The notes beneath the pieces were generated by a model. The model was given only the letters and a program-made list of their open reading frames with translations, was not told the origin of the DNA and made no database searches. From Pseudohaliea rubra DSM 19751 (GTDB lineage: Bacteria; Pseudomonadota; Gammaproteobacteria; Pseudomonadales; Halieaceae), in contig NZ_KN234745.1 of the NCBI RefSeq assembly GCF_000764025.1, positions 1-64,000 on the forward strand: a stretch of 64,000 bases of DNA, given 5' to 3'. A program made the position numbers and the translations under genes. Shown piece by piece: positions 1 through 64,000 of this stretch (position 1 is its first letter; the number at the start of each line of letters is the position of its first letter).

Positions 1-415
1 GCGGAGCCTGCGCGAGCTGCAGGCCGTGGACGTGGCCGCCTGCCTCGCCGGTCTACTGCCTCCCGGTGGTGCCGCGCGGCTGGACCGCGAGGCCCCGGCG
101 ACCCTGGTGGTGCCTTCCGGGCGAGCGCTGTCGCTGGATTACCGGCAGGGCCCCGCGCCGGTCCTCGCGGTAAAACTGCAGGAGATGTTCGGCTGCGCCG
201 AGACGCCGAAGGTGGCCGCGGGGCGCGTCCCGGTACTTTTACAGCTGCTGTCGCCGGCGGGGCGGCCGCTTCAGGTGACCGCGGATCTCGCTTCTTTCTG
301 GAGCGAGGGCTACGACGGCGTACGCCGGGAGCAGCGAGGCCGCTATCCGAAGCACCCCTGGCCGGCAGATCCTCGCAGCGCAACGGCTACTGCCGCCACC
401 CGGCGCCGGCGCTGA
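1..415 (+). CDS. hrpB: ATP-dependent helicase HrpB, C-terminal fragment
   Basis: The open frame enters from the left edge (frame of base 2) and ends at TGA 413-415, so only about 137 C-terminal residues are present. They show the tail typical of HrpB DExH helicases: a 'VPSGRALSLDY' block, 'LLSPAGRPLQVT', then 'FWSEGYDGVRREQRGRYPKHPWP' read in two overlapping parts, which is the strongly conserved end of the HrpB C-terminal domain. The ATPase and helicase domains lie outside the window. HrpB is a cytoplasmic DEAH-box helicase of poorly defined RNA function. The last 15 residues are Ala/Thr/Arg-rich and look lineage-specific. It converges with the HAD phosphatase gene. Confidence 0.85.
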   Translation, partial: RSLRELQAVDVAACLAGLLPPGGAARLDREAPATLVVPSGRALSLDYRQGPAPVLAVKLQEMFGCAETPKVAAGRVPVLLQLLSPAGRPLQVTADLASFWSEGYDGVRREQRGRYPKHPWPADPRSATATAATRRRR

Positions 416-499
416 GGCCGGTGGCTACGCCAGGACTGCTGCGAGGGTGCTTTCACGAGGCCTTTTGAAGGCAGGCAAACCCTTGGTAGGACCCTCCGC

Positions 500-1321
500 T
501 CAGAGATCGAAACGCTCGCGCAGGAATCGGGCGATGCCGTCTTCGTCGTGGTGGCCGATTACGGCGTTGGCCGCCGCCAGTACCTCGGCCTTGGCATTGG
601 CGGGTGCGTAGGCCTCGTCGGCGGCGGCAAACATGCTGAGATCGTTGTCACTGTCACCGAAGCAGATCACGCGCTCGAGACCGAGTTCGCTCTTCAGGCA
701 GTTCACCGCGTCACCTTTGGTGCCGGCGTGGTGATGGATATCCACCCAGCACAGCTGCTGGTCTTCGATAGCTGTGCCCATGTAGGCGATCAGGCCCGGT
801 TCGTCGGCGACCGTGTCGACGACCGCGCGGATGCCCGGCTCCGGCCCCAGGGCGCTCACGTTGGCGATATCGGCGTCGGCGGGGAGCTCACTGATGGGCA
901 GTACCGGGAGGTCCCGGTCACCGCGGAACATGTCTGCCAGGCGCTCTTCGGCCCGGGTCTGCAAAGGCGCGTGATACACGGCATGGCGCTCGCCGGGCTC
1001 GATGGTGAACAGAAAGGGGGTGATCGACTGGCTGATGAAGGCCTCGAGCACGTGGCGGATCTCATCCTGGGTGAGCAGGTACTGGCGGCTATAACGTCCA
1101 AGGGACGGATTATAGATGACAACACCGTTCTTGAAGGCCTGCGGCAGCAGGAAGCCGTGCCCCTCGAGGAGGTCCCGGGCGCCGTGGAGTGTGCGCCCGG
1201 TGGCCACCGTGTAGGCAATGCCGGCGCGGGAAAGGCGCTTCAGCGTGTCGCGGGTATAGCCGGAGATTGCCGACTCCCGGTTGAGTAGGGTGCCGTCGAG
1301 ATCGAAAACAACCAGTTCCAT
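500..1321 (-). CDS. Cof-type HAD-IIB family hydrolase
   Basis: This 273-residue protein begins with the HAD motif I 'FDLDGTLL' (nucleophile Asp7, acid/base Asp9). It has 'VATGR' near residue 40 (motif II region) and ends with motif IV 'GDSDNDLSMF', which binds Mg2+. The C2-type cap between these motifs and the length match the Cof/YbhA group, cytosolic phosphatases of sugar phosphates and cofactor phosphates such as FMN or PLP. The substrate cannot be read from sequence. It lies 162 bp downstream of the K+ channel gene on the same strand; I see no clear terminator or promoter in that gap, so co-transcription is possible. A long plus-strand frame across it is a GC-driven shadow. Confidence 0.87.
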   Translation of the reverse strand: MELVVFDLDGTLLNRESAISGYTRDTLKRLSRAGIAYTVATGRTLHGARDLLEGHGFLLPQAFKNGVVIYNPSLGRYSRQYLLTQDEIRHVLEAFISQSITPFLFTIEPGERHAVYHAPLQTRAEERLADMFRGDRDLPVLPISELPADADIANVSALGPEPGIRAVVDTVADEPGLIAYMGTAIEDQQLCWVDIHHHAGTKGDAVNCLKSELGLERVICFGDSDNDLSMFAAADEAYAPANAKAEVLAAANAVIGHHDEDGIARFLRERFDL

Positions 1322-1483
1322 CGCCGCTCCGCCATAGGGTCCAACCTGCGTCAGGTCGGCAGTTTACAGTCCACGGGTCGTGGGTAACAGCGGCATCGGG
1401 CGAAGGGCCTGGTTGAGCTTTCCGGCACCTTTGCTTGGTGCTCGCTTCACGCGGCACGAGGAGCAATAAGCTGGTGGCGGGGG

Positions 1484-2311
1484 TCAGTCCTCTTCGCTGA
1501 AGAGTGCGGCACCGCAGTACTTGCAGTGCCGGGCGTCCGGCTCGTGGCCGGCGCGGGCGCATTGCGGGCAGTTGACCGTCAGCTTGCGGTTGGCCTTGTC
1601 GAGCAGGTTGGACGTAAAGATCCCGGTCGGCACTGCGATGATCGCGTAGCCAAGCAGCATGCCCGTTGCGGCGATGCTGCGCCCGGCTGCGGTGACGGGT
1701 ACGAAGTCGCCGTAACCCACGGTGGTGATGGTGACAATCGCCCAGTAGATGCTGACCGGAATATTGTCGAAGCCGTTTTCCGGCCCCTCGATCACATACA
1801 TCAGACAGCCGAAAATCACCATCGTGGTGATGATCATGAGGAAGAATACGAAAATCTGGCGGGCAGACTTGCGCAGGGCTATGGCAACGAGATTGGCCTC
1901 ATCCAGGAATTCGACGAGGCGGAGTATCCGAAACACCCGCAGCACCCGCAGTAGTCTCACAACGAGTAGTGGTGCGGCCTCTGGGGCGATCAGGGCGATG
2001 TAAGTGGGGAGGATGGCCAGCAAGTCGATCACGCCGTAGGTGCTCAGGATGTAGGCGCGTCGGTTTTGCGCTATCCATATGCGCACCAGGTACTCGATCG
2101 TGAAGAGCAGGGTGAAGCCGACTTCAAGCTGGAAGAACAGAGCCCCGTAGCGGTCATGGTAGCTCGCGATGGAATCGAGCATGACGACTGTGACACTAAT
2201 GAGAATAAGCCCGATGATGGCGATGTCGAACCCTCTTCCTGTCGACGTATCGATGCCGAAGATAATCGCGTACAGCCGCTTCTGCAGCGGGCTCTGCTCG
2301 CGCAGGCTCAT
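1484..2311 (-). CDS. Voltage-gated-type potassium channel with C-terminal zinc ribbon
   Basis: The 275-residue protein has the six-helix Kv layout. S4 is rich in regularly spaced arginines ('VVRLLRVLRVFRILRL', about residues 115-130). The P-loop carries the K+ selectivity filter 'TTVGYGD' before S6. After S6 there is a short cytoplasmic tail with four cysteines in a zinc-ribbon arrangement (Cys248, Cys251, Cys263, Cys266: CPQC...CKYC). Bacterial Kv-like ion transporters of this length are common; the zinc ribbon is an add-on and may act as a soluble assembly or sensing element (inference). Its start overlaps the stop of tesA by ATGA, indicating translational coupling to tesA. Confidence 0.9.
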   Translation of the reverse strand: MSLREQSPLQKRLYAIIFGIDTSTGRGFDIAIIGLILISVTVVMLDSIASYHDRYGALFFQLEVGFTLLFTIEYLVRIWIAQNRRAYILSTYGVIDLLAILPTYIALIAPEAAPLLVVRLLRVLRVFRILRLVEFLDEANLVAIALRKSARQIFVFFLMIITTMVIFGCLMYVIEGPENGFDNIPVSIYWAIVTITTVGYGDFVPVTAAGRSIAATGMLLGYAIIAVPTGIFTSNLLDKANRKLTVNCPQCARAGHEPDARHCKYCGAALFSEED

Positions 2312-2934
2312 GGGCGAAGCACCTTCTCAAGCGCCGGGAGCAGGGTGTCGACGATCCGCGGTTGGGCGGCCGCCGTGGGGTGAATGCCGTCTGCCTGCAT
2401 CAGGGCCGGGTCCGTAGCGACAGCTTCGAGGGGAAAGGGGCCGAGCGTCGCGCCGGCCTCGTTGGCTACAAGCTCGAATGTCTTCCGGAAGGTGCCCGTG
2501 TAGCGCGGGCCGTAGTTCGGTGGGATTTCCATGGGCAGAAGAAGCACCTCCGCCCCATGGTCCTGCGCCACTGAGACCATGGCGGCAAGGTTCTGCCGGA
2601 GCTGCGCCACCGGGTAGCCGCGCAGGCCGTCGTTGCCGCCGAGTTCGATCACAACCGCGTCGGGGTTATGAGCCTCGACAAGCGCCGGTAGGCGCCGGCG
2701 CCCCCCGGCGCTGGTCTCACCGCTGATGCTCGCGTTGATGACTTCGACGGACAGGCCGCGCTCGGCCAGGGCTAGCTCGGCAAGGGCCACCCAGCCCTCC
2801 TCGAGGGACAGGCCATAGGCCGCGCTGATACTATCGCCCAGCACCAGCAAGCGCCGGTCGTCGCCGGCTAGCGCCGCGCCCGCCAGCAGCAGGAACAATC
2901 CAGCGGCGGCCAGCCGACGTAAACGGCGGAACAA
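2308..2934 (-). CDS. tesA: Periplasmic arylesterase / acyl-CoA thioesterase I, TesA-like SGNH hydrolase
   Basis: SGNH/GDSL esterase of about 208 residues. Block I 'GDSISAAYGL' holds the catalytic Ser, block III 'GGNDGLRG' the oxyanion Asn, and 'DGIHPTAAAQ' near the C-terminus the Asp-His pair. A hydrophobic leader ending 'LAGAALA' is a signal peptide, as in E. coli TesA, which acts in the periplasm on acyl esters and thioesters. The start is uncertain. TTG at 2934 gives the family length; GTG at 2952 adds six residues and would overlap the divergent ABC gene. Neither has a good ribosome site. The open frame extends upstream to 3129, but that part lies opposite ybbA. Adjacency to divergent ybbA-ybbP is the classical tesA context. 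Confidence 0.87.
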   Translation of the reverse strand: MFRRLRRLAAAGLFLLLAGAALAGDDRRLLVLGDSISAAYGLSLEEGWVALAELALAERGLSVEVINASISGETSAGGRRRLPALVEAHNPDAVVIELGGNDGLRGYPVAQLRQNLAAMVSVAQDHGAEVLLLPMEIPPNYGPRYTGTFRKTFELVANEAGATLGPFPLEAVATDPALMQADGIHPTAAAQPRIVDTLLPALEKVLRP

Positions 2935-2944
2935 GGAGAGAGAA

Positions 2945-3607
2945 ATGATCACGGCGCGTGCGCTTCGCAAACGGGTCCCTGTAGCGGGCGGGGGGCTGGA
3001 GATACTGAAAGGCATTGACCTCGAAATCAAGTCCGGGGAGACCGTGGCCATTATCGGTGCATCGGGATCGGGGAAGTCGACGCTCCTCGGGCTTCTGGCC
3101 GGCCTCGATCTCGCCAGCGAGGGTAGCATTGAGCTCGGCGGGGTGGCCCTTGAGGAGCTCGATGAGGATGGCCGCGCGCTCCTGCGGGCGCGCGAAATCG
3201 GTTTCGTGTTTCAGGCCTTTCAGCTGCTGCCGGCGCTGACGGCGCTTGAGAACGTTATGCTGCCGCTGGAACTGCGCGGCGACCGCGATGCGGCCGGGCG
3301 CGCCGGCCGCTACCTTGACCGCGTAGGCCTTGCTGAGCGCTCCCGGCACTATCCGCGCCAGCTCTCGGGCGGCGAGCAGCAGCGGGTGGCCATTGCCCGG
3401 GCCTTCGCCGCGGAGCCGCGTATTCTCTTTGCCGATGAACCCACGGGTAATCTGGATACGGCGACCGGCGAACGTATCGTCGACCTGCTCTTTGCGCTCA
3501 ACCGGGAGGAGGGCACCACGCTGGTTCTGGTCACGCACGACGAGCGTCTGGCGGCGCGCTGCGACCGGCGCCTTCGCATGACCGCCGGGGAGCTCGAAGA
3601 AGCGTGA
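2945..3607 (+). CDS. ybbA: ABC transporter ATP-binding protein, YbbA/LolD type
   Basis: A 220-residue ATPase with Walker A 'GASGSGKST' (residues 38-46), signature '[13 protein letters not shown]' and Walker B '[12 protein letters not shown]'. The ATG at 2945 has a strong ribosome site, AAGGAG at 2933-2938. It belongs to the LolD/MacB-like MacA-independent ATPases that pair with FtsX-fold permeases. Its partner ybbP follows with a GTGA overlap (start 3604, stop 3605-3607), and tesA is divergent, the same trio as in E. coli. In E. coli YbbAP is proposed to handle hydrophobic molecules together with TesA; that role here is inference from synteny. It acts at the inner membrane on the cytoplasmic side. 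Confidence 0.92.
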
Positions 3608-6096
3608 ACGCGGCGACGCTCCCCGGCCGCAGTGCGCTGCGGCTGCTCTCCCGCGACTGGCGCGGGGGCGACCTCGGCGTATTGATCGCCGCTCTCGTGC
3701 TCGCGGTTGCCGTGGTCACCGGCATCAGCGCCTTCACCGCGCGCTTGCAGGGTGCCCTGGCGCAGGAGAGCAACCGCTTTCTGGCTGCGGATCTCGTTGT
3801 TGAGGCGAGCCGGCCGCTTCCGGACCCCTGGCTAGAGGAGGCTGCCGGCCGCGGCCTGCGCACGGCCCGGGTGGTGACCTTCACCAGCATGGTGAGTGCC
3901 GGCGATGAGGCGATGGCCCTTGGCGCCGTCAAGGCGGTTTCCTCGGCCTACCCCCTGCGCGGTGAACTCACGGCCAGTGTCGAGCCCTTCGGTAGCGCGA
4001 CCTCGCGCAGCAGCGGGCCGGAGCCCGGCACCGTATGGCTGGACTCGCGGCTCTTCGCGCTCTTGGCGACGGCACATGGCGCCAGCGTTGAAGTGGGCCG
4101 CGCGCGCTTCACGGTGACGGCCGCCGTGCGCACGGAGCCGGACCGCGGTGCCAGTTTCTTCGGGGCAGGCCCGCGGGTGCTGATGCATGCCGATGACCTG
4201 CCGGCCACAGGCGTTGTCCAGCCCGGCAGTCGGGTCCGCTACCGCCAGCTCTTCGCCGGCGAGCCCGGGGCAGTGGCGGACTACCGCAGCTGGCTTGAAG
4301 ATCAGCTTGCCCCGGGGCAGCGGGTCCTGTCCGTCGCGGAAGGTCAGCCAGGCGTCGCCTCCGCCCTCGACCGGGCCGAGCGTTTCCTGCTTCTCGCGGG
4401 CAGCCTCGGCGTACTTCTCGCCGCCGTGGCCATCGCCCTCGCGGCGCGGCGCTTCTGCGCGCGGCACGCGGATTACGTGGCTATCATGAAGAGCCTCGGC
4501 GCAACCACTGGCTATGTCGGGCGTCTCTACGGCGGCAGTCTGGCCCTGCTCGGTCTCGCGGCGACGCTGGCGGGGTGCCTCGCCGGCCTGCTATTGCAGG
4601 CAGTTGCCTTCGACCTGCTGGCATCACGGCTGCCCTTTGACCCGGGTCCCGCGGGCTGGCGTCCCTGGTTCGTCGGGGGGGTGACCGCGCTGGTCTGCCT
4701 CGGCTGCTTCGCCTGGCCGCCGCTCTGGCGCCTGGCCGGGGCCAGCCCGTTGCGGGTGCTGCGGCGGGACCTGCCCCTGGATTCGGGCCGCGGGCTCATC
4801 GACTACGGTCTCGGCCTCGCCGCCGTGAGCGGCCTCATGGCCTGGTACTCCCGGGATCTGGCGCTTGCCGGCGCCGTGCTCGCGGGGCTCGCGCTGACCG
4901 TCGTCCTCGGCGGCGGCGCGGCGGCGCTGCTTCTCCGCGGCGGCAGGCTGGTGGGTATGCGGGCGGGCAGTATCTGGCGCCTGGCTCTTGCGAGCCTTCA
5001 GCGGCGAGGGGCGGGCAATGCGCTGCAGGTGGTGATGTTCTCGATCGCCATCATGCTGCTGCTCCTGCTGACCCTGGTGCGCAGCTCCCTTATCGACAGC
5101 TGGCAGGCTCAGCTGCCGCCGGAGGCACCGGATCATTTCATGCTCAATATTGCCCCGGAGGAAGTTGCTGCCATTGAGCAGCGCCTGCGCGCCGACGGCA
5201 TCGCCGCGGAAGGACTCTACCCGATGATCCGCGGGCGGATCATGGCCGTGAACGGGGAGCCGCTGCCGGCGGAGGGCGATGACGATGGTACGCGGCAGCG
5301 CGAGGCCAATTTCACCTGGTCGGCGACGCCGCCGCCCGGTAACGAGCTTCTTGCCGGACGCTGGTGGGAGCCCGACAGTGACCAGGCCCTGGTGTCTCTG
5401 GAGGCGGATTTTGCGGAACGCCTCGGCGCAGGGACCGGTGATCGCCTCGAGCTGCGCGTCGGTGCTCAAACGCTGTCGGTGACTGTGGCCAGCCTCCGTG
5501 CCGTCGACTGGGAGAGCATGCGCCCGAACTTCTTCATGATTTTTCCGCCGCGGCTGCTCGCCGACTACCCGGCCACCTTCATGACCAGCTTCCATCTCGG
5601 CGGCGACAAGGCCTTCCTCAACGGGCTCTTACGGGAGTTTCCCACGGTGAGCGTCATCGAGATGGACATGGTTCTGTCCCAGCTGCGTAGCATCGTCGGG
5701 CAGGTGAGCGCAGCGATTGAGCTGGTGCTGGCCCTGATCCTCCTTGCCGGTGCATTGGTGCTGGTGGCCGGTGTGCAGGCCAGCGTCGACAGCCGCCTGC
5801 AGGAAAGTGCACTGCTTCGCTCCCTCGGTGCCCGGCGGGGCCTCGTGCTTGGTGCTCTGGCGATCGAGTTCGCGGCCCTCGGCCTGTTCGCCGGTGTGCT
5901 GGCCACGGTCGGTGCCGAGCTGTCGGCCTGGCTGCTGCAGACGCAGGTACTGGAGATGGCCTACCGGCCTACGCCCTGGCTCTGGCCCCTGGGCCTTGTG
6001 GGGTCCGCTCTGCTGATCGCTGTACTCGGGGTCTTGGGCTGCCGGCGGGTGGTGAATACACCACCGCTCGCGGTGCTGCGGGAAGAGGCTGGCTGA
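3604..6096 (+). CDS. ybbP: FtsX-family ABC permease, YbbP type
   Basis: An 830-residue integral membrane protein beginning at GTG 3604, which overlaps the ybbA stop. It has the YbbP layout. An N-terminal helix ('[20 protein letters not shown]') is followed by a large periplasmic MacB_PCD-like domain. Next come a first FtsX helix cluster (about 255-345), a central helix block (about 395-440 and 475-495), a second periplasmic segment, and a terminal FtsX cluster (about 700-820). The duplicated FtsX permease fold within one chain is typical of YbbP, so YbbA2-YbbP is a complete transporter. The substrate is not evident. No terminator is obvious in the 183 bp to the convergent TetR gene; a CCCCT/AGGGG hairpin at about 6244-6259 lacks a T-run. 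Confidence 0.9.
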
Positions 6097-6279
6097 AGCT
6101 CCTGGCAGGAATGCACAGTGTCCTCTGGACCTTCAAGCGCTTTCCCGCTGTTCCGGCGCGAGGGCGGGAGTCTTCTCTCAGTCGCTCCCCGATACACGCT
6201 TTGTGGGGGCACTCCCCGGCACCCGCCCGGGAATACTGACACACCCCTGCCTTGAGGGGCCCAACAGCAACACGAGGGC

Positions 6280-6912
6280 TCAAAGCTGTCTTGCTAGGAT
6301 CCCGTTCAGGAAGCTGTCGACGGCCAGGTCGACCTGCCGATGCAGGTCCACGTGGCGCTCGAAGAGCGCGGGGGCGTCCACCCGGAGGGTGGCCATGCCG
6401 TGGATACTGGCCCAGGCAACGTTGGCAAGGTAGCGGACCTCGTCGCTGCCGCGGAACTGGCCCAGCTCGATCCCGCGCTGGAGAATCTGCCGTACCACGG
6501 CAAAGGTCTCGCGGCTGACGTCGCGGAGCGCCGGGAACTTCTCCGGCGGCTGCAGCAGCGGGCCGAACATGAGCTTGAACAGAGCCGGATTTTCCGCAGC
6601 ATAGTTGACGTAGGCGTGGGCAAAGGCGGTGAGCTGCTCCTGCGGCTCCGTGCCGGCAGCCCTGCCGGCATCGCGGAGCGTGTCGAGAAGGTCGGTGTAG
6701 CCGCGAACCGCCATGGCCGCCAGGAGCGCCTCCTTGTCGGCGAAATGGCGGTAGGGCGCGGTCTGGGAGACGCCGATACGCCGGGCGAGGGCGCGCAGGC
6801 TCAGGGCTTCCGCACTGCCGTCGGCCAGTTCGGCGATGGCCGTCGCCAGCAGTTCGGCGCGGAGATTGCCGTGATGGTAGCTGCGCGTGCTGCGCGCCGG
6901 GTCTCTGGTCAT
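6280..6912 (-). CDS. TetR/AcrR family transcriptional regulator
   Basis: This 210-residue protein has a TetR N-terminal helix-turn-helix with the conserved run '[28 protein letters not shown]' in pieces (about residues 38-65). The C-terminal ligand domain contains 'ASIHGMATL', a feature of the WHG-type (TetR_C_33-like) group. The DNA-binding half starts after an Arg/His-rich lead 'SYHHGNLR', also typical. It lies 11 bp downstream of mdh on the same strand with no room for its own promoter, so it is probably co-transcribed with malate dehydrogenase. The regulated target and ligand cannot be read from sequence; WHG regulators often respond to small aromatic or lipid molecules (family knowledge). 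Confidence 0.88.
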
Positions 6913-6923
6913 CGCTGCCCGCC

Positions 6924-7904
6924 TCAGGGAAGCAGGTGCTTGACCGCGTCCCGCTCCTCGGTGAGCTCCTGCTCCGTGGCGGCCATGCGGCCCTCACTGA
7001 ATTCACTGATCGCCAGGCCCTGGACGATCTCCCACTGGCCATCGCGGCAGCGGCAGGGGAAGGAGTAGATCAATCCCTCGGTAATGCCATAGGAGCCGTC
7101 GCTGTAGACGCCCATGGAAACCCAGTCATCGGTCGGTGTGCCGAGGGCCCAGGCGCGCATATGGTCGATGGCCGCGTTTGCTGCAGAAGCTGCTGAGGAA
7201 GCGCCCCGGGCCTTGATGATCGCGGCGCCTCGCTGCTGCACCGTCGGGATAAAGGTTTCTTCGTACCAGCCCTGGTCTACCAGCTCCATCGCTGGAGTGC
7301 CGTCGACCTCGGTATTGAAGAGGTCCGGGTACTGGGTCGCGGAATGATTGCCCCAGACGGTCATCCGGCGGACGTCAGTGACGGCCTTGCCGGTCTGCTG
7401 GGCCAGCTGGGTCTTGGCGCGGTTATGGTCCAGACGCATCATCGCCGTGAAGTTGCGCGGATCCAGCTCCGGCGCGTTGCGCTGGGCGATGAGCGCGTTG
7501 GTGTTCGCCGGGTTGCCCACCACCAGTACTTTCACCGTGCGGCTGGCATGGGCGTTAAGGGCCTTGCCCTGCTCGGAGAAGATAGCGGCGTTGGCCTCAA
7601 GCAGGTCCTTGCGCTCCATGCCGGGTCCGCGGGGCCGGGCGCCGACAAGAAGGGCGTAATCGCAGTCCTTGAAGCCGACGTTCGGATCATCGGTGCAGAC
7701 CACGCCGGCCAGCAGCGGGAAGGCGCAGTCGTCAAGCTCCATGCGAACGCCCTCGAGGGCGTCCAGGGCGGGAGTGATATCCAGCAACTGCAGGATCACG
7801 GGCTGGTCGTCGCCGAGCATGGCGCCGGAGGCGATGCGAAAAAGCAGGGCGTAACCGATCTGGCCGGCCGCGCCGGTCACTGTGACTCGAACAGGTGCTT
7901 TCAT
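6924..7904 (-). CDS. mdh: Malate dehydrogenase (NAD-dependent, LDH-like type)
   Basis: The 326-residue protein is the length of the bacterial 'MDH type 2' group. The Rossmann start '[21 protein letters not shown]' (split here) binds NAD. '[13 protein letters not shown]' supplies substrate-binding arginines, and '[13 protein letters not shown]' holds the catalytic His. It interconverts malate and oxaloacetate in the cytosol and completes the TCA cycle encoded around 33-46 kb. The ATG at 7904 is chosen because AAGGAA lies just upstream and the product matches family length; the open frame continues to 7985 but that extension is unlike the family. A good promoter sits at 7957-7985. TetR gene follows in the same unit. 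Confidence 0.95.
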
Positions 7905-7956
7905 GGAGGGTTCCTTTTTACTGGCTGCGTGGCGCTGGGTGTCCTGCGGGGCCGAT

Positions 7957-7985
7957 ATTGTCCGCGCAGCACCGCGAAAAAACAA
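7957..7985 (-). promoter_or_regulatory. Probable sigma-70 promoter of mdh
   Basis: On the minus strand TTGTTT (7985-7980) is separated by 17 bp from GACAAT (7962-7957). The predicted start point is about 45 nt upstream of the mdh ATG at 7904. The match is moderate, but the spacing is ideal and the position in the mdh/ttcA divergent gap is right. Confidence 0.45.
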
Positions 7986-8058
7986 GTTGCTGCCGTGGAC
8001 GCTGCGCGGGCCCTTGCGCTAGCATTGCCTCCCGGCCGCCACTCGACGAACGTCCCCC

Positions 8059-8901
8059 GTGCGCGAACTGTCCCGCAAGGAAAAGACCGAGTTCAACAAA
8101 CTGCAGAAACGCCTGCGGCGCCAGGTTGCCAATGCCATCGTGGACTTCAATATGATCGGCGAGGGCGATCGCGTGATGGTGTGTCTGTCCGGTGGCAAGG
8201 ACTCCTACGGCATGCTGGACATGCTTCTGGCTCTCCGGGGCAGTGCGCCGGTGGATTTCGAGCTGATCGCCGTCAACCTTGATCAGAAGCAGCCGGGATT
8301 CCCGGAAGCGGTGCTGCCGGCCTACCTCGACGGGCTTGGCGTGCCCTACCACATTGTCGAAAAAGACACCTACAGTATCGTCAAAGACGTTATTCCGGAG
8401 GGCAAGACCACCTGCGGACTCTGCTCGCGGCTGCGCCGGGGCACGCTCTATGGTTTTGCCGAGGAGATCGGGGCGACCCGCATCGCCCTCGGGCATCACC
8501 GCGACGACATCGTCGAGACCCTGTTCCTCAATATGTTTTTCGGCGGCACCTTGAAGGCTATGCCGCCAAAGCTGCTAAGTGATGATGGTCGCCACGTGGT
8601 CATCCGCCCGCTGGCCTATTGCAAGGAGAAGGACCTTGCAGCCTACGCTGACATCAAGGGGTTCCCGATCATTCCCTGCAACCTCTGCGGTTCCCAGGAG
8701 AACCTTCAGCGAGTGCAGGTGAAGGCCATGCTCGCCGACTGGGAAAAGCGCTACCCGGGACGTACGGAGACGATTTTCCGCAGCATCGCCAACGTGGCCC
8801 CCTCGCAGCTCGCCGACCGTGCCCTGTTCGATTTTGCCGGCCTTGAGCAGCGGGAGCCCGACGCCGGGAGCGAGCTGCACATCCGCGCGGTCAATCTGTA
8901 A
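8059..8901 (+). CDS. ttcA: tRNA 2-thiocytidine biosynthesis protein TtcA
   Basis: A 280-residue PP-loop ATPase that thiolates cytidine 32 in certain tRNAs. The PP-loop 'SGGKDS' is at residues 44-49. The cysteines that hold the [4Fe-4S] cluster in characterised TtcA are present: Cys119 and Cys122 in 'TCGLC', and Cys210 in 'PCNLCGS' (Cys207 is also there). 'GHHRDD' follows the first pair, as in the family. The GTG at 8059 gives a normal N-terminus beginning MRELSRKEK. The gene ends directly against ccmA (stop 8899-8901, next start 8902), so it may be read into the ccm operon. It acts in the cytosol. Confidence 0.95.
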
Positions 8902-9513
8902 GTGTCGACCGCTGCGAAGCCGCTCCTCAGCGCAAGCGAACTGGCCCTTGAGCGGGGCGGCCGACAGCTCTTCAGTGGCCTGACGCTGGCCGTTGCCCCC
9001 GGGCAGCTGGTACAGGTCGAGGGTGCCAACGGCGCCGGCAAGACCAGCCTGCTGCGTATCCTCGCGGGGCTGTCCCGCTACGGCTTCGAAGGGCGGGTTA
9101 CTCGCTCTGCGCCCTTGCTGTTCCTCGGCCATCACCCGGCGGTCAAGGGTCTGCTCACGGCGCGGGAGAACCTGCGCTGGCATCCCGCTGGCGAGGGCAG
9201 CCACGACGATGTCGCCATCGACGCGGCGCTTGCCTCCGTCGGCCTCTACGGCTACGAAGATGTGCCTGCGCACAGCCTCTCCGCCGGCCAGCACCGGCGC
9301 GTAAACCTGGCGCGACTTTATCTCTCCCCGAGCCCCCTCTGGCTCCTTGATGAGCCCTTTACCGCTATCGACCGGGACGGTGTCGCTGCGCTACAGGCGC
9401 TCTTCGTCGCCCACGCGGAGCGGGGCGGAGCCGTGCTCTTTACCTCTCATCAGCCGCTCGCGGTCAGCTACCGCGTCGACTCGGTGCTCCTGCGCCCGGA
9501 GCACATCGCTTGA
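8902..9513 (+). CDS. ccmA: Heme exporter ATP-binding protein CcmA
   Basis: A 203-residue ABC ATPase with Walker A 'GANGAGKTSLL' (about residues 41-51), a CcmA-style signature 'LSAGQHRRVNLARL' and Walker B 'LWLLDEPFTAID'. The GTG start at 8902 follows the ttcA stop with no gap. With CcmB and CcmC it forms the inner-membrane complex that releases holo-CcmE in system I cytochrome c maturation. It is the first gene of a complete ccmABCDEFGHI run, and ccmB starts within its stop codon region (TTGA overlap). Confidence 0.94.
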   Translation: MSTAAKPLLSASELALERGGRQLFSGLTLAVAPGQLVQVEGANGAGKTSLLRILAGLSRYGFEGRVTRSAPLLFLGHHPAVKGLLTARENLRWHPAGEGSHDDVAIDAALASVGLYGYEDVPAHSLSAGQHRRVNLARLYLSPSPLWLLDEPFTAIDRDGVAALQALFVAHAERGGAVLFTSHQPLAVSYRVDSVLLRPEHIA

Positions 9514-10199
9514 GTGCCGCGCCCGGGGCCCTGGCCTTCGTCGGCCGCCTGCTGCGGCGGCAGCTGACGCTCGCGCTTCGCCGGCCGGTGGCCGTGTTGA
9601 ACCCGCTACTGTTCTTTGCCATGGTCGTCGCGCTTTTTCCCCTCGGGCTGGGCCCGGCGCCGGACCGGCTCGCCGCTTTCGCGCCCGGAATTCTCTGGAT
9701 CATCGCGCTGCTCGCCAACCTGCTGAGCGCCGAGATGCTGTTCCGCTCAGATTTCGAGGACGGCAGTCTCGAACAGCTGCTGTTATCGCCTCAGCCCCTG
9801 TACCTGTCGGTGCTGGCCTATGTGCTGGCCCACTGGCTGCTGACCGGTGTGCTGCTGGCGGCCATAGCACCGCTTTTTGCCGTGATGCTCAACCTGCCGG
9901 TGGCGGCACTGCCTGCGCTCGTGGGCAGCCTGCTTCTCGGTACCGGGGTGCTGAGTTTTGTCGGCAGCATCGGCGCGTCGCTGACCGTGGGCCTGCGTCG
10001 CGGCGGTATGCTCATTGCGCTGCTGGTGCTGCCGTTCTACATGCCCGTACTTATCTTCGGCGCCGGTGCGGTGGAGGGCGCGCTTGCGGGCCTCCCCGTG
10101 GCGCCATACCTGGCTATCCTCGGCGCCCTGTTCAGCTTCGCTGCGGCCCTCGGGCCCTTTGCGATTGGCGCCGGGCTGCGCATCAGCATCGATGCCTGA
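9510..10199 (+). CDS. ccmB: Heme exporter permease CcmB
   Basis: A 229-residue, six-helix inner-membrane protein. It aligns by eye with E. coli CcmB: 'NPLLFFAMVVALFPLGLGP' near the N-terminus, 'FEDGSLEQLLLSPQPL', 'AHWLLTG', 'VGLRRGGMLIALLVLPFYMP', and the C-terminal 'FAIGAGLRISIDA'. The only frame-compatible start near the expected N-terminus is TTG at 9510, overlapping the ccmA stop as TTGA, which suggests strict translational coupling. It is the permease partner of CcmA in the CcmABCD complex. A 79-bp gap then separates it from ccmC and holds a strong -10 element. Confidence 0.93.
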   Translation: MSAAPGALAFVGRLLRRQLTLALRRPVAVLNPLLFFAMVVALFPLGLGPAPDRLAAFAPGILWIIALLANLLSAEMLFRSDFEDGSLEQLLLSPQPLYLSVLAYVLAHWLLTGVLLAAIAPLFAVMLNLPVAALPALVGSLLLGTGVLSFVGSIGASLTVGLRRGGMLIALLVLPFYMPVLIFGAGAVEGALAGLPVAPYLAILGALFSFAAALGPFAIGAGLRISIDA

Positions 10200-10238
10200 G
10201 GCGTCCCTGGTCGCTAGCGCGGACCACCGTGAATAGCT

Positions 10239-10268
10239 TTGTTGTTGGTGACGCCACCCCTGTATAAT
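10239..10268 (+). promoter_or_regulatory. Possible internal promoter ahead of ccmC
   Basis: A perfect TATAAT (10263-10268) lies 18 bp after TTGTTG (10239-10244). The predicted start point, about 10275, is only a few bases before the preferred ccmC ATG at 10279, so a transcript from here would be nearly leaderless. The gap has no obvious ribosome site for that ATG. Whether it is used is unknown. Confidence 0.45.
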
Positions 10269-10278
10269 GCCTGCCGCA

Positions 10279-11019
10279 ATGTGGTCCTTCTTCCATAAGC
10301 TCGGTTCTCCGCCCTGGCTCTATCGCATTGCCGGCGTACTCCTGCGCTGGCTGCTCCCTGTGTCCCTGCTTGCTCTCGGCACCGGCCTTATCTGGGGCCT
10401 GTTGTTTACGGCGCCGGATTTCCGCCAGGGCAACAGTTACCGCATCATTTATATCCACGTGCCGGCGGCCGTGGTCGCCCTTGCTGGCTATTACGTCATG
10501 GCGCTGGCCGGTGCGGTCAGCCTCATCTGGAAGATGAAAGTGGCTGATATCGCCATGAAGGCCACGGCCCCGGTTGGTGCGGCCCTCACTTTCATCGCCC
10601 TGGTAACCGGATCGATCTGGGGCAAGCCGACCTGGGGGACCTGGTGGGTCTGGGACGCGCGCATTACCTCCATGCTGATCCTGTTGTTTCTGTACCTCGG
10701 GGTCATTGCCCTTTACGAGGCCTATGACAACAAGGCTGCCGCCGGTCGTGCCTGTGCCGTCCTCAGCCTGGTCGGTACCGTCAATATTCCTATCATCTAC
10801 AAGTCTGTCGACTGGTGGTACAGCCTGCACCAGCCCGCGTCGATCAAGTTCACCGGTGAGTCCACTATCGATCCGACCATGCTGTACCCGCTGCTGTTGT
10901 CCATCATCGCCTTCTACGGTGTGTTCACCTGTGCACTGCTGGGGAATATGCGGGCGGAGATTCTCGCTCGGGAAACGCGCACGGGCTGGGTGCGCCGCCT
11001 TGCCGGCGGGGAGGTCTGA
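10279..11019 (+). CDS. ccmC: Heme transporter / chaperone CcmC
   Basis: Six-helix inner-membrane protein, 246 residues from the ATG at 10279. An ATG at 10267 would add four residues, but E. coli CcmC begins like the shorter form, with Trp next to the initiator. The tryptophan-rich WWD-type periplasmic heme site is present: 'WGKPTWGTWWVWDARITS'. Flanking periplasmic histidines, one in 'YIHVPAA' and one in 'WWYSLHQPASI', would be the axial heme ligands. CcmC loads heme onto the histidine of CcmE. The stop overlaps the ccmD start (TGATG), so the two are coupled. Confidence 0.94.
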   Translation: MWSFFHKLGSPPWLYRIAGVLLRWLLPVSLLALGTGLIWGLLFTAPDFRQGNSYRIIYIHVPAAVVALAGYYVMALAGAVSLIWKMKVADIAMKATAPVGAALTFIALVTGSIWGKPTWGTWWVWDARITSMLILLFLYLGVIALYEAYDNKAAAGRACAVLSLVGTVNIPIIYKSVDWWYSLHQPASIKFTGESTIDPTMLYPLLLSIIAFYGVFTCALLGNMRAEILARETRTGWVRRLAGGEV

Positions 11020-11228
11020 TGTATTTCGACAGTTTCAAGGCAATGCTGGTAATGGATGGCCACGGTGCCTACGTCTGGGCAGCCTATGGCCTTACACTGC
11101 TGGTGCTGTCGCTGGTCCTCGCGGCTCCGGGCCGGCGTCGCCGACGCCTGCTGCGGGAACTCCGTGGCGAACTTCGTCGCCAGGCCAGGCACGGTACCAA
11201 GGAGGCGGCTTATGCATCCGGTTCGTAA
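11019..11228 (+). CDS. ccmD: Heme exporter protein CcmD
   Basis: A 69-residue single-span protein. It has the family opening '[25 protein letters not shown]' (read in parts), one transmembrane helix (about residues 20-37), then a basic cytoplasmic tail full of arginines. CcmD is a small subunit that promotes release of heme-loaded CcmE from CcmABC. It overlaps the stop of ccmC and extends 17 bp into ccmE. The ribosome site of ccmE, AAGGAGG at 11199-11205, lies inside ccmD. Confidence 0.9.
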
Positions 11229-11661
11229 ACAGCGTCTGATCATCGTGCTCTGCGTGGTCGTGTTCTCGTCGCTCGCCGTGGGCCTTGCGGTTTACGCGCT
11301 GCGCGGCAATATCAACCTGTTCTATCCGCCGGCGGAGGTCGCCGCAGGCCTGGCTCCCCAGGGCACGCCCATCCGCGTCGGCGGCATGGTGGTGGCGGGC
11401 TCCGTGGAACGCAGTGACGACAGCCTGGCTGTGCGCTTTGCCGTGACCGACTACCAGGCGACGGTGCCGGTAGTCTACGAGGGAATCCTTCCAGACCTTT
11501 TCGACGAGGGCCAGGGCGCCGTGGCAGCGGGTGTACTCGGCCCCGACGGCGTACTCATTGCCAGCGAGGTCCTGGCCAAGCACGATGAAAACTACATGCC
11601 TCCGGAGGTCGCCGACGCGCTTGAGAAAGCCGGCCGCAGCCCGCAAGGACAGCTCCTATGA
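11212..11661 (+). CDS. ccmE: Periplasmic heme chaperone CcmE
   Basis: A 149-residue membrane-anchored protein: basic start, one helix (about residues 8-28), then a periplasmic OB-fold beta-barrel. The covalent heme site is His124 in 'LAKHDENY', with Tyr128 completing the HxxxY motif. CcmE receives heme from CcmC and passes it to the CcmFH lyase. ATG 11212 is chosen because AAGGAGG sits 7 bp upstream and the length fits; the open frame starts earlier, at 11056, but only inside ccmD. The last codons overlap ccmF as ATGA. Confidence 0.94.
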
Positions 11662-13643
11662 TCCCTGAAATCGGTCACTTTGCCCTGATCCTGGCACTTT
11701 GCCTCGCCGTCACTCTGGCCGTAGTGCCGCTCTGGGGTGCCTGGCGGCGCAACCTCGGTGCCATGGCACTGGCGCCGTCCCTCGCGGTCGGTGTGCTGGT
11801 GTTCTCTGTAATTGCGTTCGCCTGCCTGGCCACGGCCTTTCTGCAGGATGATTTTTCCGTGCGCGTGGTGGCTGCCAACAGCAACAGCCTCCTGCCGCCG
11901 ATTTACAAGTTCTCTGCCCTCTGGGGCAATCACGAGGGATCGCTGCTCCTCTGGGTGACGATCCTCGCCGGCTGGATGGCGGCCGTGGCGACCTTCAGCC
12001 AACAGCTGCCGACCGTGGTCCTGGCGCGGGTGCTGGCGGTAATGGGTATCATCGCTGTGGGCTTCCTGTCCTTTTCCCTGCTGACCTCCAATCCCTTCGA
12101 GCGTCTCCTGCCGAGCACCCCGGCGGACGGTAATGACCTCAATCCACTGCTGCAGGACCCGGGCCTGATCATTCATCCGCCGCTTCTCTATATGGGTTAC
12201 GTCGGCTTCAGCGTGGCCTTCGCCTTCGCCATTGCGGCGCTGCTGGGCGGTCGCCTCGACGCCGCCTGGGCGCGCTGGTCCCGCCCCTGGACCAACGTCG
12301 CCTGGGCCTTTCTTTCCGCAGGTATCATGCTCGGCAGCTGGTGGGCCTACTACGAGCTTGGCTGGGGCGGCTGGTGGTTCTGGGACCCGGTGGAGAACGC
12401 CTCCTTCATGCCCTGGCTTGCCGGTACGGCGCTGCTTCACTCCCTCGCCGTGACTGAAAAACGCGGGCTGTTCAAGAGCTGGACCGTGCTCCTGGCCATC
12501 TTCGCCTTTTCTCTCAGCCTCCTCGGTACCTTCCTGGTGCGCTCCGGGGTCCTCACCTCCGTGCACGCCTTTGCCACCGATCCGGCGCGGGGACTGTTCA
12601 TTCTCGTTTTTCTGGCGCTGGTTGTCGGCGGCTCCCTCGGCCTTTACGCCATGCGAGCGCCGACGGTGACCAGTCGCATCGGCTTTGCCTGGCTGTCCCG
12701 GGAAACGCTGCTGCTGTTCAACAATCTGGTATTCACCGTGGCCACGCTCACGGTCCTCTTCGGGACGCTGTTTCCGCTGGTCATGGACGCCTTCGAACTG
12801 GGCAAGTACTCCGTGGGGCCGCCTTATTTCAACGCGATTTTCGTGCCGCTCATGGCCCTGCTCATGCCGGTCATGGGCATCGGGCCGCTGTCGCGCTGGA
12901 AGCAGGACAGCGCCGCCCGCTGGCGCGCGGAACTGTTGCTGCCGGGCCTTGCCGCGGTGGCCTGCGGGCTGCTGCTGCCGCTCTTCGGGCAGGGCTATAA
13001 TCTCTGGGTCGCCCTGGCTGTGACCCTGGCGGCGTGGCTGGTCCTTGGTCTGGCGCGGGATCTCCACAACCGCATCCGCAGCGCCCCGTCGATCGCCCGC
13101 GGTCTGCGCCGGCTGCCGGCGAGCTACTGGGGTATGCAGCTGGCGCACTTCGGCTTTGCGGCCTGTGTCGTCGGCGCTGTGGCCGTGACCCAGTACAGCA
13201 TTGAGCACGATCTCAAGATGGCTCCGGGCGACAGCGAGACCCTCGCCGGGTACCGTTTCGAGTTCCTGGGACTGGCCCGTGTCGAGGGCCCCAATTACCT
13301 CGCTCAGGAGGCCCGCTTCGCCGTGACCCGCAACGGACGCCCGGTGGCGCGCCTCGCCGCGCAGAAACGTCGCTATCTCGCCAGCGGCTCCGTCATGACC
13401 GAGGCAGCGATCGACGATGGCCTTTTCCGGGATCTCTACGTGGCCATGGGCGAGCCTGTCGGTAGCGGCGGCGCCTGGGCGATCCGGCTACATTACAAGC
13501 CCATGGTGCGCTGGCTCTGGCTCGGGGCGCTGTTCATGGCGATCGGTGGCTTGACCACCGTTGCCGACCGCCGCTACCGCCGGCATCGCGCCCCGGCGCG
13601 CGCGCCGGGCGGCAGGGAGGCTGCCCATGGCACCCCGGCTTAA
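11658..13643 (+). CDS. ccmF: Cytochrome c heme lyase subunit CcmF
   Basis: A 661-residue multi-span protein. The WWD heme-handling motif '[19 protein letters not shown]' lies at about residues 235-253. Conserved histidine-bearing segments are '[12 protein letters not shown]', '[13 protein letters not shown]' and '[12 protein letters not shown]'. The long C-terminal periplasmic part (about 510-615) and a final helix match CcmF. It ligates reduced heme to CxxCH apocytochromes together with CcmH and CcmI. The start overlaps ccmE (ATGA), and its end overlaps the first codons of ccmG by 17 bp. Confidence 0.95.
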
Positions 13644-14169
13644 GCTGTTCATCCCCCTGGCGCTGTTCGGTGTGCTGGCCCTGCTGCTGGCCCGGGGCCT
13701 GCAGCTCGACCCCAAGGAACTGCCCTCGGCCCTCATCGATCGTCCCCTGCCGAACTTCTCCCTGCCGGCTCTGGAGAGCGGGGACATGCTGACCAACGCG
13801 ACCGTCACCGGCGAGGTTGCCCTGTTTAATGTCTGGGCGACCTGGTGTATTACCTGCCGTGTTGAGCACCCCTACCTGGAGAAGCTGGCCGCTGCGGGGG
13901 TTCCTATCTATGGCATCAACTACAAAGATGACAGCAGCGCCGCGCGGCGCTGGCTGGCAGAGCTTGGTAACCCTTACCGGGCCAATATTGTCGACGCTGA
14001 GGGTACGCTGGGTCTGGATCTTGGTGTCTATGGTGCGCCCGAAACCTACCTCGTCGACGGCGCGGGTATCGTGCGCTACCGGCATGTGGGTGAGGTGAAC
14101 GACCGTATCTGGGAGAGCACCCTGGGCCCGCTCTACCGGCAGCTGGCCGGAGGGGAGAGCGGCTCCTGA
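13627..14169 (+). CDS. ccmG: Thiol:disulfide interchange protein DsbE/CcmG
   Basis: A 180-residue periplasmic thioredoxin-like protein tethered by an N-terminal helix (about residues 6-24). The redox site is Trp73-Cys74-Ile-Thr-Cys77. The CcmG-specific acidic insert follows ('GINYKDDSSAARRWL'), with the cis-proline segment 'YGAPETYLVDG'. It reduces the CxxCH cysteines of apocytochromes. ATG 13627 is preferred because of AGGGAGG at 13614-13620 and family length; the frame is open back to 13561 inside ccmF. It joins ccmH by a TGATG overlap. Confidence 0.94.
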   Translation: MAPRLKLFIPLALFGVLALLLARGLQLDPKELPSALIDRPLPNFSLPALESGDMLTNATVTGEVALFNVWATWCITCRVEHPYLEKLAAAGVPIYGINYKDDSSAARRWLAELGNPYRANIVDAEGTLGLDLGVYGAPETYLVDGAGIVRYRHVGEVNDRIWESTLGPLYRQLAGGESGS

Positions 14170-14630
14170 TGCGCCTCTGCCTGACTGTGTTGCTCATGCT
14201 TCTCGCGCTGCCTTCCGCCGCCGTCATCGAGACCTATGAATTCAGCGCTCCGGAGCTGGAGGTCCGCTACCGCAGTCTGAGCCAGGAGTTGCGCTGTCCC
14301 AAGTGCCAGAATCAGAATATTGCAGACTCCAATGCCCCGATCTCCAAGGACCTGCGACGGCTGCTCTACCAGCAGCTTGAGGCGGGCGCCACGGACCAGG
14401 AAATCCTCGAGGACATGGTGCGTCGCTACGGCGAGTTCGTGCGCTACCGCCCCGATTTCGATCGCAATACGGTGCTGCTCTGGCTTGCGCCGTTACTGTT
14501 CCTTGCCCTCGGCGGTGCCCTGGCCGCCGTTGTCCTGCGCAGGGCCCGGGGCGGCCCGACTCAGGCGCTGGACAGTGATGAGCGGGCGCGTCTCGATGCA
14601 CTGCTGGCCGACAAGGACCGCGCTCAATGA
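14169..14630 (+). CDS. ccmH: Cytochrome c maturation protein CcmH (redox subunit)
   Basis: A 153-residue protein with a signal sequence (about residues 1-18), the family motif 'LRCPKCQNQNIADSNAPIS' with redox cysteines Cys43 and Cys46, a three-helix bundle, and a C-terminal membrane anchor ('VLLWLAPLLFLALGGALAAVVL'). This is the short CcmH (CcmL) form; the TPR part that E. coli carries in the same chain is a separate gene here, ccmI. It works with CcmG on apocytochrome thiols and is part of the heme lyase. Confidence 0.94.
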   Translation: MRLCLTVLLMLLALPSAAVIETYEFSAPELEVRYRSLSQELRCPKCQNQNIADSNAPISKDLRRLLYQQLEAGATDQEILEDMVRRYGEFVRYRPDFDRNTVLLWLAPLLFLALGGALAAVVLRRARGGPTQALDSDERARLDALLADKDRAQ

Positions 14631-15814
14631 CTGTTTTTCTACTCGGCTGCGCCGCGCTGCTGGTGCTGGCGGCCCTTTTCATTCTGCGCCCCGGCGCCCG
14701 GGCACGGGCCCGGGCCGAGGACGCGGCCAACCTCGACTGGTTCCGGCTGCGCCGTGCGGAACTCGCTGAGAGCGGCGAGGCAGAGCTGCTCGACGATGCG
14801 CGGTTGCGTGTCCTCGAAGACGGCGTCGAGGACCCGACACCGGGCGCTGCTGTGGTCGAGGAGCGCTTCCGCGCGGCCTGGCTTCTGCCGCCGCTGTTGC
14901 TGGTGGCCGCCGGCTGGCTCTACTGGGAGCTGGGTGCCATGGCGGACGTCACGCTGGCGCAGCGCCTGGACACCCTTGGTGAAGACACACCGGCAGTCGA
15001 AATCGACGCGCTCATGAGCGATATCGGCGCCCGGGTCGGGCAGCGGCCGGAGAATCTGGGCTACCGTGCGCTCCTGGGCCGCTATCACATGGCGCGCGGC
15101 AACTACGCGCTTGCTGCCGAGGCCTACACGGATCTTGCCCTGCGTGCCCCCGGTGATGCACAGGCGCTGGCGCTTGCCGCCCAGGCCCGCTTCCTTGCCG
15201 CGGATCGCCAGCTTTCCGCTGAGGCGCAGCGCCTTGCGGAGCAGGCCCTGGCCGCCGATCCGCGTCAGCGCACAGCCCTGGGCCTGCTCGGTATGGTGTC
15301 CTTCGAGGCGGGTCGCTACCGGGCTGCCATTGAATACTGGGAGCGCCTCGTTGCGCAGGAAGCCCCGGACTCGCCGAGCGCGCAGATGCTCACGGACGTC
15401 ATCGCCAGCGCCCGCGCTCGCCTGGGTGAAGCGGGGGAGGAGGGGGCCGGCGGGGCTGCCGCTACCGGCCCTGGCATCACGGTGACTGTCAAGGCACCCG
15501 CCGAGGGCACGCTTACTGGTCGCGAGACCGTGTTCGTGCTCGCTCGCCCCGAGGCCGCCGCGAGCCGCATGCCGATCGCGGTGCAGCGCTTCACCGCGGC
15601 GGAGCTTCCGCGCACCTTGCGCCTGGACGATCGCAACAGCATGGCCGGGCAGAAGCTGTCGACGGCGGGTGCCGTGCGCGTGTTTGTTCAGGTCTCGCCG
15701 GGTGGAGAGCCGGGGCTGGCTAATGCGGTGCTGGCCGGTAGCGCCGGGCCGGTCACCGCGTCTGCCGACGATGCTGCCGAAGTCGAGGTGCTGCTGGCGC
15801 CCACTGCCGGCTAA
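14627..15814 (+). CDS. ccmI: Cytochrome c maturation protein CcmI
   Basis: A 395-residue protein starting with a helix ('FLLGCAALLVLAALFIL') and a second helix around 85-105, flanking a short cytoplasmic loop. A TPR region follows (about 115-265: repeated 'GRYHMARGNYALAAEAYTDLA' and 'AAQARFLAADRQLS' type helices), and then a C-terminal beta-rich domain ('ITVTVKAPAEG', 'VFVLARPEAA') seen in long CcmI proteins. CcmI binds the C-termini of apocytochromes and delivers them to CcmFH. It ends the ccm operon; two hairpins follow. Confidence 0.9.
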   Translation: MTVFLLGCAALLVLAALFILRPGARARARAEDAANLDWFRLRRAELAESGEAELLDDARLRVLEDGVEDPTPGAAVVEERFRAAWLLPPLLLVAAGWLYWELGAMADVTLAQRLDTLGEDTPAVEIDALMSDIGARVGQRPENLGYRALLGRYHMARGNYALAAEAYTDLALRAPGDAQALALAAQARFLAADRQLSAEAQRLAEQALAADPRQRTALGLLGMVSFEAGRYRAAIEYWERLVAQEAPDSPSAQMLTDVIASARARLGEAGEEGAGGAAATGPGITVTVKAPAEGTLTGRETVFVLARPEAAASRMPIAVQRFTAAELPRTLRLDDRNSMAGQKLSTAGAVRVFVQVSPGGEPGLANAVLAGSAGPVTASADDAAEVEVLLAPTAG

Positions 15815-15815
15815 G

Positions 15816-15905
15816 CCCGCCGCAGCCGGCGGGCATAGTGTTGTCCGGCGAAAGCAGATACACTACATCTTGTGGGCGCGTTGGTGCCCGACACATTCTT
15901 TTTTT
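15816..15905 (+). terminator. Possible ccm operon terminator(s)
   Basis: Two hairpins follow the ccmI stop. CCCGCCG/CGGCGGG (15816-15833, 4-nt loop) has no T-run. GGGCGC-GTTG-GTGCCC (15874-15889, one G-U pair) is followed after nine bases by seven Ts (15899-15905). The second is the better intrinsic terminator candidate, but its T-run is further from the stem than usual. Confidence 0.4.
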
Positions 15906-15912
15906 GCGAGTC

Positions 15913-15941
15913 TTTCAGGGAAAACGCAAGAAAAACATAAT
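15913..15941 (+). promoter_or_regulatory. Candidate smc promoter
   Basis: TTTCAG (15913-15918), a 17-bp spacer, then CATAAT (15936-15941), inside the only clearly AT-rich stretch of the surrounding 20 kb. The predicted start is about 54 nt before the smc ATG at 16002. The -35 match is weak. Confidence 0.3.
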
Positions 15942-16001
15942 CATGCTGAAAGAAGCTCCCGTAAAAACTCAAAGCACTGCCAGCGCGACTGACGGCGTGA
16001 C

Positions 16002-19000
16002 ATGCGGCTGAAGTCCATCAAGCTCTCGGGCTTCAAGTCCTTTGTCGACGCGACCACGGTCACCTTCCCCAGCAACATGGCCGCGGTGGTTGGCCCGAAC
16101 GGCTGTGGCAAGTCCAATATCATCGATGCGGTACGTTGGGTCATGGGCGAGAGCTCGGCCAAGAACCTGCGCGGCGAGTCCATGGCCGATGTGATCTTCA
16201 ACGGGTCCGTGAACCGCCAGCCAGTCGGGCAGGCGTCTATCGAGCTGATCTTCGACAACAGCGACGGCGGCGTCGGCGGAGAGTACGCCAGCTACGCGGA
16301 GATCGCCACGCGTCGGCAGGTTTCCCGGGAGGGGCAGTCGGAGTATTTCCTCAATGGTACCCGCTGCCGCCGCCGCGACATCACCGACATTTTCCTCGGC
16401 ACCGGTCTCGGCCCGCGCAGCTACGCCATCATTGAACAGGGCATGATTTCCCGCCTTATCGAGTCCCGGCCGGAGGAACTGCGCATCTTCATCGAGGAGG
16501 CCGCCGGCATCTCGAAGTACAAGGAGCGGCGCAAGGAAACGGAATCCCGGATGCGCCGCACCCTCGAGAACCTCGAGCGTCTCACGGATATCCGTGACGA
16601 GCTCGAGCGCCAGCTGCAGCACCTGCAGCGGCAGGCGCAGGCGGCGGAGCGGTATAGCGCGCTCAAGGAAGAGGAGCGGACCCTGAAGGCGCAGCTGCTC
16701 GCCCTGGAATGGAAGGAGCTCGACAGCGAAGCCGCTGCCAGTGCGCACAAGGTTGGTGAGCTCGAGGTTTCCCTGGAGGCGGTGCTGGCCGAGCACCAGC
16801 AGGTCGATACGCGGATCGAGCAGCAGCGCGTGGAGCAGACCGAGCGCAGCGATGTCTTCAACGAGGTTCAGGGACGCTACTACACCCTCGGTGCCGAGGT
16901 CGCGCGGATCGAGCAGAGCATTCAGCACCAGAAGGAGCGCTCCCGGCAGCTGCGGGAGGACCTCGCTCAGACCCGGAGTAACCTTGAGGAGGCTCAGCGG
17001 CACCTGCGGGAAGACCGCGAGCGGCTGGAGACGTGGGATGAGGAGCTCGCCGGGCTTGCGCCCGAGAGCGAAGTACTCGACGCCGCGGCGGAGGAAGCCG
17101 CTACGGCGCTTGCTGCCGCTGAAGAGGCCATGCAGGGTTGGCAGCAGCGCTGGGACGAATTCAATCATCGCGCTGCAGAACCCCGGCAGCAGGCCGAAGT
17201 GCAGCAGTCCCGGATACAGCACCTTGAACATGCCCTGAAGCGTCTGCAGGCGCGGATCGAACTGCTGGCCCGCGAGCAGCAGGAACTGGCGCCGGCTGCC
17301 GGCGAGGAAGACCCGGCGCCGCTGCGTGAGGAGCTCGCCGACGCCGAGCTCGCCATCGCCGGTTATGAGGAGCAGGGAGAGGCTGTCGCCGCCGACCTTG
17401 CCGTGAGTCGGGAGGAGGGTACCCGCCTGGCCAGGGAACTCGACGCGGCGCGCTCCCAGCTCGCACAGTTGCGCGGACGCCAGTCCTCCCTGGAGGCCTT
17501 GCAGCAGGCGGCGGCGGAGGATGCCGCAGGTGGGGCCGACGACTGGCTGAGCGGTAACGGCCTGGCGACAGCTCCTCGGCTCCTTTCCCAGCTCGAGGTA
17601 GCCGCGCCCTGGCAGCGGGCCGTCGAGACTGTGCTCGGGGATTACCTGCACGCGGTCTGCGTCGACGACCTGGACGGCCTGGGCCAGCGCCTTGACGGCC
17701 TCGCGGCCGGCCACCTCACGCTGGTTGCCCGGGGCGCAGCAACGCCGGCTTCCGGCGGCACGCTCGCTGCCCAGGTACGCTGCGGCGGACGCGTCGCCGG
17801 ACTCCTCGCGGCGGTGCGCACCGCCGCGGACGAGAGCGAGGCGCTGGCGCTGCGCGGCGAGCTCGCGGGTCACGAGTCCGTGATCACGCCTGAGGGCCTC
17901 TGGCTGGGTCCAAACTGGCTGTCCCTGCGGCGGGGCGAGGCGGAAGCCGGTGGCGTTATCCGGCGCCAGCAGGAGCTGGAGGAGCTGTCACTCGCCGTAG
18001 AGGAAACGGGGGCCCGGGTACGCCAGCTTGAGGAGCTGCAGGCCGGCGAGGCGCAGCGGCTGCGGGATCTGGAGAGTGCCCGGCAGGCGCTTCAGCGTGA
18101 CCAGCAGGCCGCCAGCCGCCGCCAGGCCGACGCCGCGGCCCGGCTCAAGGCGCAGGAGGCTCGCGTCGAGCAGCTGGATGCTCGCCGGGCAGCGCTGGCC
18201 CGTGATGCCGCTGATGCACGCGGCCAGTTCGAGAGCGAACAGGCATCGATCGCCGAGGCCCGCCAGGTACTCGCAGAGGCGATCGAGCGGATGGAAGCCG
18301 ACGCGGGTGAGCGCGAGTCGCTGCTCTCCGAGCGCGACCGTCTGCGCGGCGGGCTCGACGGTTGCCGTCAGGCGGCGCGGCAGGCCCGCGACGGCGCCCA
18401 CCAGGCGGCCATGCGTCTGCGTTCGCTGCAGACGCAGGTCGAGACCATCCGCAGCTCCATCGACCGCAGCCAGGCACAGGTGGCGCAGCTCAGCGAGCGT
18501 CAGGAGACCCTGGCGAGCGGCCTCGAGGATAGCAGTACACCCGTGGCAGAGCTGGAGGCTGAGCTTGAGACGCAGCTTCAGCTGCGCGCAGCGGCCGAGG
18601 TGGAGCTGACCGGGGCCCGCCAGCGCGTCGCCGAAATCGAACATGCCCTGCGCAGCGATGAACAAGCCCGGTCCGGCGTTGAGCAGCGCATTGCTGCGGC
18701 CCGTGCCGAGCTGGAGCAGTGCCGCCTCGGACGGCAGACCCTGGAGGTGCAGCGGGAGAACGTGGGTCGCCAGCTCAAGGAGCTTGCGCAGGACCCTGAG
18801 GCGGTGCTCGAGGGCCTGCCGGAAGACGCGACGCGGGACGGCTGGCAGCAGCAGCTTGAACGCGTTGCCGCGCGTATTGCCCGTCTCGGTCCGATCAACC
18901 TGGCGGCGATCGACGAATACAGCCAGCAGTCGGAGCGCAAACAGTACCTGGACGCGCAGAACGAGGACCTCGAGAGCGCGCTGGCCACTCTCGAGTCTGC

Positions 19001-19499
19001 GATACGCAAGATCGACCGGGAAACCCGCAGCCGCTTCCAGGTTACTTTCGACAAGGTAAACAGTGGCCTCCAGGAGCTGTTCCCGCGCGTTTTCGGTGGC
19101 GGCAACGCGTATCTGGAGATGACCGGTGACGACCTCCTGGATACCGGTATCTCGATCATGGCTCGACCACCGGGCAAGAAGAACAGCACCATTCACCTCC
19201 TCTCCGGCGGGGAGAAGGCGCTTACGGCGATTGCGCTGGTCTTCTCGATTTTTCAGCTCAATCCGGCACCGTTCTGTATGCTCGATGAGGTCGATGCGCC
19301 GCTGGATGATGCCAACGTAGGGCGTTATGCTCGCATGGTGAAGGAGATGTCCGGGAAGGTGCAGTTCATCTTTATCACCCACAACAAGATCACCATGGAA
19401 ATGGCTGACCAGTTGCTCGGTGTCACCATGCACGAGCCCGGGGTGTCTCGCCTCGTGGCCGTGGACGTGGAGGAAGCAGCGGAACTGGCGGCAAGCTGA
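16002..19499 (+). CDS. smc: Chromosome partition protein Smc
   Basis: A 1165-residue condensin ATPase. Walker A 'GPNGCGKSNIIDAV' begins at residue 31. Two long coiled coils (about 165-510 and 655-1000, rich in Gln/Glu/Arg/Leu) flank a hinge (about 515-640). The C-terminal head has the ABC signature 'LLSGGEKALTAIAL' (about 1067) and Walker B 'CMLDEVDAPLDD' (about 1091). Length fits gammaproteobacterial Smc rather than MukB. It compacts and segregates the chromosome with ScpA and ScpB, which are not encoded here. The start lacks a good ribosome site, but the N-terminus MRLKSIKLSGFKSF is canonical. zipA and ligA follow. Confidence 0.97.
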   Translation: MRLKSIKLSGFKSFVDATTVTFPSNMAAVVGPNGCGKSNIIDAVRWVMGESSAKNLRGESMADVIFNGSVNRQPVGQASIELIFDNSDGGVGGEYASYAEIATRRQVSREGQSEYFLNGTRCRRRDITDIFLGTGLGPRSYAIIEQGMISRLIESRPEELRIFIEEAAGISKYKERRKETESRMRRTLENLERLTDIRDELERQLQHLQRQAQAAERYSALKEEERTLKAQLLALEWKELDSEAAASAHKVGELEVSLEAVLAEHQQVDTRIEQQRVEQTERSDVFNEVQGRYYTLGAEVARIEQSIQHQKERSRQLREDLAQTRSNLEEAQRHLREDRERLETWDEELAGLAPESEVLDAAAEEAATALAAAEEAMQGWQQRWDEFNHRAAEPRQQAEVQQSRIQHLEHALKRLQARIELLAREQQELAPAAGEEDPAPLREELADAELAIAGYEEQGEAVAADLAVSREEGTRLARELDAARSQLAQLRGRQSSLEALQQAAAEDAAGGADDWLSGNGLATAPRLLSQLEVAAPWQRAVETVLGDYLHAVCVDDLDGLGQRLDGLAAGHLTLVARGAATPASGGTLAAQVRCGGRVAGLLAAVRTAADESEALALRGELAGHESVITPEGLWLGPNWLSLRRGEAEAGGVIRRQQELEELSLAVEETGARVRQLEELQAGEAQRLRDLESARQALQRDQQAASRRQADAAARLKAQEARVEQLDARRAALARDAADARGQFESEQASIAEARQVLAEAIERMEADAGERESLLSERDRLRGGLDGCRQAARQARDGAHQAAMRLRSLQTQVETIRSSIDRSQAQVAQLSERQETLASGLEDSSTPVAELEAELETQLQLRAAAEVELTGARQRVAEIEHALRSDEQARSGVEQRIAAARAELEQCRLGRQTLEVQRENVGRQLKELAQDPEAVLEGLPEDATRDGWQQQLERVAARIARLGPINLAAIDEYSQQSERKQYLDAQNEDLESALATLESAIRKIDRETRSRFQVTFDKVNSGLQELFPRVFGGGNAYLEMTGDDLLDTGISIMARPPGKKNSTIHLLSGGEKALTAIALVFSIFQLNPAPFCMLDEVDAPLDDANVGRYARMVKEMSGKVQFIFITHNKITMEMADQLLGVTMHEPGVSRLVAVDVEEAAELAAS

Positions 19500-19520
19500 C
19501 GGCGAACTGGGCGCTGACGC

Positions 19521-23126
<3,606 letters not shown>

Positions 23127-23127
<1 letters not shown>

Positions 23128-23186
23128 CAGGGTCGCTCCAGACGGGGCCGCTCCAGACAGGGCCGCTCCAGACAGGGTCGCTCCAG
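23127..23186. repeat. Four tandem copies of a 15-bp unit
   Basis: The unit ACAGGGTCGCTCCAG occurs four times head to tail (starts 23127, 23142, 23157, 23172). The outer copies are identical; the inner two differ by one or two bases (G for A at position 3, C for T at position 7). It begins at the last base of the lipoprotein stop codon and ends 48 bp before the Pho box. A multiple of three, it would encode a repeated pentapeptide in any frame, but no convincing gene covers it. Confidence 0.9.
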
Positions 23187-23234
23187 ACGCCGACGCCGCA
23201 GCCTGTGACGCTCCGGTTGCAAAAAGGGCCCGAT

Positions 23235-23252
23235 CTGTCATGTTATTGTCAC
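23235..23252 (+). promoter_or_regulatory. Pho box (PhoB binding site) upstream of phoB
   Basis: CTGTCATGTTATTGTCAC matches the Pho box plan of two 7-bp direct repeats spaced by a 4-bp AT-rich segment: CTGTCAT (23235-23241), GTTA, TTGTCAC (23246-23252). Relative to the textbook CTGTCAT/CTGTCAY, only the first base of the second repeat and one spacer base differ. It lies 49 bp before the phoB ATG, suggesting autoregulation of the phoBR-pst-phoU unit. Confidence 0.8.
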
Positions 23253-23301
23253 AGTGCATCGGCAGACTTCGCGAACGAATTCCCTTGCAGGTTACCGTGC
23301 C

Positions 23302-24012
23302 ATGAGTGATCGCACCGTCCTGGTGGTCGACGACGAATTCGCTATCCGCGACATGCTGCGCATGGCCCTCGAGATCGTCGACTACCGCTGCCTCGAGGCC
23401 GATAACATCCAGGACGCCCACGCCATTGTTGTCGACCAGCGCCCGGACATCGTGCTGCTGGACTGGATGCTGCCCGGCGGCAGCGGTATCGAGCTGCTCC
23501 GGCGCCTGAAGCGCGACGAGGCCACCCGGGAGATGCCGGTGATCATGCTGACGGCGAAGACCGCCGAGGACAACGTCATCCAGGGTCTCGATGTCGGCGC
23601 CGATGACTACATCACCAAGCCCTTTGCGCCGCGGGAACTCATCGCCAGGATCAAGGCGCTGCTGCGTCGCGCCGGCGGCGCCGAGGCCAACGAGCGTATG
23701 CAGGTTTCCGAGCTGGTACTCGACAGCAAGAGCCGGCGTGTGTTCCTTGCCGACGAGCCGCTTGACATGGGGCCGACGGAGTTCAATCTGCTGCAGTTTT
23801 TCATGGCCCATCCGGAGCGCGCCTACACGCGCAACCAGCTCCTTGACCAGGTCTGGGGTGCCAATGTCTACGTCGAAGAGCGTACCGTCGACGTGCATAT
23901 CCGACGCCTGCGCAAGGCCCTCTCCGCGGGCGCGAAGGACTACAGCGGCCTCATTCAGACCGTCCGCGGCACCGGCTACCGTTTCTCTGCGCGGGGGGCT
24001 CCCACCGGGTGA
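23302..24012 (+). CDS. phoB: Phosphate regulon response regulator PhoB
   Basis: A 236-residue OmpR/PhoB-type regulator. The receiver domain has Asp10, Asp11, phospho-acceptor Asp54 ('VLLDWMLPGG'), Thr84 and Lys106 ('YITKPF'). The C-terminal winged helix ends with 'RTVDVHIRRLRKAL' and 'GTGYRFS'. ATG 23302 is chosen over the earlier in-frame ATG at 23254 because it gives the canonical MSDRTVLVVDDE start. When phosphorylated by PhoR under phosphate limitation it binds Pho boxes such as the one at 23235-23252. GTGA overlap with phoR. Confidence 0.95.
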   Translation: MSDRTVLVVDDEFAIRDMLRMALEIVDYRCLEADNIQDAHAIVVDQRPDIVLLDWMLPGGSGIELLRRLKRDEATREMPVIMLTAKTAEDNVIQGLDVGADDYITKPFAPRELIARIKALLRRAGGAEANERMQVSELVLDSKSRRVFLADEPLDMGPTEFNLLQFFMAHPERAYTRNQLLDQVWGANVYVEERTVDVHIRRLRKALSAGAKDYSGLIQTVRGTGYRFSARGAPTG

Positions 24013-25283
24013 ATCTGGCCGGTAGCTGGCGTGGAGAGTTGCGCAAGCTCCTGCTGGTGCTCGCCGCGTCGGCGGTCGCCGGCTGGCTGTTCGGGTATCC
24101 GCTGGCCATGCTTACCGTGGGCCTCGCTGCAGTCAGCCTGGTGTGGCTCTACCAGATCTGGCGTATGCGCCGCTGGCTCGAGGACCCGGAGCAGACGCCG
24201 CCGGAGAGTTTCGGCATCTGGGGTGTGGTTTACGACACGATCTACCGCTTGCAGCGGGAGAACCGCGAGGCGCGCAGCCGGCTTCAGTCCACCGTTGATT
24301 ATCTGCAGAGCTCCTTCGCTTCCATGCGCGACGGGGTGGTCATCCTCACCCAGGCGGGCGCCATCGAATGGTGCAACGAGGCCGCGCGGACACTGCTGGG
24401 CCTCGAGTACCCCCGGGACCGGGGGCAGCTGATCCTGAACCTGGTCCGGCTGCCCGAGTTTCATGAGTACTTCGTCGGCGGTGATTTCTCCCGCTCCCTG
24501 CAGGTCGGGCTGAAAGGCGGGAGGCAGCGCTATTTGCAGATGGAAATCACCACCTTTGCAGATGGAGACTTCCTGCTCTTTGTGCGCGACGTGACGCGCA
24601 TGCTGCAGCTCGAGCAGCAGCGCCGGGACTTCGTTGGCAATGTCTCCCACGAGCTGCGCACGCCGCTCACGGTTTTCAAGGGTTACCTCGAGACGCTCAT
24701 GGCGGCCGGTGATCGCTTCGATCCGCGCTTCCACAAGCCCCTGGAGCAGATGGAGCTGCAGGCCCGGCGCATGGAAAACCTCCTCGACGACCTGCTGTGG
24801 TTGTCGCGCATCGAGAGTGTGCGCAGCGAGAAGAAAACCGAGCGCGTGGATATCGCCGGGCTCGTCGAGGAACTGCGGGACGAGTTGGCTCACTCGCACC
24901 CGGAGCGCGTGGTGGCCCTGCGCCTGGATACGCGGGACGGCGTCGCCGGCGATTACCGCGAGCTGCATAGCGCCATCTCCAATCTGGTGCTCAACGCCCT
25001 CAAATACAGCCCCGACGATAAGCCGGTGCTGGTGCACTGGCGCCGGGAGGGAGAGGAATTACTGCTGTCAGTGGTCGATCAGGGGCCGGGCATCGAGGAG
25101 CAGCATCTGCCTCGGCTCACGGAGCGCTTCTACCGGGTCGATGAGAGTCGCTCGAGTGCGACCGGCGGCACCGGTCTGGGCCTCGCCATCGTCAAGCATG
25201 TGGCCGCGTCGCATCGGGCTGAGCTCCGCATCGACAGTGAACCGGGGGAGGGCAGCGCCTTTACCCTGGCCTTTCCGGACTGA
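24009..25283 (+). CDS. phoR: Phosphate regulon sensor histidine kinase PhoR
   Basis: A 424-residue inner-membrane kinase. It has two closely spaced N-terminal helices (about 12-48) with almost no periplasmic loop, as in PhoR, then a PAS domain (about 100-200). The H-box 'NVSHELRTPLTVFKGYL' has phospho-accepting His214. N-box 'AISNLVLNALKYS', G1 'VVDQGPGI' and G2 'GGTGLGLAIVKH' complete the ATP-binding domain. It signals phosphate status by interacting with the Pst transporter through PhoU, all encoded in the same run. GTG start 24009 overlaps the phoB stop. Confidence 0.95.
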   Translation: MNLAGSWRGELRKLLLVLAASAVAGWLFGYPLAMLTVGLAAVSLVWLYQIWRMRRWLEDPEQTPPESFGIWGVVYDTIYRLQRENREARSRLQSTVDYLQSSFASMRDGVVILTQAGAIEWCNEAARTLLGLEYPRDRGQLILNLVRLPEFHEYFVGGDFSRSLQVGLKGGRQRYLQMEITTFADGDFLLFVRDVTRMLQLEQQRRDFVGNVSHELRTPLTVFKGYLETLMAAGDRFDPRFHKPLEQMELQARRMENLLDDLLWLSRIESVRSEKKTERVDIAGLVEELRDELAHSHPERVVALRLDTRDGVAGDYRELHSAISNLVLNALKYSPDDKPVLVHWRREGEELLLSVVDQGPGIEEQHLPRLTERFYRVDESRSSATGGTGLGLAIVKHVAASHRAELRIDSEPGEGSAFTLAFPD

Positions 25284-25285
25284 TC

Positions 25286-26245
25286 ATGGGCCGCGGCAGG
25301 CCCTTGCGCCTGGCGAGCCTGCTGCTGGCCCTGCTTGCGGTCCCGGCGCTGGCCGACCGGACCCTGCCGTCCTACGAACCGGCCCCGGGCCTGGTTGGCA
25401 GCCTGAGCAGCGCTGGCTCCGATACCCTTGCCAACCTCATGTCGCTTTGGGCGCGGGCGTTCAGCGCCTACCACCCGGCGGTCAAGGTGGAGGTGCAGGC
25501 AGCCGGGTCGGCGACGGCGCCGCCGGCGCTCGTGGAGGGCACGGCGGAACTTGGTCCCATGAGCCGCGCCATGTCGGCACGGGAGGTGGCAGCTTTCGAA
25601 GCGCGCTTCGGTTATCCGCCTACGGCGCTGCCGGTCGCCGTGGATGCGGTTGCGGTGTTCGTGCACCAGGACAACCCGCTGCGCGCCATCTCCCTTGAAG
25701 AGCTCGACGCGATCTATTCCAGCACCCGGCGCTGCGGCGCGAGCCGCAGCCTCAGCCACTGGGGAGACCTGGGGCTCGGTGGCAGCTGGCGCCGGCGCCC
25801 GCTCGTTGCCTACGGCCGCAATACCGCCTCCGGTACCCACAGCTATTTTCGCAGCGAGGTGCTCTGCGATGGCGATTTTCACCCGCTGGTCAACGAACTT
25901 CCCGGTTCCGCCTCCGTGGTGCAGGCGGTCGGCGCCTCCCTCGGCGCCATCGGTTACTCCAGCCTGGGCTATGAGAGCGCCGGCGTGCGTCCCCTGGCGG
26001 TCAGCGACGGTGAGGGACCGGCACTGGTGCCCACGGCGGTGTCCGCCGCGAGTGGTCGCTACCCGCTGGCGCGCTACCTTTACAGCTACGTGAACCGGCC
26101 ACCGGGGCGCCCGCTTGCACCGCTGGAGCGTGAATTCTTCCGCTTTGTCTATTCCCGGGAGGGTCAGCGGCTGGTGCTTCAGGACGGCTATGTGCCCCTC
26201 CCGGCGGGGCTCATCGATGAGCAGCGCCAGGCTCTGGGCCTGTGA
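25286..26245 (+). CDS. pstS: Phosphate ABC transporter substrate-binding protein, PstS-like
   Basis: A 319-residue periplasmic protein with a signal peptide ending 'AVPALA-D' (about residue 23). The mature part has the PstS-type anion loop 'SSAGSDTLANLM', then 'EVQAAGSATAPPALVEG' and 'GRNTASGTHSYFRSEVL', which provide phosphate ligands in the PBP-like II fold. It begins 2 bp after phoR and ends in an ATGA-like overlap (GTGA) with pstC. Position as the first pst gene supports phosphate over other anions. No separate promoter is visible, so expression would come from the phoB promoter. Confidence 0.9.
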   Translation: MGRGRPLRLASLLLALLAVPALADRTLPSYEPAPGLVGSLSSAGSDTLANLMSLWARAFSAYHPAVKVEVQAAGSATAPPALVEGTAELGPMSRAMSAREVAAFEARFGYPPTALPVAVDAVAVFVHQDNPLRAISLEELDAIYSSTRRCGASRSLSHWGDLGLGGSWRRRPLVAYGRNTASGTHSYFRSEVLCDGDFHPLVNELPGSASVVQAVGASLGAIGYSSLGYESAGVRPLAVSDGEGPALVPTAVSAASGRYPLARYLYSYVNRPPGRPLAPLEREFFRFVYSREGQRLVLQDGYVPLPAGLIDEQRQALGL

Positions 26246-27927
26246 GCCGCCTCGCCGACAGCCGCGTCGCCCGTCAGCGTCGCTGGTTTGATCACGGTAC
26301 CAGCTTTATCGTCACCGCCGCCGGTGCGGGCGTGCTCGGCACTATCCTCCTCATGCTGCTCTACCTGTTCTGGGAAGTCCTGCCGCTGGCTCAGCCTGCG
26401 TCCATAAGCTACAGCCACAGCGAACCGGCCGGCGAGGGACCGCTGCTTGCCCGGGGTCAGGGGCCGGACCCGGCACCACAGGCACTGCTGGCAACGCTGG
26501 CAGAGGAGGGCCTGCTGGCGGGGACGGTGGAGTCGAGTGTCCGCCTGGCGGACGGGCGCGCGGTACTGCTGGCCATGGATGATGGCGGCCTGGTGGAGTT
26601 CGGACGCAGCAGCGCCGGCCCCGGTGAGCGCTGGGTGCGCTTTCGTCGCCTCGACAGCGGCGGCCTCCCCGTTCGCTGGCTGCTCGCGGAACCGAGGCGT
26701 GCGGTGGTCTACGCGCTCGCCGCCGACGGGCGCTTGCAACTCTGGCACACGCGCGCGGAGCGGCGTCTTTTGGCGACCCGGCTGCCCCGGGCCGCCGGTG
26801 CAGAGGCTGTGGCAGTCTCCGCGGACGGCACGGTCCTCGCCGTGCGTGTGGGTTCCGAGGTTCACCACTACCGGCTCCACAATCCGCACCCGGAGGTATC
26901 CGTGAGTTCCCTCTGGTCAGCAACCTGGCATCCGGACTACCCGGCGCCGGCGCGGGTCTGGCAGTCATCGCCGGCCGGGGCCAGCGATGAGCCAAAGCTG
27001 AACCTCGCTCCGCTCGCCCTGGGTACCTTCAAGGCAGCGCTCTACACGATGCTTCTGGCCGCACCGCTGGGGGTGCTTGCCGCGATCTACACAGCCTATT
27101 TCATGGCGCGGCCGCTGCGTCGGCTGGTCAAGCCCGGCATCGAGCTCATGGAAGCGGTGCCCACGGTGGTGCTCGGCTTCATTGCCGGGCTCTGGCTGGC
27201 GCCGCGGGTAGAAGACGCGCTGGCTGGCGTGCTCGCGGCGCCGCTGGTGCTCGTGCTGGGCGTCGTACTGGTTGGCGGGCTCTGGTCATCGCTGCCGCGG
27301 CGCTGGCGCCGACGGGTGCCTCTCGGTGCCCGGCCCCTGCTCCTGTTGCCCGTGGTCGCCTTGCTGCCCTGGGCGAGTGTGGCCGCGAGTCCGGCCATAG
27401 AGGCGGTTCTGTTCGGCGGTGACCTCGCCCGCTGGCTGGAACAGGAGTTCGACATCGTCTACCAGCAGCGGAACGCACTGGTGGTGGGCATGGCAATGGG
27501 CTTTGCTGTGCTGCCCACCGTTTTCTCCATCACCGAGGACGCGATTTTCTCCGTGCCCCGGAGTCTCTCCTACGGCAGTCTTGCTCTCGGCGCCACGCGC
27601 TGGCAGACCCTTACGGGAGTGGTTCTGCCCACGGCGAGCCCGGGAATCTTCTCGGCGCTGATGATCGGCCTGGGCCGCGCCATCGGCGAAACCATGATCG
27701 TGCTCATGGCGACCGGCAATACCCCGATCCTCGACGGCGATCCGTTCACCGGGTTGCGCAGCCTGAGCGCAAATATCGCCATGGAGGCGCCGGAGGCGAT
27801 AGTCGGCAGTACGCACTTCCGCGTTCTGTTCCTCTCGGCGCTGCTGCTCTTTGCCTTTACCTTTGTCATCAACACCATCGCGGAGCTGGTGCGCCAGCGC
27901 CTGCGCTACCGCTATGCGGCAGGTTGA
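26242..27927 (+). CDS. pstC: Phosphate ABC transporter permease PstC (long form)
   Basis: A 561-residue permease, clearly longer than E. coli PstC. One N-terminal helix (about 30-50) is followed by a roughly 190-residue periplasmic domain of beta character with WD-like pieces ('YALAADGRLQLWHTRAERRLLATRL', in part). The permease domain follows (about 255-555), with the conserved coupling segment '[20 protein letters not shown]' (read in part) and 'GLGRAIGETMIVLMATGN'. A further insertion containing helices lies at about 330-395. Long PstC/PstA pairs occur in Pseudomonas-type Pst systems. GTG start overlaps pstS. Confidence 0.9.
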   Translation: MSRLADSRVARQRRWFDHGTSFIVTAAGAGVLGTILLMLLYLFWEVLPLAQPASISYSHSEPAGEGPLLARGQGPDPAPQALLATLAEEGLLAGTVESSVRLADGRAVLLAMDDGGLVEFGRSSAGPGERWVRFRRLDSGGLPVRWLLAEPRRAVVYALAADGRLQLWHTRAERRLLATRLPRAAGAEAVAVSADGTVLAVRVGSEVHHYRLHNPHPEVSVSSLWSATWHPDYPAPARVWQSSPAGASDEPKLNLAPLALGTFKAALYTMLLAAPLGVLAAIYTAYFMARPLRRLVKPGIELMEAVPTVVLGFIAGLWLAPRVEDALAGVLAAPLVLVLGVVLVGGLWSSLPRRWRRRVPLGARPLLLLPVVALLPWASVAASPAIEAVLFGGDLARWLEQEFDIVYQQRNALVVGMAMGFAVLPTVFSITEDAIFSVPRSLSYGSLALGATRWQTLTGVVLPTASPGIFSALMIGLGRAIGETMIVLMATGNTPILDGDPFTGLRSLSANIAMEAPEAIVGSTHFRVLFLSALLLFAFTFVINTIAELVRQRLRYRYAAG

Positions 27928-29581
27928 CGTGGTGGAGCACGCCCATCGTCCCCTGCTCCGCGAGCGCCTGCGCGCCTCACTGCGCCGCAAGGGCAGCGAT
28001 GCCCTCGAATGGCTGGCCGCCGGCGCAGCGGCCCTCGCCCTTGTAGCGGTCCTCGGCCTGGTTGCCCTGCTGACGGTCAAGGGGCTCGGACACTTCTGGC
28101 CGGGGCCTCTCTGGGCTCTGGAACTCCGTGCCGGCGCGGGGGCTGGCGATACCCTACTGGGCCATGTCGTAGCCCGGCGCGAGGTACCCGTGGCCCAGCT
28201 TCGCGAGGCGGGGAGGGACCCGGGCCCCGGGTCCGCTGTGCGCGAGCGCCTCCTCCTGCGTCTGGGCAACCGCGATCTCGGCGCCCCGGAATTTCGCTGG
28301 GTGCTCGCGTCGGACATTCTCGAGCAGCATATGCCGCCGTCGGCAACGGTGCTCGAGCGCAGTGAATGGGGGCCGCTTTTCGGCTATCCGCTGGCGCTCC
28401 GGGACGGTGACGTTACCCAGGTTGACGGTGACGGTCCGGCGCTGCGTGCGGCGCTGGCAAAGGCTCTGGAGGCGACTGCCATCGCGCGGGAGCGGTTGCG
28501 CGCGCTTGAGCAGGGCCCCCTGGCAGCGGCGAGCACAGCGCTTGCCCGTCTTCCTGCCAACGACGCCTCGGGCGTGGACGAGGTTCTGAAAACCCTTGCG
28601 CAGCTGGAGACGGAGCGTCGAGTGCTGCGTGCCGTGGTCGATCGCTATGTGCTACGGCTGGCACTGGCGAACGGGCAGCGGGTGGAGCAGCCGCTGGCGA
28701 CCGTTCTGCGGGCTTACCAGCCCAATGCCCTGGCCTTCCCCGCCCGCGTCGGCCTTTATCTGCAGCGCCTCTGGGATTTCGTGAGCGGCGCCCCCCGGGA
28801 GGGTAATACGGACGGTGGCGTGTTCCCGGCGATTTTCGGCACAGTGGCCCTGGTGCTCCTCACGGCGGTTCTGGTCACGCCGCTCGGTGTGCTTGCGGCC
28901 GTTTACCTGCACGAATACGCCCGCCAGGGGCCGCTGACGCGGTTGGTGCGCATCGCCGTCAACAACCTCGCCGGGGTACCGTCGCTGGTCTTCGGGGTTT
29001 TCGGCCTCGGCTTCTTTGTCTACGTGCTCGGCGGTGAGCTTGACAGCCTGTTTTTCGCCGACCGCCTGCCCAGCCCGACCTTCGGCAGCCCGGGGTTGCT
29101 CTGGGCCTCGCTCACCCTCGCGCTGCTGACGCTGCCGGTGGTGGTGGTAGCAACGGAAGAGGGGCTCGCCCGGATTCCGCGGTCCGTGCGCGAGGGGAGT
29201 CTGGCCCTCGGGGCGACACGAGCCGAGACGCTCTGGCGAGTGGTGCTGCCGATGGCGACCCCGGCGATGATGACCGGTCTGGTCCTTGCCGTGGCCCGGG
29301 CCGCTGGCGAGGTCGCGCCGCTCATGCTGGTGGGCGTGGTCAAGCTGGCGCCGACCCTGCCCGTCAGCGAGCACTTTCCCTATCTGCATCTTGAACAGAA
29401 GTTCATGAATCTCGGCTTCCACATTTATGATATCGGCTTTCACAGTCCGGACCCCGACGCCACCCGCTCCCTGGTGTTCGCCACGGCGTTCCTGCTGGTC
29501 GCTATCATCCTCGTGCTGAATCTCGCGGCCGTGATCCTGCGCCACCGGCTGCGGGAGCGGTACAAGTCTCTGGACACCTGA
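27914..29581 (+). CDS. pstA: Phosphate ABC transporter permease PstA (long form)
   Basis: About 555 residues. The first helix is near 35-60, then a large periplasmic domain (about 60-285, with a helical segment full of Ala/Leu/Glu). The permease core starts near '[26 protein letters not shown]' (in part) and has '[19 protein letters not shown]' and '[16 protein letters not shown]'. It pairs with PstC. The start is uncertain: ATG 27914 overlaps pstC by 14 bp without a ribosome site, while GTG 27929 or 27932 has AGG a few bases upstream. The open frame extends further back, inside pstC. Confidence 0.9.
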
Positions 29582-29595
29582 TAGGCTCAAGCCTC

Positions 29596-30420
29596 ATGCC
29601 CGAACATTCCATCAACGTCCAGGCGCTGCGCCGCGCACCGGCCCAACGCGTCTCCGCGGAGGGGGCGGCGCTGGTCGCCGAGCGCCTGTCTCTCCACTAT
29701 GAAGGTAGCGCTGCCCCGGCGCTCGATCGTATCGATCTTGCCATCCCCCGACAGCGGGTGACCGCTTTCATCGGACCCAGCGGCTGCGGCAAGTCCAGCC
29801 TCCTGCGCTGCTTCAATCGCATGAATGACCTTATCGAGAGCTGTCGCATCAGCGGCAGTATCCGCCTGGACGGGGAGGACATCCACGGCCCGGCGGTCGA
29901 TGTGGCCAGCTTGCGGCGGCGGGTGGGCATGGTGTTCCAGGCCCCGAACCCGTTCCCCAAGACGGTCTACGAGAATGTCGCCTACGGTCTGCGGATTCAG
30001 GGCATCAGCCGCAAGCGGGCTCTCGACGAGACCGTGGAGAAAGCCCTGCGTGCGGCGGCCCTCTGGGACGAGGTGAAGGACCGGCTCGATGACAGTGCCC
30101 TGGCCTTGTCTGGCGGTCAGCAGCAGCGCCTGGTCATCGCACGCACCATCGCAGTAGAACCGGAGGTGCTTCTCCTGGACGAGCCGGCCTCGTCCCTCGA
30201 TCCGATCTCCACCTTGCGCATTGAGGAACTCATCTATGAGCTGAAGACGCGCTACACCATCGTCATCGTCACTCACAATATGCAGCAGGCGGCCCGGGTG
30301 TCAGACATGACGGCCTTTATGTACATGGGACGATTGGTGGAGTTCGGGGAAACGGATACACTCTTTACCAACCCCGAGCAGCGTCAGACGGAAGACTACA
30401 TCACCGGCCGCTACGGATGA
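29596..30420 (+). CDS. pstB: Phosphate ABC transporter ATP-binding protein PstB
   Basis: A 274-residue ATPase with Walker A '[19 protein letters not shown]' (from residue 60; the FNRMND extension is a PstB hallmark), '[21 protein letters not shown]', signature '[13 protein letters not shown]' and Walker B '[13 protein letters not shown]'. It powers high-affinity phosphate uptake. The first 25 residues precede the usual PstB start and may include a later true initiation, but no better start is evident. It overlaps phoU by 4 bp (ATGA). Confidence 0.96.
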
Positions 30421-31190
30421 GCGGTCAACGGGAGACCCCCTTGCAGAGCGACAATCACAGGCAACATATCTCCGGCCAGTTCAATGCCGAGCTGGAGGCC
30501 GTGCGCAATCACCTGCTGGAAATGGGTGGCCGCGTCGAGGCGGCCGTGGCCCGGGCCGTGGAGACGCTGCTGACCCGGGACAGTGGTGAGGCCGAAGCGG
30601 TCATCGCCGCCGATGAGGAAGTGAACGCCATGGAAGTGCGCATTGACGAGGAGTGTTCCCGTATCCTCGCCCGGCGCCAGCCTGCGGCCAGTGACCTGCG
30701 CCTGGTTATCGCTGTCGCCAAGGTCACGACGGACCTGGAGCGCGTCGGCGATGAGGCCACCAAGATCGCCCGCCAGGCCATCACGCTGTCGGAGCAGGCG
30801 CCGGCGCGCAGCGGCTCGCCGGAGGTGCGCCGTATCGGTAAACACGTGGGAGCGATGCTGCGCAGTGCGCTGGATGCCTTTGCACGGCAGGATGTCGCCA
30901 TGGCGGTCAACGTCGTCGTTGACGACGAGGGAGTGGATTCGGAATATCACTCCGCCATGCGCAGCCTGGTGACCTTCATGATGGAGGATCCGCGCAATAT
31001 CGGTCCTATCCTCAACGAGCTCTGGGCGCTGCGGGCCCTGGAGCGCATCGGCGACCATGCGGCCAACATTGCCGAGCAGGTTATTTATCTCGCCCGTGGG
31101 CTCGACGTGCGGCACATGGAGCCTGCAGAGCTGCTAGCCTACATGCAGGCGGAGGCGGAGGAACCGTCGCCGGGGAACGTGACGCCGTGA
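30417..31190 (+). CDS. phoU: Phosphate signalling protein PhoU
   Basis: A 257-residue all-helical protein with two copies of the PhoU three-helix bundle. The metal-binding E/D-xxx-D motifs appear in '[12 protein letters not shown]' (first copy) and '[15 protein letters not shown]' (second copy). The N-terminus has a normal '[22 protein letters not shown]' opening (in part). PhoU connects PstSCAB transport activity to PhoR and suppresses the Pho response when phosphate is ample. It ends overlapping hisC by 4 bp (GTGA). Confidence 0.95.
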
Positions 31191-32269
31191 GCCGCTTCTG
31201 GAGCGAGGTCGCGCGCGGCCTCAGCCCTTATGTCCCCGGGGAACAGCCCCGGCATCCCCGCCTGGTCAAACTGAACACTAATGAGAGTCCCTACGGGCCC
31301 TCGCCCCGGGTGCTGGCGGCGGTTGCCGACACCGATGGCGACAGCCTGCGCCGCTACCCCGATCCGGATGCCAGCGCTCTGCGCGCGATAATTGCGGCTG
31401 AGTTCGGTCTTGCGGCGAAGCAGGTGTTTGTTGGCAACGGCTCCGACGAGGTCCTGGCCCATACCTTCCTCGGGCTTCTGAAGCACCCCCGTCCGCTGGC
31501 CTTCCCGGATATCAGCTACAGCTTCTACCCGGTCTGGTGCGGCCTTTATGGTATCGAGGCGCAGCGCGTGCCGCTGGACGCGCAACTCGCTATTGATGTT
31601 GATGCCTTTCCCGCGGACTGCGGCGGTATCATTCTGCCCAACCCTAACGCGCCGACCGGCCGACTGCTGGGGCTCGATCAGATCGAGCGCCTGATCGCCG
31701 GTCACAGCGATTGTGTGGTGGTAGTGGATGAGGCCTATATAGACTTTGGCGGTGAGTCCGCCGCGGCCCTTGTCGATCGCTATCCGAACCTGCTTGTGGT
31801 GCAGACACTGTCCAAGTCCCGCGCTCTGGCGGGGCTGCGGGTGGGCTTTGCCCTCGGCGACGCGCAGCTGATCGAAGGCCTCGACCGGGTCAAGGATTCC
31901 TTCAATTCCTACCCCCTGGATGCCATCGCTCAACGAGCGGCTGTAGCGGCCTTTGAGGACCGCGCCTGGTTCGAGGACTGCCGTCGTCGCGTGGTCGCCA
32001 CCCGTGAGCGCGTGGCGGTGAGCCTCGGGGCGCTCGGTTTTGCGCTGCTGCCATCGGCGGCGAACTTTCTCTTCGCCCGTGTACCGGGGGGGGCAGCGCG
32101 GGCCCTGTTCACGGCGCTGCGTGAGGAGGGCATTATCGTACGCTACTTCGACCGGCCGCGTATCGACGAGTACCTGCGCATCAGCATCGGTACCGACGAG
32201 GAGATGGACCGCCTGCTGGCAGCGGTGGAGGCGTGGTGCGGGGTCGGGGGGGCCGGCGACCTGCCCTAG
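31187..32269 (+). CDS. hisC: Histidinol-phosphate aminotransferase
   Basis: A 360-residue class I/II PLP aminotransferase: '[16 protein letters not shown]' near the N-terminus, '[11 protein letters not shown]', '[13 protein letters not shown]', '[11 protein letters not shown]', the PLP lysine in '[15 protein letters not shown]', and 'IIVRYFDRP...LRISIG' at the end. These are HisC family motifs; the enzyme transaminates histidinol phosphate in histidine synthesis, and some paralogues act on aromatic amino acids. The GTG start at 31187 is inside the phoU stop, so it appears translationally coupled to the Pho operon. Its stop shares the CTAG tetranucleotide with the stop of the opposing KAS III-like gene. 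Confidence 0.93.
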
Positions 32270-33387
32270 CGGCGGCGCAGCACCACGCTGCCGATGCTGT
32301 AGCCGGCGCCGAAGGAACAGAGCACTCCGGTATCGCCGGAGGAAAAATCCGCCCGGTGCTTGTGGAAAGCGATAACAGAGCCCGCCGAGCTGGTGTTCGC
32401 ATACTCGTCGAGAATCGTCGGCGCATCCTCCTCCGTGGGCTCCCGACCCAGGACGCGACGGGCAATGAGCTGGTTCATGCTCAGGTTTGCCTGGTGCAGC
32501 CACAGGCGTTTCAGGTCGGCGGCCGGCAGTGCAAGGCGCTCAAGCTGCTCCGTGATCTGCACGGCCACGGCCGGGCAGACCTCCTTGAACACCTTGCGTC
32601 CTTCCTGCACAAAGAGTTTGTCCGCCTTGCCGATGCCGCGCGGATCCGCCCGGTTGAGGAAACCGAAGTTGTTACGGATGTTGTTCGAATAGAGGGTCTG
32701 CAGGCAGCTGTCGACGACCGCGTATTGCTCGGCGCTGGTCGCCAGGTCGGCGCGCTGGAGAACCACCGCCGTGCACACATCCCCGAAGATAAAGTGCGAG
32801 TCTCGGTCGCGGAAATTGAGATGCCCGGTACAGATCTCCGGGTTGACCATGAGCACGGCGCGTGCGCTGCCCATGGCGATGGCGTCCCGGGCCTGCTGGA
32901 TGCCGAAGGTCGCCGAGGAGCAGGCGACGTTCATGTCAAAGCCCCAGCCGCGGACCCCGAGCGCGTCCTGTACTTCGACAGCGATGGCGGGATAGGGGCG
33001 CTGCATGTTGGAGGCCGCCACGAGCACCGCGTCGAGGTCCTGGGGCCCGATACCGGCGGCGGTCATGGCGTCGCGCGCTGCGGCGACCGCCATCTCGCAC
33101 ATGACTGAAGGTTCACTATCCGGGCGTTCCGGAATCGCCGGGACCATACGCTCCGGATCCAGAACACCGGCTTTATCCACCACGTAGCGCGAGCGGATGC
33201 CGGAGGCCTTGACAATGAACTCGACGGAGCTGTGAGCCTGGGGGGGCAGCTCGCCCTGCGCGATGGCTTCGGCATGCTCGCGATTGTAGCGGTCGGCCCA
33301 GGCGTTGAAGGAGGCCACCAGCTCCTCGTTGCTGATGGCTTCCGGCGGGGTATAAAGCCCCGTGCCGCTGATGACTACCTCATGCAT
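32266..33387 (-). CDS. Beta-ketoacyl-ACP synthase III family protein (PA3286-like)
   Basis: A 373-residue thiolase-fold condensing enzyme. Catalytic Cys156 is in '[11 protein letters not shown]', the His in '[11 protein letters not shown]' and the Asn in '[13 protein letters not shown]'. It is longer than E. coli FabH (about 317 residues), and its N-terminus '[20 protein letters not shown]' resembles, from memory, P. aeruginosa PA3286. That enzyme condenses octanoyl-CoA with malonyl-ACP and so links beta-oxidation to fatty-acid synthesis. Acyl-chain preference here is inference. ATG 33387 gives the family N-terminus. It lies 13 bp after gltA on the same strand, so it is probably in the citrate synthase transcript. 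Confidence 0.88.
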
Positions 33388-33400
33388 GAACGGGCGCCCG

Positions 33401-34690
33401 TCAGCGCTTGTCCAGGGGCAGGTAGTCGCGCTGCGCATAGCCCGTGTAGAGCTGCCGCGGACGGCCGATGCGATAGCTGCCGGAGATCATCTCGTTCCAG
33501 TGGGCAATCCAGCCGACGGTGCGGCCTACGGCGAAGATCACCGTGAACATGCTCGTGGGGATGCCCAGGGCCTTGAGAATGATGCCTGAATAGAAATCGA
33601 CGTTGGGGTAGAGCTTCTTCTCGATGAAGTACTCGTCGGAGAGAGCGATTTCCTCGAGGCGCTTGGCGATGGCCAGGAGCGGGTCATTTTCCATTCCCAG
33701 CTCCGCCAGCACCTCGTCGGCCGCTTCCTTCATGACTTTGGCCCGCGGGTCGAAGTTCTTGTATACCCGATGGCCGAAGCCCATGAGGCGGAACGGGTCG
33801 TTCTTGTCCTTGGCACGGGCCACGAATTCGTCGATGCGGGACACATCACCGATCTCTTCCAGCATGTTGAGTACGGCTTCATTGGCACCGCCGTGGGACG
33901 GGCCCCAGAGCGCTGCGATGCCCGAGGCGATGCAGGCAAAGGGGTTGGCACCGGAAGAGCCGGCGAGGCGTACCGTCGACGTGGAGGCGTTCTGCTCGTG
34001 ATCGGCGTGAAGCAGGAAGATGCGGTCCATGGCCTTTGCGAGCACGGGCGAGATCCGGCTCGGCTCGCAGGGGGTGCCGAACATCATGTGCAGGAAGTTC
34101 TCGGCGTAGCCCATGCTGTTGTCCGGATACATGAAGGGCTGACCGATGGAAAACTTATAGCTCATGGCGGCCAGCGTCGGCATCTTCGCGATCAGGCGGA
34201 AGGCGGCTACCTGCCGGTGGTGCTCGTCCGAGATGTCGAGGGAATCGTGATAGAAGGCGGACAGGGCGCCGACCACGCCGCACATGATGGCCATGGGGTG
34301 AGCATCACGGCGGAAGCCGTTATAGAAGGTGCGGATCTGCTCATGGACCATGGTGTGGTTGTGCACCGTGCGCACGAACTTTTCTTTCTGATCCTTGTCC
34401 GGAAGCTCCCCGTAGAGCAGCAGGTAGCAGGTCTCAAGATAGTCGGAGTGCTCGGCGAGCTGATCAATGGGATAGCCGCGATGGAGAAGCACGCCCTTGG
34501 CGCCATCAATATAGGTGATCTGTGATTCGCAGGCGGCTGTGGATACAAAACCCGGGTCGTAGGTGAACAGATCGTTAGCGGTCAAGGCGCCCACGTCAAC
34601 GACCCGCGGCCCGATGGTCCCCTCATGTACCGGGAGGTCGATCGCCTCATCAATGCCGTCTACCTTCAGGGTTGCTTTCATGTCGCTCAT
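33401..34690 (-). CDS. gltA: Citrate synthase
   Basis: A 429-residue type II (hexameric-type) citrate synthase, condensing acetyl-CoA and oxaloacetate. Catalytic His residues lie in '[12 protein letters not shown]' (about residue 265) and 'GFGHRVYKN' (about 304), and the catalytic Asp in '[10 protein letters not shown]' (about 361), close to E. coli numbering. The N-terminal '[12 protein letters not shown]'-type beta region is present (here '[13 protein letters not shown]'). ATG 34690 is used because the longer frame (to 34954) covers the promoter. A near-consensus promoter lies at 34725-34752. The gene diverges from sdhCDAB and leads into the KAS III-like gene. Confidence 0.97.
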
Positions 34691-34724
34691 AGAGGGTCCC
34701 GATGCGCTGGTCAGTGGGGGCCCA

Positions 34725-34752
34725 ACTATAGAGAGTAAGGCGGTTTTGTCAA
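34725..34752 (-). promoter_or_regulatory. gltA promoter
   Basis: On the minus strand a perfect TTGACA (34752-34747) is followed after 16 bp by TATAGT (34730-34725, five of six). The predicted start is about 28 nt before the gltA ATG. It is one of the best sigma-70 matches in the window. Confidence 0.7.
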
Positions 34753-34862
34753 CGCGCACGGGGCCGCACGGAGCCCCGCCGGCAAAGCGTTTGAGCTTTG
34801 CAGGCAGGGCCCGGTCGTCAACGTTTGCCTCTGGTCGAAGCACGGACATCCAGGCGCCTTGA

Positions 34863-34891
34863 TTGTTTTTCCCGGGGGCACCCAATATAAT
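34863..34891 (+). promoter_or_regulatory. sdhCDAB promoter
   Basis: TTGTTT (34863-34868), a 17-bp spacer and a perfect TATAAT (34886-34891). The predicted start, about 34898, gives a leader of roughly 70 nt before the sdhC GTG at 34967. It lies back to back with the gltA promoter, 110 bp apart. Confidence 0.65.
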
Positions 34892-34966
34892 TCGCCCGCA
34901 ATTTTCGAGCACCGGCTGCAGTTGTCGCCGGGCGCCCACCCAGCCGGACAACAACGGAAAAGTACT

Positions 34967-35341
34967 GTGAAGGATAACCGTCCCGTCAATCTAGACATCG
35001 GCAGCATGCGCCTGCCCATCACCGCCTGGGCCTCCATCAGCCACCGGATCTCCGGCGTGGTCCTGTTCGCGGCCAGCTTCGGTATGCTCTGGGCCCTCGA
35101 TATCAGCCTGGCGAGCGCCGAGGGCTTCGCGCGCCTGGGCGAGCTCCTTGGCAGTGTGCCGGCGAAGGTCGCGCTCTGGGCGGTGGGAACGGCGCTCATC
35201 TATCACAGTCTCGCCGGCATCAAGCACCTGGTCATGGACTTCGGTATTGGCGAGAGCATGGAGGGCGGTATTCTCGGCTCGCGCCTGGTAATTGCCGCGT
35301 CCGTGATCATTTCCGTACTCCTGGGGGTTTCGCTATGGTAA
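34967..35341 (+). CDS. sdhC: Succinate dehydrogenase cytochrome b556 subunit SdhC
   Basis: A 124-residue, three-helix protein. The N-terminal '[27 protein letters not shown]' (in part) includes the conserved Ser and Arg near the quinone site ('SISHRISG'), and the heme b ligand His lies in '[15 protein letters not shown]'. GTG 34967 is chosen: it yields the typical length, and the open frame upstream runs through the promoter. With SdhD it anchors SdhAB in the inner membrane and passes electrons to ubiquinone. Ends overlapping sdhD by 7 bp. Confidence 0.93.
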
Positions 35342-35697
35342 CGGCAGTCACGAGTCTCGGCCGGTCGGGTCTGTCCGACTGGCTCCTGCAGCGGGTCAGT
35401 GCGGTCGTGCTGCTCGCCTATTTCATCCTGATCGGCTGGGTAGTCGCCAGCGGTATCGATTACGTCGGCTGGCAGGCGCTCTTCGCCACCGCCTGGATGC
35501 GGGTGTTCACGCTCCTGGCGGTGCTGTCCCTCGCGGCTCACGCCTGGATCGGCATGTGGTCCGTGCTCACGGACTACCTGACGGAGCGGCTCATGGGCAC
35601 TAAAGGCAACGTGCTGCGCATCGGCCTGCAGCTGTGCATCAGCCTGCTGCTGTTTATTTACGTGATCTGGGGCGTCCAGATCCTCTGGGGCAACTAG
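35335..35697 (+). CDS. sdhD: Succinate dehydrogenase membrane anchor subunit SdhD
   Basis: A 120-residue, three-helix protein with the conserved '[15 protein letters not shown]' at the first helix. The second heme ligand is in '[17 protein letters not shown]', where Asp-Tyr near the quinone pocket is also conserved. It partners SdhC in complex II. Its ATG at 35335 lies inside the sdhC 3' end, and sdhA follows after 10 bp. Confidence 0.93.
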
Positions 35698-35707
35698 GAC
35701 TTCAACC

Positions 35708-37480
35708 ATGGCAGGAATGCGTACCATTACCTTCGACGGGGTGATCGTCGGTGGCGGCGGCGCCGGCATGCGCGCTGCGCTGCAGCTGGCCCAGTCGGGC
35801 TACAAAACGGCGGTGATCTCCAAGGTTTTCCCGACGCGGTCACACACGGTATCGGCTCAGGGAGGTATCACCTGCGCGATCGCCAGCTCCGACCCCGATG
35901 ACGATTGGCGCTGGCACATGTATGACACGGTCAAGGGGTCGGACTATATCGGAGACCAGGACGCCATCGAGTACATGACCAGTGTCGGGCCCGAAGCGAT
36001 CTTTGAACTTGAGCATATGGGCCTGCCTTTCTCCCGCACGGAAGAGGGCCGGATCTATCAGCGCCCCTTCGGCGGTCAGTCGAAGAACTTCGGCGAGGGT
36101 GGTCAGGCAGCGCGCACCTGTGCTGCGGCGGATCGCACCGGCCACGCACTGCTGCATACGCTCTACCAGAACAACATGAAGAACGAGACCACCTTCCTCA
36201 ACGAGTGGTTCGCTGTTGATCTGGTCAAGAACCAGGACGGCGCTGTAGTCGGCGTCATCGCCATCTGCGTCGAGACCGGCGAAACGGTTTTTGTGAAGTC
36301 CCGGGCCACGGTTTTCGCCACTGGCGGGGCAGGGCGCATCTACGCTTCCACCACGAATGCGCACATCAATACCGGTGACGGCGTGGGCATGGCCCTGCGT
36401 GCCGGCTTCCCCATGCAGGACATGGAGATGTGGCAGTTCCATCCCACGGGTATCTATGGCGCCGGCACCCTGGTGACCGAGGGCTGCCGCGGTGAAGGAG
36501 GCTACCTCATCAATAAGGATGGCGAACGGTTCATGGAGCGCTACGCGCCGAATGCCAAGGACCTCGCCGGCCGCGACGTGGTCGCCCGCTCCATGGTGCT
36601 GGAAATTCTCGAGGGCCGCGGCTGCGGTCCCGAGGCAGACCACGTCTTCCTGAAGCTCGACCACCTCGGCGAGGAGGTGCTCGAGAGTCGTCTGCCGGGT
36701 ATCTGCGAGCTGTCGCGTACCTTCGCGCACGCAGACCCGGTGAAGGAGCCCATCCCGGTGGTGCCGACCTGCCACTACATGATGGGCGGAATTCCCACGA
36801 ATGTGCATGGCCAGGCGCTTACCATCGACGCCGACGGCAACGACCGGATCATCCCGGGGCTCTACGCCTGCGGCGAGGTGGCCTGCGTGTCCGTGCACGG
36901 TGCAAACCGCCTGGGCGGCAACTCGCTGCTCGACCTTGTCGTGTTCGGGCGCGCCTCGGGGCTCTTTATCGAGAGCGCCCTGCGCGAGGGCATCGAGCTG
37001 CGCGAACCCGCGGCTGACGATATCGATGAGGCCACCCGAGGCCTGCGTCGCATCAATGAATCCAGCAGCGGCGAGAAGGCGGCGGACCTGCGCAAGGAAC
37101 TGCAGAGCGTCATGCAGAACCACTTCGGCGTGTTCCGCAAGGGCGATTTCATGCGCGACGGTATCGGAAAGCTCGACGAGCTGCGCGAGCGGATTGCCAA
37201 CGTGCACCTCGAGGACAAGACCCAGGCCTTCAACACGGCCCGGCTCGAGGCGCTCGAGCTGCAGAATCTTTTCGACGTGGCGGAGGCCACGGCCGTGGCC
37301 GCCGAGCAGCGCACCGAGAGCCGCGGTGCTCACGCCCGCGAGGACTTCCAGGAGCGCGATGATGAGAACTGGCTGTGCCATTCCCTGTATTTTCCCGGGG
37401 AGCGGCGGGTCGGCAAGCGGGCGGTGAATTTCACGCCGCGCACTGTCGATACCTTCCAGCCGAAAGTGCGGACCTACTGA
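35708..37480 (+). CDS. sdhA: Succinate dehydrogenase flavoprotein subunit SdhA
   Basis: A 590-residue flavoprotein. Dinucleotide motif '[20 protein letters not shown]' is at residues 12-31, and the covalently flavinylated residue is His46 in '[11 protein letters not shown]'. The substrate and proton-relay segments '[22 protein letters not shown]' (in part) and '[10 protein letters not shown]' are present, as is '[19 protein letters not shown]'. The C-terminus '[18 protein letters not shown]' is complete. It oxidises succinate to fumarate on the cytoplasmic face. sdhB starts 11 bp downstream. Confidence 0.97.
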
Positions 37481-37491
37481 GGGGCAGACCG

Positions 37492-38199
37492 ATGTTGCAA
37501 GTCAGTATCTATCGCTTTAACCCGGAGACCGATGCCGAGCCCGGCATGCAGGAGTTCCAGGTGGACACCGGCGGCAAGGACGTTATGGTCCTGGACGTGC
37601 TGGAGCAGATCAAGGCCGAGCAGGACAGCACGGTAACCTACCGTCGCTCCTGCCGTGAGGGCGTGTGTGGTTCCGACGGCCTGAATATCAACGGCAAGAA
37701 CGGTCTCGCCTGCATCACGCCGCTCTCCGAGGCGGTGAGGGGCAATAAGCTGGTGATCCGGCCGCTGCCGGGGCTCCCGGTAATCCGGGATCTGGTGGTC
37801 GACATGGGCCTGTTCTATCAGCAGTACGAGAAGGTGCAACCCTTCCTTCAGAACAACACGCCGGCGCCGGCCATCGAGCGGCTGCAGTCACCGGAGGAGC
37901 GGGAGAAGCTCGACGGTCTCTATGAGTGCATCCTCTGTGCCTGCTGCTCCACATCCTGCCCGTCCTTCTGGTGGAATCCGGACCGGTTCATCGGCCCCGC
38001 CGGCCTGCTCCAGGCCTACCGCTTCCTGGCTGATAGCCGGGACACGGCGACGGAGGAGCGGCTCGCCAAGCTGGATGATCCCTTCAGTGTTTTCCGTTGT
38101 CATGGCATTCAGAACTGCGTCAACGTCTGCCCGAAGGGCCTGAACCCCACCCGGGCCATCGGCCACATCCGCAACATGCTGCTGTCGCGCGCCGCCTGA
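37492..38199 (+). CDS. sdhB: Succinate dehydrogenase iron-sulfur subunit SdhB
   Basis: A 235-residue protein with all three cluster sites: the 2Fe-2S ligands in 'SCREGVCGSDGLNINGKNGLAC' (read in part), and the 4Fe-4S and 3Fe-4S ligands in 'CILCACCSTSCPSFW' and 'CHGIQNCVNVCPKGLNP'. It conducts electrons from SdhA to the quinone site. ATG 37492 follows GAGGGG, and the longer open frame runs back inside sdhA. The stop codon lies in the loop of a GC-rich hairpin with a short T-run. Confidence 0.97.
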   Translation: MLQVSIYRFNPETDAEPGMQEFQVDTGGKDVMVLDVLEQIKAEQDSTVTYRRSCREGVCGSDGLNINGKNGLACITPLSEAVRGNKLVIRPLPGLPVIRDLVVDMGLFYQQYEKVQPFLQNNTPAPAIERLQSPEEREKLDGLYECILCACCSTSCPSFWWNPDRFIGPAGLLQAYRFLADSRDTATEERLAKLDDPFSVFRCHGIQNCVNVCPKGLNPTRAIGHIRNMLLSRAA

Positions 38200-38209
38200 G
38201 GCGCGCTTT
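38187..38209 (+). terminator. Possible terminator/attenuator after sdhB
   Basis: GCGCGCC (38187-38193), a 6-nt loop containing the sdhB stop codon, and GGCGCGC (38200-38206) form a perfect 7-bp stem, followed by TTTCCCTTCT. The T-run is short, so partial read-through into sucA is likely. Confidence 0.4.
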
Positions 38210-38232
38210 CCCTTCTAACCTCCGGACGAAGC

Positions 38233-38241
38233 TGGCATAAT
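38233..38241 (+). promoter_or_regulatory. Possible sucA promoter (extended -10)
   Basis: TGGCATAAT forms an extended -10 (TGn plus CATAAT). A weak -35, TTCTAA, lies 17 bp upstream at 38213-38218. It lies between the sdhB hairpin and the sucA ribosome site AAGGA (38301-38305). Confidence 0.35.
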
Positions 38242-38309
38242 ATGCGCCCACGCGGGCGCGCCGGCACCCGCCTCCCCAACTGTCGGCGGTGACCGTTCGG
38301 AAGGACATC

Positions 38310-41165
38310 ATGCAGCAGCCCACAATGGAGCTTCTCTGGCGTAGCTCCCATATCGCTGGCGGCAACGCTACCTACGTCGAAGATCTTTATGAAGCCTATC
38401 TCCGCGACCCCAACTCGGTCCCGGAGCAATGGCGCGACTACTTTGACAAGCTGCCCCTGGTCGAGAGCCAGGTGGCAAATTTAAAGGATATTCCCCACTC
38501 CACGGTCCGCGACCGCTTCGCACGCATCAGCAAGATGCGCGTCCGTACCGAGGCGACGGTGGCGCACGATGCGCAGGCCACGGAGTACGAGCGCAAGCAG
38601 GTGCGCGTGGTGCAGCTCATCTCGGCCTACCGCCAGCGCGGGCACCAGAAGGCAAGCCTCGACCCTCTGGGTCTCGCCGAACGGGAGCACGTGGCGGATC
38701 TAGAGCTGTCTTTCCACGAGCTGTCCGAGGCCGATCTCGACACCGCCTTCCAGGTCGGCAGCCTGCATATCGGCCGTGACAATGCCACGCTGGGCGAAAT
38801 CGTCGATGCGCTGGAGCGTACCTATTGTCACCACATCGGTGCCGAGTTCATGCACATCGTCGACACGGCACAGCGGCACTGGATCATGACCCGCATGGAG
38901 TCCGTGCGTTCGGCGCCGGATTACGGCCCGGATGTGCGTCGCCAGCTTCTGCGTCGGCTGATCAAGGCGGACGGGCTCGAGCGCTCCCTGGCCTCCAAGT
39001 ACCCGGGCACGAAGCGCTTCGGCCTGGAGGGTGGCGAGAGCCTGATTCCCATGCTGGCGGAGATGGTCCAGCGCATCGGCTCTTACGGAGCCAAGGAAAT
39101 CGTCATCGGCATGGCGCATCGCGGCAGGCTGAACGTTCTCGTGAATATCCTGGGCAAGAAGACCTCCGAGCTGTTTGCGGAGTTCGAGGGCCGGGCGCAG
39201 TACGAGAGCTCCGGCGACGTGAAGTACCATCAGGGTTTTTCCTCGAACGTGATGACACCGGGTGGCGAGCTGCACCTGGCTCTCGCCTTCAATCCATCCC
39301 ATCTGGAGATCAACGCGCCAGTGGTCGAGGGATCGGTACGTGCCCGCCAGGACCGCCGCAATGACACGGTGGGTGACACCGTGGCGCCGATCGTCATCCA
39401 CGGCGATGCGGCCTTTGCCGGCCAGGGTGTGGTCATGGAGACGTTCCAGATGTCCCAGACCCGCGGGTACCGCACCGGGGGCACGGTCCATATCGTTCTC
39501 AATAATCAGGTGGGTTTCACCACCAGCAAGCGCGAGGACGCGCGCTCCACGGAATACTGCACCGATGTCGCCAAAATGGTTCAGGCGCCCATTTTTCATG
39601 TCAACGCCGATGACCCGGAGGCGGTGCTCTTTGTCACGCAGCTGGCCGTGGACTTCCGTAACGAATTCAAGCGCGATGTGGTCATTGACCTGATCTGCTA
39701 CCGGCGCCGTGGCCACAATGAAGCCGACGAACCGTCGGTGACCCAGCCACTCATGTACCAGGCTATTCGCATGCACAAGTCCACGCGGGATCTGTATGCC
39801 GAGCGACTCATCATGGATGGCGTGATTTCCGAAGAGGAAGACAGCACCCTGGTGGAGGGCTATCGAGAATCTCTGGACCGCGGCGAGCCACTGGTCAGCT
39901 CCCTGGTGTCTGAGCCGAACACTGCGCTTTTTGTCGACTGGACCCCCTACCTGGGGCACGAGTGGACGCTGACCTGCGAAACGGGCATGGAGCTGCACAG
40001 GCTGCAGAAGCTCGCTCACGAGGTGAATGTGCCGCCGGAGGGTTTTCCCCTTCAGCGCCAGGTCAGCAAGATCCTCGAGGACCGGCGCAAGATGGCGGCA
40101 GGTGCCATGCCCCTGAACTGGGGCTTCGCCGAGACGCTGGCCTATGCCACTCTCCTGGAGGCCGGCTACCCGGTGCGCCTTACCGGGCAGGACGTGGGGC
40201 GCGGTACCTTTTCCCACCGCCACGCCGTACTGCACAACCAGAAAGATGAAAGCACCTGGATCCCGCTGCAGCACGTGGCGGAAGACCAGGCAAATTTTGA
40301 TATTTATGACTCGCTGCTCTCGGAAGAGGGCGTACTTGCCTTTGAATACGGCTACGCGACGACCTCGCCGAGCGGCCTGGTCATCTGGGAGGCGCAGTTC
40401 GGTGATTTTGCCAACGGCGCCCAGGTGGTCATCGACCAGTTCATCACCAGTGGCGAGCACAAGTGGAGCCGGCTCTGCGGGCTGACCATGCTCCTGCCGC
40501 ACGGCTACGAGGGCCAGGGGCCGGAACACTCCTCGGCGCGCCTCGAACGTTTTCTGCAGCTTTGCGCCGAGCACAATATCCAGGTTTGTGTGCCGAGCAC
40601 ACCGGCGCAGGTCTACCATATGCTGCGCCGGCAGACGATCCGCCCGCTGCGCAAGCCGCTGGTGGTCATGTCACCGAAGAGTCTGCTGCGCCACAAGGAG
40701 GCCGTGTCCAGCCTCGAGGAGCTGGCTGGCGGGCGCTTTCACTGTGTGCTGGACGATCCGGACATCGCCGACCGGTGCGGCGTCAAGCGGGTGATCCTCT
40801 GTGCGGGTAAAGTATTCTACGACCTGCGCGCGGAACGCCGGGAGCGCGGGATCGAGGATATTGCGATCATCCGCCTTGAGCAGCTCTATCCTTTCCCGGA
40901 AGCCGAGCTGCTCCAGGTTCTCAGCCAGTATCCGAACCTTGTCGATGCGGTCTGGTGTCAGGAAGAGCCCATGAACCAGGGCGCCTGGTACTCGAGCCAG
41001 CATCACATGCGCCGGGTCATGTATTCGCACCTTGAACATGTTTACCTCGGCTACGTCGGCAGGGAAGCCTCTGCCGCTCCCGCTGCCGGCTACATGGCGC
41101 TGCACCTGGAGCAGCAGCAGCGCTTTATCAACGACGCCCTCACGCTGCCTGCCTCGGCAGCGTGA
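38310..41165 (+). CDS. sucA: 2-oxoglutarate dehydrogenase E1 component SucA
   Basis: A 951-residue ThDP-dependent decarboxylase. The N-terminal 'SHIAGGNATYVEDLYEAYL' (in part) is the E2-binding/assembly helix. The active-site segments 'GMAHRGRLNVLVNILGK' and 'GDAAFAGQGVVMET' bind thiamine diphosphate and Mg2+, and 'GQDVGRGTFSHRHAVLH' lies in the C-terminal transketolase half. ATG 38310 is preferred, with AAGGA 5 bp upstream; a GTG at 38289 would add seven residues. It decarboxylates 2-oxoglutarate and transfers succinyl to the SucB lipoyl arm. sucB follows in 23 bp. Confidence 0.96.
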   Translation: MQQPTMELLWRSSHIAGGNATYVEDLYEAYLRDPNSVPEQWRDYFDKLPLVESQVANLKDIPHSTVRDRFARISKMRVRTEATVAHDAQATEYERKQVRVVQLISAYRQRGHQKASLDPLGLAEREHVADLELSFHELSEADLDTAFQVGSLHIGRDNATLGEIVDALERTYCHHIGAEFMHIVDTAQRHWIMTRMESVRSAPDYGPDVRRQLLRRLIKADGLERSLASKYPGTKRFGLEGGESLIPMLAEMVQRIGSYGAKEIVIGMAHRGRLNVLVNILGKKTSELFAEFEGRAQYESSGDVKYHQGFSSNVMTPGGELHLALAFNPSHLEINAPVVEGSVRARQDRRNDTVGDTVAPIVIHGDAAFAGQGVVMETFQMSQTRGYRTGGTVHIVLNNQVGFTTSKREDARSTEYCTDVAKMVQAPIFHVNADDPEAVLFVTQLAVDFRNEFKRDVVIDLICYRRRGHNEADEPSVTQPLMYQAIRMHKSTRDLYAERLIMDGVISEEEDSTLVEGYRESLDRGEPLVSSLVSEPNTALFVDWTPYLGHEWTLTCETGMELHRLQKLAHEVNVPPEGFPLQRQVSKILEDRRKMAAGAMPLNWGFAETLAYATLLEAGYPVRLTGQDVGRGTFSHRHAVLHNQKDESTWIPLQHVAEDQANFDIYDSLLSEEGVLAFEYGYATTSPSGLVIWEAQFGDFANGAQVVIDQFITSGEHKWSRLCGLTMLLPHGYEGQGPEHSSARLERFLQLCAEHNIQVCVPSTPAQVYHMLRRQTIRPLRKPLVVMSPKSLLRHKEAVSSLEELAGGRFHCVLDDPDIADRCGVKRVILCAGKVFYDLRAERRERGIEDIAIIRLEQLYPFPEAELLQVLSQYPNLVDAVWCQEEPMNQGAWYSSQHHMRRVMYSHLEHVYLGYVGREASAAPAAGYMALHLEQQQRFINDALTLPASAA

Positions 41166-41188
41166 CAGGGCAGCAGTAAGGAAGCTTC

Positions 41189-42436
41189 ATGGCTATCGAG
41201 ATAAAAGCACCCGCATTCCCCGAGTCCGTCGCAGACGGTGAAATTGCAGCCTGGCACAAGCAGGAAGGCGACAGCGTCGCCCGTGACGAGCTCATCGTCG
41301 AGATCGAGACAGACAAAGTCGTCATGGAAGTTGTCGCCCCGGCAGACGGCATCATCAGCAAGATTCACGCAGCCGAGGGCGACACTATTGAGAGCCAGGC
41401 GCTGCTGGCCACGCTTGAGACCGGTGCCGGTGCCGGCGCCGGCAAAGCTGCGGAAGCTGCGTCTTCTGAGCCGCCAGAGAAAGCCGGGGCGCCTGCTGCT
41501 GAAGCGCCTGCGGCCGGTGAAGTGCCTGCCCTGGGCCCCGCGGCGCGGCAGCTCGTGGAAGAACACAAGCTTGATCCGTCGGCCATTGCGGGCACAGGCA
41601 AGGGCGGTCGCATCACCAAGGAAGATGTGCTCAAGCACCTCGCGGACAAGCCGTCTGCCCGCGCGCCCGCTCCTGCGCCGGCCGCAGCGGACCCGGACGC
41701 TGTGGTGGAGGTTCCCTCGGGGCCGAGTAGCGAGCGCGTCGAGAAGCGGGTACCCATGACGCGCATGCGGGCCCGGATCGCCGAGCGTCTTCTGGAAGCT
41801 ACGCAGCAGACGGCCATGCTGACCACCTTCAACGAGGTGAACATGGCGCCGGTGATGGCGCTGCGCAGGAAATACAAGGACCAGTTCGAAAAGACCCACA
41901 ACGGTACGCGCCTGGGCTTCATGGGCTTTTTCGTCAAGGCCGCCTGTGAGGCGCTCAAGCGCTTTCCGGAGGTCAACGCCTCCATTGACGGCAACGACGT
42001 CGTCTACCACGGCTACCAGGACATCGGCGTGGCCGTTTCCACGGCGAACGGCCTGGTCGTACCGGTGCTCCGCGACGCAGACTTCATGAGCCTGGCGGAC
42101 GTTGAGGCCGCGGTCTCCGATTTCGGCGTGCGTGCCCGGGACAACAAATTGACTATCGACGACATGACCGGCGGCACGTTCACGGTGACTAACGGCGGCG
42201 TGTTCGGCTCGCTCCTGTCGACGCCGATCCTGAATCCGCCGCAAACCGGCATCCTCGGCATGCACAAGATCCAGGAGCGCCCGATGGTCGCGGACGGTGA
42301 GGTCGTGGTGCTGCCCGTGATGTATCTGGCGCTGTCTTACGACCACCGTCTTATCGATGGCAAGACCGCCGTGCAGTTCCTGGTTGCCGTCAAGGACCTC
42401 ATCGAGGACCCGGCGCGGATCCTGCTCCAGCTGTAA
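41189..42436 (+). CDS. sucB: Dihydrolipoamide succinyltransferase E2 component SucB
   Basis: A 415-residue E2 with one lipoyl domain (about 1-78; lipoylated Lys43 in 'ETDKVVMEV'), then an Ala/Pro-rich linker. The peripheral subunit-binding domain is at about 110-147 ('[34 protein letters not shown]', in part), and the catalytic domain ends with '[16 protein letters not shown]', where His and Asp are catalytic. It forms the core of the 2-oxoglutarate dehydrogenase complex and makes succinyl-CoA. lpdA starts 32 bp later. Confidence 0.96.
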
Positions 42437-42453
42437 CCGCTGCAACGCTTTGA

Positions 42454-43905
<1,452 letters not shown>

Positions 43906-43983
43906 CGTCGTCCGGGAAGTCATAACAACAACGCAGCCATCCGATCCCGGGCGGCTTTCTCGCAACACGGAACGGGACACAAC

Positions 43984-45153
43984 ATGAATTTGCACGAGTA
44001 CCAGGGCAAGCAACTGTTTGCCGACTACGGCCTGCCGGTCTCCAAGGGCTATGCGGTGGATTCGCCCCGCGAAGCTGCGGAGGCGGCAGATCTCATTGGT
44101 GGTGATAGCTGGGTCGTCAAGGCACAGGTGCATGCCGGCGGCCGCGGTAAGGCCGGCGGCGTGAAGCTGGTCAAGAGCAAGGACGAGATCCGCGAGTTCG
44201 CATCCCGGTGGCTGGGCAACAACCTCGTCACCTACCAGACTGACGAGAATGGTCAACCGGTCTCGAGGATCCTTGTCGAGGCCTGCACTGACATCGCCGA
44301 CGAACTTTATCTTGGTGCCGTCGTCGACCGCTCCACGCGGCGAATCGTGTTCATGGCCTCTACGGAAGGCGGGGTCGAGATCGAGAAAGTCGCCGAGGAA
44401 ACCCCGGAGAAAATCCTCAAGGTGGCAATCGATCCTCTGGTTGGTGCCCAGCCCTACCAGGGCCGGGAACTGGCCTTCAAGCTCGGCCTCTCCGGCGATC
44501 AGGTCAAGCAGTTCGTAAAAATCTTCCTGGGCCTGGCGCGGCTATTCCAGGACAAGGATCTCGCACTCATCGAGGTGAATCCTCTGGTGATCACGGAGCA
44601 GGGCAACCTGCACTGCCTGGACGCCAAGCTCGGCGTTGACGGCAACGCCCTCTACCGTCAGGACGCGCTCCGGGAAATGCATGACCCCTCCCAGGAAGAT
44701 GCCCGGGAGGCTCATGCTGCCCAGTGGGAGCTCAACTACGTCGCCCTGGACGGCAACATCGGCTGCATGGTCAACGGTGCCGGTCTCGCCATGGGCACCA
44801 TGGACATCGTCAAGCTTCACGGCGGTGCCCCGGCAAACTTCCTTGACGTGGGCGGTGGCGCCACCAAGGAGCGCGTCTCCGAGGCGTTCAAGATCATCCT
44901 CAGCGATGACAAGGTGAAGGCGGTCCTTATCAATATCTTCGGCGGCATCGTCCGTTGCGACCTCATTGCCGAGGGCGTGATCGGCGCCGTAGAGGAGATC
45001 GGCGTGGAAGTCCCCGTCGTTGTCCGTCTCGAGGGCAACAACGCTGAACTCGGCCGCAAGGTGCTGGCAGAAAGCGGACTGAACATCATTGCCGCGACCA
45101 GCCTCACGGACGCGGCGCAGCAGGCGGTGAAAGCAGCGGGAGGTGAAGCCTGA
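43984..45153 (+). CDS. sucC: Succinyl-CoA synthetase beta subunit SucC
   Basis: A 389-residue ATP-grasp protein. '[22 protein letters not shown]' (in part) is the standard N-terminus; '[19 protein letters not shown]' binds the nucleotide, and '[21 protein letters not shown]' (in part) and '[16 protein letters not shown]' are in the C-terminal CoA-ligase-like domain. With SucD it makes ATP (or GTP) from succinyl-CoA. The 78-bp gap after lpdA contains a CCGGGA...TCCCGG inverted pair with a long loop, of no clear meaning. Confidence 0.97.
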
Positions 45154-46025
45154 TGAGTATCCTGATCGACAAGAACACGAAGGTCATCTGCCAGGGTTTT
45201 ACCGGTTCCCAGGGAACCTTCCATTCAGAGCAGGCCATTGAGTACGGCACGCAGATGGTCGGCGGCGTCACCCCGGGCAAGGGCGGTCAGGAACACCTGG
45301 GTCTGCCGGTGTTCAATACGGTTGCCGAGGCGGTGGAGGCCACCGGCGCCGACGCCTCTGTAATCTACGTACCCGCACCGTTCTGCAAGGACTCCATTCT
45401 GGAAGCCGCGAATGCCGGGATCCGCCTTGTGGTCTGCATCACCGAGGGCATTCCGACCCTCGATATGCTTGAGGCCAAGGTGAAGTGTGACGAACTCGGT
45501 GTGCGTCTTATCGGGCCTAACTGCCCGGGTGTGATTACCCCCGGCGAGTGCAAGATCGGCATCATGCCCGGTCATATCCACCAGCCGGGCAAGGTTGGCA
45601 TCGTGTCGCGCTCCGGCACACTGACCTATGAGGCGGTGAAGCAGACGACCGATGCAGGCTTCGGCCAGTCAACCTGCGTTGGTATCGGCGGCGACCCGAT
45701 CCCGGGCTCTAATTTCATCGATATCCTTGCGCTGTTTGAGCAGGATCCCGCGACGGAAGCCATTGTCATGATCGGCGAGATCGGCGGCACGGCCGAGGAA
45801 GAGGCGGCGGCCTACATCAAGGCCAACGTGAGCAAGCCGGTGGTGTCCTACATTGCCGGTGTGACGGCGCCGAAGGGCAAGCGCATGGGTCATGCAGGCG
45901 CCATTATCTCCGGGGGCAAGGGTACGGCGGACGAGAAGTTTGCCGCCCTGGAAGATGCGGGGGTCAAGACGGTCCGCTCTCTTGCCGATATCGGCAAGGC
46001 CCTGGGCGAGATCACCGGCTGGTAA
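45153..46025 (+). CDS. sucD: Succinyl-CoA synthetase alpha subunit SucD
   Basis: A 290-residue protein with the CoA-binding Rossmann domain ('[18 protein letters not shown]', '[10 protein letters not shown]'). The phosphohistidine is in '[16 protein letters not shown]', near residue 248. '[20 protein letters not shown]' (in part) is also conserved. It overlaps sucC by one base (TGATG) and ends the TCA cluster, followed 18 bp later by a strong intrinsic terminator. Confidence 0.97.
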
Positions 46026-46043
46026 GGCAGCTCGACCAACAGC

Positions 46044-46070
46044 AAGGGGCCCGCCGGGCCCCTTTTTTTT
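46044..46070 (+). terminator. Rho-independent terminator of the sdh-suc cluster
   Basis: GGGGCCC (46046-46052), loop GCC, GGGCCCC (46056-46062), then eight Ts (46063-46070); preceding AA can pair with the first Ts. This is the clearest intrinsic terminator in the window. Confidence 0.92.
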
Positions 46071-46074
46071 GGCT

Positions 46075-46103
46075 CTTGAAAATCCGTTGTTTCGCCCCCA
46101 GAC
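46075..46103 (+). promoter_or_regulatory. Heat-shock (sigma-32) promoter of htpG
   Basis: CTTGAAA (46075-46081), a 14-bp spacer and CCCCAGAC (46096-46103) match the sigma-32 consensus CTTGAAA / CCCCATNT in sequence and spacing. It starts just 4 bp after the sucD terminator T-run and about 35 bp before the htpG ATG. Confidence 0.75.
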
Positions 46104-46136
46104 AGTTGGTTCCCAGGAAAGGACAGTGAGGACCCC

Positions 46137-48047
46137 ATGACCGCGGACGTCAAGAAAGAAACGCTGGGCTTCCAGACCGAGGCGCGGCAGTTGCTGCACC
46201 TGATGATTCATTCCCTCTACAGCAACAAGGAGATCTTCCTGCGTGAGCTGATCTCCAACGCCTCCGATGCCATCGACAAGCTCCGCTTTGCGGCCCTGGA
46301 TGACGACAGCATTCTGGAGGGGGACGGCGACTACGCGATTCGCGTGGCCGTGGACAAGGATGCGCGGACCATCACCATCAGCGATAACGGTGTTGGCATG
46401 AACCGACAGGAGGTGATCGATAATCTCGGGACCATCGCCCGCTCGGGTACCGCGGCCTTCCTCGAGAACCTCACCGGCGACCAGAAGAAGGACTCCCAGC
46501 TCATCGGGCAGTTCGGCGTCGGCTTCTATTCCGCGTTCATTGTCGCCGAGCGGGTGGAGGTGCACACACGCAAGGCCGGTGAGCCATCAGAGGCGGGCGT
46601 GCTCTGGGAGTCACACGGTGAGGCGGAGTTTACCCTTGAGGATCGCCCCCGGGAGCAGCGCGGTACGGCGATCACCCTCTACCTCAAGGAAGATTGTGAC
46701 GAATTTGCCGACGAGTGGCGCGTGCGCAGCGTCATCAAGAAATACTCAGACCATATTTCCGTGCCGGTGATGATGGCTGCGGCTTCGGAAAGCAGCGACG
46801 ACGCCGAGGACAGCCAGGACGATGCGGCCGCGCCGACCTGGGAGACCGTGAACGAAGCCACCGCGCTGTGGACCCGTTCCCGCAGCGAGGTCAGCGACGA
46901 CGAGTACAAGGCCTTTTATAAGCACGTGTCCCACGATTTCGAAGAGCCGCTCACCTGGAGCCACAACCGGGTGGAGGGCAAGCTGGAATACACGAGCCTG
47001 CTTTACGTGCCCCGGCGTGCCCCCTTTGACCTGTGGAACCGGGAGGGCTCGCGCGGGTTGAAACTCTACGTTCAGCGCACCTTCATCATGGACGATGCGG
47101 AGCAGTTCCTGCCCCTCTATCTCCGCTTCGTAAAGGGGGTCGTCGACAGCAACGACCTGCCTCTGAACGTATCCCGGGAGCTTCTCCAGCAGGATCCGGC
47201 GGTCGACAGCATGCGCGGCGCTCTCACCAAGCGCGTGCTCGATATGCTCGGCAAGCTGGCCAAAGGGTCTCCAGAGGAGTACGCCGTGTTCTGGAAAGCC
47301 TTCGGCCAGGTGCTCAAGGAAGGACCCGCTGAGGATTTCAGCAACAAGGAGAAGGTGGCCGGGCTCCTGCGCTTTGCCACCACGCATACGGACCGGGAGG
47401 AGCAGGACCAGGGCCTCGACGACTATGTCGCGCGTATGCAGGAGGACCAGGACAAGATCTACTATGTTGCGGCAGACAGTTTCAACACGGCCCGACGGAG
47501 TCCGCACCTCGAGGTATTCCGCAAGCGCGGCATTGAGGTGTTGCTGCTCTCCGAGCGCATTGACGAGTGGCTCATGAGCCACCTGCAGGAGTACGCTGGC
47601 AAACCGCTCCAGGACGTGGCCCGGGGCGAGCTCGAGCTCGGCGACGACGAGAAGGCCGAAAAGGAAAAGCTGGCCGAAGAGAGCAAGGACCTCCTCGAAC
47701 GGATAAAGGGCGTGCTTGCCGACGAGGTCGCGGAAGTGCGCGCCAGTACCCGCCTCACAGACTCTGCCGCCTGTCTGGTGGTCGGGGAGCATGAGCTGGG
47801 CGCGCAGATGCGCAGGATTATGGAAGCCGCTGGTCAGCCGGTGCCGGACACTAAGCCGACGCTTGAGCTGAACACCACGCATCCGCTCATCGCGCTGCTG
47901 GACCGGGAAAGTGATGAGGACCGCTTCGCCGACTTTTCCCACCTTGTTTTCGATCAGGCAACGCTTGCGGAAGGCGGACAGCTCGAAGATCCGGCCGGCT
48001 ACGTCGACCGGCTCAACAAGGTCCTGCTGCAGCTGGCCGGCAGCTGA
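46137..48047 (+). CDS. htpG: Chaperone HtpG (bacterial Hsp90)
   Basis: A 636-residue Hsp90. The GHKL ATPase domain has '[11 protein letters not shown]', 'DNGVGMN', 'LGTIARSGT' and '[11 protein letters not shown]' (residues about 35-135). The middle domain has '[11 protein letters not shown]', '[14 protein letters not shown]' and the catalytic Arg in that loop. The C-terminal dimerisation domain ends 'LLQLAGS'. A short acidic stretch ('[13 protein letters not shown]', about 220-233) sits where the charged linker occurs. It folds client proteins in the cytosol in an ATP-dependent manner. GAGGA provides a ribosome site. Confidence 0.97.
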
Positions 48048-48049
48048 GC

Positions 48050-48532
48050 GTGCTGGTCACGGTCTGGCGTCATGGCGAGGCGGCCCCGGGACGACCGGAC
48101 CGGGAGCGCCGGCTGACAGAGCGAGGTCACGCCGAGCTGCGACGCGGTGTTGCGGGTTATGTTACGGCTCTGGCGAGTCGGGGTCTGCCGCCGCCCGAGG
48201 CACTGCATGCGAGCCGCTGGCAGCGGACTTTGCAGACTGCCGGCTACCTCGCCGAAGCGCTTGCGCTGACGACGGAGGAGGCCGATGCCCTGATCCCCGG
48301 GGCTGATGCACAAGCCGTTGAGGCGCTACTGGTCGGGCTGCCGGCAGCTGCGCACCGCGTGCTCGTATCACACCAGCCACTGGTATCCGAGCTGGTCGAC
48401 CGCTGGCTCGGCGAGGCCGGGCGCGTACCGGCGCTGTCGCCCGGTGCCTATGCGGTGCTCGAGGCGGAGGTCTTCGCCCCCGGCTGCGCCAGCATTTGTT
48501 TCTGGGCCGCGCCGCCGGCTTACGGGCTTTGA
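48050..48532 (+). CDS. sixA: Histidine phosphatase, SixA-like
   Basis: A 160-residue member of the histidine phosphatase (RHG) family: Arg7-His8-Gly9-Glu10 at the N-terminus, where His8 is the phospho-acceptor. 'LTERGHAELRRG' and 'HASRWQRTLQTA' follow, and a second His in 'VLVSHQPLVSELVD' closes the site. The minimal length fits SixA, which removes phosphate from phosphohistidine proteins (ArcB HPt or PTS NPr in E. coli). The target here is unknown. GTG start is 2 bp after htpG. Confidence 0.8.
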   Translation: MLVTVWRHGEAAPGRPDRERRLTERGHAELRRGVAGYVTALASRGLPPPEALHASRWQRTLQTAGYLAEALALTTEEADALIPGADAQAVEALLVGLPAAAHRVLVSHQPLVSELVDRWLGEAGRVPALSPGAYAVLEAEVFAPGCASICFWAAPPAYGL

Positions 48533-48586
48533 CGCCCCGGTAAAATCGGTCACCATACGGATTCGCCTTTTTTCTTCGCCAGGAGC

Positions 48587-49195
48587 ATGACTTTGCCCCA
48601 TCGTCCAGCCGCCTGCCGGTACACAAGCGCCGCCCGCCATGCCGCCCGGGGCGTTGCTCTGCTGGGTTTGTGCTTCGCGCTCCCTGCCGCGGCTAAGGAG
48701 GGCGGTGCTGAGGCGCTTCTTGAACGTTTTGACCGTTTCCCTCATTCCGAGACCGTCGACCAGAGCACGCAGATCGTGCGTGACCATGTGATCGGTCTCG
48801 GCGCCATGCAAAAGGTCCGCGGCGATTGGAGGCTGGAGGAGAGTGAGCGCCTGAGCGGCGAGCTCTCGCGTTATACCTGGCGCATCGTAGACGGCTTCAC
48901 CGCCCGGTCCCTGCTCGAAGATGCCGCGGCCGAGGCAGAGGCCCTGCCCGACAGCGAGTTGCTCTACACCTGTGAAGGGCGCTCCTGCGGACGCAGCGTG
49001 CAGTGGGCTAACCGGGTCTTTCAGCAGCGAGTGCTCTATGGCACGGAGAGTTCCCAGCGTTACCGGGTGTACGCCCTGCGAGCGGAGGGCAGGGAGCAGC
49101 GGCTGGTACTTTATGCCAGCGAGCGATCCTCAGATCGTCAGTACCTGCATATGGAGCTGCTGTCGGCGCAGGACCGGGCGACCGTGGCGCCTTAG
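48587..49195 (+). CDS. DUF4892 family exported protein
   Basis: A 202-residue protein with an atypically long basic leader and a hydrophobic stretch ending 'ALPAAA-K' (about residue 36), consistent with export. The mature part has 'LLYTCEGRSCGRSVQWANRVFQQRVLYG' (in part) with two cysteines, followed by a beta-rich end ending in 'RQYLHMELLS'. That cysteine-bearing signature resembles, from memory, the DUF4892 group of gammaproteobacterial periplasmic proteins of unknown function. CAGGAG lies 3 bp before the ATG. Converges with folE, 9 bp apart. Confidence 0.75.
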   Translation: MTLPHRPAACRYTSAARHAARGVALLGLCFALPAAAKEGGAEALLERFDRFPHSETVDQSTQIVRDHVIGLGAMQKVRGDWRLEESERLSGELSRYTWRIVDGFTARSLLEDAAAEAEALPDSELLYTCEGRSCGRSVQWANRVFQQRVLYGTESSQRYRVYALRAEGREQRLVLYASERSSDRQYLHMELLSAQDRATVAP

Positions 49196-49204
49196 GCTGG
49201 AGTC

Positions 49205-49753
49205 CTAGTGGCGCAGTCGCAGCAGTCCGAGGAACTCGTCCCGGGTCTTCAGGTCTTCGCGGAACGAGCCGAGCATGGACGAGGTTTTCATCACCGAGTT
49301 CTGTTTCTCGACCCCGCGCATCATCATGCACATGTGCTGCGCCTCAATGATGACGCCGACCCCGGCAGCATCCGTGACCGCCATGATGGTCTCGGCGATC
49401 TCTGTAGTCAGCGACTCCTGAATCTGCAGCCGGCGCGCAAAGATATCGACAATTCGTGCGATCTTGGACAGTCCCAGTACCTGGCCGGTAGGTATGTAGC
49501 CGACGTGGCACTTGCCGATGAACGGAAGGATGTGGTGTTCGCAGAGCGAATAGAGCTCGATGTCCTGTACCACCACCATTTCACTGGACTCGGAGGGGAA
49601 GAGAGCATCGTTGACTACTTCTGCCACGGACTGATGGTAGCCACGGGTCAGAAACTGGTAGGCCTTGGCCGCACGCTCCGGCGTGTCCTTGAGGCCGGGA
49701 CGCTCCAGATCCTCACCCATGTCCTCGATGATCGCTGCCCAGTGTGCCTTCAT
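49205..49753 (-). CDS. folE: GTP cyclohydrolase I
   Basis: A 182-residue FolE of the short form. Zinc ligands are Cys71 and His74 in '[10 protein letters not shown]' and Cys142 in '[11 protein letters not shown]'. 'GKCHVGYIP', '[19 protein letters not shown]' and the GTP-binding '[14 protein letters not shown]' end segment are present. It converts GTP to 7,8-dihydroneopterin triphosphate, the first step of folate and of queuosine precursor synthesis; queF for the latter pathway is at 58.2 kb. It diverges from prmB across 38 bp. Confidence 0.96.
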
Positions 49754-49791
49754 ATGCCTGCTTCCCGCTGTTGACGCGGCGCGATGGTACC

Positions 49792-50742
49792 ATGCAGCTC
49801 ATGAACGATCACGCTCCCTGGCAGCCTGTCCCGGACACCATCGCCGCTGCAGTGGCGCGTTGTGCTGCGCGTCTCGACGAGGCCGGGGTCGCCTTCGGCC
49901 ACGGTACCGACAATCCCTGGGATGAGGCCGTGCAGCTGGTGCTCGGTGTGCTGGGCCTCGACGATGGGCCCGATGTCGCCGGGCGCGTGCTCGCCGCCAG
50001 GGATTGGGCCGCGATAAGGGGCGTGCTTGACCGACGCATCGGGGAGCGCAGCCCCTTGCCCTATCTTCTCGGTGAGGCGCACTTTGCCGGCCTGCGGTTC
50101 CGCTGTGACCCGCGGGCTCTTGTACCGCGTTCCCCCCTTGGTGAACTCATCGAACATGCCTGTCAGCCCTGGTACGGGGGCCCGCCACCGCGGCGGCTGC
50201 TCGATCTCTGCTGTGGCGGTGGCTGCCTGGGGATTGCGGCCGCCGTCCATATGCCGGGGCTGGCAGTGGTCCTGGCGGATCTTGACGATGCGGCGCTGAC
50301 TCTCGCCGCCGAGAACGTCGCTCGTCACGACGTGGGCGGCCGCGTAAGCCTGCGCCGCTCCGATGGCTTCGACAAGCTCGCCGACGAGCGCTTCGATATC
50401 ATCCTCTGCAACCCGCCCTATGTCGATGTCGAGGACCTTGCCGCCATGCCCGCGGAGTTTCATCACGAGCCCGCGGCGGGCCTGGGCGCCGGAGATGACG
50501 GCCTGGACCTGGTGCGGCGCCTGCTGCCCGCGGCGGCGGCGCACCTCGAAGAGCACGGGCTGCTGCTGCTCGAAGTGGGCAACAGCTGGCCTGCGCTTGA
50601 GGCCGCCTATCCGCGTTTTCCCTTTACCTGGGTCGAGCTTGAGCGCGGGGGACACGGCGTTGCAGCCCTTACCGCCCGGGAGCTCCGCGACCATAGCGCA
50701 GCGCTCGCGTATAATCCCCGCGCGGCGACAGGGCAGGACTGA
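49792..50742 (+). CDS. prmB: Ribosomal protein L3 N5-glutamine methyltransferase PrmB
   Basis: A 316-residue class I methyltransferase with motif I '[16 protein letters not shown]' (about 140-155) and the glutamine-binding '[17 protein letters not shown]'. It has the PrmB-type N-terminal helical domain ('[19 protein letters not shown]', in part; '[11 protein letters not shown]'). The 'PRSPLGELI' form distinguishes PrmB from PrmC, which has 'PRPETE'. It methylates a glutamine of L3. ATG 49792 or 49801 are both possible; neither has a clear ribosome site. aroC follows after 3 bp. Confidence 0.93.
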
Positions 50743-50745
50743 CAG

Positions 50746-51849
50746 ATGGCAGGGAATACTTTCGGGACATTGTTTACAGTGACGACCTTCGGCGAGAGCC
50801 ACGGTCCGGCCCTTGGCTGTATTGTGGACGGCTGCCCGCCCGGGCTGGCCCTCAGCAGCGCCGACATGCAGTCAGACCTCGATCGCCGTAAACCCGGTAC
50901 CTCGCGCTTCACCACCCAACGTCGCGAGGACGATGAAGTGCGTATTCTTTCCGGGGTCTTCGAGGGTGTGACTACGGGCACCCCCATCGGCCTGCTTATC
51001 GAAAATACCGACCAGCGCTCCAAGGATTACAGCAAGATCAAGGATGTCTTCCGTCCAGCACACGCGGACTACACCTACCAGCAGAAGTACGGCCGCCGGG
51101 ACTACCGCGGTGGCGGCCGCTCCTCGGCGCGGGAAACAGCCATGCGTGTTGCCGCGGGCGCTATTGCCAAAAAGTATCTGGCTGAGTATGCGGGCATCAC
51201 CGTGCGCGGCTACCTTAAGCAGCTGGGGCCCCTTGCCGCCGAGCGTCTTGACTGGTCTGTGGTGGAGAGCAATCCTTTCTTTTGCCCGGACCCCGACAAG
51301 GTGCCCGCGATGGAGGCCTACATGGCCGACCTCAACAAGCGGGGTGACTCGGTCGGTGCGCGCATCAACGTCGTCGCCACCGGCGTTCCGCCGGGGCTTG
51401 GAGAGCCGGTATTCGATCGCCTTGACGCGGACATCGCCAGTGCCATGATGGGCATCAACGCGGTCAAGGGTGTCGAGCTCGGCGCCGGCTTCGCCTGCGT
51501 GGCGCAGCAGGGCAGCGAGCATCGGGATGCCCTGACTCCCAATGGTTTCGTGGGTAACAACGCTGGCGGTGTGCTCGGCGGCATTTCCAGCGGCCAGGAC
51601 ATCACCGTGAGCCTCGCGCTCAAGCCGACCTCGTCCATTCGCCAGCCGGGTGCGAGTGTCAACATCGCCGGTGAGGCCGTCGAGGTAGTCACCACGGGAC
51701 GGCACGACCCCTGCGTGGGTATTCGCGCCACACCCATTGCGGAGGCGATGCTGGCCCTGGTACTGATGGATCACCTGCTTCGACATCGAGCGCAGAACGC
51801 CGGTGTCGAAAGCCCGACACCGGTGCTGCCGGCGACCGCAGGACCTTGA
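50746..51849 (+). CDS. aroC: Chorismate synthase
   Basis: A 367-residue FMN-dependent enzyme making chorismate from EPSP. It has the three family signatures: '[19 protein letters not shown]' at the N-terminus, '[28 protein letters not shown]' (in part) in the middle, and '[15 protein letters not shown]' near the C-terminus. The prmB-aroC pairing is common in Gammaproteobacteria. The start at 50746 is 3 bp after prmB, with a modest ribosome site in the prmB end. Confidence 0.97.
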
Positions 51850-51852
51850 GCT

Positions 51853-52077
51853 GTGCGCCGCTGGCGTCGCAATGCCCGCACGATTTTTCTTGCCGTCTGC
51901 GCCATGGCAGCGCTTCCCTGGGCGGCGGTCACACAGTTCGACATGCCGAAGGAGCAGTTCCTCGAGCTGGTGCTGGGGGCGCTGCTTGCTCTGCTTCTGG
52001 TGGTGCTGGCGGCCGGGTTGACCGTCGGTCTGTTTATCGGGCTCCGGTGGTTCTGGCGCCGTCGTCAGTCCCTCTGA
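51853..52077 (+). CDS. Small two-helix membrane protein, unknown function
   Basis: A 74-residue frame starting GTG 51853, 3 bp after aroC. It shows a basic N-terminus (RRWRRN), a hydrophobic segment (about 11-27), a short amphipathic loop with charged residues ('FDMPKEQFLE'), a second strongly hydrophobic helix (about 39-65), and a basic C-terminus (RWFWRRRQ). This positive-out/positive-inside pattern is what a genuine two-span inner-membrane protein would show, with both ends cytoplasmic. I do not recognise the family. Its last 13 bp overlap the 3' end of gcvR on the other strand. Position in the prmB-aroC transcript supports expression. Confidence 0.65.
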   Translation: MRRWRRNARTIFLAVCAMAALPWAAVTQFDMPKEQFLELVLGALLALLLVVLAAGLTVGLFIGLRWFWRRRQSL

Positions 52078-52586
52078 AGCAGGTCGATTTCCAGGCCCAT
52101 TGCCTCAGCGATGCGGTCGAGCTCCTGCTCCAGCGTCGTTCGATCAGTGGCTGCCGGCGCCCGGGCTTCCAGGGTGGCGTGGAACAGCGGCTCCGCACTC
52201 ATGGGGGCACTCTTTACAGTGCTTTCGAGCCGGCTAAGGTTGAGGCCGGCGCCGCGCAGGGCGCGGGTCACCTCGTGGATAATGCCGGGCCGGTCGGGAC
52301 CGACCAGCGCCAGGGTCAGCAGTTCGCCTTGCTGCGCCGGCATCTCGCCGGCATCCGTCACTGTGCAGTCGATGGCCTCCTCTGCAAGGCCGGCTATCGC
52401 GTCGCGCAGCGCGGCCTCCGCCGCTATGGGCAAGTTGACCAGGGCCAGGCCCGCGAACTTTCCGCCGAGCTGGGAAAGGCGTGCATCCTCCCAGTTGCCG
52501 CCATGTTCGGCGACAACGGCGGCGAGCCGCTCGACGATACCGGGGCGGTCTTCGGCAATAAAACTGACCACGATGGCTTTCTGCAC
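52065..52586 (-). CDS. gcvR: Glycine cleavage system transcriptional repressor-like ACT protein (GcvR)
   Basis: About 173 residues with two ACT domains: the first begins 'AIVVSFIAEDRPGIVERLAAVVAEHGGN' (in part), the second 'LLTLALVGPDRPGIIHEVTRAL'. Both have the D-R-P-G-I turn of GcvR-type regulators. E. coli GcvR binds GcvA and glycine to repress gcvTHP; no gcv gene is nearby, so that target is inference. GTG 52586 is preferred because GGAG lies 7 bp upstream; ATG 52601 would add five residues without a ribosome site. Its 3' end overlaps the small membrane gene by 13 bp. Confidence 0.85.
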   Translation of the reverse strand: MQKAIVVSFIAEDRPGIVERLAAVVAEHGGNWEDARLSQLGGKFAGLALVNLPIAAEAALRDAIAGLAEEAIDCTVTDAGEMPAQQGELLTLALVGPDRPGIIHEVTRALRGAGLNLSRLESTVKSAPMSAEPLFHATLEARAPAATDRTTLEQELDRIAEAMGLEIDLLQRD

Positions 52587-52618
52587 GACGTGTCTCCACA
52601 TTGGCGGGGGAACTTCGT

Positions 52619-52647
52619 ATAGTACCTTGTCATCCTCCCTACGCTAA
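52619..52647 (-). promoter_or_regulatory. Possible gcvR promoter
   Basis: On the minus strand TTAGCG (52647-52642), a 17-bp spacer and TACTAT (52624-52619). It lies in the short divergent gap between gcvR and the exported methyltransferase gene. Moderate match only. Confidence 0.35.
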
Positions 52648-52656
52648 GGACGAGCC

Positions 52657-53451
52657 ATGAAATTCCTGCTTCCCCTGCTGGTAGCCCTGTTTATCCTGCC
52701 CGCCCAGGCCGGCCCTGACTATAGTGCCGCGCTCGCCGGCGAGCACCGGAGCGAAAACAACCGCGCCCGCGATGCCTGGCGCCATCCCGGCGAGACCCTC
52801 GCCTTTTTCGGCCTCGAACCCGGGATGACCGTCGTCGAGCTGTCGCCTGGCGGCGGCTGGTACACGGAAGTGCTGGCGTCGCTCCTCAAAGAGCAAGGAA
52901 CGCTCTACGCCGCCCATGCGGACGTCAATGGCGGCGCCTATGGCCGCCGTTCCCTCGGTGGCTTCCTTGGCAAGCTCGGCGCCGATGACGCAATTTACGG
53001 CGACGTGATCGTATCGACGCTGGCGCCGCCGGCGACCATCGATATTGCGCCGGCCGCGTCTGCAGATATGGTCCTTGCCTTTCGCAACGTGCACAGCTGG
53101 CTGCGCGCAGGCGCCCTGGACGATGTTTTTGCTGCGGCCTTCGAGGCCCTGAAGCCGGGTGGGGTGTTCGGCATCGTCCAGCATCGCGCACCCGAGGGTC
53201 GCTCCGTCGAGGCCATGAAGAGCAGCGGCTATGTCACCGAGCAGCTGGTCATCGCCGCAGCCGAAGCGGCCGGGTTCGAGTTTGCCGGTCGTGCCGGGAT
53301 CAACGCCAACCCGAAGGACAGCGCCGACCATCCAGAAGGCGTCTGGACCCTTCCGCCCATCCTGGCGCTCGGTGATCAGGACCGGGAGCGCTACCTCGCC
53401 ATCGGTGAGAGTGACCGTATGACCCTGAAGTTCGTCAAGCCCGCCAACTGA
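52657..53451 (+). CDS. Exported class I SAM-dependent methyltransferase-like protein
   Basis: A 264-residue protein with a clear signal peptide (MKFLLPLLVALFILPAQA, cleavage before Gly19). A Rossmann methyltransferase fold follows: motif I 'MTVVELSPGGGWYTEVLA' (about 50-68), an acidic/His-containing post-I region, 'ADMVLAFRNVHSWL' and 'ALKPGGVFGIVQHRAP' (motif III-like). Related signal-bearing proteins are found in many proteobacteria and carry the 'PGGGWYTE' signature; their substrates are unknown to me. Because SAM is not expected in the periplasm, catalysis there is doubtful. AAGGA lies upstream of the ATG. Confidence 0.82.
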   Translation: MKFLLPLLVALFILPAQAGPDYSAALAGEHRSENNRARDAWRHPGETLAFFGLEPGMTVVELSPGGGWYTEVLASLLKEQGTLYAAHADVNGGAYGRRSLGGFLGKLGADDAIYGDVIVSTLAPPATIDIAPAASADMVLAFRNVHSWLRAGALDDVFAAAFEALKPGGVFGIVQHRAPEGRSVEAMKSSGYVTEQLVIAAAEAAGFEFAGRAGINANPKDSADHPEGVWTLPPILALGDQDRERYLAIGESDRMTLKFVKPAN

Positions 53452-53457
53452 GACGCC

Positions 53458-53706
53458 ATGGCAACGTTCCTGCGCATTCCACCGGAGCAGGTGCCGCCGG
53501 AAACGCTTGCGGCCCTGCTCGAGGAATATGCCAGCCGCGACGGGACCGATTACGGAGAACGCGAGGTGCCCCTGGCCGAGAAACGGGAAGACCTCGCGCG
53601 CGGGCTCGCCCGAGGTGAGCTGGACCTGCTCTTCGACAGCGATAGCGACAGCTGGGACATCGTGTCTCGGGAGCAGGCCCGGGATCTACTCGGTGCTTCG
53701 CCATGA
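53458..53706 (+). CDS. YheU/UPF0270 family protein
   Basis: An 82-residue acidic protein. '[28 protein letters not shown]' (in part) followed by '[25 protein letters not shown]' (in part) matches the YheU (UPF0270) pattern, in which R-x-G-T-D-Y-G-E is the hallmark. Structures of this family show a small helical fold; function is unknown. It overlaps tusA by 4 bp (ATGA) and lies 6 bp after the methyltransferase-like gene. Confidence 0.85.
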
Positions 53707-53939
53707 CGCCTCCGCCTCCCCGTGAGCTCGATGCACGCGGGCTCTACTGCCCCGAGCCTGTCATGCTGCTGCATAACGCCATCCGGGACGCCGCCCCCGG
53801 TGACCTGATCGCCGTGCGCGCCACGGATCCGACTACCCGCCGCGATATTCCGCAATTCTGCCACTTTCTCGGCCATGAGCTGGTCGACGAGTGCGAGGAG
53901 GGCGGCGAGCTGCATTTTCTGGTCCGTAAGGCGTTGTGA
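53703..53939 (+). CDS. tusA: Sulfur carrier protein TusA
   Basis: A 78-residue protein of the SirA/TusA fold, with the invariant C-P-x-P motif: '[19 protein letters not shown]', active Cys16. In the 2-thiouridine pathway TusA takes persulfide sulfur from IscS and passes it to TusBCD; TusA proteins may also feed molybdopterin synthesis. Nothing nearby identifies the partner. It overlaps both its neighbours by 4 bp, so YheU-TusA-EpmC form one translation-coupled set. Confidence 0.92.
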
Positions 53940-54481
53940 CAGTCGCTGCTGTCGTCCTCGAGCAGGTTTTCGCTGATTGCTTCGGTATTCGGGAGCGAAC
54001 CCGGCTCTGCGGCGGCGCGGAGGAGCCGTTCTACCTGCCGGCCGCGGCTCCCGGGGCGTGGCACGAGATCCACTACCGCGCGGATTATCCGGCTAGCGCT
54101 CTGCACGAAGTGGCGCACTGGTGTATCGCCGGACGGGCGCGGCGTCTGCTCCCTGACTATGGCTACTGGTACGCCCCGGACGGTCGCGACGCGGATGCCC
54201 AGCGCGCCTTCGAGGCCGTTGAAGCCAAACCCCAGGGTCTCGAGTGGCTCTTCTCCCAGCGCTGCGGTATGCCGTTCCGGCTCAGCCTCGACAACCTCAA
54301 CGGGGAGCTTGTGGCACCGGTCCGGGCGCGCTTCGCTGTCGCGGTGGCCAACGAGGCGCGAGCCTGGCGCGCCCGGGGCCCCGGGGGCCGGGCCGGACGC
54401 TTTCTGGCTGCTCTCGGCGCGCGATTCCCGGAGGGGCGCCCGGTCTCCACGATGCACTTTTCCGTCGCGATGCTTTGCTGA
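53936..54481 (+). CDS. epmC: Elongation factor P hydroxylase EpmC
   Basis: A 181-residue protein of the EpmC/YfcM family, with the metal-binding H-E-x-x-H-W motif: His57, Glu58 and His61 in '[13 protein letters not shown]'. '[23 protein letters not shown]' (in part) holds further family acidic residues, and '[14 protein letters not shown]' follows. EpmC hydroxylates the beta-lysylated lysine of EF-P. It implies that EpmA/EpmB-type EF-P lysylation occurs, though those genes are not here. GTG 53936 overlaps the tusA stop. Confidence 0.93.
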
Positions 54482-54484
54482 ACC

Positions 54485-55603
54485 ATGCGCATTGTCTGTG
54501 ATGAGAACATGCCGGGGCTTCAGGCGCTTGCGGCAGCGGGGGCCCGGCTGCGGTGTCTGCCGGGCCGGGCGATCCGGCGTTTTCACTTGGTCGATGCCGA
54601 CGCGCTGCTGGTGCGTTCCGTCACCCCGGTAAATCAAGCGCTGCTGACCGGTACGCCGGTGCGGTTTGTCGGCACGGCTACCAGCGGCACGGATCACATC
54701 GACCGGGCGGCGCTCCGGGAGCTTGGCATCGCTTTCGCTGATGCCGCCGGTGCCAACGCCAACGCCGTCGCCGAATACGTGCTGGCTGTGCTGGCGGCGC
54801 TCCGGGAACCCCTTGAGCACCTGCTCGCGGGCGGCCGAGTGGGCATCGTCGGCTATGGCAACGTCGGTCGCAGCCTCGGCGCACGCCTCGATGCGCTCGG
54901 CATTGCCTGGGTTGCGACGGATCCCTGGCTTGCGGAGAGCGCCGTGGCGCGCCGGGGCACGCTCGCCGAGATTTTCGCCTGCGATGTGGTGACCCTGCAT
55001 TGTTCGCTTACGGAGCTCTCTCCCTGGCCGAGCCGGCACCTGCTCGACCGCGCTGCCCTGGAGCGCCTCGCCGCCGGTACGCTACTGATCAATGCGAGTC
55101 GTGGCCCGGTGGTCGACAATGACGCTCTCCAGGCCTGGCTGGTCGACGGCCGGGGGAGGGCGGTGCTCGATGTCTGGGAACGGGAGCCTGAGGTGCCGGC
55201 CCCCTTGCTGGCCCGGGTCGCCCTGGGGACACCGCATATCGCCGGCTACTCCCTCGAGGCGCGGCTCGCCGGGACCCGTTGCGTGGTGTCGGCTATGGAC
55301 GAGGCGCTGGGCACGGCCTATGCCGGCTCCCTGGCGCCACCTCCGGCATCAGTGCTTGCATTGCCGGCAACGGGAGACGGCCCGGCGCTGCTGCGCAAAC
55401 TGCTGCTCGGCCGCTATGCCCCCGGGGATGACGATCGGCAGCTGCGTGCGGCCCTGGCCGCTGCCGGGGGAGCGCGCGCGGCGGCCTTCGACCGGCTGCG
55501 CCGCGCTTACCCCCTGCGCAGGGAGCTGGCCGGTAACCCGGTCAGCGGCGGTTCCGCCAGGGTGCGGGAGCTGGCAGCAGCGCTGGGCTGTGAGGTGCTG
55601 TAA
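54485..55603 (+). CDS. pdxB: Erythronate-4-phosphate dehydrogenase PdxB
   Basis: A 372-residue D-2-hydroxyacid dehydrogenase. NAD motif 'VGIVGYGNVGRSLGARL' (about 119-135). The catalytic Arg is in 'LINASRGPVVDNDAL', the Glu in the 'WEREPEVP' region and the His in 'LGTPHIAGYSLEAR'. A C-terminal PdxB dimerisation domain (about 285-372) distinguishes it from SerA. It performs the second step of DXP-dependent pyridoxal phosphate synthesis. Restriction of PdxB to Gammaproteobacteria supports the lineage call. Starts 3 bp after epmC. The 104 bp after it, up to tRNA-Gly, hold nothing I can name. Confidence 0.94.
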   Translation: MRIVCDENMPGLQALAAAGARLRCLPGRAIRRFHLVDADALLVRSVTPVNQALLTGTPVRFVGTATSGTDHIDRAALRELGIAFADAAGANANAVAEYVLAVLAALREPLEHLLAGGRVGIVGYGNVGRSLGARLDALGIAWVATDPWLAESAVARRGTLAEIFACDVVTLHCSLTELSPWPSRHLLDRAALERLAAGTLLINASRGPVVDNDALQAWLVDGRGRAVLDVWEREPEVPAPLLARVALGTPHIAGYSLEARLAGTRCVVSAMDEALGTAYAGSLAPPPASVLALPATGDGPALLRKLLLGRYAPGDDDRQLRAALAAAGGARAAAFDRLRRAYPLRRELAGNPVSGGSARVRELAAALGCEVL

Positions 55604-55707
55604 CTGGCTGACGGGATGTAACGGGCGTGGACCTGAAGCGCATAGCAACGAGCGCCGCGGCCTGTCTCGCGGGCAGCTAGTGAGTATTGGGGGGGTGATA
55701 GGAAGTT

Positions 55708-55783
55708 TGGAGCGGGAAACCGGGTTCGAACCGGCGACCTCAACCTTGGCAAGGTTGCGCTCTACCAACTGAGCTATTCCCGC
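55708..55783 (-). tRNA. tRNA-Gly (anticodon GCC)
   Basis: The minus-strand cloverleaf of 76 nt begins GCGGGAATAGCTCAGTTGG and ends TTCCCGC-TCCA. Acceptor GCGGGAA/TTCCCGC is perfect, the anticodon arm is CAACC-TTGCCAA-GGTTG with anticodon GCC, and the T-arm has TTCGAA. CCA is encoded. It is the last gene of a tRNA-Glu/Gly operon and is preceded by two truncated copies of its own 5' half. Confidence 0.97.
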
Positions 55784-55847
55784 AATCGTCTTTCCGTACC
55801 GACCCTGAGTTGGTCGCCGGTACCGGCGAGGCTGGGCGCCCCCCCTG

Positions 55848-55890
55848 CAACCCTGGCAAGGTTGCGCTCTACCAACTGAGCTATTCCCGC
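55848..55890 (-). pseudogene. Truncated tRNA-Gly 5' half (copy nearest the intact gene)
   Basis: Forty-three nucleotides identical to positions 1-43 of the intact tRNA-Gly except A38 to G. They include the 5' acceptor strand, the D-arm and the whole anticodon arm. The T-arm with TTCGA and the 3' acceptor strand are absent, so it cannot mature to a tRNA. Confidence 0.9.
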
Positions 55891-55954
55891 AATCGTCTTT
55901 CCGTACCGACCCTGAGTTGGTCGCCGGTACCGGCGAGGCTGGGCGCCCCTCCTG

Positions 55955-55997
55955 CAACCCTGGCAAGGTTGCGCTCTACCAACTGAGCTATTCCCGC
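55955..55997 (-). pseudogene. Truncated tRNA-Gly 5' half (copy next to tRNA-Glu)
   Basis: Same 43-nt half as at 55848-55890, with the same A38 to G change, located 8 nt after the tRNA-Glu CCA on the minus strand. The sequence before it (ATTTTTCC) differs from the 31-nt spacer of the other copies, so it is the first unit of the array. Confidence 0.9.
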
Positions 55998-56005
55998 AGG
56001 AAAAA

Positions 56006-56081
56006 TGGCGTCCCCTAGGGGGTTCGAACCCCTGTTCCCGCCGTGAAAGGGCGGTGTCCTAGGCCACTAGACGAAGGGGAC
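56006..56081 (-). tRNA. tRNA-Glu (anticodon TTC)
   Basis: The minus-strand 76-nt cloverleaf begins GTCCCCTTCGTCTAG and ends GGGGAC-GCCA. Its anticodon arm is CCGCC-CTTTCAC-GGCGG with anticodon TTC. The T-arm has GGTTCGAACCC, and CCA is encoded. It is the promoter-proximal gene of the tRNA operon. Confidence 0.97.
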
Positions 56082-56108
56082 GCTGTGACCTCTCTTCGAG
56101 AGCGGCGC

Positions 56109-56137
56109 ATTGTATGAAGGGTGTTCCTGAGCGTCAA
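56109..56137 (-). promoter_or_regulatory. Promoter of the tRNA-Glu/Gly operon
   Basis: On the minus strand TTGACG (56137-56132), a 17-bp spacer and TACAAT (56114-56109). The predicted start is about 20 nt before mature tRNA-Glu. The GC-rich stretch after the -10 (GCGCCGC) resembles a stringent-response discriminator. The -35 contains the stop codon of the upstream PA2817-like gene (56136-56134). Confidence 0.75.
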
Positions 56138-56451
56138 GCACTATCTGTTTGGCGTTGCTCAAATTCGGCTATTTCGTCGTCTGCCATGTAATGGAGGCAT
56201 TCTCCGCCGAAAAACCATAGCAATTCGCGCGGGAAGGTGGGGGCGAAATCCGGGTAGGTGGTAAACAGCCGGGAAACCAGTTCGCGCCCCTGGTCGTACA
56301 CATCGGGGCCTCCGGCTGAAATCTCGCCGAAGGCGAGGGCGAGTTCCCGCAGCCCATCGGCAGGACTGAGCTCGCGGGTGCGGTTCAGGAATTCCCGGGC
56401 AAAGGTTTCCAGCAGCCGGCGGCAGTGTTCCGCGTATTCCAGATCGTCCAT
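56134..56451 (-). CDS. PA2817-like conserved hypothetical protein
   Basis: A 105-residue acidic, largely helical protein. The conserved-looking part is 'LVSRLFTTYPDFAPTFPRELLWFFGGECLHYMADDEI' (in pieces, about 58-95), which resembles from memory the PA2817 family of Pseudomonas. There it also neighbours tRNA-Gly/tRNA-Glu genes and an ABC exporter, as here. No function is known. GGAG lies 5 bp before the ATG. The stop codon is embedded in the -35 element of the tRNA promoter. Confidence 0.75.
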   Translation of the reverse strand: MDDLEYAEHCRRLLETFAREFLNRTRELSPADGLRELALAFGEISAGGPDVYDQGRELVSRLFTTYPDFAPTFPRELLWFFGGECLHYMADDEIAEFEQRQTDSA

Positions 56452-56462
56452 GGTGACTCCGG

Positions 56463-56492
56463 TTCTAGGCCCCCCGCCTTTGCGGGTAGAAT
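56463..56492 (+). promoter_or_regulatory. Possible promoter of the ABC exporter operon
   Basis: TTCTAG (56463-56468), an 18-bp spacer and TAGAAT (56487-56492). A small CCCGC-CTTT-GCGGG hairpin sits in the spacer. It is 40 bp upstream of the ATPase start codon. The -10 is good and the -35 weak. Confidence 0.35.
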
Positions 56493-56531
56493 GGGGGCGT
56501 GGCTCAATGATTCAACTGTTAAGGGTAGTGC

Positions 56532-57449
56532 ATGGTTCCGGCTCTGAAAATCGACGCGCTCAGCAAGACGTACCCCGGCGGCTTCCAGGCCCTCAAGGGT
56601 ATCAGCCTGCAGGTGCAGCAGGGCGACTTCTTTGCGCTCCTTGGCCCCAACGGCGCCGGCAAGTCGACCACTATCGGCATCATCTGCTCGCTGGTGGCAA
56701 AGACCGGCGGCAGTATCCAGGTCTTCGGTGTCGATATCGATGTCGACTTCCCGGGTGCCAAAAAACACATCGGCATCGTGCCGCAGGAATTCAATTTCAA
56801 CATGTTCGAGAAGGTCGGCGACATCGTCGTCAACCAGGGCGGCTACTATGGGCTGCCGCTGCCGCTTGCGCGGCAGCGGGCGGAAAAGTACCTGCGGGCC
56901 CTGGGCCTGTGGGAAAAGCGCGACAACGCCTCGCGTATGCTCTCCGGCGGCATGAAGCGTCGGCTCATGATCGCCCGGGCCCTGGTGCACGAGCCGCGGC
57001 TGCTGATCCTCGACGAGCCCACCGCCGGTGTCGACATCGAGATGCGTCGCTCCATGTGGGACTTCCTGCAGGAGATCAACCGGGCTGGCACCACGATCAT
57101 ACTCACCACCCACTACCTCGAGGAAGCCGAGGCCCTGTGTCGCAATATCGCGATTATCAACCACGGCGAAATCGTCGAGTACGGCTCGATCCGTGATCTG
57201 CTCCGCCGTCTTCATCGCGAGGTCTTTATCTTCGATAGTGCGGGCAAGCTGCCGGAGCCGCTCACCTTGCGGGGTTTTGAGGTCCGCCGCGTCGACGACC
57301 ACAGCTTCGAGGTCGAAGTCGAGAAGGGGCAGCATGTTAACGAGGTCTTCGAGGGACTGAGCGCCGCCGGCGTCCGCGTTACCAGCATGCGCAATCGGGC
57401 GAACCGACTGGAGGAGATGTTTGTGAAGCTGGTGGAGAGCGCGGCATGA
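56532..57449 (+). CDS. ABC-2 type exporter ATP-binding protein, YadG-like
   Basis: A 305-residue ATPase with Walker A 'GPNGAGKSTTIG' (residues 38-49), 'QEFNFNMFEKVGDIVVNQGGYYG' (in part; typical of YadG), signature 'MLSGGMKRRLMIARALVHEP' and Walker B 'LLILDEPTAGVDIEMR'. A C-terminal extension of about 90 residues ends 'NRLEEMFVKLVES'. It pairs with the downstream permease by a 4-bp overlap. YadGH-type exporters have no firmly known substrate. Pseudomonas has a similar pair (PA2812/PA2811, from memory) in the same neighbourhood. Confidence 0.9.
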   Translation: MVPALKIDALSKTYPGGFQALKGISLQVQQGDFFALLGPNGAGKSTTIGIICSLVAKTGGSIQVFGVDIDVDFPGAKKHIGIVPQEFNFNMFEKVGDIVVNQGGYYGLPLPLARQRAEKYLRALGLWEKRDNASRMLSGGMKRRLMIARALVHEPRLLILDEPTAGVDIEMRRSMWDFLQEINRAGTTIILTTHYLEEAEALCRNIAIINHGEIVEYGSIRDLLRRLHREVFIFDSAGKLPEPLTLRGFEVRRVDDHSFEVEVEKGQHVNEVFEGLSAAGVRVTSMRNRANRLEEMFVKLVESAA

Positions 57450-58219
57450 GCCTGCGGGAACAGTACATCGCCCTGATGACCCTTCTGCGCAAGGAGATCC
57501 GTCGTTTTTTGCGGATCTGGCCGCAGACGCTGTTACCCTCGGCGATCACCATGTCGCTGTATTTCGTGATCTTCGGTTCGCTCATCGGCTCGCGCATCGG
57601 CGAGATGGGCGGCTTTCGCTACATGGAGTTTGTGGTGCCCGGGTTGATCATGATGGCCATCGTCACCAACAGCTACTCGAACGTTGTGTCGTCCTTTTTC
57701 GGCTCCAAGTTCAACCACAGTGTTGAGGAACTCCTCGTGTCGCCGACGCCGAACTACGTCATACTCCTCGGCTTTTTGCTGGGCGGCATTGCCCGGGGTC
57801 TTCTGGTCGCTATTATCGTCACCGCCGTGTCCCTGTTCTTCACCCGTCTGCCTATTTACAACATCGGCATCGTTATGCTGGTGGTGCTGTTCACCTCAAC
57901 GCTGTTCGCCCTGGCCGGTTTCATCAACGGGGTTTACGCGAACAACTTCGACGACATCAGTATCATCCCGACCTTTGTACTGACCCCGCTTACCTACCTC
58001 GGCGGCGTGTTCTATTCGCTCGATCTTCTGCCTGAGTTCTGGGCCAACGTCTCGAAGCTCAATCCGTTGGTCTACGTCGTCAACGCGTTCCGCTACGGCG
58101 TGCTGGGGGTATCCGATGTCAATGTCACTTTTGCCTTTGCCATGATCGCCGTCTTCACGGTGCTTCTGTTTTTCTACAGCATGCACCTCCTGTCCAGCGG
58201 CAAGCGACTGAGGCAGTAG
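57446..58219 (+). CDS. ABC-2 type exporter permease, YadH-like
   Basis: A 257-residue, six-helix permease of the ABC-2 fold: 'RIWPQTLLPSAITMSLYFVIFGSLIG' (in part) at the first helix, 'FVVPGLIMMAIVTNSYSNVVSSFFG' (in part), and the diagnostic segment 'TPLTYLGGVFYSLDLLPEFW' followed by 'NPLVYVVNAFRYG' near residues 180-215. It dimerises and is powered by the preceding ATPase. The substrate cannot be read from sequence. Confidence 0.9.
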   Translation: MSLREQYIALMTLLRKEIRRFLRIWPQTLLPSAITMSLYFVIFGSLIGSRIGEMGGFRYMEFVVPGLIMMAIVTNSYSNVVSSFFGSKFNHSVEELLVSPTPNYVILLGFLLGGIARGLLVAIIVTAVSLFFTRLPIYNIGIVMLVVLFTSTLFALAGFINGVYANNFDDISIIPTFVLTPLTYLGGVFYSLDLLPEFWANVSKLNPLVYVVNAFRYGVLGVSDVNVTFAFAMIAVFTVLLFFYSMHLLSSGKRLRQ

Positions 58220-58225
58220 GGACGC

Positions 58226-59041
58226 ATGGATCGCGAACTTCCCCTGGGCCGCCAGGTCAGCGGCAGCGCGAGCTACGACCCGTCGCTGCTTTTTCCCCTT
58301 GCCCGTAGCGAGGGTCGGGCGCGTCTGGGCCTGGGGGAGGGCGCCCCACCGTTCCACGGCGTCGACGTGTGGCATGGGTACGAGCTGTCCTGGCTTGAGC
58401 CTGACGGGCGCCCCCGGGTCGCGCTGGGTCGCATCGAAGTGCCGGCGGATTCGCCGTGGATGGTCGAGTCGAAATCGCTCAAGCTCTATCTGAATGCCAT
58501 CAACGGCAGCACCTTCGCCAGTGCCGGGGCGGTCCGCGACACCATTGCCAGGGACCTCACTGAGGCTACCGGCGGCGCGGTCGCGGTCAGCCTTGCCCAC
58601 CTCGACGATCCGGCCTTCCATGGTGTGGCCGCGCCCGGGGAGTGCATCGATGACGCGCCCTTTGCCGGCCCGGTTGATGCCCCCGCGCGGGACCTCCTGC
58701 GCGTCGAGTCCGACGAGCGGGTCGAGGAAACGCTGCACTCCCACCTGCTGCGCTCCCTCTGCCCGGTCACGGCCCAGCCGGACTGGGCGACCGTGATTGT
58801 GAGCTACCGGGGCTCGCGGCTGGACCGCGGCGCGCTGCTGGCCTATCTCGTCGCCTTCCGCGAACACCAGGACTTCCACGAGCAGTGCGTTGAGCGCATC
58901 TTTCTCGACCTTGCCGCCGTCCTCTCGCCCGAGACCCTGGCCGTGCAGGCCCTTTATACGCGCCGGGGCGGCCTCGATATCAGCCCGTGGCGCAGTAGCG
59001 GGCCCGGAAAGGCCCCGCAGTATCGACTCCACCGCCAGTAA
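58226..59041 (+). CDS. queF: NADPH-dependent 7-cyano-7-deazaguanine reductase QueF
   Basis: A 271-residue long-form (bimodular) QueF. The N-terminal half has 'WHGYELSWLEPDGRPRVALGRIEVP' (in part) and the NADPH-binding 'ESKSLKLYLNAINGS' motif. The C-terminal half has the catalytic Cys and Asp in 'LRSLCPVTAQPDWATVIVSY' and 'FREHQDFHEQCVERIF'. It reduces preQ0 to preQ1 in queuosine synthesis. Its 3' end contains the likely promoter of tRNA-Ser. It is 6 bp after the exporter permease. Confidence 0.95.
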   Translation: MDRELPLGRQVSGSASYDPSLLFPLARSEGRARLGLGEGAPPFHGVDVWHGYELSWLEPDGRPRVALGRIEVPADSPWMVESKSLKLYLNAINGSTFASAGAVRDTIARDLTEATGGAVAVSLAHLDDPAFHGVAAPGECIDDAPFAGPVDAPARDLLRVESDERVEETLHSHLLRSLCPVTAQPDWATVIVSYRGSRLDRGALLAYLVAFREHQDFHEQCVERIFLDLAAVLSPETLAVQALYTRRGGLDISPWRSSGPGKAPQYRLHRQ

Positions 59042-59052
59042 GCTGCTATGAT
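59023..59052 (+). promoter_or_regulatory. Promoter of tRNA-Ser
   Basis: TCGACT (59023-59028), an 18-bp spacer and TATGAT (59047-59052) preceded by TGC, an extended -10. The -35 lies inside the queF coding end. The predicted start is about 5 nt before the mature tRNA 5' end. Confidence 0.6.
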
Positions 59053-59063
59053 CCGCGCCCTCC

Positions 59064-59151
59064 GGTGGGGTGGCCGAGTGGTCGAAGGCGCACGCCTGGA
59101 AAGTGTGTAACGGGCAACCGTTCGAGGGTTCGAATCCCTCCCCCACCGCCA
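59064..59151 (+). tRNA. tRNA-Ser (anticodon GGA)
   Basis: An 88-nt class II cloverleaf. Acceptor GGTGGGG/CCCCACC, discriminator G, encoded CCA at 59149-59151. The anticodon arm is CACGC-CTGGAAA-GTGTG with anticodon GGA. A long variable arm AACGG-gcaa-CCGTT identifies a serine tRNA, and the T-arm has GGGTTCGAATCCC. Confidence 0.96.
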
Positions 59152-59173
59152 TCCCCTTCGCGGTCCTTTTTTT
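59145..59173 (+). terminator. Possible tRNA-Ser terminator
   Basis: ACCGC (59145-59149) can pair with GCGGT (59160-59164) across a 10-nt loop, followed by CC and seven Ts (59167-59173). The upstream arm belongs to the mature tRNA acceptor/CCA end, so folding would compete with the tRNA. Weak 5-bp stem. Confidence 0.35.
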
Positions 59174-59201
59174 GACCTGCCTCTGCTGCCCGGTCTATGC
59201 T
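59172..59201 (+). promoter_or_regulatory. Promoter of the mrp operon
   Basis: TTGACC (59172-59177, five of six), an 18-bp spacer and TATGCT (59196-59201). The predicted start is about 26 nt before the mrpE GTG. The -35 begins within the T-run that follows tRNA-Ser. Confidence 0.55.
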
Positions 59202-59233
59202 GCATGGCAATGTTGTGTTGCCGATGAGCTGAC

Positions 59234-59713
59234 GTGCCCGCTGTCTCAAGTGCAGTCCTGCGCGCTGGCGCGTTCCGGATCGCCCTTTACGCGCTTCTCT
59301 GGGGCATCCTCGCCGGCTTCGAGCCCGGGAGCTGGTTTCTGGGGGCGCCGGCGGTCCTGCTGGCCGCCTGGCTGAGTCTGCAGCTGGCGTCCCCCGTACC
59401 CTTCAGGCCCTGGCCGGTGCTGGTCTTTGTCGCTTTTTTTATCGGGCGCTCTGTGAGCGGAGCTGTGGATGTGGCAAGGCGCGCGCTGGCGCCCCGACTG
59501 CGCCTGGCGCCCGCGCTCGTGGTCTATCAAACGTCCCTGCCTGCGGGGTTGCCTCGGGTGCTGTTTCTCAACAGCATATCGCTCACCCCGGGAACGCTCA
59601 GTGCGGATATACGCGACGATACCGTCTGGGTACATGTGCTTGATGAAAATGGCGATCATGAGCAGGCTCTAAGTGGGCTCGAGGGTCGTCTTGCGCGGGT
59701 GTTCCCGCAGTGA
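59234..59713 (+). CDS. mrpE: Na+/H+ antiporter subunit MrpE
   Basis: A 159-residue protein with an MrpE/MnhE profile: helices near 14-50 and 58-80, then a cytoplasmic part. That part has the conserved 'FLNSISLTPGTLSADIRDDTVWVHVLDE' (in part), where S-x-T-P-G-T is the family hallmark. MrpE is an accessory membrane subunit of the multi-subunit cation/proton antiporter. GTG start; first gene of an operon in the order E-F-G-DUF4040-B-C-D-D/A. Confidence 0.9.
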   Translation: MPAVSSAVLRAGAFRIALYALLWGILAGFEPGSWFLGAPAVLLAAWLSLQLASPVPFRPWPVLVFVAFFIGRSVSGAVDVARRALAPRLRLAPALVVYQTSLPAGLPRVLFLNSISLTPGTLSADIRDDTVWVHVLDENGDHEQALSGLEGRLARVFPQ

Positions 59714-59985
59714 CTATCGACGCCGTGCACCCATGGTTGGCGCTGTTTCTCCTGGCGAACCTGCTCGCGGGTCTCTGGCGGGTGCTGACGGGGCCGACGG
59801 CCGCCGACCGTATGTTGAGCACGCAGCTTTTCGGTACGACCGCAGTGGCCCTGCTTGCGATCGAGGCCGATACGCGGGCGATGCCGGCGCTGCGTGACGT
59901 TGCCCTGGTCTTTGCGCTCCTTGCTGCAATCACCGCGGTCGCTTTCGTGCGCCGGGTGTGGCAGCCGCGGGAGGGCAGTAAATGA
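59710..59985 (+). CDS. mrpF: Na+/H+ antiporter subunit MrpF
   Basis: A 91-residue, three-helix protein. The MrpF signature 'RVLTGPTAADRMLSTQLFGT' (G-P-x-x-x-D-R) is followed by a helix and 'ALRDVALVFALLAAITAVAFVRRV' (in part). GTG 59710 overlaps the mrpE stop and the 3' end overlaps mrpG (ATGA). Confidence 0.92.
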   Translation: MTIDAVHPWLALFLLANLLAGLWRVLTGPTAADRMLSTQLFGTTAVALLAIEADTRAMPALRDVALVFALLAAITAVAFVRRVWQPREGSK

Positions 59986-60272
59986 ACTGGCTGGCGCTTG
60001 CGTCCCTGGCGCTCGGGGCGTTTTTCTTTCTTGCCGGCACCGTCGGCCTGCTGCGCTTTCCCGACGTGCACAGCCGGCTGCATGCCTTGACCAAGGCGGA
60101 CAACGTGGGGCTCGGTTTCCTGCTCTTCGGCCTTGCGCTGGAGGTGGGTTCGCCCCTGGTGGGGGCGAAGCTGTTTGTGATCTGGTGCCTGGTGCTTCTC
60201 GCCAGCGCCTCCGTTTCCCACGTTATTGCCCGGGCGGCGCTGCGGCGGGGAGTTGAGCCATGGCAGCGCTGA
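59982..60272 (+). CDS. mrpG: Na+/H+ antiporter subunit MrpG
   Basis: A 96-residue, three-helix protein. It contains the MrpG hallmark 'VGLLRFPDVHSRLHALTKADNVGLGFLLFG' (in part), where G-x-x-R-x-P-D-x-x-x-R-x-H-A-x-T-K is strongly conserved. Its end overlaps the DUF4040 gene by 13 bp. Confidence 0.93.
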   Translation: MNWLALASLALGAFFFLAGTVGLLRFPDVHSRLHALTKADNVGLGFLLFGLALEVGSPLVGAKLFVIWCLVLLASASVSHVIARAALRRGVEPWQR

Positions 60273-60529
60273 GCCTTCTGCCGCCGGCGCTGGACCTGTT
60301 GCTCGCTGTGGCACTGCTGTTGACGGCCTGGCGGGCCCTTTATACCCGCGCCCTTTTCCCGGCGGTCGTCTTCTTCGTCGCCTTCGGCATGCTCCTGGCG
60401 TTGGCCTGGATGCGCCTCGAGGCGCCGGATGTAGCGCTGGCGGAGGCGGCGATCGGTGCCGGGCTGACCGGCGCGCTGCTCATGGCCGCCGTGGCCCGGC
60501 TTCGTGGTCGCGACGAGGATAAACCGTGA
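60260..60529 (+). CDS. DUF4040 / MbhD-like Mrp subunit
   Basis: An 89-residue, three-helix protein. 'RALFPAVVFFVAFGMLLALAWMRLEAPDVALAEAAIGAGL' (in parts) is the DUF4040 (MbhD) core, with the conserved A-P-D-V-A-L-x-E-A motif. In canonical MrpA this segment lies near the C-terminus; in this operon it is a free-standing gene, as in Mbh hydrogenases and several proteobacterial Mrp clusters. It is coupled to mrpB by a GTGA overlap. Confidence 0.88.
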   Translation: MAALSLLPPALDLLLAVALLLTAWRALYTRALFPAVVFFVAFGMLLALAWMRLEAPDVALAEAAIGAGLTGALLMAAVARLRGRDEDKP

Positions 60530-61194
60530 AGCGCCTCGGTCATGCGGTCCTGGGGCTCCTGCTGCTGATGCTGGCGGGAGTGCTGGCCTGGGCCGTGAGC
60601 CTGCCCGTCGCCCCCGGGCAGGACGTCCCGGCGCACATCGCCGGATCCCTTGCGGACAGCGGTGTGAGCCACCCGGTTACAGCCGTGCTCCTGAACTTCC
60701 GCGGCTATGACACGCTGCTGGAGCTGGTGGTACTCCTGGTAGCCCTGGCCGGCGTGCGCTGCCTGGCCCCACTGCCGCCGCCCAGCGGCGGGGGGGCTGT
60801 CGGCGGCGTGTTGCGGGAACTCGCCGCGCTTCTCCTGCCCGTGCTCGTACTTGTCGCGCTCTACCTTCTGTGGGCCGGTGCTACCAGGCCCGGTGGTGCC
60901 TTTCAGGGTGGCGCGCTCCTCGGGGCGGCAGGTATTCTGGCACTCCTTGCAGGGCGTGATCGCTTCCTTGCTGTGTTGGAGCAACGGCTGTGGCTTCTGG
61001 CCGGCCTTGGCGTCGGCGTGTTCCTTGCCGTCGCCGCGGGGACGCTGGTGTGGGGTGGCACCCTTCTCGGGTTGCCCCCGGAGCAGGCGGGGATCCTGAT
61101 ACTGGTGATCGAGAGCTTCGCGCTCTTGTCTATCGCAGTGACTCTGGTGGCTCTCTTCCTGGGTACCGGTGAGCTTGAGGACCGGGACCCGTGA
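60526..61194 (+). CDS. mrpB: MbhE-MrpB fusion subunit of the Na+/H+ antiporter
   Basis: A 222-residue protein in two parts. Residues about 1-85 have a helix, then 'VSHPVTAVLLNFRGYDTLLELVVLLVALAGV' (in part), which corresponds to the MbhE-like tail of canonical MrpA. Residues about 100-222 are the MnhB domain: 'LYLLWAGATRPGGAFQGGALLGAAGIL' (in part; G-x-x-x-P-G-G-G/A-F-Q-G-G hallmark). The fused form plus the separate DUF4040 gene show how MrpA has been split and reassigned. GTG start; 4-bp overlap with mrpC. Confidence 0.88.
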   Translation: MKRLGHAVLGLLLLMLAGVLAWAVSLPVAPGQDVPAHIAGSLADSGVSHPVTAVLLNFRGYDTLLELVVLLVALAGVRCLAPLPPPSGGGAVGGVLRELAALLLPVLVLVALYLLWAGATRPGGAFQGGALLGAAGILALLAGRDRFLAVLEQRLWLLAGLGVGVFLAVAAGTLVWGGTLLGLPPEQAGILILVIESFALLSIAVTLVALFLGTGELEDRDP

Positions 61195-61487
61195 CGGGGC
61201 AGGCCTGCTACGCGGTGCTGGGTGCACTGCTGTTCTGCCTGAGTTTCCACGCGCTGATCATCGCGGTCCATCCCTTGCGCCGCCTGCTGGCGGTGAATGT
61301 AATGGGCAGCAGCGTGTTTCTGGTCTTCATCGCCGGCGCCGGCCCCCGTGATCCGCTTCCGCAGGCGCTGGTTATTACCGGTATCGTTGTGGCTGTGGCT
61401 GCCACGGCCCTGGGCCTCAACCTGCTTTTGCGCCTTGCCGGGCCGGCGGAAGACGACCGGCCTTCGGCCGGGCAGGATGGTTCGTGA
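61191..61487 (+). CDS. mrpC: Na+/H+ antiporter subunit MrpC
   Basis: A 98-residue, NuoK-like three-helix protein. 'HPLRRLLAVNVMGSSVFLVFIAGAG' (in part) and 'DPLPQALVITGIVVAVAATALGLNLLLRL' (in part; the D-P-x-P-Q-A-L-V-I-T-x-I-V-I block is the MrpC/NuoK hallmark) are visible. It is somewhat short at the N-terminus compared with MrpC of Bacillus. GTG start inside the mrpB stop. Confidence 0.92.
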   Translation: MTGQACYAVLGALLFCLSFHALIIAVHPLRRLLAVNVMGSSVFLVFIAGAGPRDPLPQALVITGIVVAVAATALGLNLLLRLAGPAEDDRPSAGQDGS

Positions 61488-62902
61488 GCGCGTCGTCGCT
61501 GCTGCCCCTGCTCGTGCTCTGGCCCCTGGCGGGGGGGCTGCTCGGGCTGCTCCTCCCGCGCGGTGCCGGGCCGCTGCTGCTTGGCGTCAGCACCGGCAAC
61601 CTGGCGCTGGCTGTGGCGCTGGTGGACGCGCTGGCAGGGGCGGGCAAGGTGGCACACAGCGTCGGCGGCTGGAGCACGCCCCTGGGCATTGCCCTGCGCG
61701 CCGATGGCCTATCGGCGGTTCTGATCCTGGTAGCCGGCGCCGTGGCGCCGCTCCTCGCGCTGTACGCCAGTGCCGCCTATGCCGGCCGGGAGCTGCGCTA
61801 TTTTGCCGGTCTTTTCCTGCTCTTTCTCGGCGCCCTGAACGGGCTGTTCATCGCGGGCGACCTGTTCAACCTCTACGTTACCCTGGAGCTCCTCGGCTTG
61901 TCCGCGGTTGCCCTGGCTGCCCTCGGCGGCGGCGCGGCGGCGCTGGCTGCGTCGCTGCGCTATCTGCTGGCGACTATCACGGGCTCCCTGGCCTACCTCC
62001 TTGGCGTGGCGCTGCTATACCGTGCGACAGGTACCCTCGATCTTCTTCAGCTCTCGGGCCAGGGTCCGGCCCTGCCGGGCGGTGCCGTGGCCTTTGCGCT
62101 TATGGTCGCCGGGCTGCTGCTCAAAGCGGCGGTGTTCCCGCTGCACTTCTGGCTGCCGCCGGCGCACGCGAATGCCTCGCCGCCGGTCAGTGCGGCGCTC
62201 TCCGCTCTGGCCGTAAAGGCTCCCCTCTACCTCCTGCTGCGCCTCTGGCTTTCTACCTACGATGGCGCCTGGCCCCTCGTTGCCGAACTGCTCGCAGCTA
62301 TCGGTGCTGCCGGTGTGCTCTGGTGTTCCCTGCAGGCAGTACTGCAGCGGCGCGCCAAGCTGCTGGTGGCCTATTCCACCGTCGCGCAGCTGGGCTATCT
62401 GCTCCTGGCCCTGGCCCTGGTCCCCGCGGCGGGAGCGGCCGCCTACGGTGCCTTTACGCTGCTGCTGGTCTCCCATGTGCTGGCCAAGGCGGGGTTGTTC
62501 CTTGCCGTGGGCAACCTCGCGCGACGTGCGGGCCATGACCGCTTAGACGGCTTCGAGCGGGTAGTGCAGCACCTGCCGTTGTCCGCCAGTGCCATCGCTC
62601 TGGCCGGAGTCAGCCTGATGGGTATGCCGCCCAGTGGTGGTTTCAACGGCAAGTGGCTGCTGCTTCAGGCCGCTATCGCCACCGGGGACTGGTGGCTGGT
62701 AGCGGTGATACTCGTCGGCGGTCTGCTCGCGGCCGTGTATATCTTCAAACTGATCGAGCACACCTTCGGCGGCAGTGATCGCCCCGACGCAACGGCGCTG
62801 CCACGGCGCATGGAATGGGCTGCTCTGACACTGGCCGCAAGCGCCGTGGGTGTCGGCTTTCTGGGTCAGCCTCTGCTGCGGCTCCTCGGGGGCGTGCCAT
62901 GA
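61484..62902 (+). CDS. mrpD: Na+/H+ antiporter subunit MrpD (first NuoN/L-like subunit)
   Basis: A 472-residue, proton-conducting-transporter family protein with about 14 helices. Key conserved charged residues are visible: Glu in 'NLYVTLELLGLSAVAL', Lys in 'LLLKAAVFPLHFWLPPAHANASPPVSA' (in part), and Lys in the 'LLVSHVLAKAGLFLAVGN' segment. These lie on the proton channel in the complex I NuoL/M/N fold. It is the first of two such paralogues in the operon. GTG start overlaps mrpC and the end overlaps the next gene (ATGA). Confidence 0.92.
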   Translation: MSASSLLPLLVLWPLAGGLLGLLLPRGAGPLLLGVSTGNLALAVALVDALAGAGKVAHSVGGWSTPLGIALRADGLSAVLILVAGAVAPLLALYASAAYAGRELRYFAGLFLLFLGALNGLFIAGDLFNLYVTLELLGLSAVALAALGGGAAALAASLRYLLATITGSLAYLLGVALLYRATGTLDLLQLSGQGPALPGGAVAFALMVAGLLLKAAVFPLHFWLPPAHANASPPVSAALSALAVKAPLYLLLRLWLSTYDGAWPLVAELLAAIGAAGVLWCSLQAVLQRRAKLLVAYSTVAQLGYLLLALALVPAAGAAAYGAFTLLLVSHVLAKAGLFLAVGNLARRAGHDRLDGFERVVQHLPLSASAIALAGVSLMGMPPSGGFNGKWLLLQAAIATGDWWLVAVILVGGLLAAVYIFKLIEHTFGGSDRPDATALPRRMEWAALTLAASAVGVGFLGQPLLRLLGGVP

Positions 62903-64000
62903 GCGAGCACGAACTGCTGCCGCTGGCGGTGCTGGCGACATCGCTCCTGCCGGGCCTGGTGATCTTTTTCCTGCCCGAGGGGGCTGTGCGTGTGCGAAGC
63001 GTGCTCAATCTCGCCGGGGCCACGGTGAAGCTGGTCCTGGTGGCGGTGATGCTCTGGGGGGTCTCCAGGGGCGAGAACTATGCCGTGTCCTATCCGTTGC
63101 TGCCGGGCTTGACCTTTTCCCTGCGAGCGGACTCCCTCGCCTTGCTTTTTGTGACCCTGTCAGCGCAGCTCTGGTTTCTCACCACCATCTATGCCATCGG
63201 TTATCTCGAGAGTTCGCCGAACCGGGCGCGCTTTTTCGGTTTCTTCAGCCTCTGCGTCACCGCCACCGTGGGCGTCGCCATGGCCGGGAACCTGATCACC
63301 TTTTTGCTTTTCTACGAATTGCTGACGCTATCGACCTACCCGCTGGTGGTACACCGGGAAACAGCCGCGGCGCGGGCGGCGGGCAACCGCTACCTCGCCT
63401 ATACGATCGGCGGTGGCGCGGCGCTGCTTCTCGGTACGGCCTGGCTTTACGCCGAGACCGGGACTCTGACTTTTACGCCGCGGGGCTTCGTCGATGGCTC
63501 CGGGGCATCGTCACCGGTGCTGGCGGCGATTTTTTTCCTTCTCGTAGCCGGCGTCGGCGTCAAAGCTGCACTGGTGCCGTTGCACGGGTGGCTGCCCCGG
63601 GCCATGGTGGCACCGGCTCCGGTGAGTGCGCTCCTGCATGCGGTGGCCGTGGTCAAGGCGGGCGCTTTCGGCATCATCCGTATTGTCTACGACGTCTTCG
63701 GGGTGGAATACGCGGCAGAGCTCGGTGTGACCGACGCCCTGGCGGCGGTCGCTGCGGTCACCATCATCTATGGCTCCCTCCGCGCCCTGGCGCAGGACGA
63801 CCTCAAGCGGCGGCTGGCCTTCTCGACGGTGTCGCAGGTGTCCTACATCGCCCTTGGCGTGGCTATCGTCGGCCCGCTCGCCAGCATTGGCGGTATCGTC
63901 CACCTCGTCCACCAGGGGTTGATGAAGATCACGCTGTTCTTCTGTGCGGGCAACTACGCCGAGACCCTCGGCCTGCACAAGGTCAGCGAGCTGGACGGCG
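62899..64000 (+). CDS. Second NuoL/M/N-like Mrp subunit (MrpA/MrpD paralogue), truncated by window end
   Basis: Open from ATG 62899 to the right edge, 367 codons so far, no stop. It shows the transporter core: Glu in 'NLITFLLFYELLTLSTYPLVVH' (in part), Lys in 'VKAALVPLHGWLPRAMVAPAPVSALLHAVAVVKAG' (in parts), 'DDLKRRLAFSTVSQVSY' and 'IVHLVHQGLMKITLFFCAGN'. It is closer to MrpA/NuoL in style than the previous gene, but DUF4040 is encoded separately, so it is probably a D-type or N-terminal-MrpA-type subunit. Its C-terminal end is outside the window. Confidence 0.88.
   Translation, partial: MSEHELLPLAVLATSLLPGLVIFFLPEGAVRVRSVLNLAGATVKLVLVAVMLWGVSRGENYAVSYPLLPGLTFSLRADSLALLFVTLSAQLWFLTTIYAIGYLESSPNRARFFGFFSLCVTATVGVAMAGNLITFLLFYELLTLSTYPLVVHRETAAARAAGNRYLAYTIGGGAALLLGTAWLYAETGTLTFTPRGFVDGSGASSPVLAAIFFLLVAGVGVKAALVPLHGWLPRAMVAPAPVSALLHAVAVVKAGAFGIIRIVYDVFGVEYAAELGVTDALAAVAAVTIIYGSLRALAQDDLKRRLAFSTVSQVSYIALGVAIVGPLASIGGIVHLVHQGLMKITLFFCAGNYAETLGLHKVSELDG

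Follow-up and report, generated by a model that had tools for sequence, protein, structure and literature searches.

Two copies of a 107-nt unit lie between the tRNA-Glu and tRNA-Gly genes of Pseudohaliea rubra, each of them carrying one half of a tRNA-Gly sequence, and this arrangement raises the question whether such broken tRNA copies are only a by-product of duplication or make an RNA of their own. A preliminary description of this 64,000-nt stretch of DNA, the whole of which we call the window, regarded the units as former full tRNA-Gly genes whose 3' halves had been replaced and then homogenised. This interpretation is partly supported by the analysis presented here, and comparison among genomes suggests that the broken copies probably do make RNA of their own.

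All elements of the locus are located on the minus strand, in the order promoter, tRNA-Glu, unit 1, unit 2 and tRNA-Gly; the two tRNA genes and the units are co-oriented and form one predicted transcript (Table 1). The sole promoter-like site within 55600-56300 (0.2 expected) lies upstream of tRNA-Glu, and no terminator-like site was found in the same interval, so that a common transcript with tRNA-Glu, assumed from the start, seems well founded.

Table 1. Features of the Glu-Gly locus of Pseudohaliea rubra (positions are those of the window).
Feature	Position	Strand	Basis
Sigma-70-like promoter of the Glu-Gly transcript	56109..56137	-	TTGACG, 17 nt, TACAAT; 10/12 matches
Intact tRNA-Glu(ttc), upstream member of the transcript	56006..56081	-	ARAGORN; Rfam tRNA 58 bits
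Unit 1, 107 nt	55891..55997	-	Sequence and Tandem Repeats Finder
Unit 1, tRNA-Gly 5' half, 43 nt	55955..55997	-	42 of 43 nt shared with the intact gene
Unit 1, variable-loop insert, predicted mini-pseudoknot	55937..55952	-	Covariation, 36 sequences; core model 61 bits
Unit 1, folded-back T-arm hairpin TCGCCGG-TA-CCGGCGA	55921..55936	-	Perfect inverted repeat; pairs 66-74 and 68-73 covary
Unit 2, 107 nt, one base unlike unit 1	55784..55890	-	Sequence and Tandem Repeats Finder
Unit 2, tRNA-Gly 5' half, 43 nt	55848..55890	-	Comparison with the intact gene
Unit 2, variable-loop insert, predicted mini-pseudoknot	55830..55845	-	Core model 63.5 bits; covariation
Unit 2, folded-back T-arm hairpin	55814..55829	-	Inverted repeat; covarying pairs
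Intact tRNA-Gly(gcc), last gene of the transcript	55708..55783	-	ARAGORN; Rfam tRNA 71 bits

The two 107-nt units are confirmed, and their 106/107 identity leaves unit position 48 (window 55950) as the sole difference. Tandem Repeats Finder reports a period of 107, 2.4 copies, 98% matches and a score of 502 at 55741-55998; no other tandem array in the window comes close to this strength. A separate 15-bp tandem repeat of 4.2 copies, GACAGGGCCGCTCCA, is found at 23126-23214.

Each unit is composed of 43 + 64 nt. Both open with GCGGGAATAGCTCAGTTGGTAGAGCGCAACCTTGCCAGGGTTG, and alignment with the intact gene shows this to be tRNA-Gly 1-43 with A38G as the single change; it comprises the acceptor 5' strand, the D arm and the anticodon arm, and it supports the proposed tRNA-Gly ancestry. 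The half had been placed at the end of the unit; in the transcribed direction, however, it is the 5' start. Nor is the 3' half merely replaced, as the 3' part of the unit consists of the tRNA-Gly variable loop, which holds a specific structured insert, and of a folded-back T arm after it. Between the anticodon and T stems the intact tRNA-Gly, which has no variable-loop insert, reads AGGTC, whereas the unit reads AGG-NNGGRCGNNNAGYC-TC. The 3' acceptor strand is missing (there is no TTTCCCGC in the unit), and because of this loss the unit cannot be charged. The window units are thus not functional tRNA-Gly genes, having no full cloverleaf with an acceptor stem. Their Rfam tRNA scores (20-21 bits) stay under the gathering score of 29, ARAGORN called no tRNA within them, and an Rfam scan of 54000-58000 down to E = 1 returned tRNA only, with no match to RtT RNA (which we take to be RF00391). 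The observation that 107 equals a 76-nt tRNA plus a 31-nt spacer, read before as a trace of full genes, is a coincidence, as the unit measures 95 to 119 nt among relatives.

The half-tRNA repeat is a member of a real and previously undescribed family of tRNA-Gly-derived repeats, long kept in one marine bacterial group; we found no report on it in the literature on Halieaceae tRNA-Gly. A search with the two window units recovered, from many Halieaceae genomes, the half together with the ~37 nt that follow it, and a covariance model of the unit has matches in 41/140 Halieaceae genomes (34/78 good ones, 15/28 genera), at Glu-Gly and Gly-Cys loci. The genome of the window itself holds a second, diverged copy at pgsA-Gly-Cys (G000:C33, L031). 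A very recent and purely local duplication is therefore the wrong picture, as the unit is conserved across many genera. When about 85,000 species were scanned with a pattern, all 34 stretches obtained came from Halieaceae (Haliea, Parahaliea, Pseudohalioglobus, Seongchinamella, Chromatocurvus and Halioglobus among the named genera) or from MAGs with no finer label than Gammaproteobacteria; the units of these MAGs can be aligned with those of the named Halieaceae. Order-wide (294-392 genomes), true core matches, meaning 48 bits or more where an ordinary tRNA-Gly reaches 41, are confined to Halieaceae, to six genomes from a single genus of family f6 and to one f24 genome; 370 genomes spread over the class gave no core matches beyond these three families, and viral contigs gave no core-pattern match. 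In the f6 units the anticodon loop is mostly one base longer, and the arrays they form repeat every 106 nt; one such array is located on a single contig of 3.7 Mb. Class-wide weak matches of R2, at about 38-41 bits, turned out to be ordinary tRNA-Gly genes, and weak matches of R1 in f9, f41 and a few Halieaceae (L125, L128, L130, L131) had no tRNA-like context and were put down to chance.

The PgsA tree requires at least 6 gains or losses of the unit, and no core was found in the assembly of G001, a genome of the same genus; because of this, and of the patchy presence in the family, the unit is not essential. It needs to be added that a G001 contig ends exactly at base 43 of the tRNA-Gly half at the pgsA locus (G001:C217:1-43), and that no intact tRNA-Gly was found in that assembly; this contig end is probably a collapsed array. 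An unusually large tRNA-Gly array, with a dozen or so tRNA-Gly matches, was also seen in family f8 (G043:C84, about 14536-20954).

The insert has the features of a structured RNA. Three of its pairs show double-sided changes among 36 distinct sequences: 48-56 (CG 18, GC 16, GU 1), 49-55 (GC 27, CG 6, UG 3) and 52-60 (GC 20, AU 14, CG 1, GU 1). Pairing is kept in 97-100% of sequences per pair and in 98.1% of all cells. Doubly changed cells number 41, in comparison to 16.1 +/- 3.1 in shuffles (0/500) and 0-9 with slid partners; as shuffles do not preserve relatedness, we relied also on the slid controls and on the tree. The latter is a tree of PgsA and serves the Gly-Cys locus, the gene upstream of the Glu locus having short or missing ORFs. 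Pair 48-56 switches its state on this tree at least 5 times, with most forks weakly supported; in the sister genomes L058 and L077 (100/100 support) both sides of this pair differ. Even within one Haliea genome (L069), two of the insert pairs are changed on both sides between neighbouring units. In the window, unit 1 carries A48-C56 and thus has one insert pair open; its match to the core model reaches 61 bits versus 41 for an ordinary tRNA-Gly.

The helix 48-49/55-56 (2 bp) crosses the helix 51-53/59-61 (3 bp), and therefore, if both form together, the insert makes a very small pseudoknot; two hairpins which alternate in the insert are another possibility. The RNAalifold consensus recovered only the second insert helix, and folding energies of single units, in a test that excludes pseudoknots, are not unusual (z -1.2 to -1.6). 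A pairing of 1-5 with 72-76, that is, of the 5' acceptor strand with the fold-back, was suggested by RNAalifold and ruled out, since the covariation of pairs 66-74 and 68-73 favours a local T hairpin. Taken together, the covarying pairs imply a conserved small folded RNA motif, apparently pseudoknot-like.

Conservation is distributed unevenly over the unit. Between units of different genomes, the insert and T region is 85% identical and the spacer 37% (mean pairwise); within the half, identity between genomes is 98% at 1-34, 69% at 35-38 in the anticodon loop and 98% at 39-43. Of 13 distinct changes in the halves, 7 fall at loop positions 35-38 (p = 6e-5), with the stem and D arm steady. A38G is not general to the family: it lies in this variable part, where 17/34 units are changed. 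On one hand, such loop changes would fit an RNA which keeps its hairpin and no longer decodes. On the other hand, an edge effect of conversion tracts could contribute to them. Through gene conversion, the intact gene can hold the halves close to its own sequence, and the near-identity of the two window units is explained by concerted evolution within a genome. Such evolution cannot explain the conservation of the insert between genera, because the intact tRNA-Gly has no insert and cannot template one.

Two-unit upstream arrays occur in L001, L055, L066, L069, L070, L071, L080 and L083 and in f6 (L117, L200). In most of them, units and spacers hardly vary inside an array but do vary from genome to genome, a pattern consistent with repeated unequal crossing-over and with conversion across the halves as the way in which arrays may grow and homogenise; the homogenisation proposed earlier is supported. 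Copy numbers in drafts are lower bounds, because many drafts break at the halves.

The family also exists in a mirror form. The upstream form, as in the window, has an intact 5' half, the core and a folded-back T arm, with no 3' acceptor strand. The downstream form, whose layout was read by eye, in part from tandem-repeat runs, follows the intact tRNA-Gly and consists of a degraded 5' part, the same core, an intact T arm, the 3' acceptor strand and CCA. Several Halieaceae have it, as does a single genome from a third family. The downstream array of G326 (L120) has 3.9 copies with a period of 106 and ends in the tRNA-Gly 3' half; that at L136 has a period of 104 nt. Common to both forms are the anticodon arm and the variable-loop insert, the latter of 14 nt.

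Other sequences were observed around tRNA-Gly. Nearly full-length forms with the variable-loop insert, an enlarged T arm and the 3' acceptor strand (L035 from about 1212 on the plus strand, L038 from about 743 on the minus strand) are possibly near the ancestral gene. A second conserved fragment 3' of tRNA-Gly (L010, L013, L018, L037, L038, L049, L057; L117 and L199-L202 in f6; two copies in L199) corresponds to the 3' half of tRNA-Gly; its T-loop hairpin, GTGG-NNCG-CCAC or CTGG-NNCG-CCAG, is followed by CCCGG and has compensated stem changes and a UNCG-like loop. In Parahaliea mediterranea and a related MAG, several copies of a REP-like palindrome, TCGAATTTATTCGA / TCGAATGAATTCGA, lie 3' of tRNA-Gly (L008, L070).

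The explanation that we prefer, at a probability slightly above one half (about 0.55), is that the array is a local copy of a lineage-specific, tRNA-linked repeat family encoding a structured, non-decoding tRNA-Gly-like RNA. A former tRNA-Gly would have gained in its variable loop the 14-nt insert forming a mini-pseudoknot, its T arm would have closed on itself, and its 3' acceptor strand would have been lost. As an internal spacer of the Glu-Gly pre-tRNA transcript, the unit would be freed by processing of the flanking tRNAs, that is, by RNase P before tRNA-Gly, 3' trimming of tRNA-Glu and probably RNase E in the spacer. The freed RNA, if stable, could act in trans as a tRNA mimic or a sponge-type RNA via its anticodon hairpin and pseudoknot. 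The 43-nt half would meanwhile serve as a recombination arm, so that unequal crossing-over and gene conversion make the units multiply, shrink and become alike. A function of the units seems likely.

The main rival of such an RNA product is neutral or selfish concerted evolution, where a defective tRNA-Gly duplicate persists as its 43-nt half recombines with the intact gene and no useful RNA results. Near-identical units with common spacers within a genome, contigs that often break at the halves, patchy presence, and halves that barely differ from the intact gene, the outcome expected of gene conversion, all speak for it. However, the insert is absent from the intact gene and yet conserved, with double-sided compensatory changes that include G-U pairs, and in the mirror forms this insert is found joined to the opposite half of the tRNA, so we hold neutral persistence to be rather unlikely. 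A role in cis, by which the unit controls pre-tRNA maturation or the Glu:Gly ratio, for example through pairing of CCGGCGACC with tRNA-Gly 45-53 (GGUCGCCGG), is distinctly improbable. It is true that CCGGCGACC is a perfect 9-nt complement of tRNA-Gly, that this stretch varies in step with the T stem of its own genome (GCCGG or GCGAG types) and that the unit always adjoins tRNA-Gly, but a local hairpin accounts for the same covariation, and the insert is kept both in the downstream forms, where the fold-back stretch is absent, and in several f6 genomes (L199-L204), where other hairpins replace it. Because several f6 units lose CCGGCGACC, antisense control of tRNA-Gly was demoted to this rival.

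The 3' halves of tRNA-Gly are common attachment sites, and downstream copies of 3' halves do occur, so that attachment-site duplications left by phages or islands integrating at tRNA-Gly might come to mind. Such a remnant is nevertheless very improbable, since it is the 5' half that is copied in the window, many genera retain one and the same insert, and the neighbours are a PdxB-like dehydrogenase, an ABC transporter and a short unassigned gene, with neither an integrase nearby nor a matching mobile element found. An origin from phages or plasmids was rejected, as these gave only ordinary tRNA-Gly matches and viral contigs did not match the core. Finally, an assembly artefact is barely credible. 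The genome is a draft of 86 contigs and the copy number is given as assembled, but the array lies inside a 253,690-bp contig, the same genome has its second, diverged copy at the Gly-Cys locus, and arrays of the same design with periods of 104-106 nt exist in other genomes, two of them (G187 and G326) on single multi-megabase contigs. Comparison of assemblies thus indicates that the array is not artefactual in kind.

Returning to a structured, non-decoding RNA derived from tRNA-Gly, its implication, put forward here tentatively, is that a tRNA-Gly paralogue may have left translation by gaining a variable-loop pseudoknot and losing half of its acceptor stem. It would represent a new class of structured RNA, a regulator or decoy in tRNA transcripts, amplified with tRNA sequence as recombination arms and existing in 5'-half and mirror 3'-half forms. 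If functional, this would be a tRNA evolving in place to a non-coding RNA. A practical warning concerns annotation: in Haliea sp. bin.47, ARAGORN calls one pseudo-unit tRNA-Val(gac) (118-205 in L002 and L069), and genome annotations may hold false tRNA-Val genes that stem from non-decoding tRNA-Gly-derived units.

Several known systems invite comparison. In Photobacterium phosphoreum, a highly repetitive tRNA-Pro/tRNA-His cluster with tRNA pseudogenes has reportedly been described, which is likewise a repetitive tRNA operon but of other tRNAs; we know of no conserved insert in it. The pgsA-Gly-Cys(-Leu) locus of the unit is, by synteny, presumably the counterpart of E. coli glyW-cysT-leuZ. As described in PMC8166272, 3'-ETS-leuZ is a tRNA-transcript trailer of E. 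coli that sponges RyhB and RybB (Lalaouna 2015), and according to that account there was, at that date, no report of a stable internal spacer RNA. Both RNAs would come from a non-tRNA part of a tRNA transcript, but 3'-ETS-leuZ is a 3' trailer with known targets, whereas the window units are an internal spacer. RrA, RrB and RrF of E. coli rRNA operons are sequences of the tRNA-linked repeat (TLR) family which are processed to small RNAs and bind Hfq and CsrA in vitro (PMC8144298); they differ from our units in belonging to rRNA operons and repeating the 5S 3' end, with no tRNA half.

The closest relatives are the E. coli TLRs themselves, including tyrT/rtT (Egan and Landy 1978; Rudd 1999; as summarised in PMC8144298). 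Known since 1978, they are defined by 18-19 bp at their 3' end that match exactly the 3' end of the gene directly preceding them; according to the same source, a starvation phenotype has since been attributed to a reading frame close by, and those in tRNA operons have no known function (PMC8144298). The rtT-like flavour noticed earlier in our array is real, as both are tandem repeats inside tRNA transcripts with an exact piece of an adjacent tRNA. Like TLRs, the window units are positioned in a tRNA operon, between tRNA-Glu and tRNA-Gly. However, they repeat 43 nt of the 5' end of the downstream gene, and not 18-19 bp of the 3' end of the upstream one, and they carry the variable-loop insert, so by the published definition they are not members. 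Only the mirror form, found in G326 (e.g. L120) and some Halieaceae, ends in this way and has the TLR layout. To our knowledge, E. coli TLRs do not offer a specific covarying structure, presence and absence in close relatives, or two mirror forms. Because the family described here has all three, it makes the question whether tRNA-linked repeats are junk or RNA genes directly testable. The family is a TLR variant, TLR-like in layout and amplification, with a mirrored layout and a conserved pseudoknot-like insert of its own.
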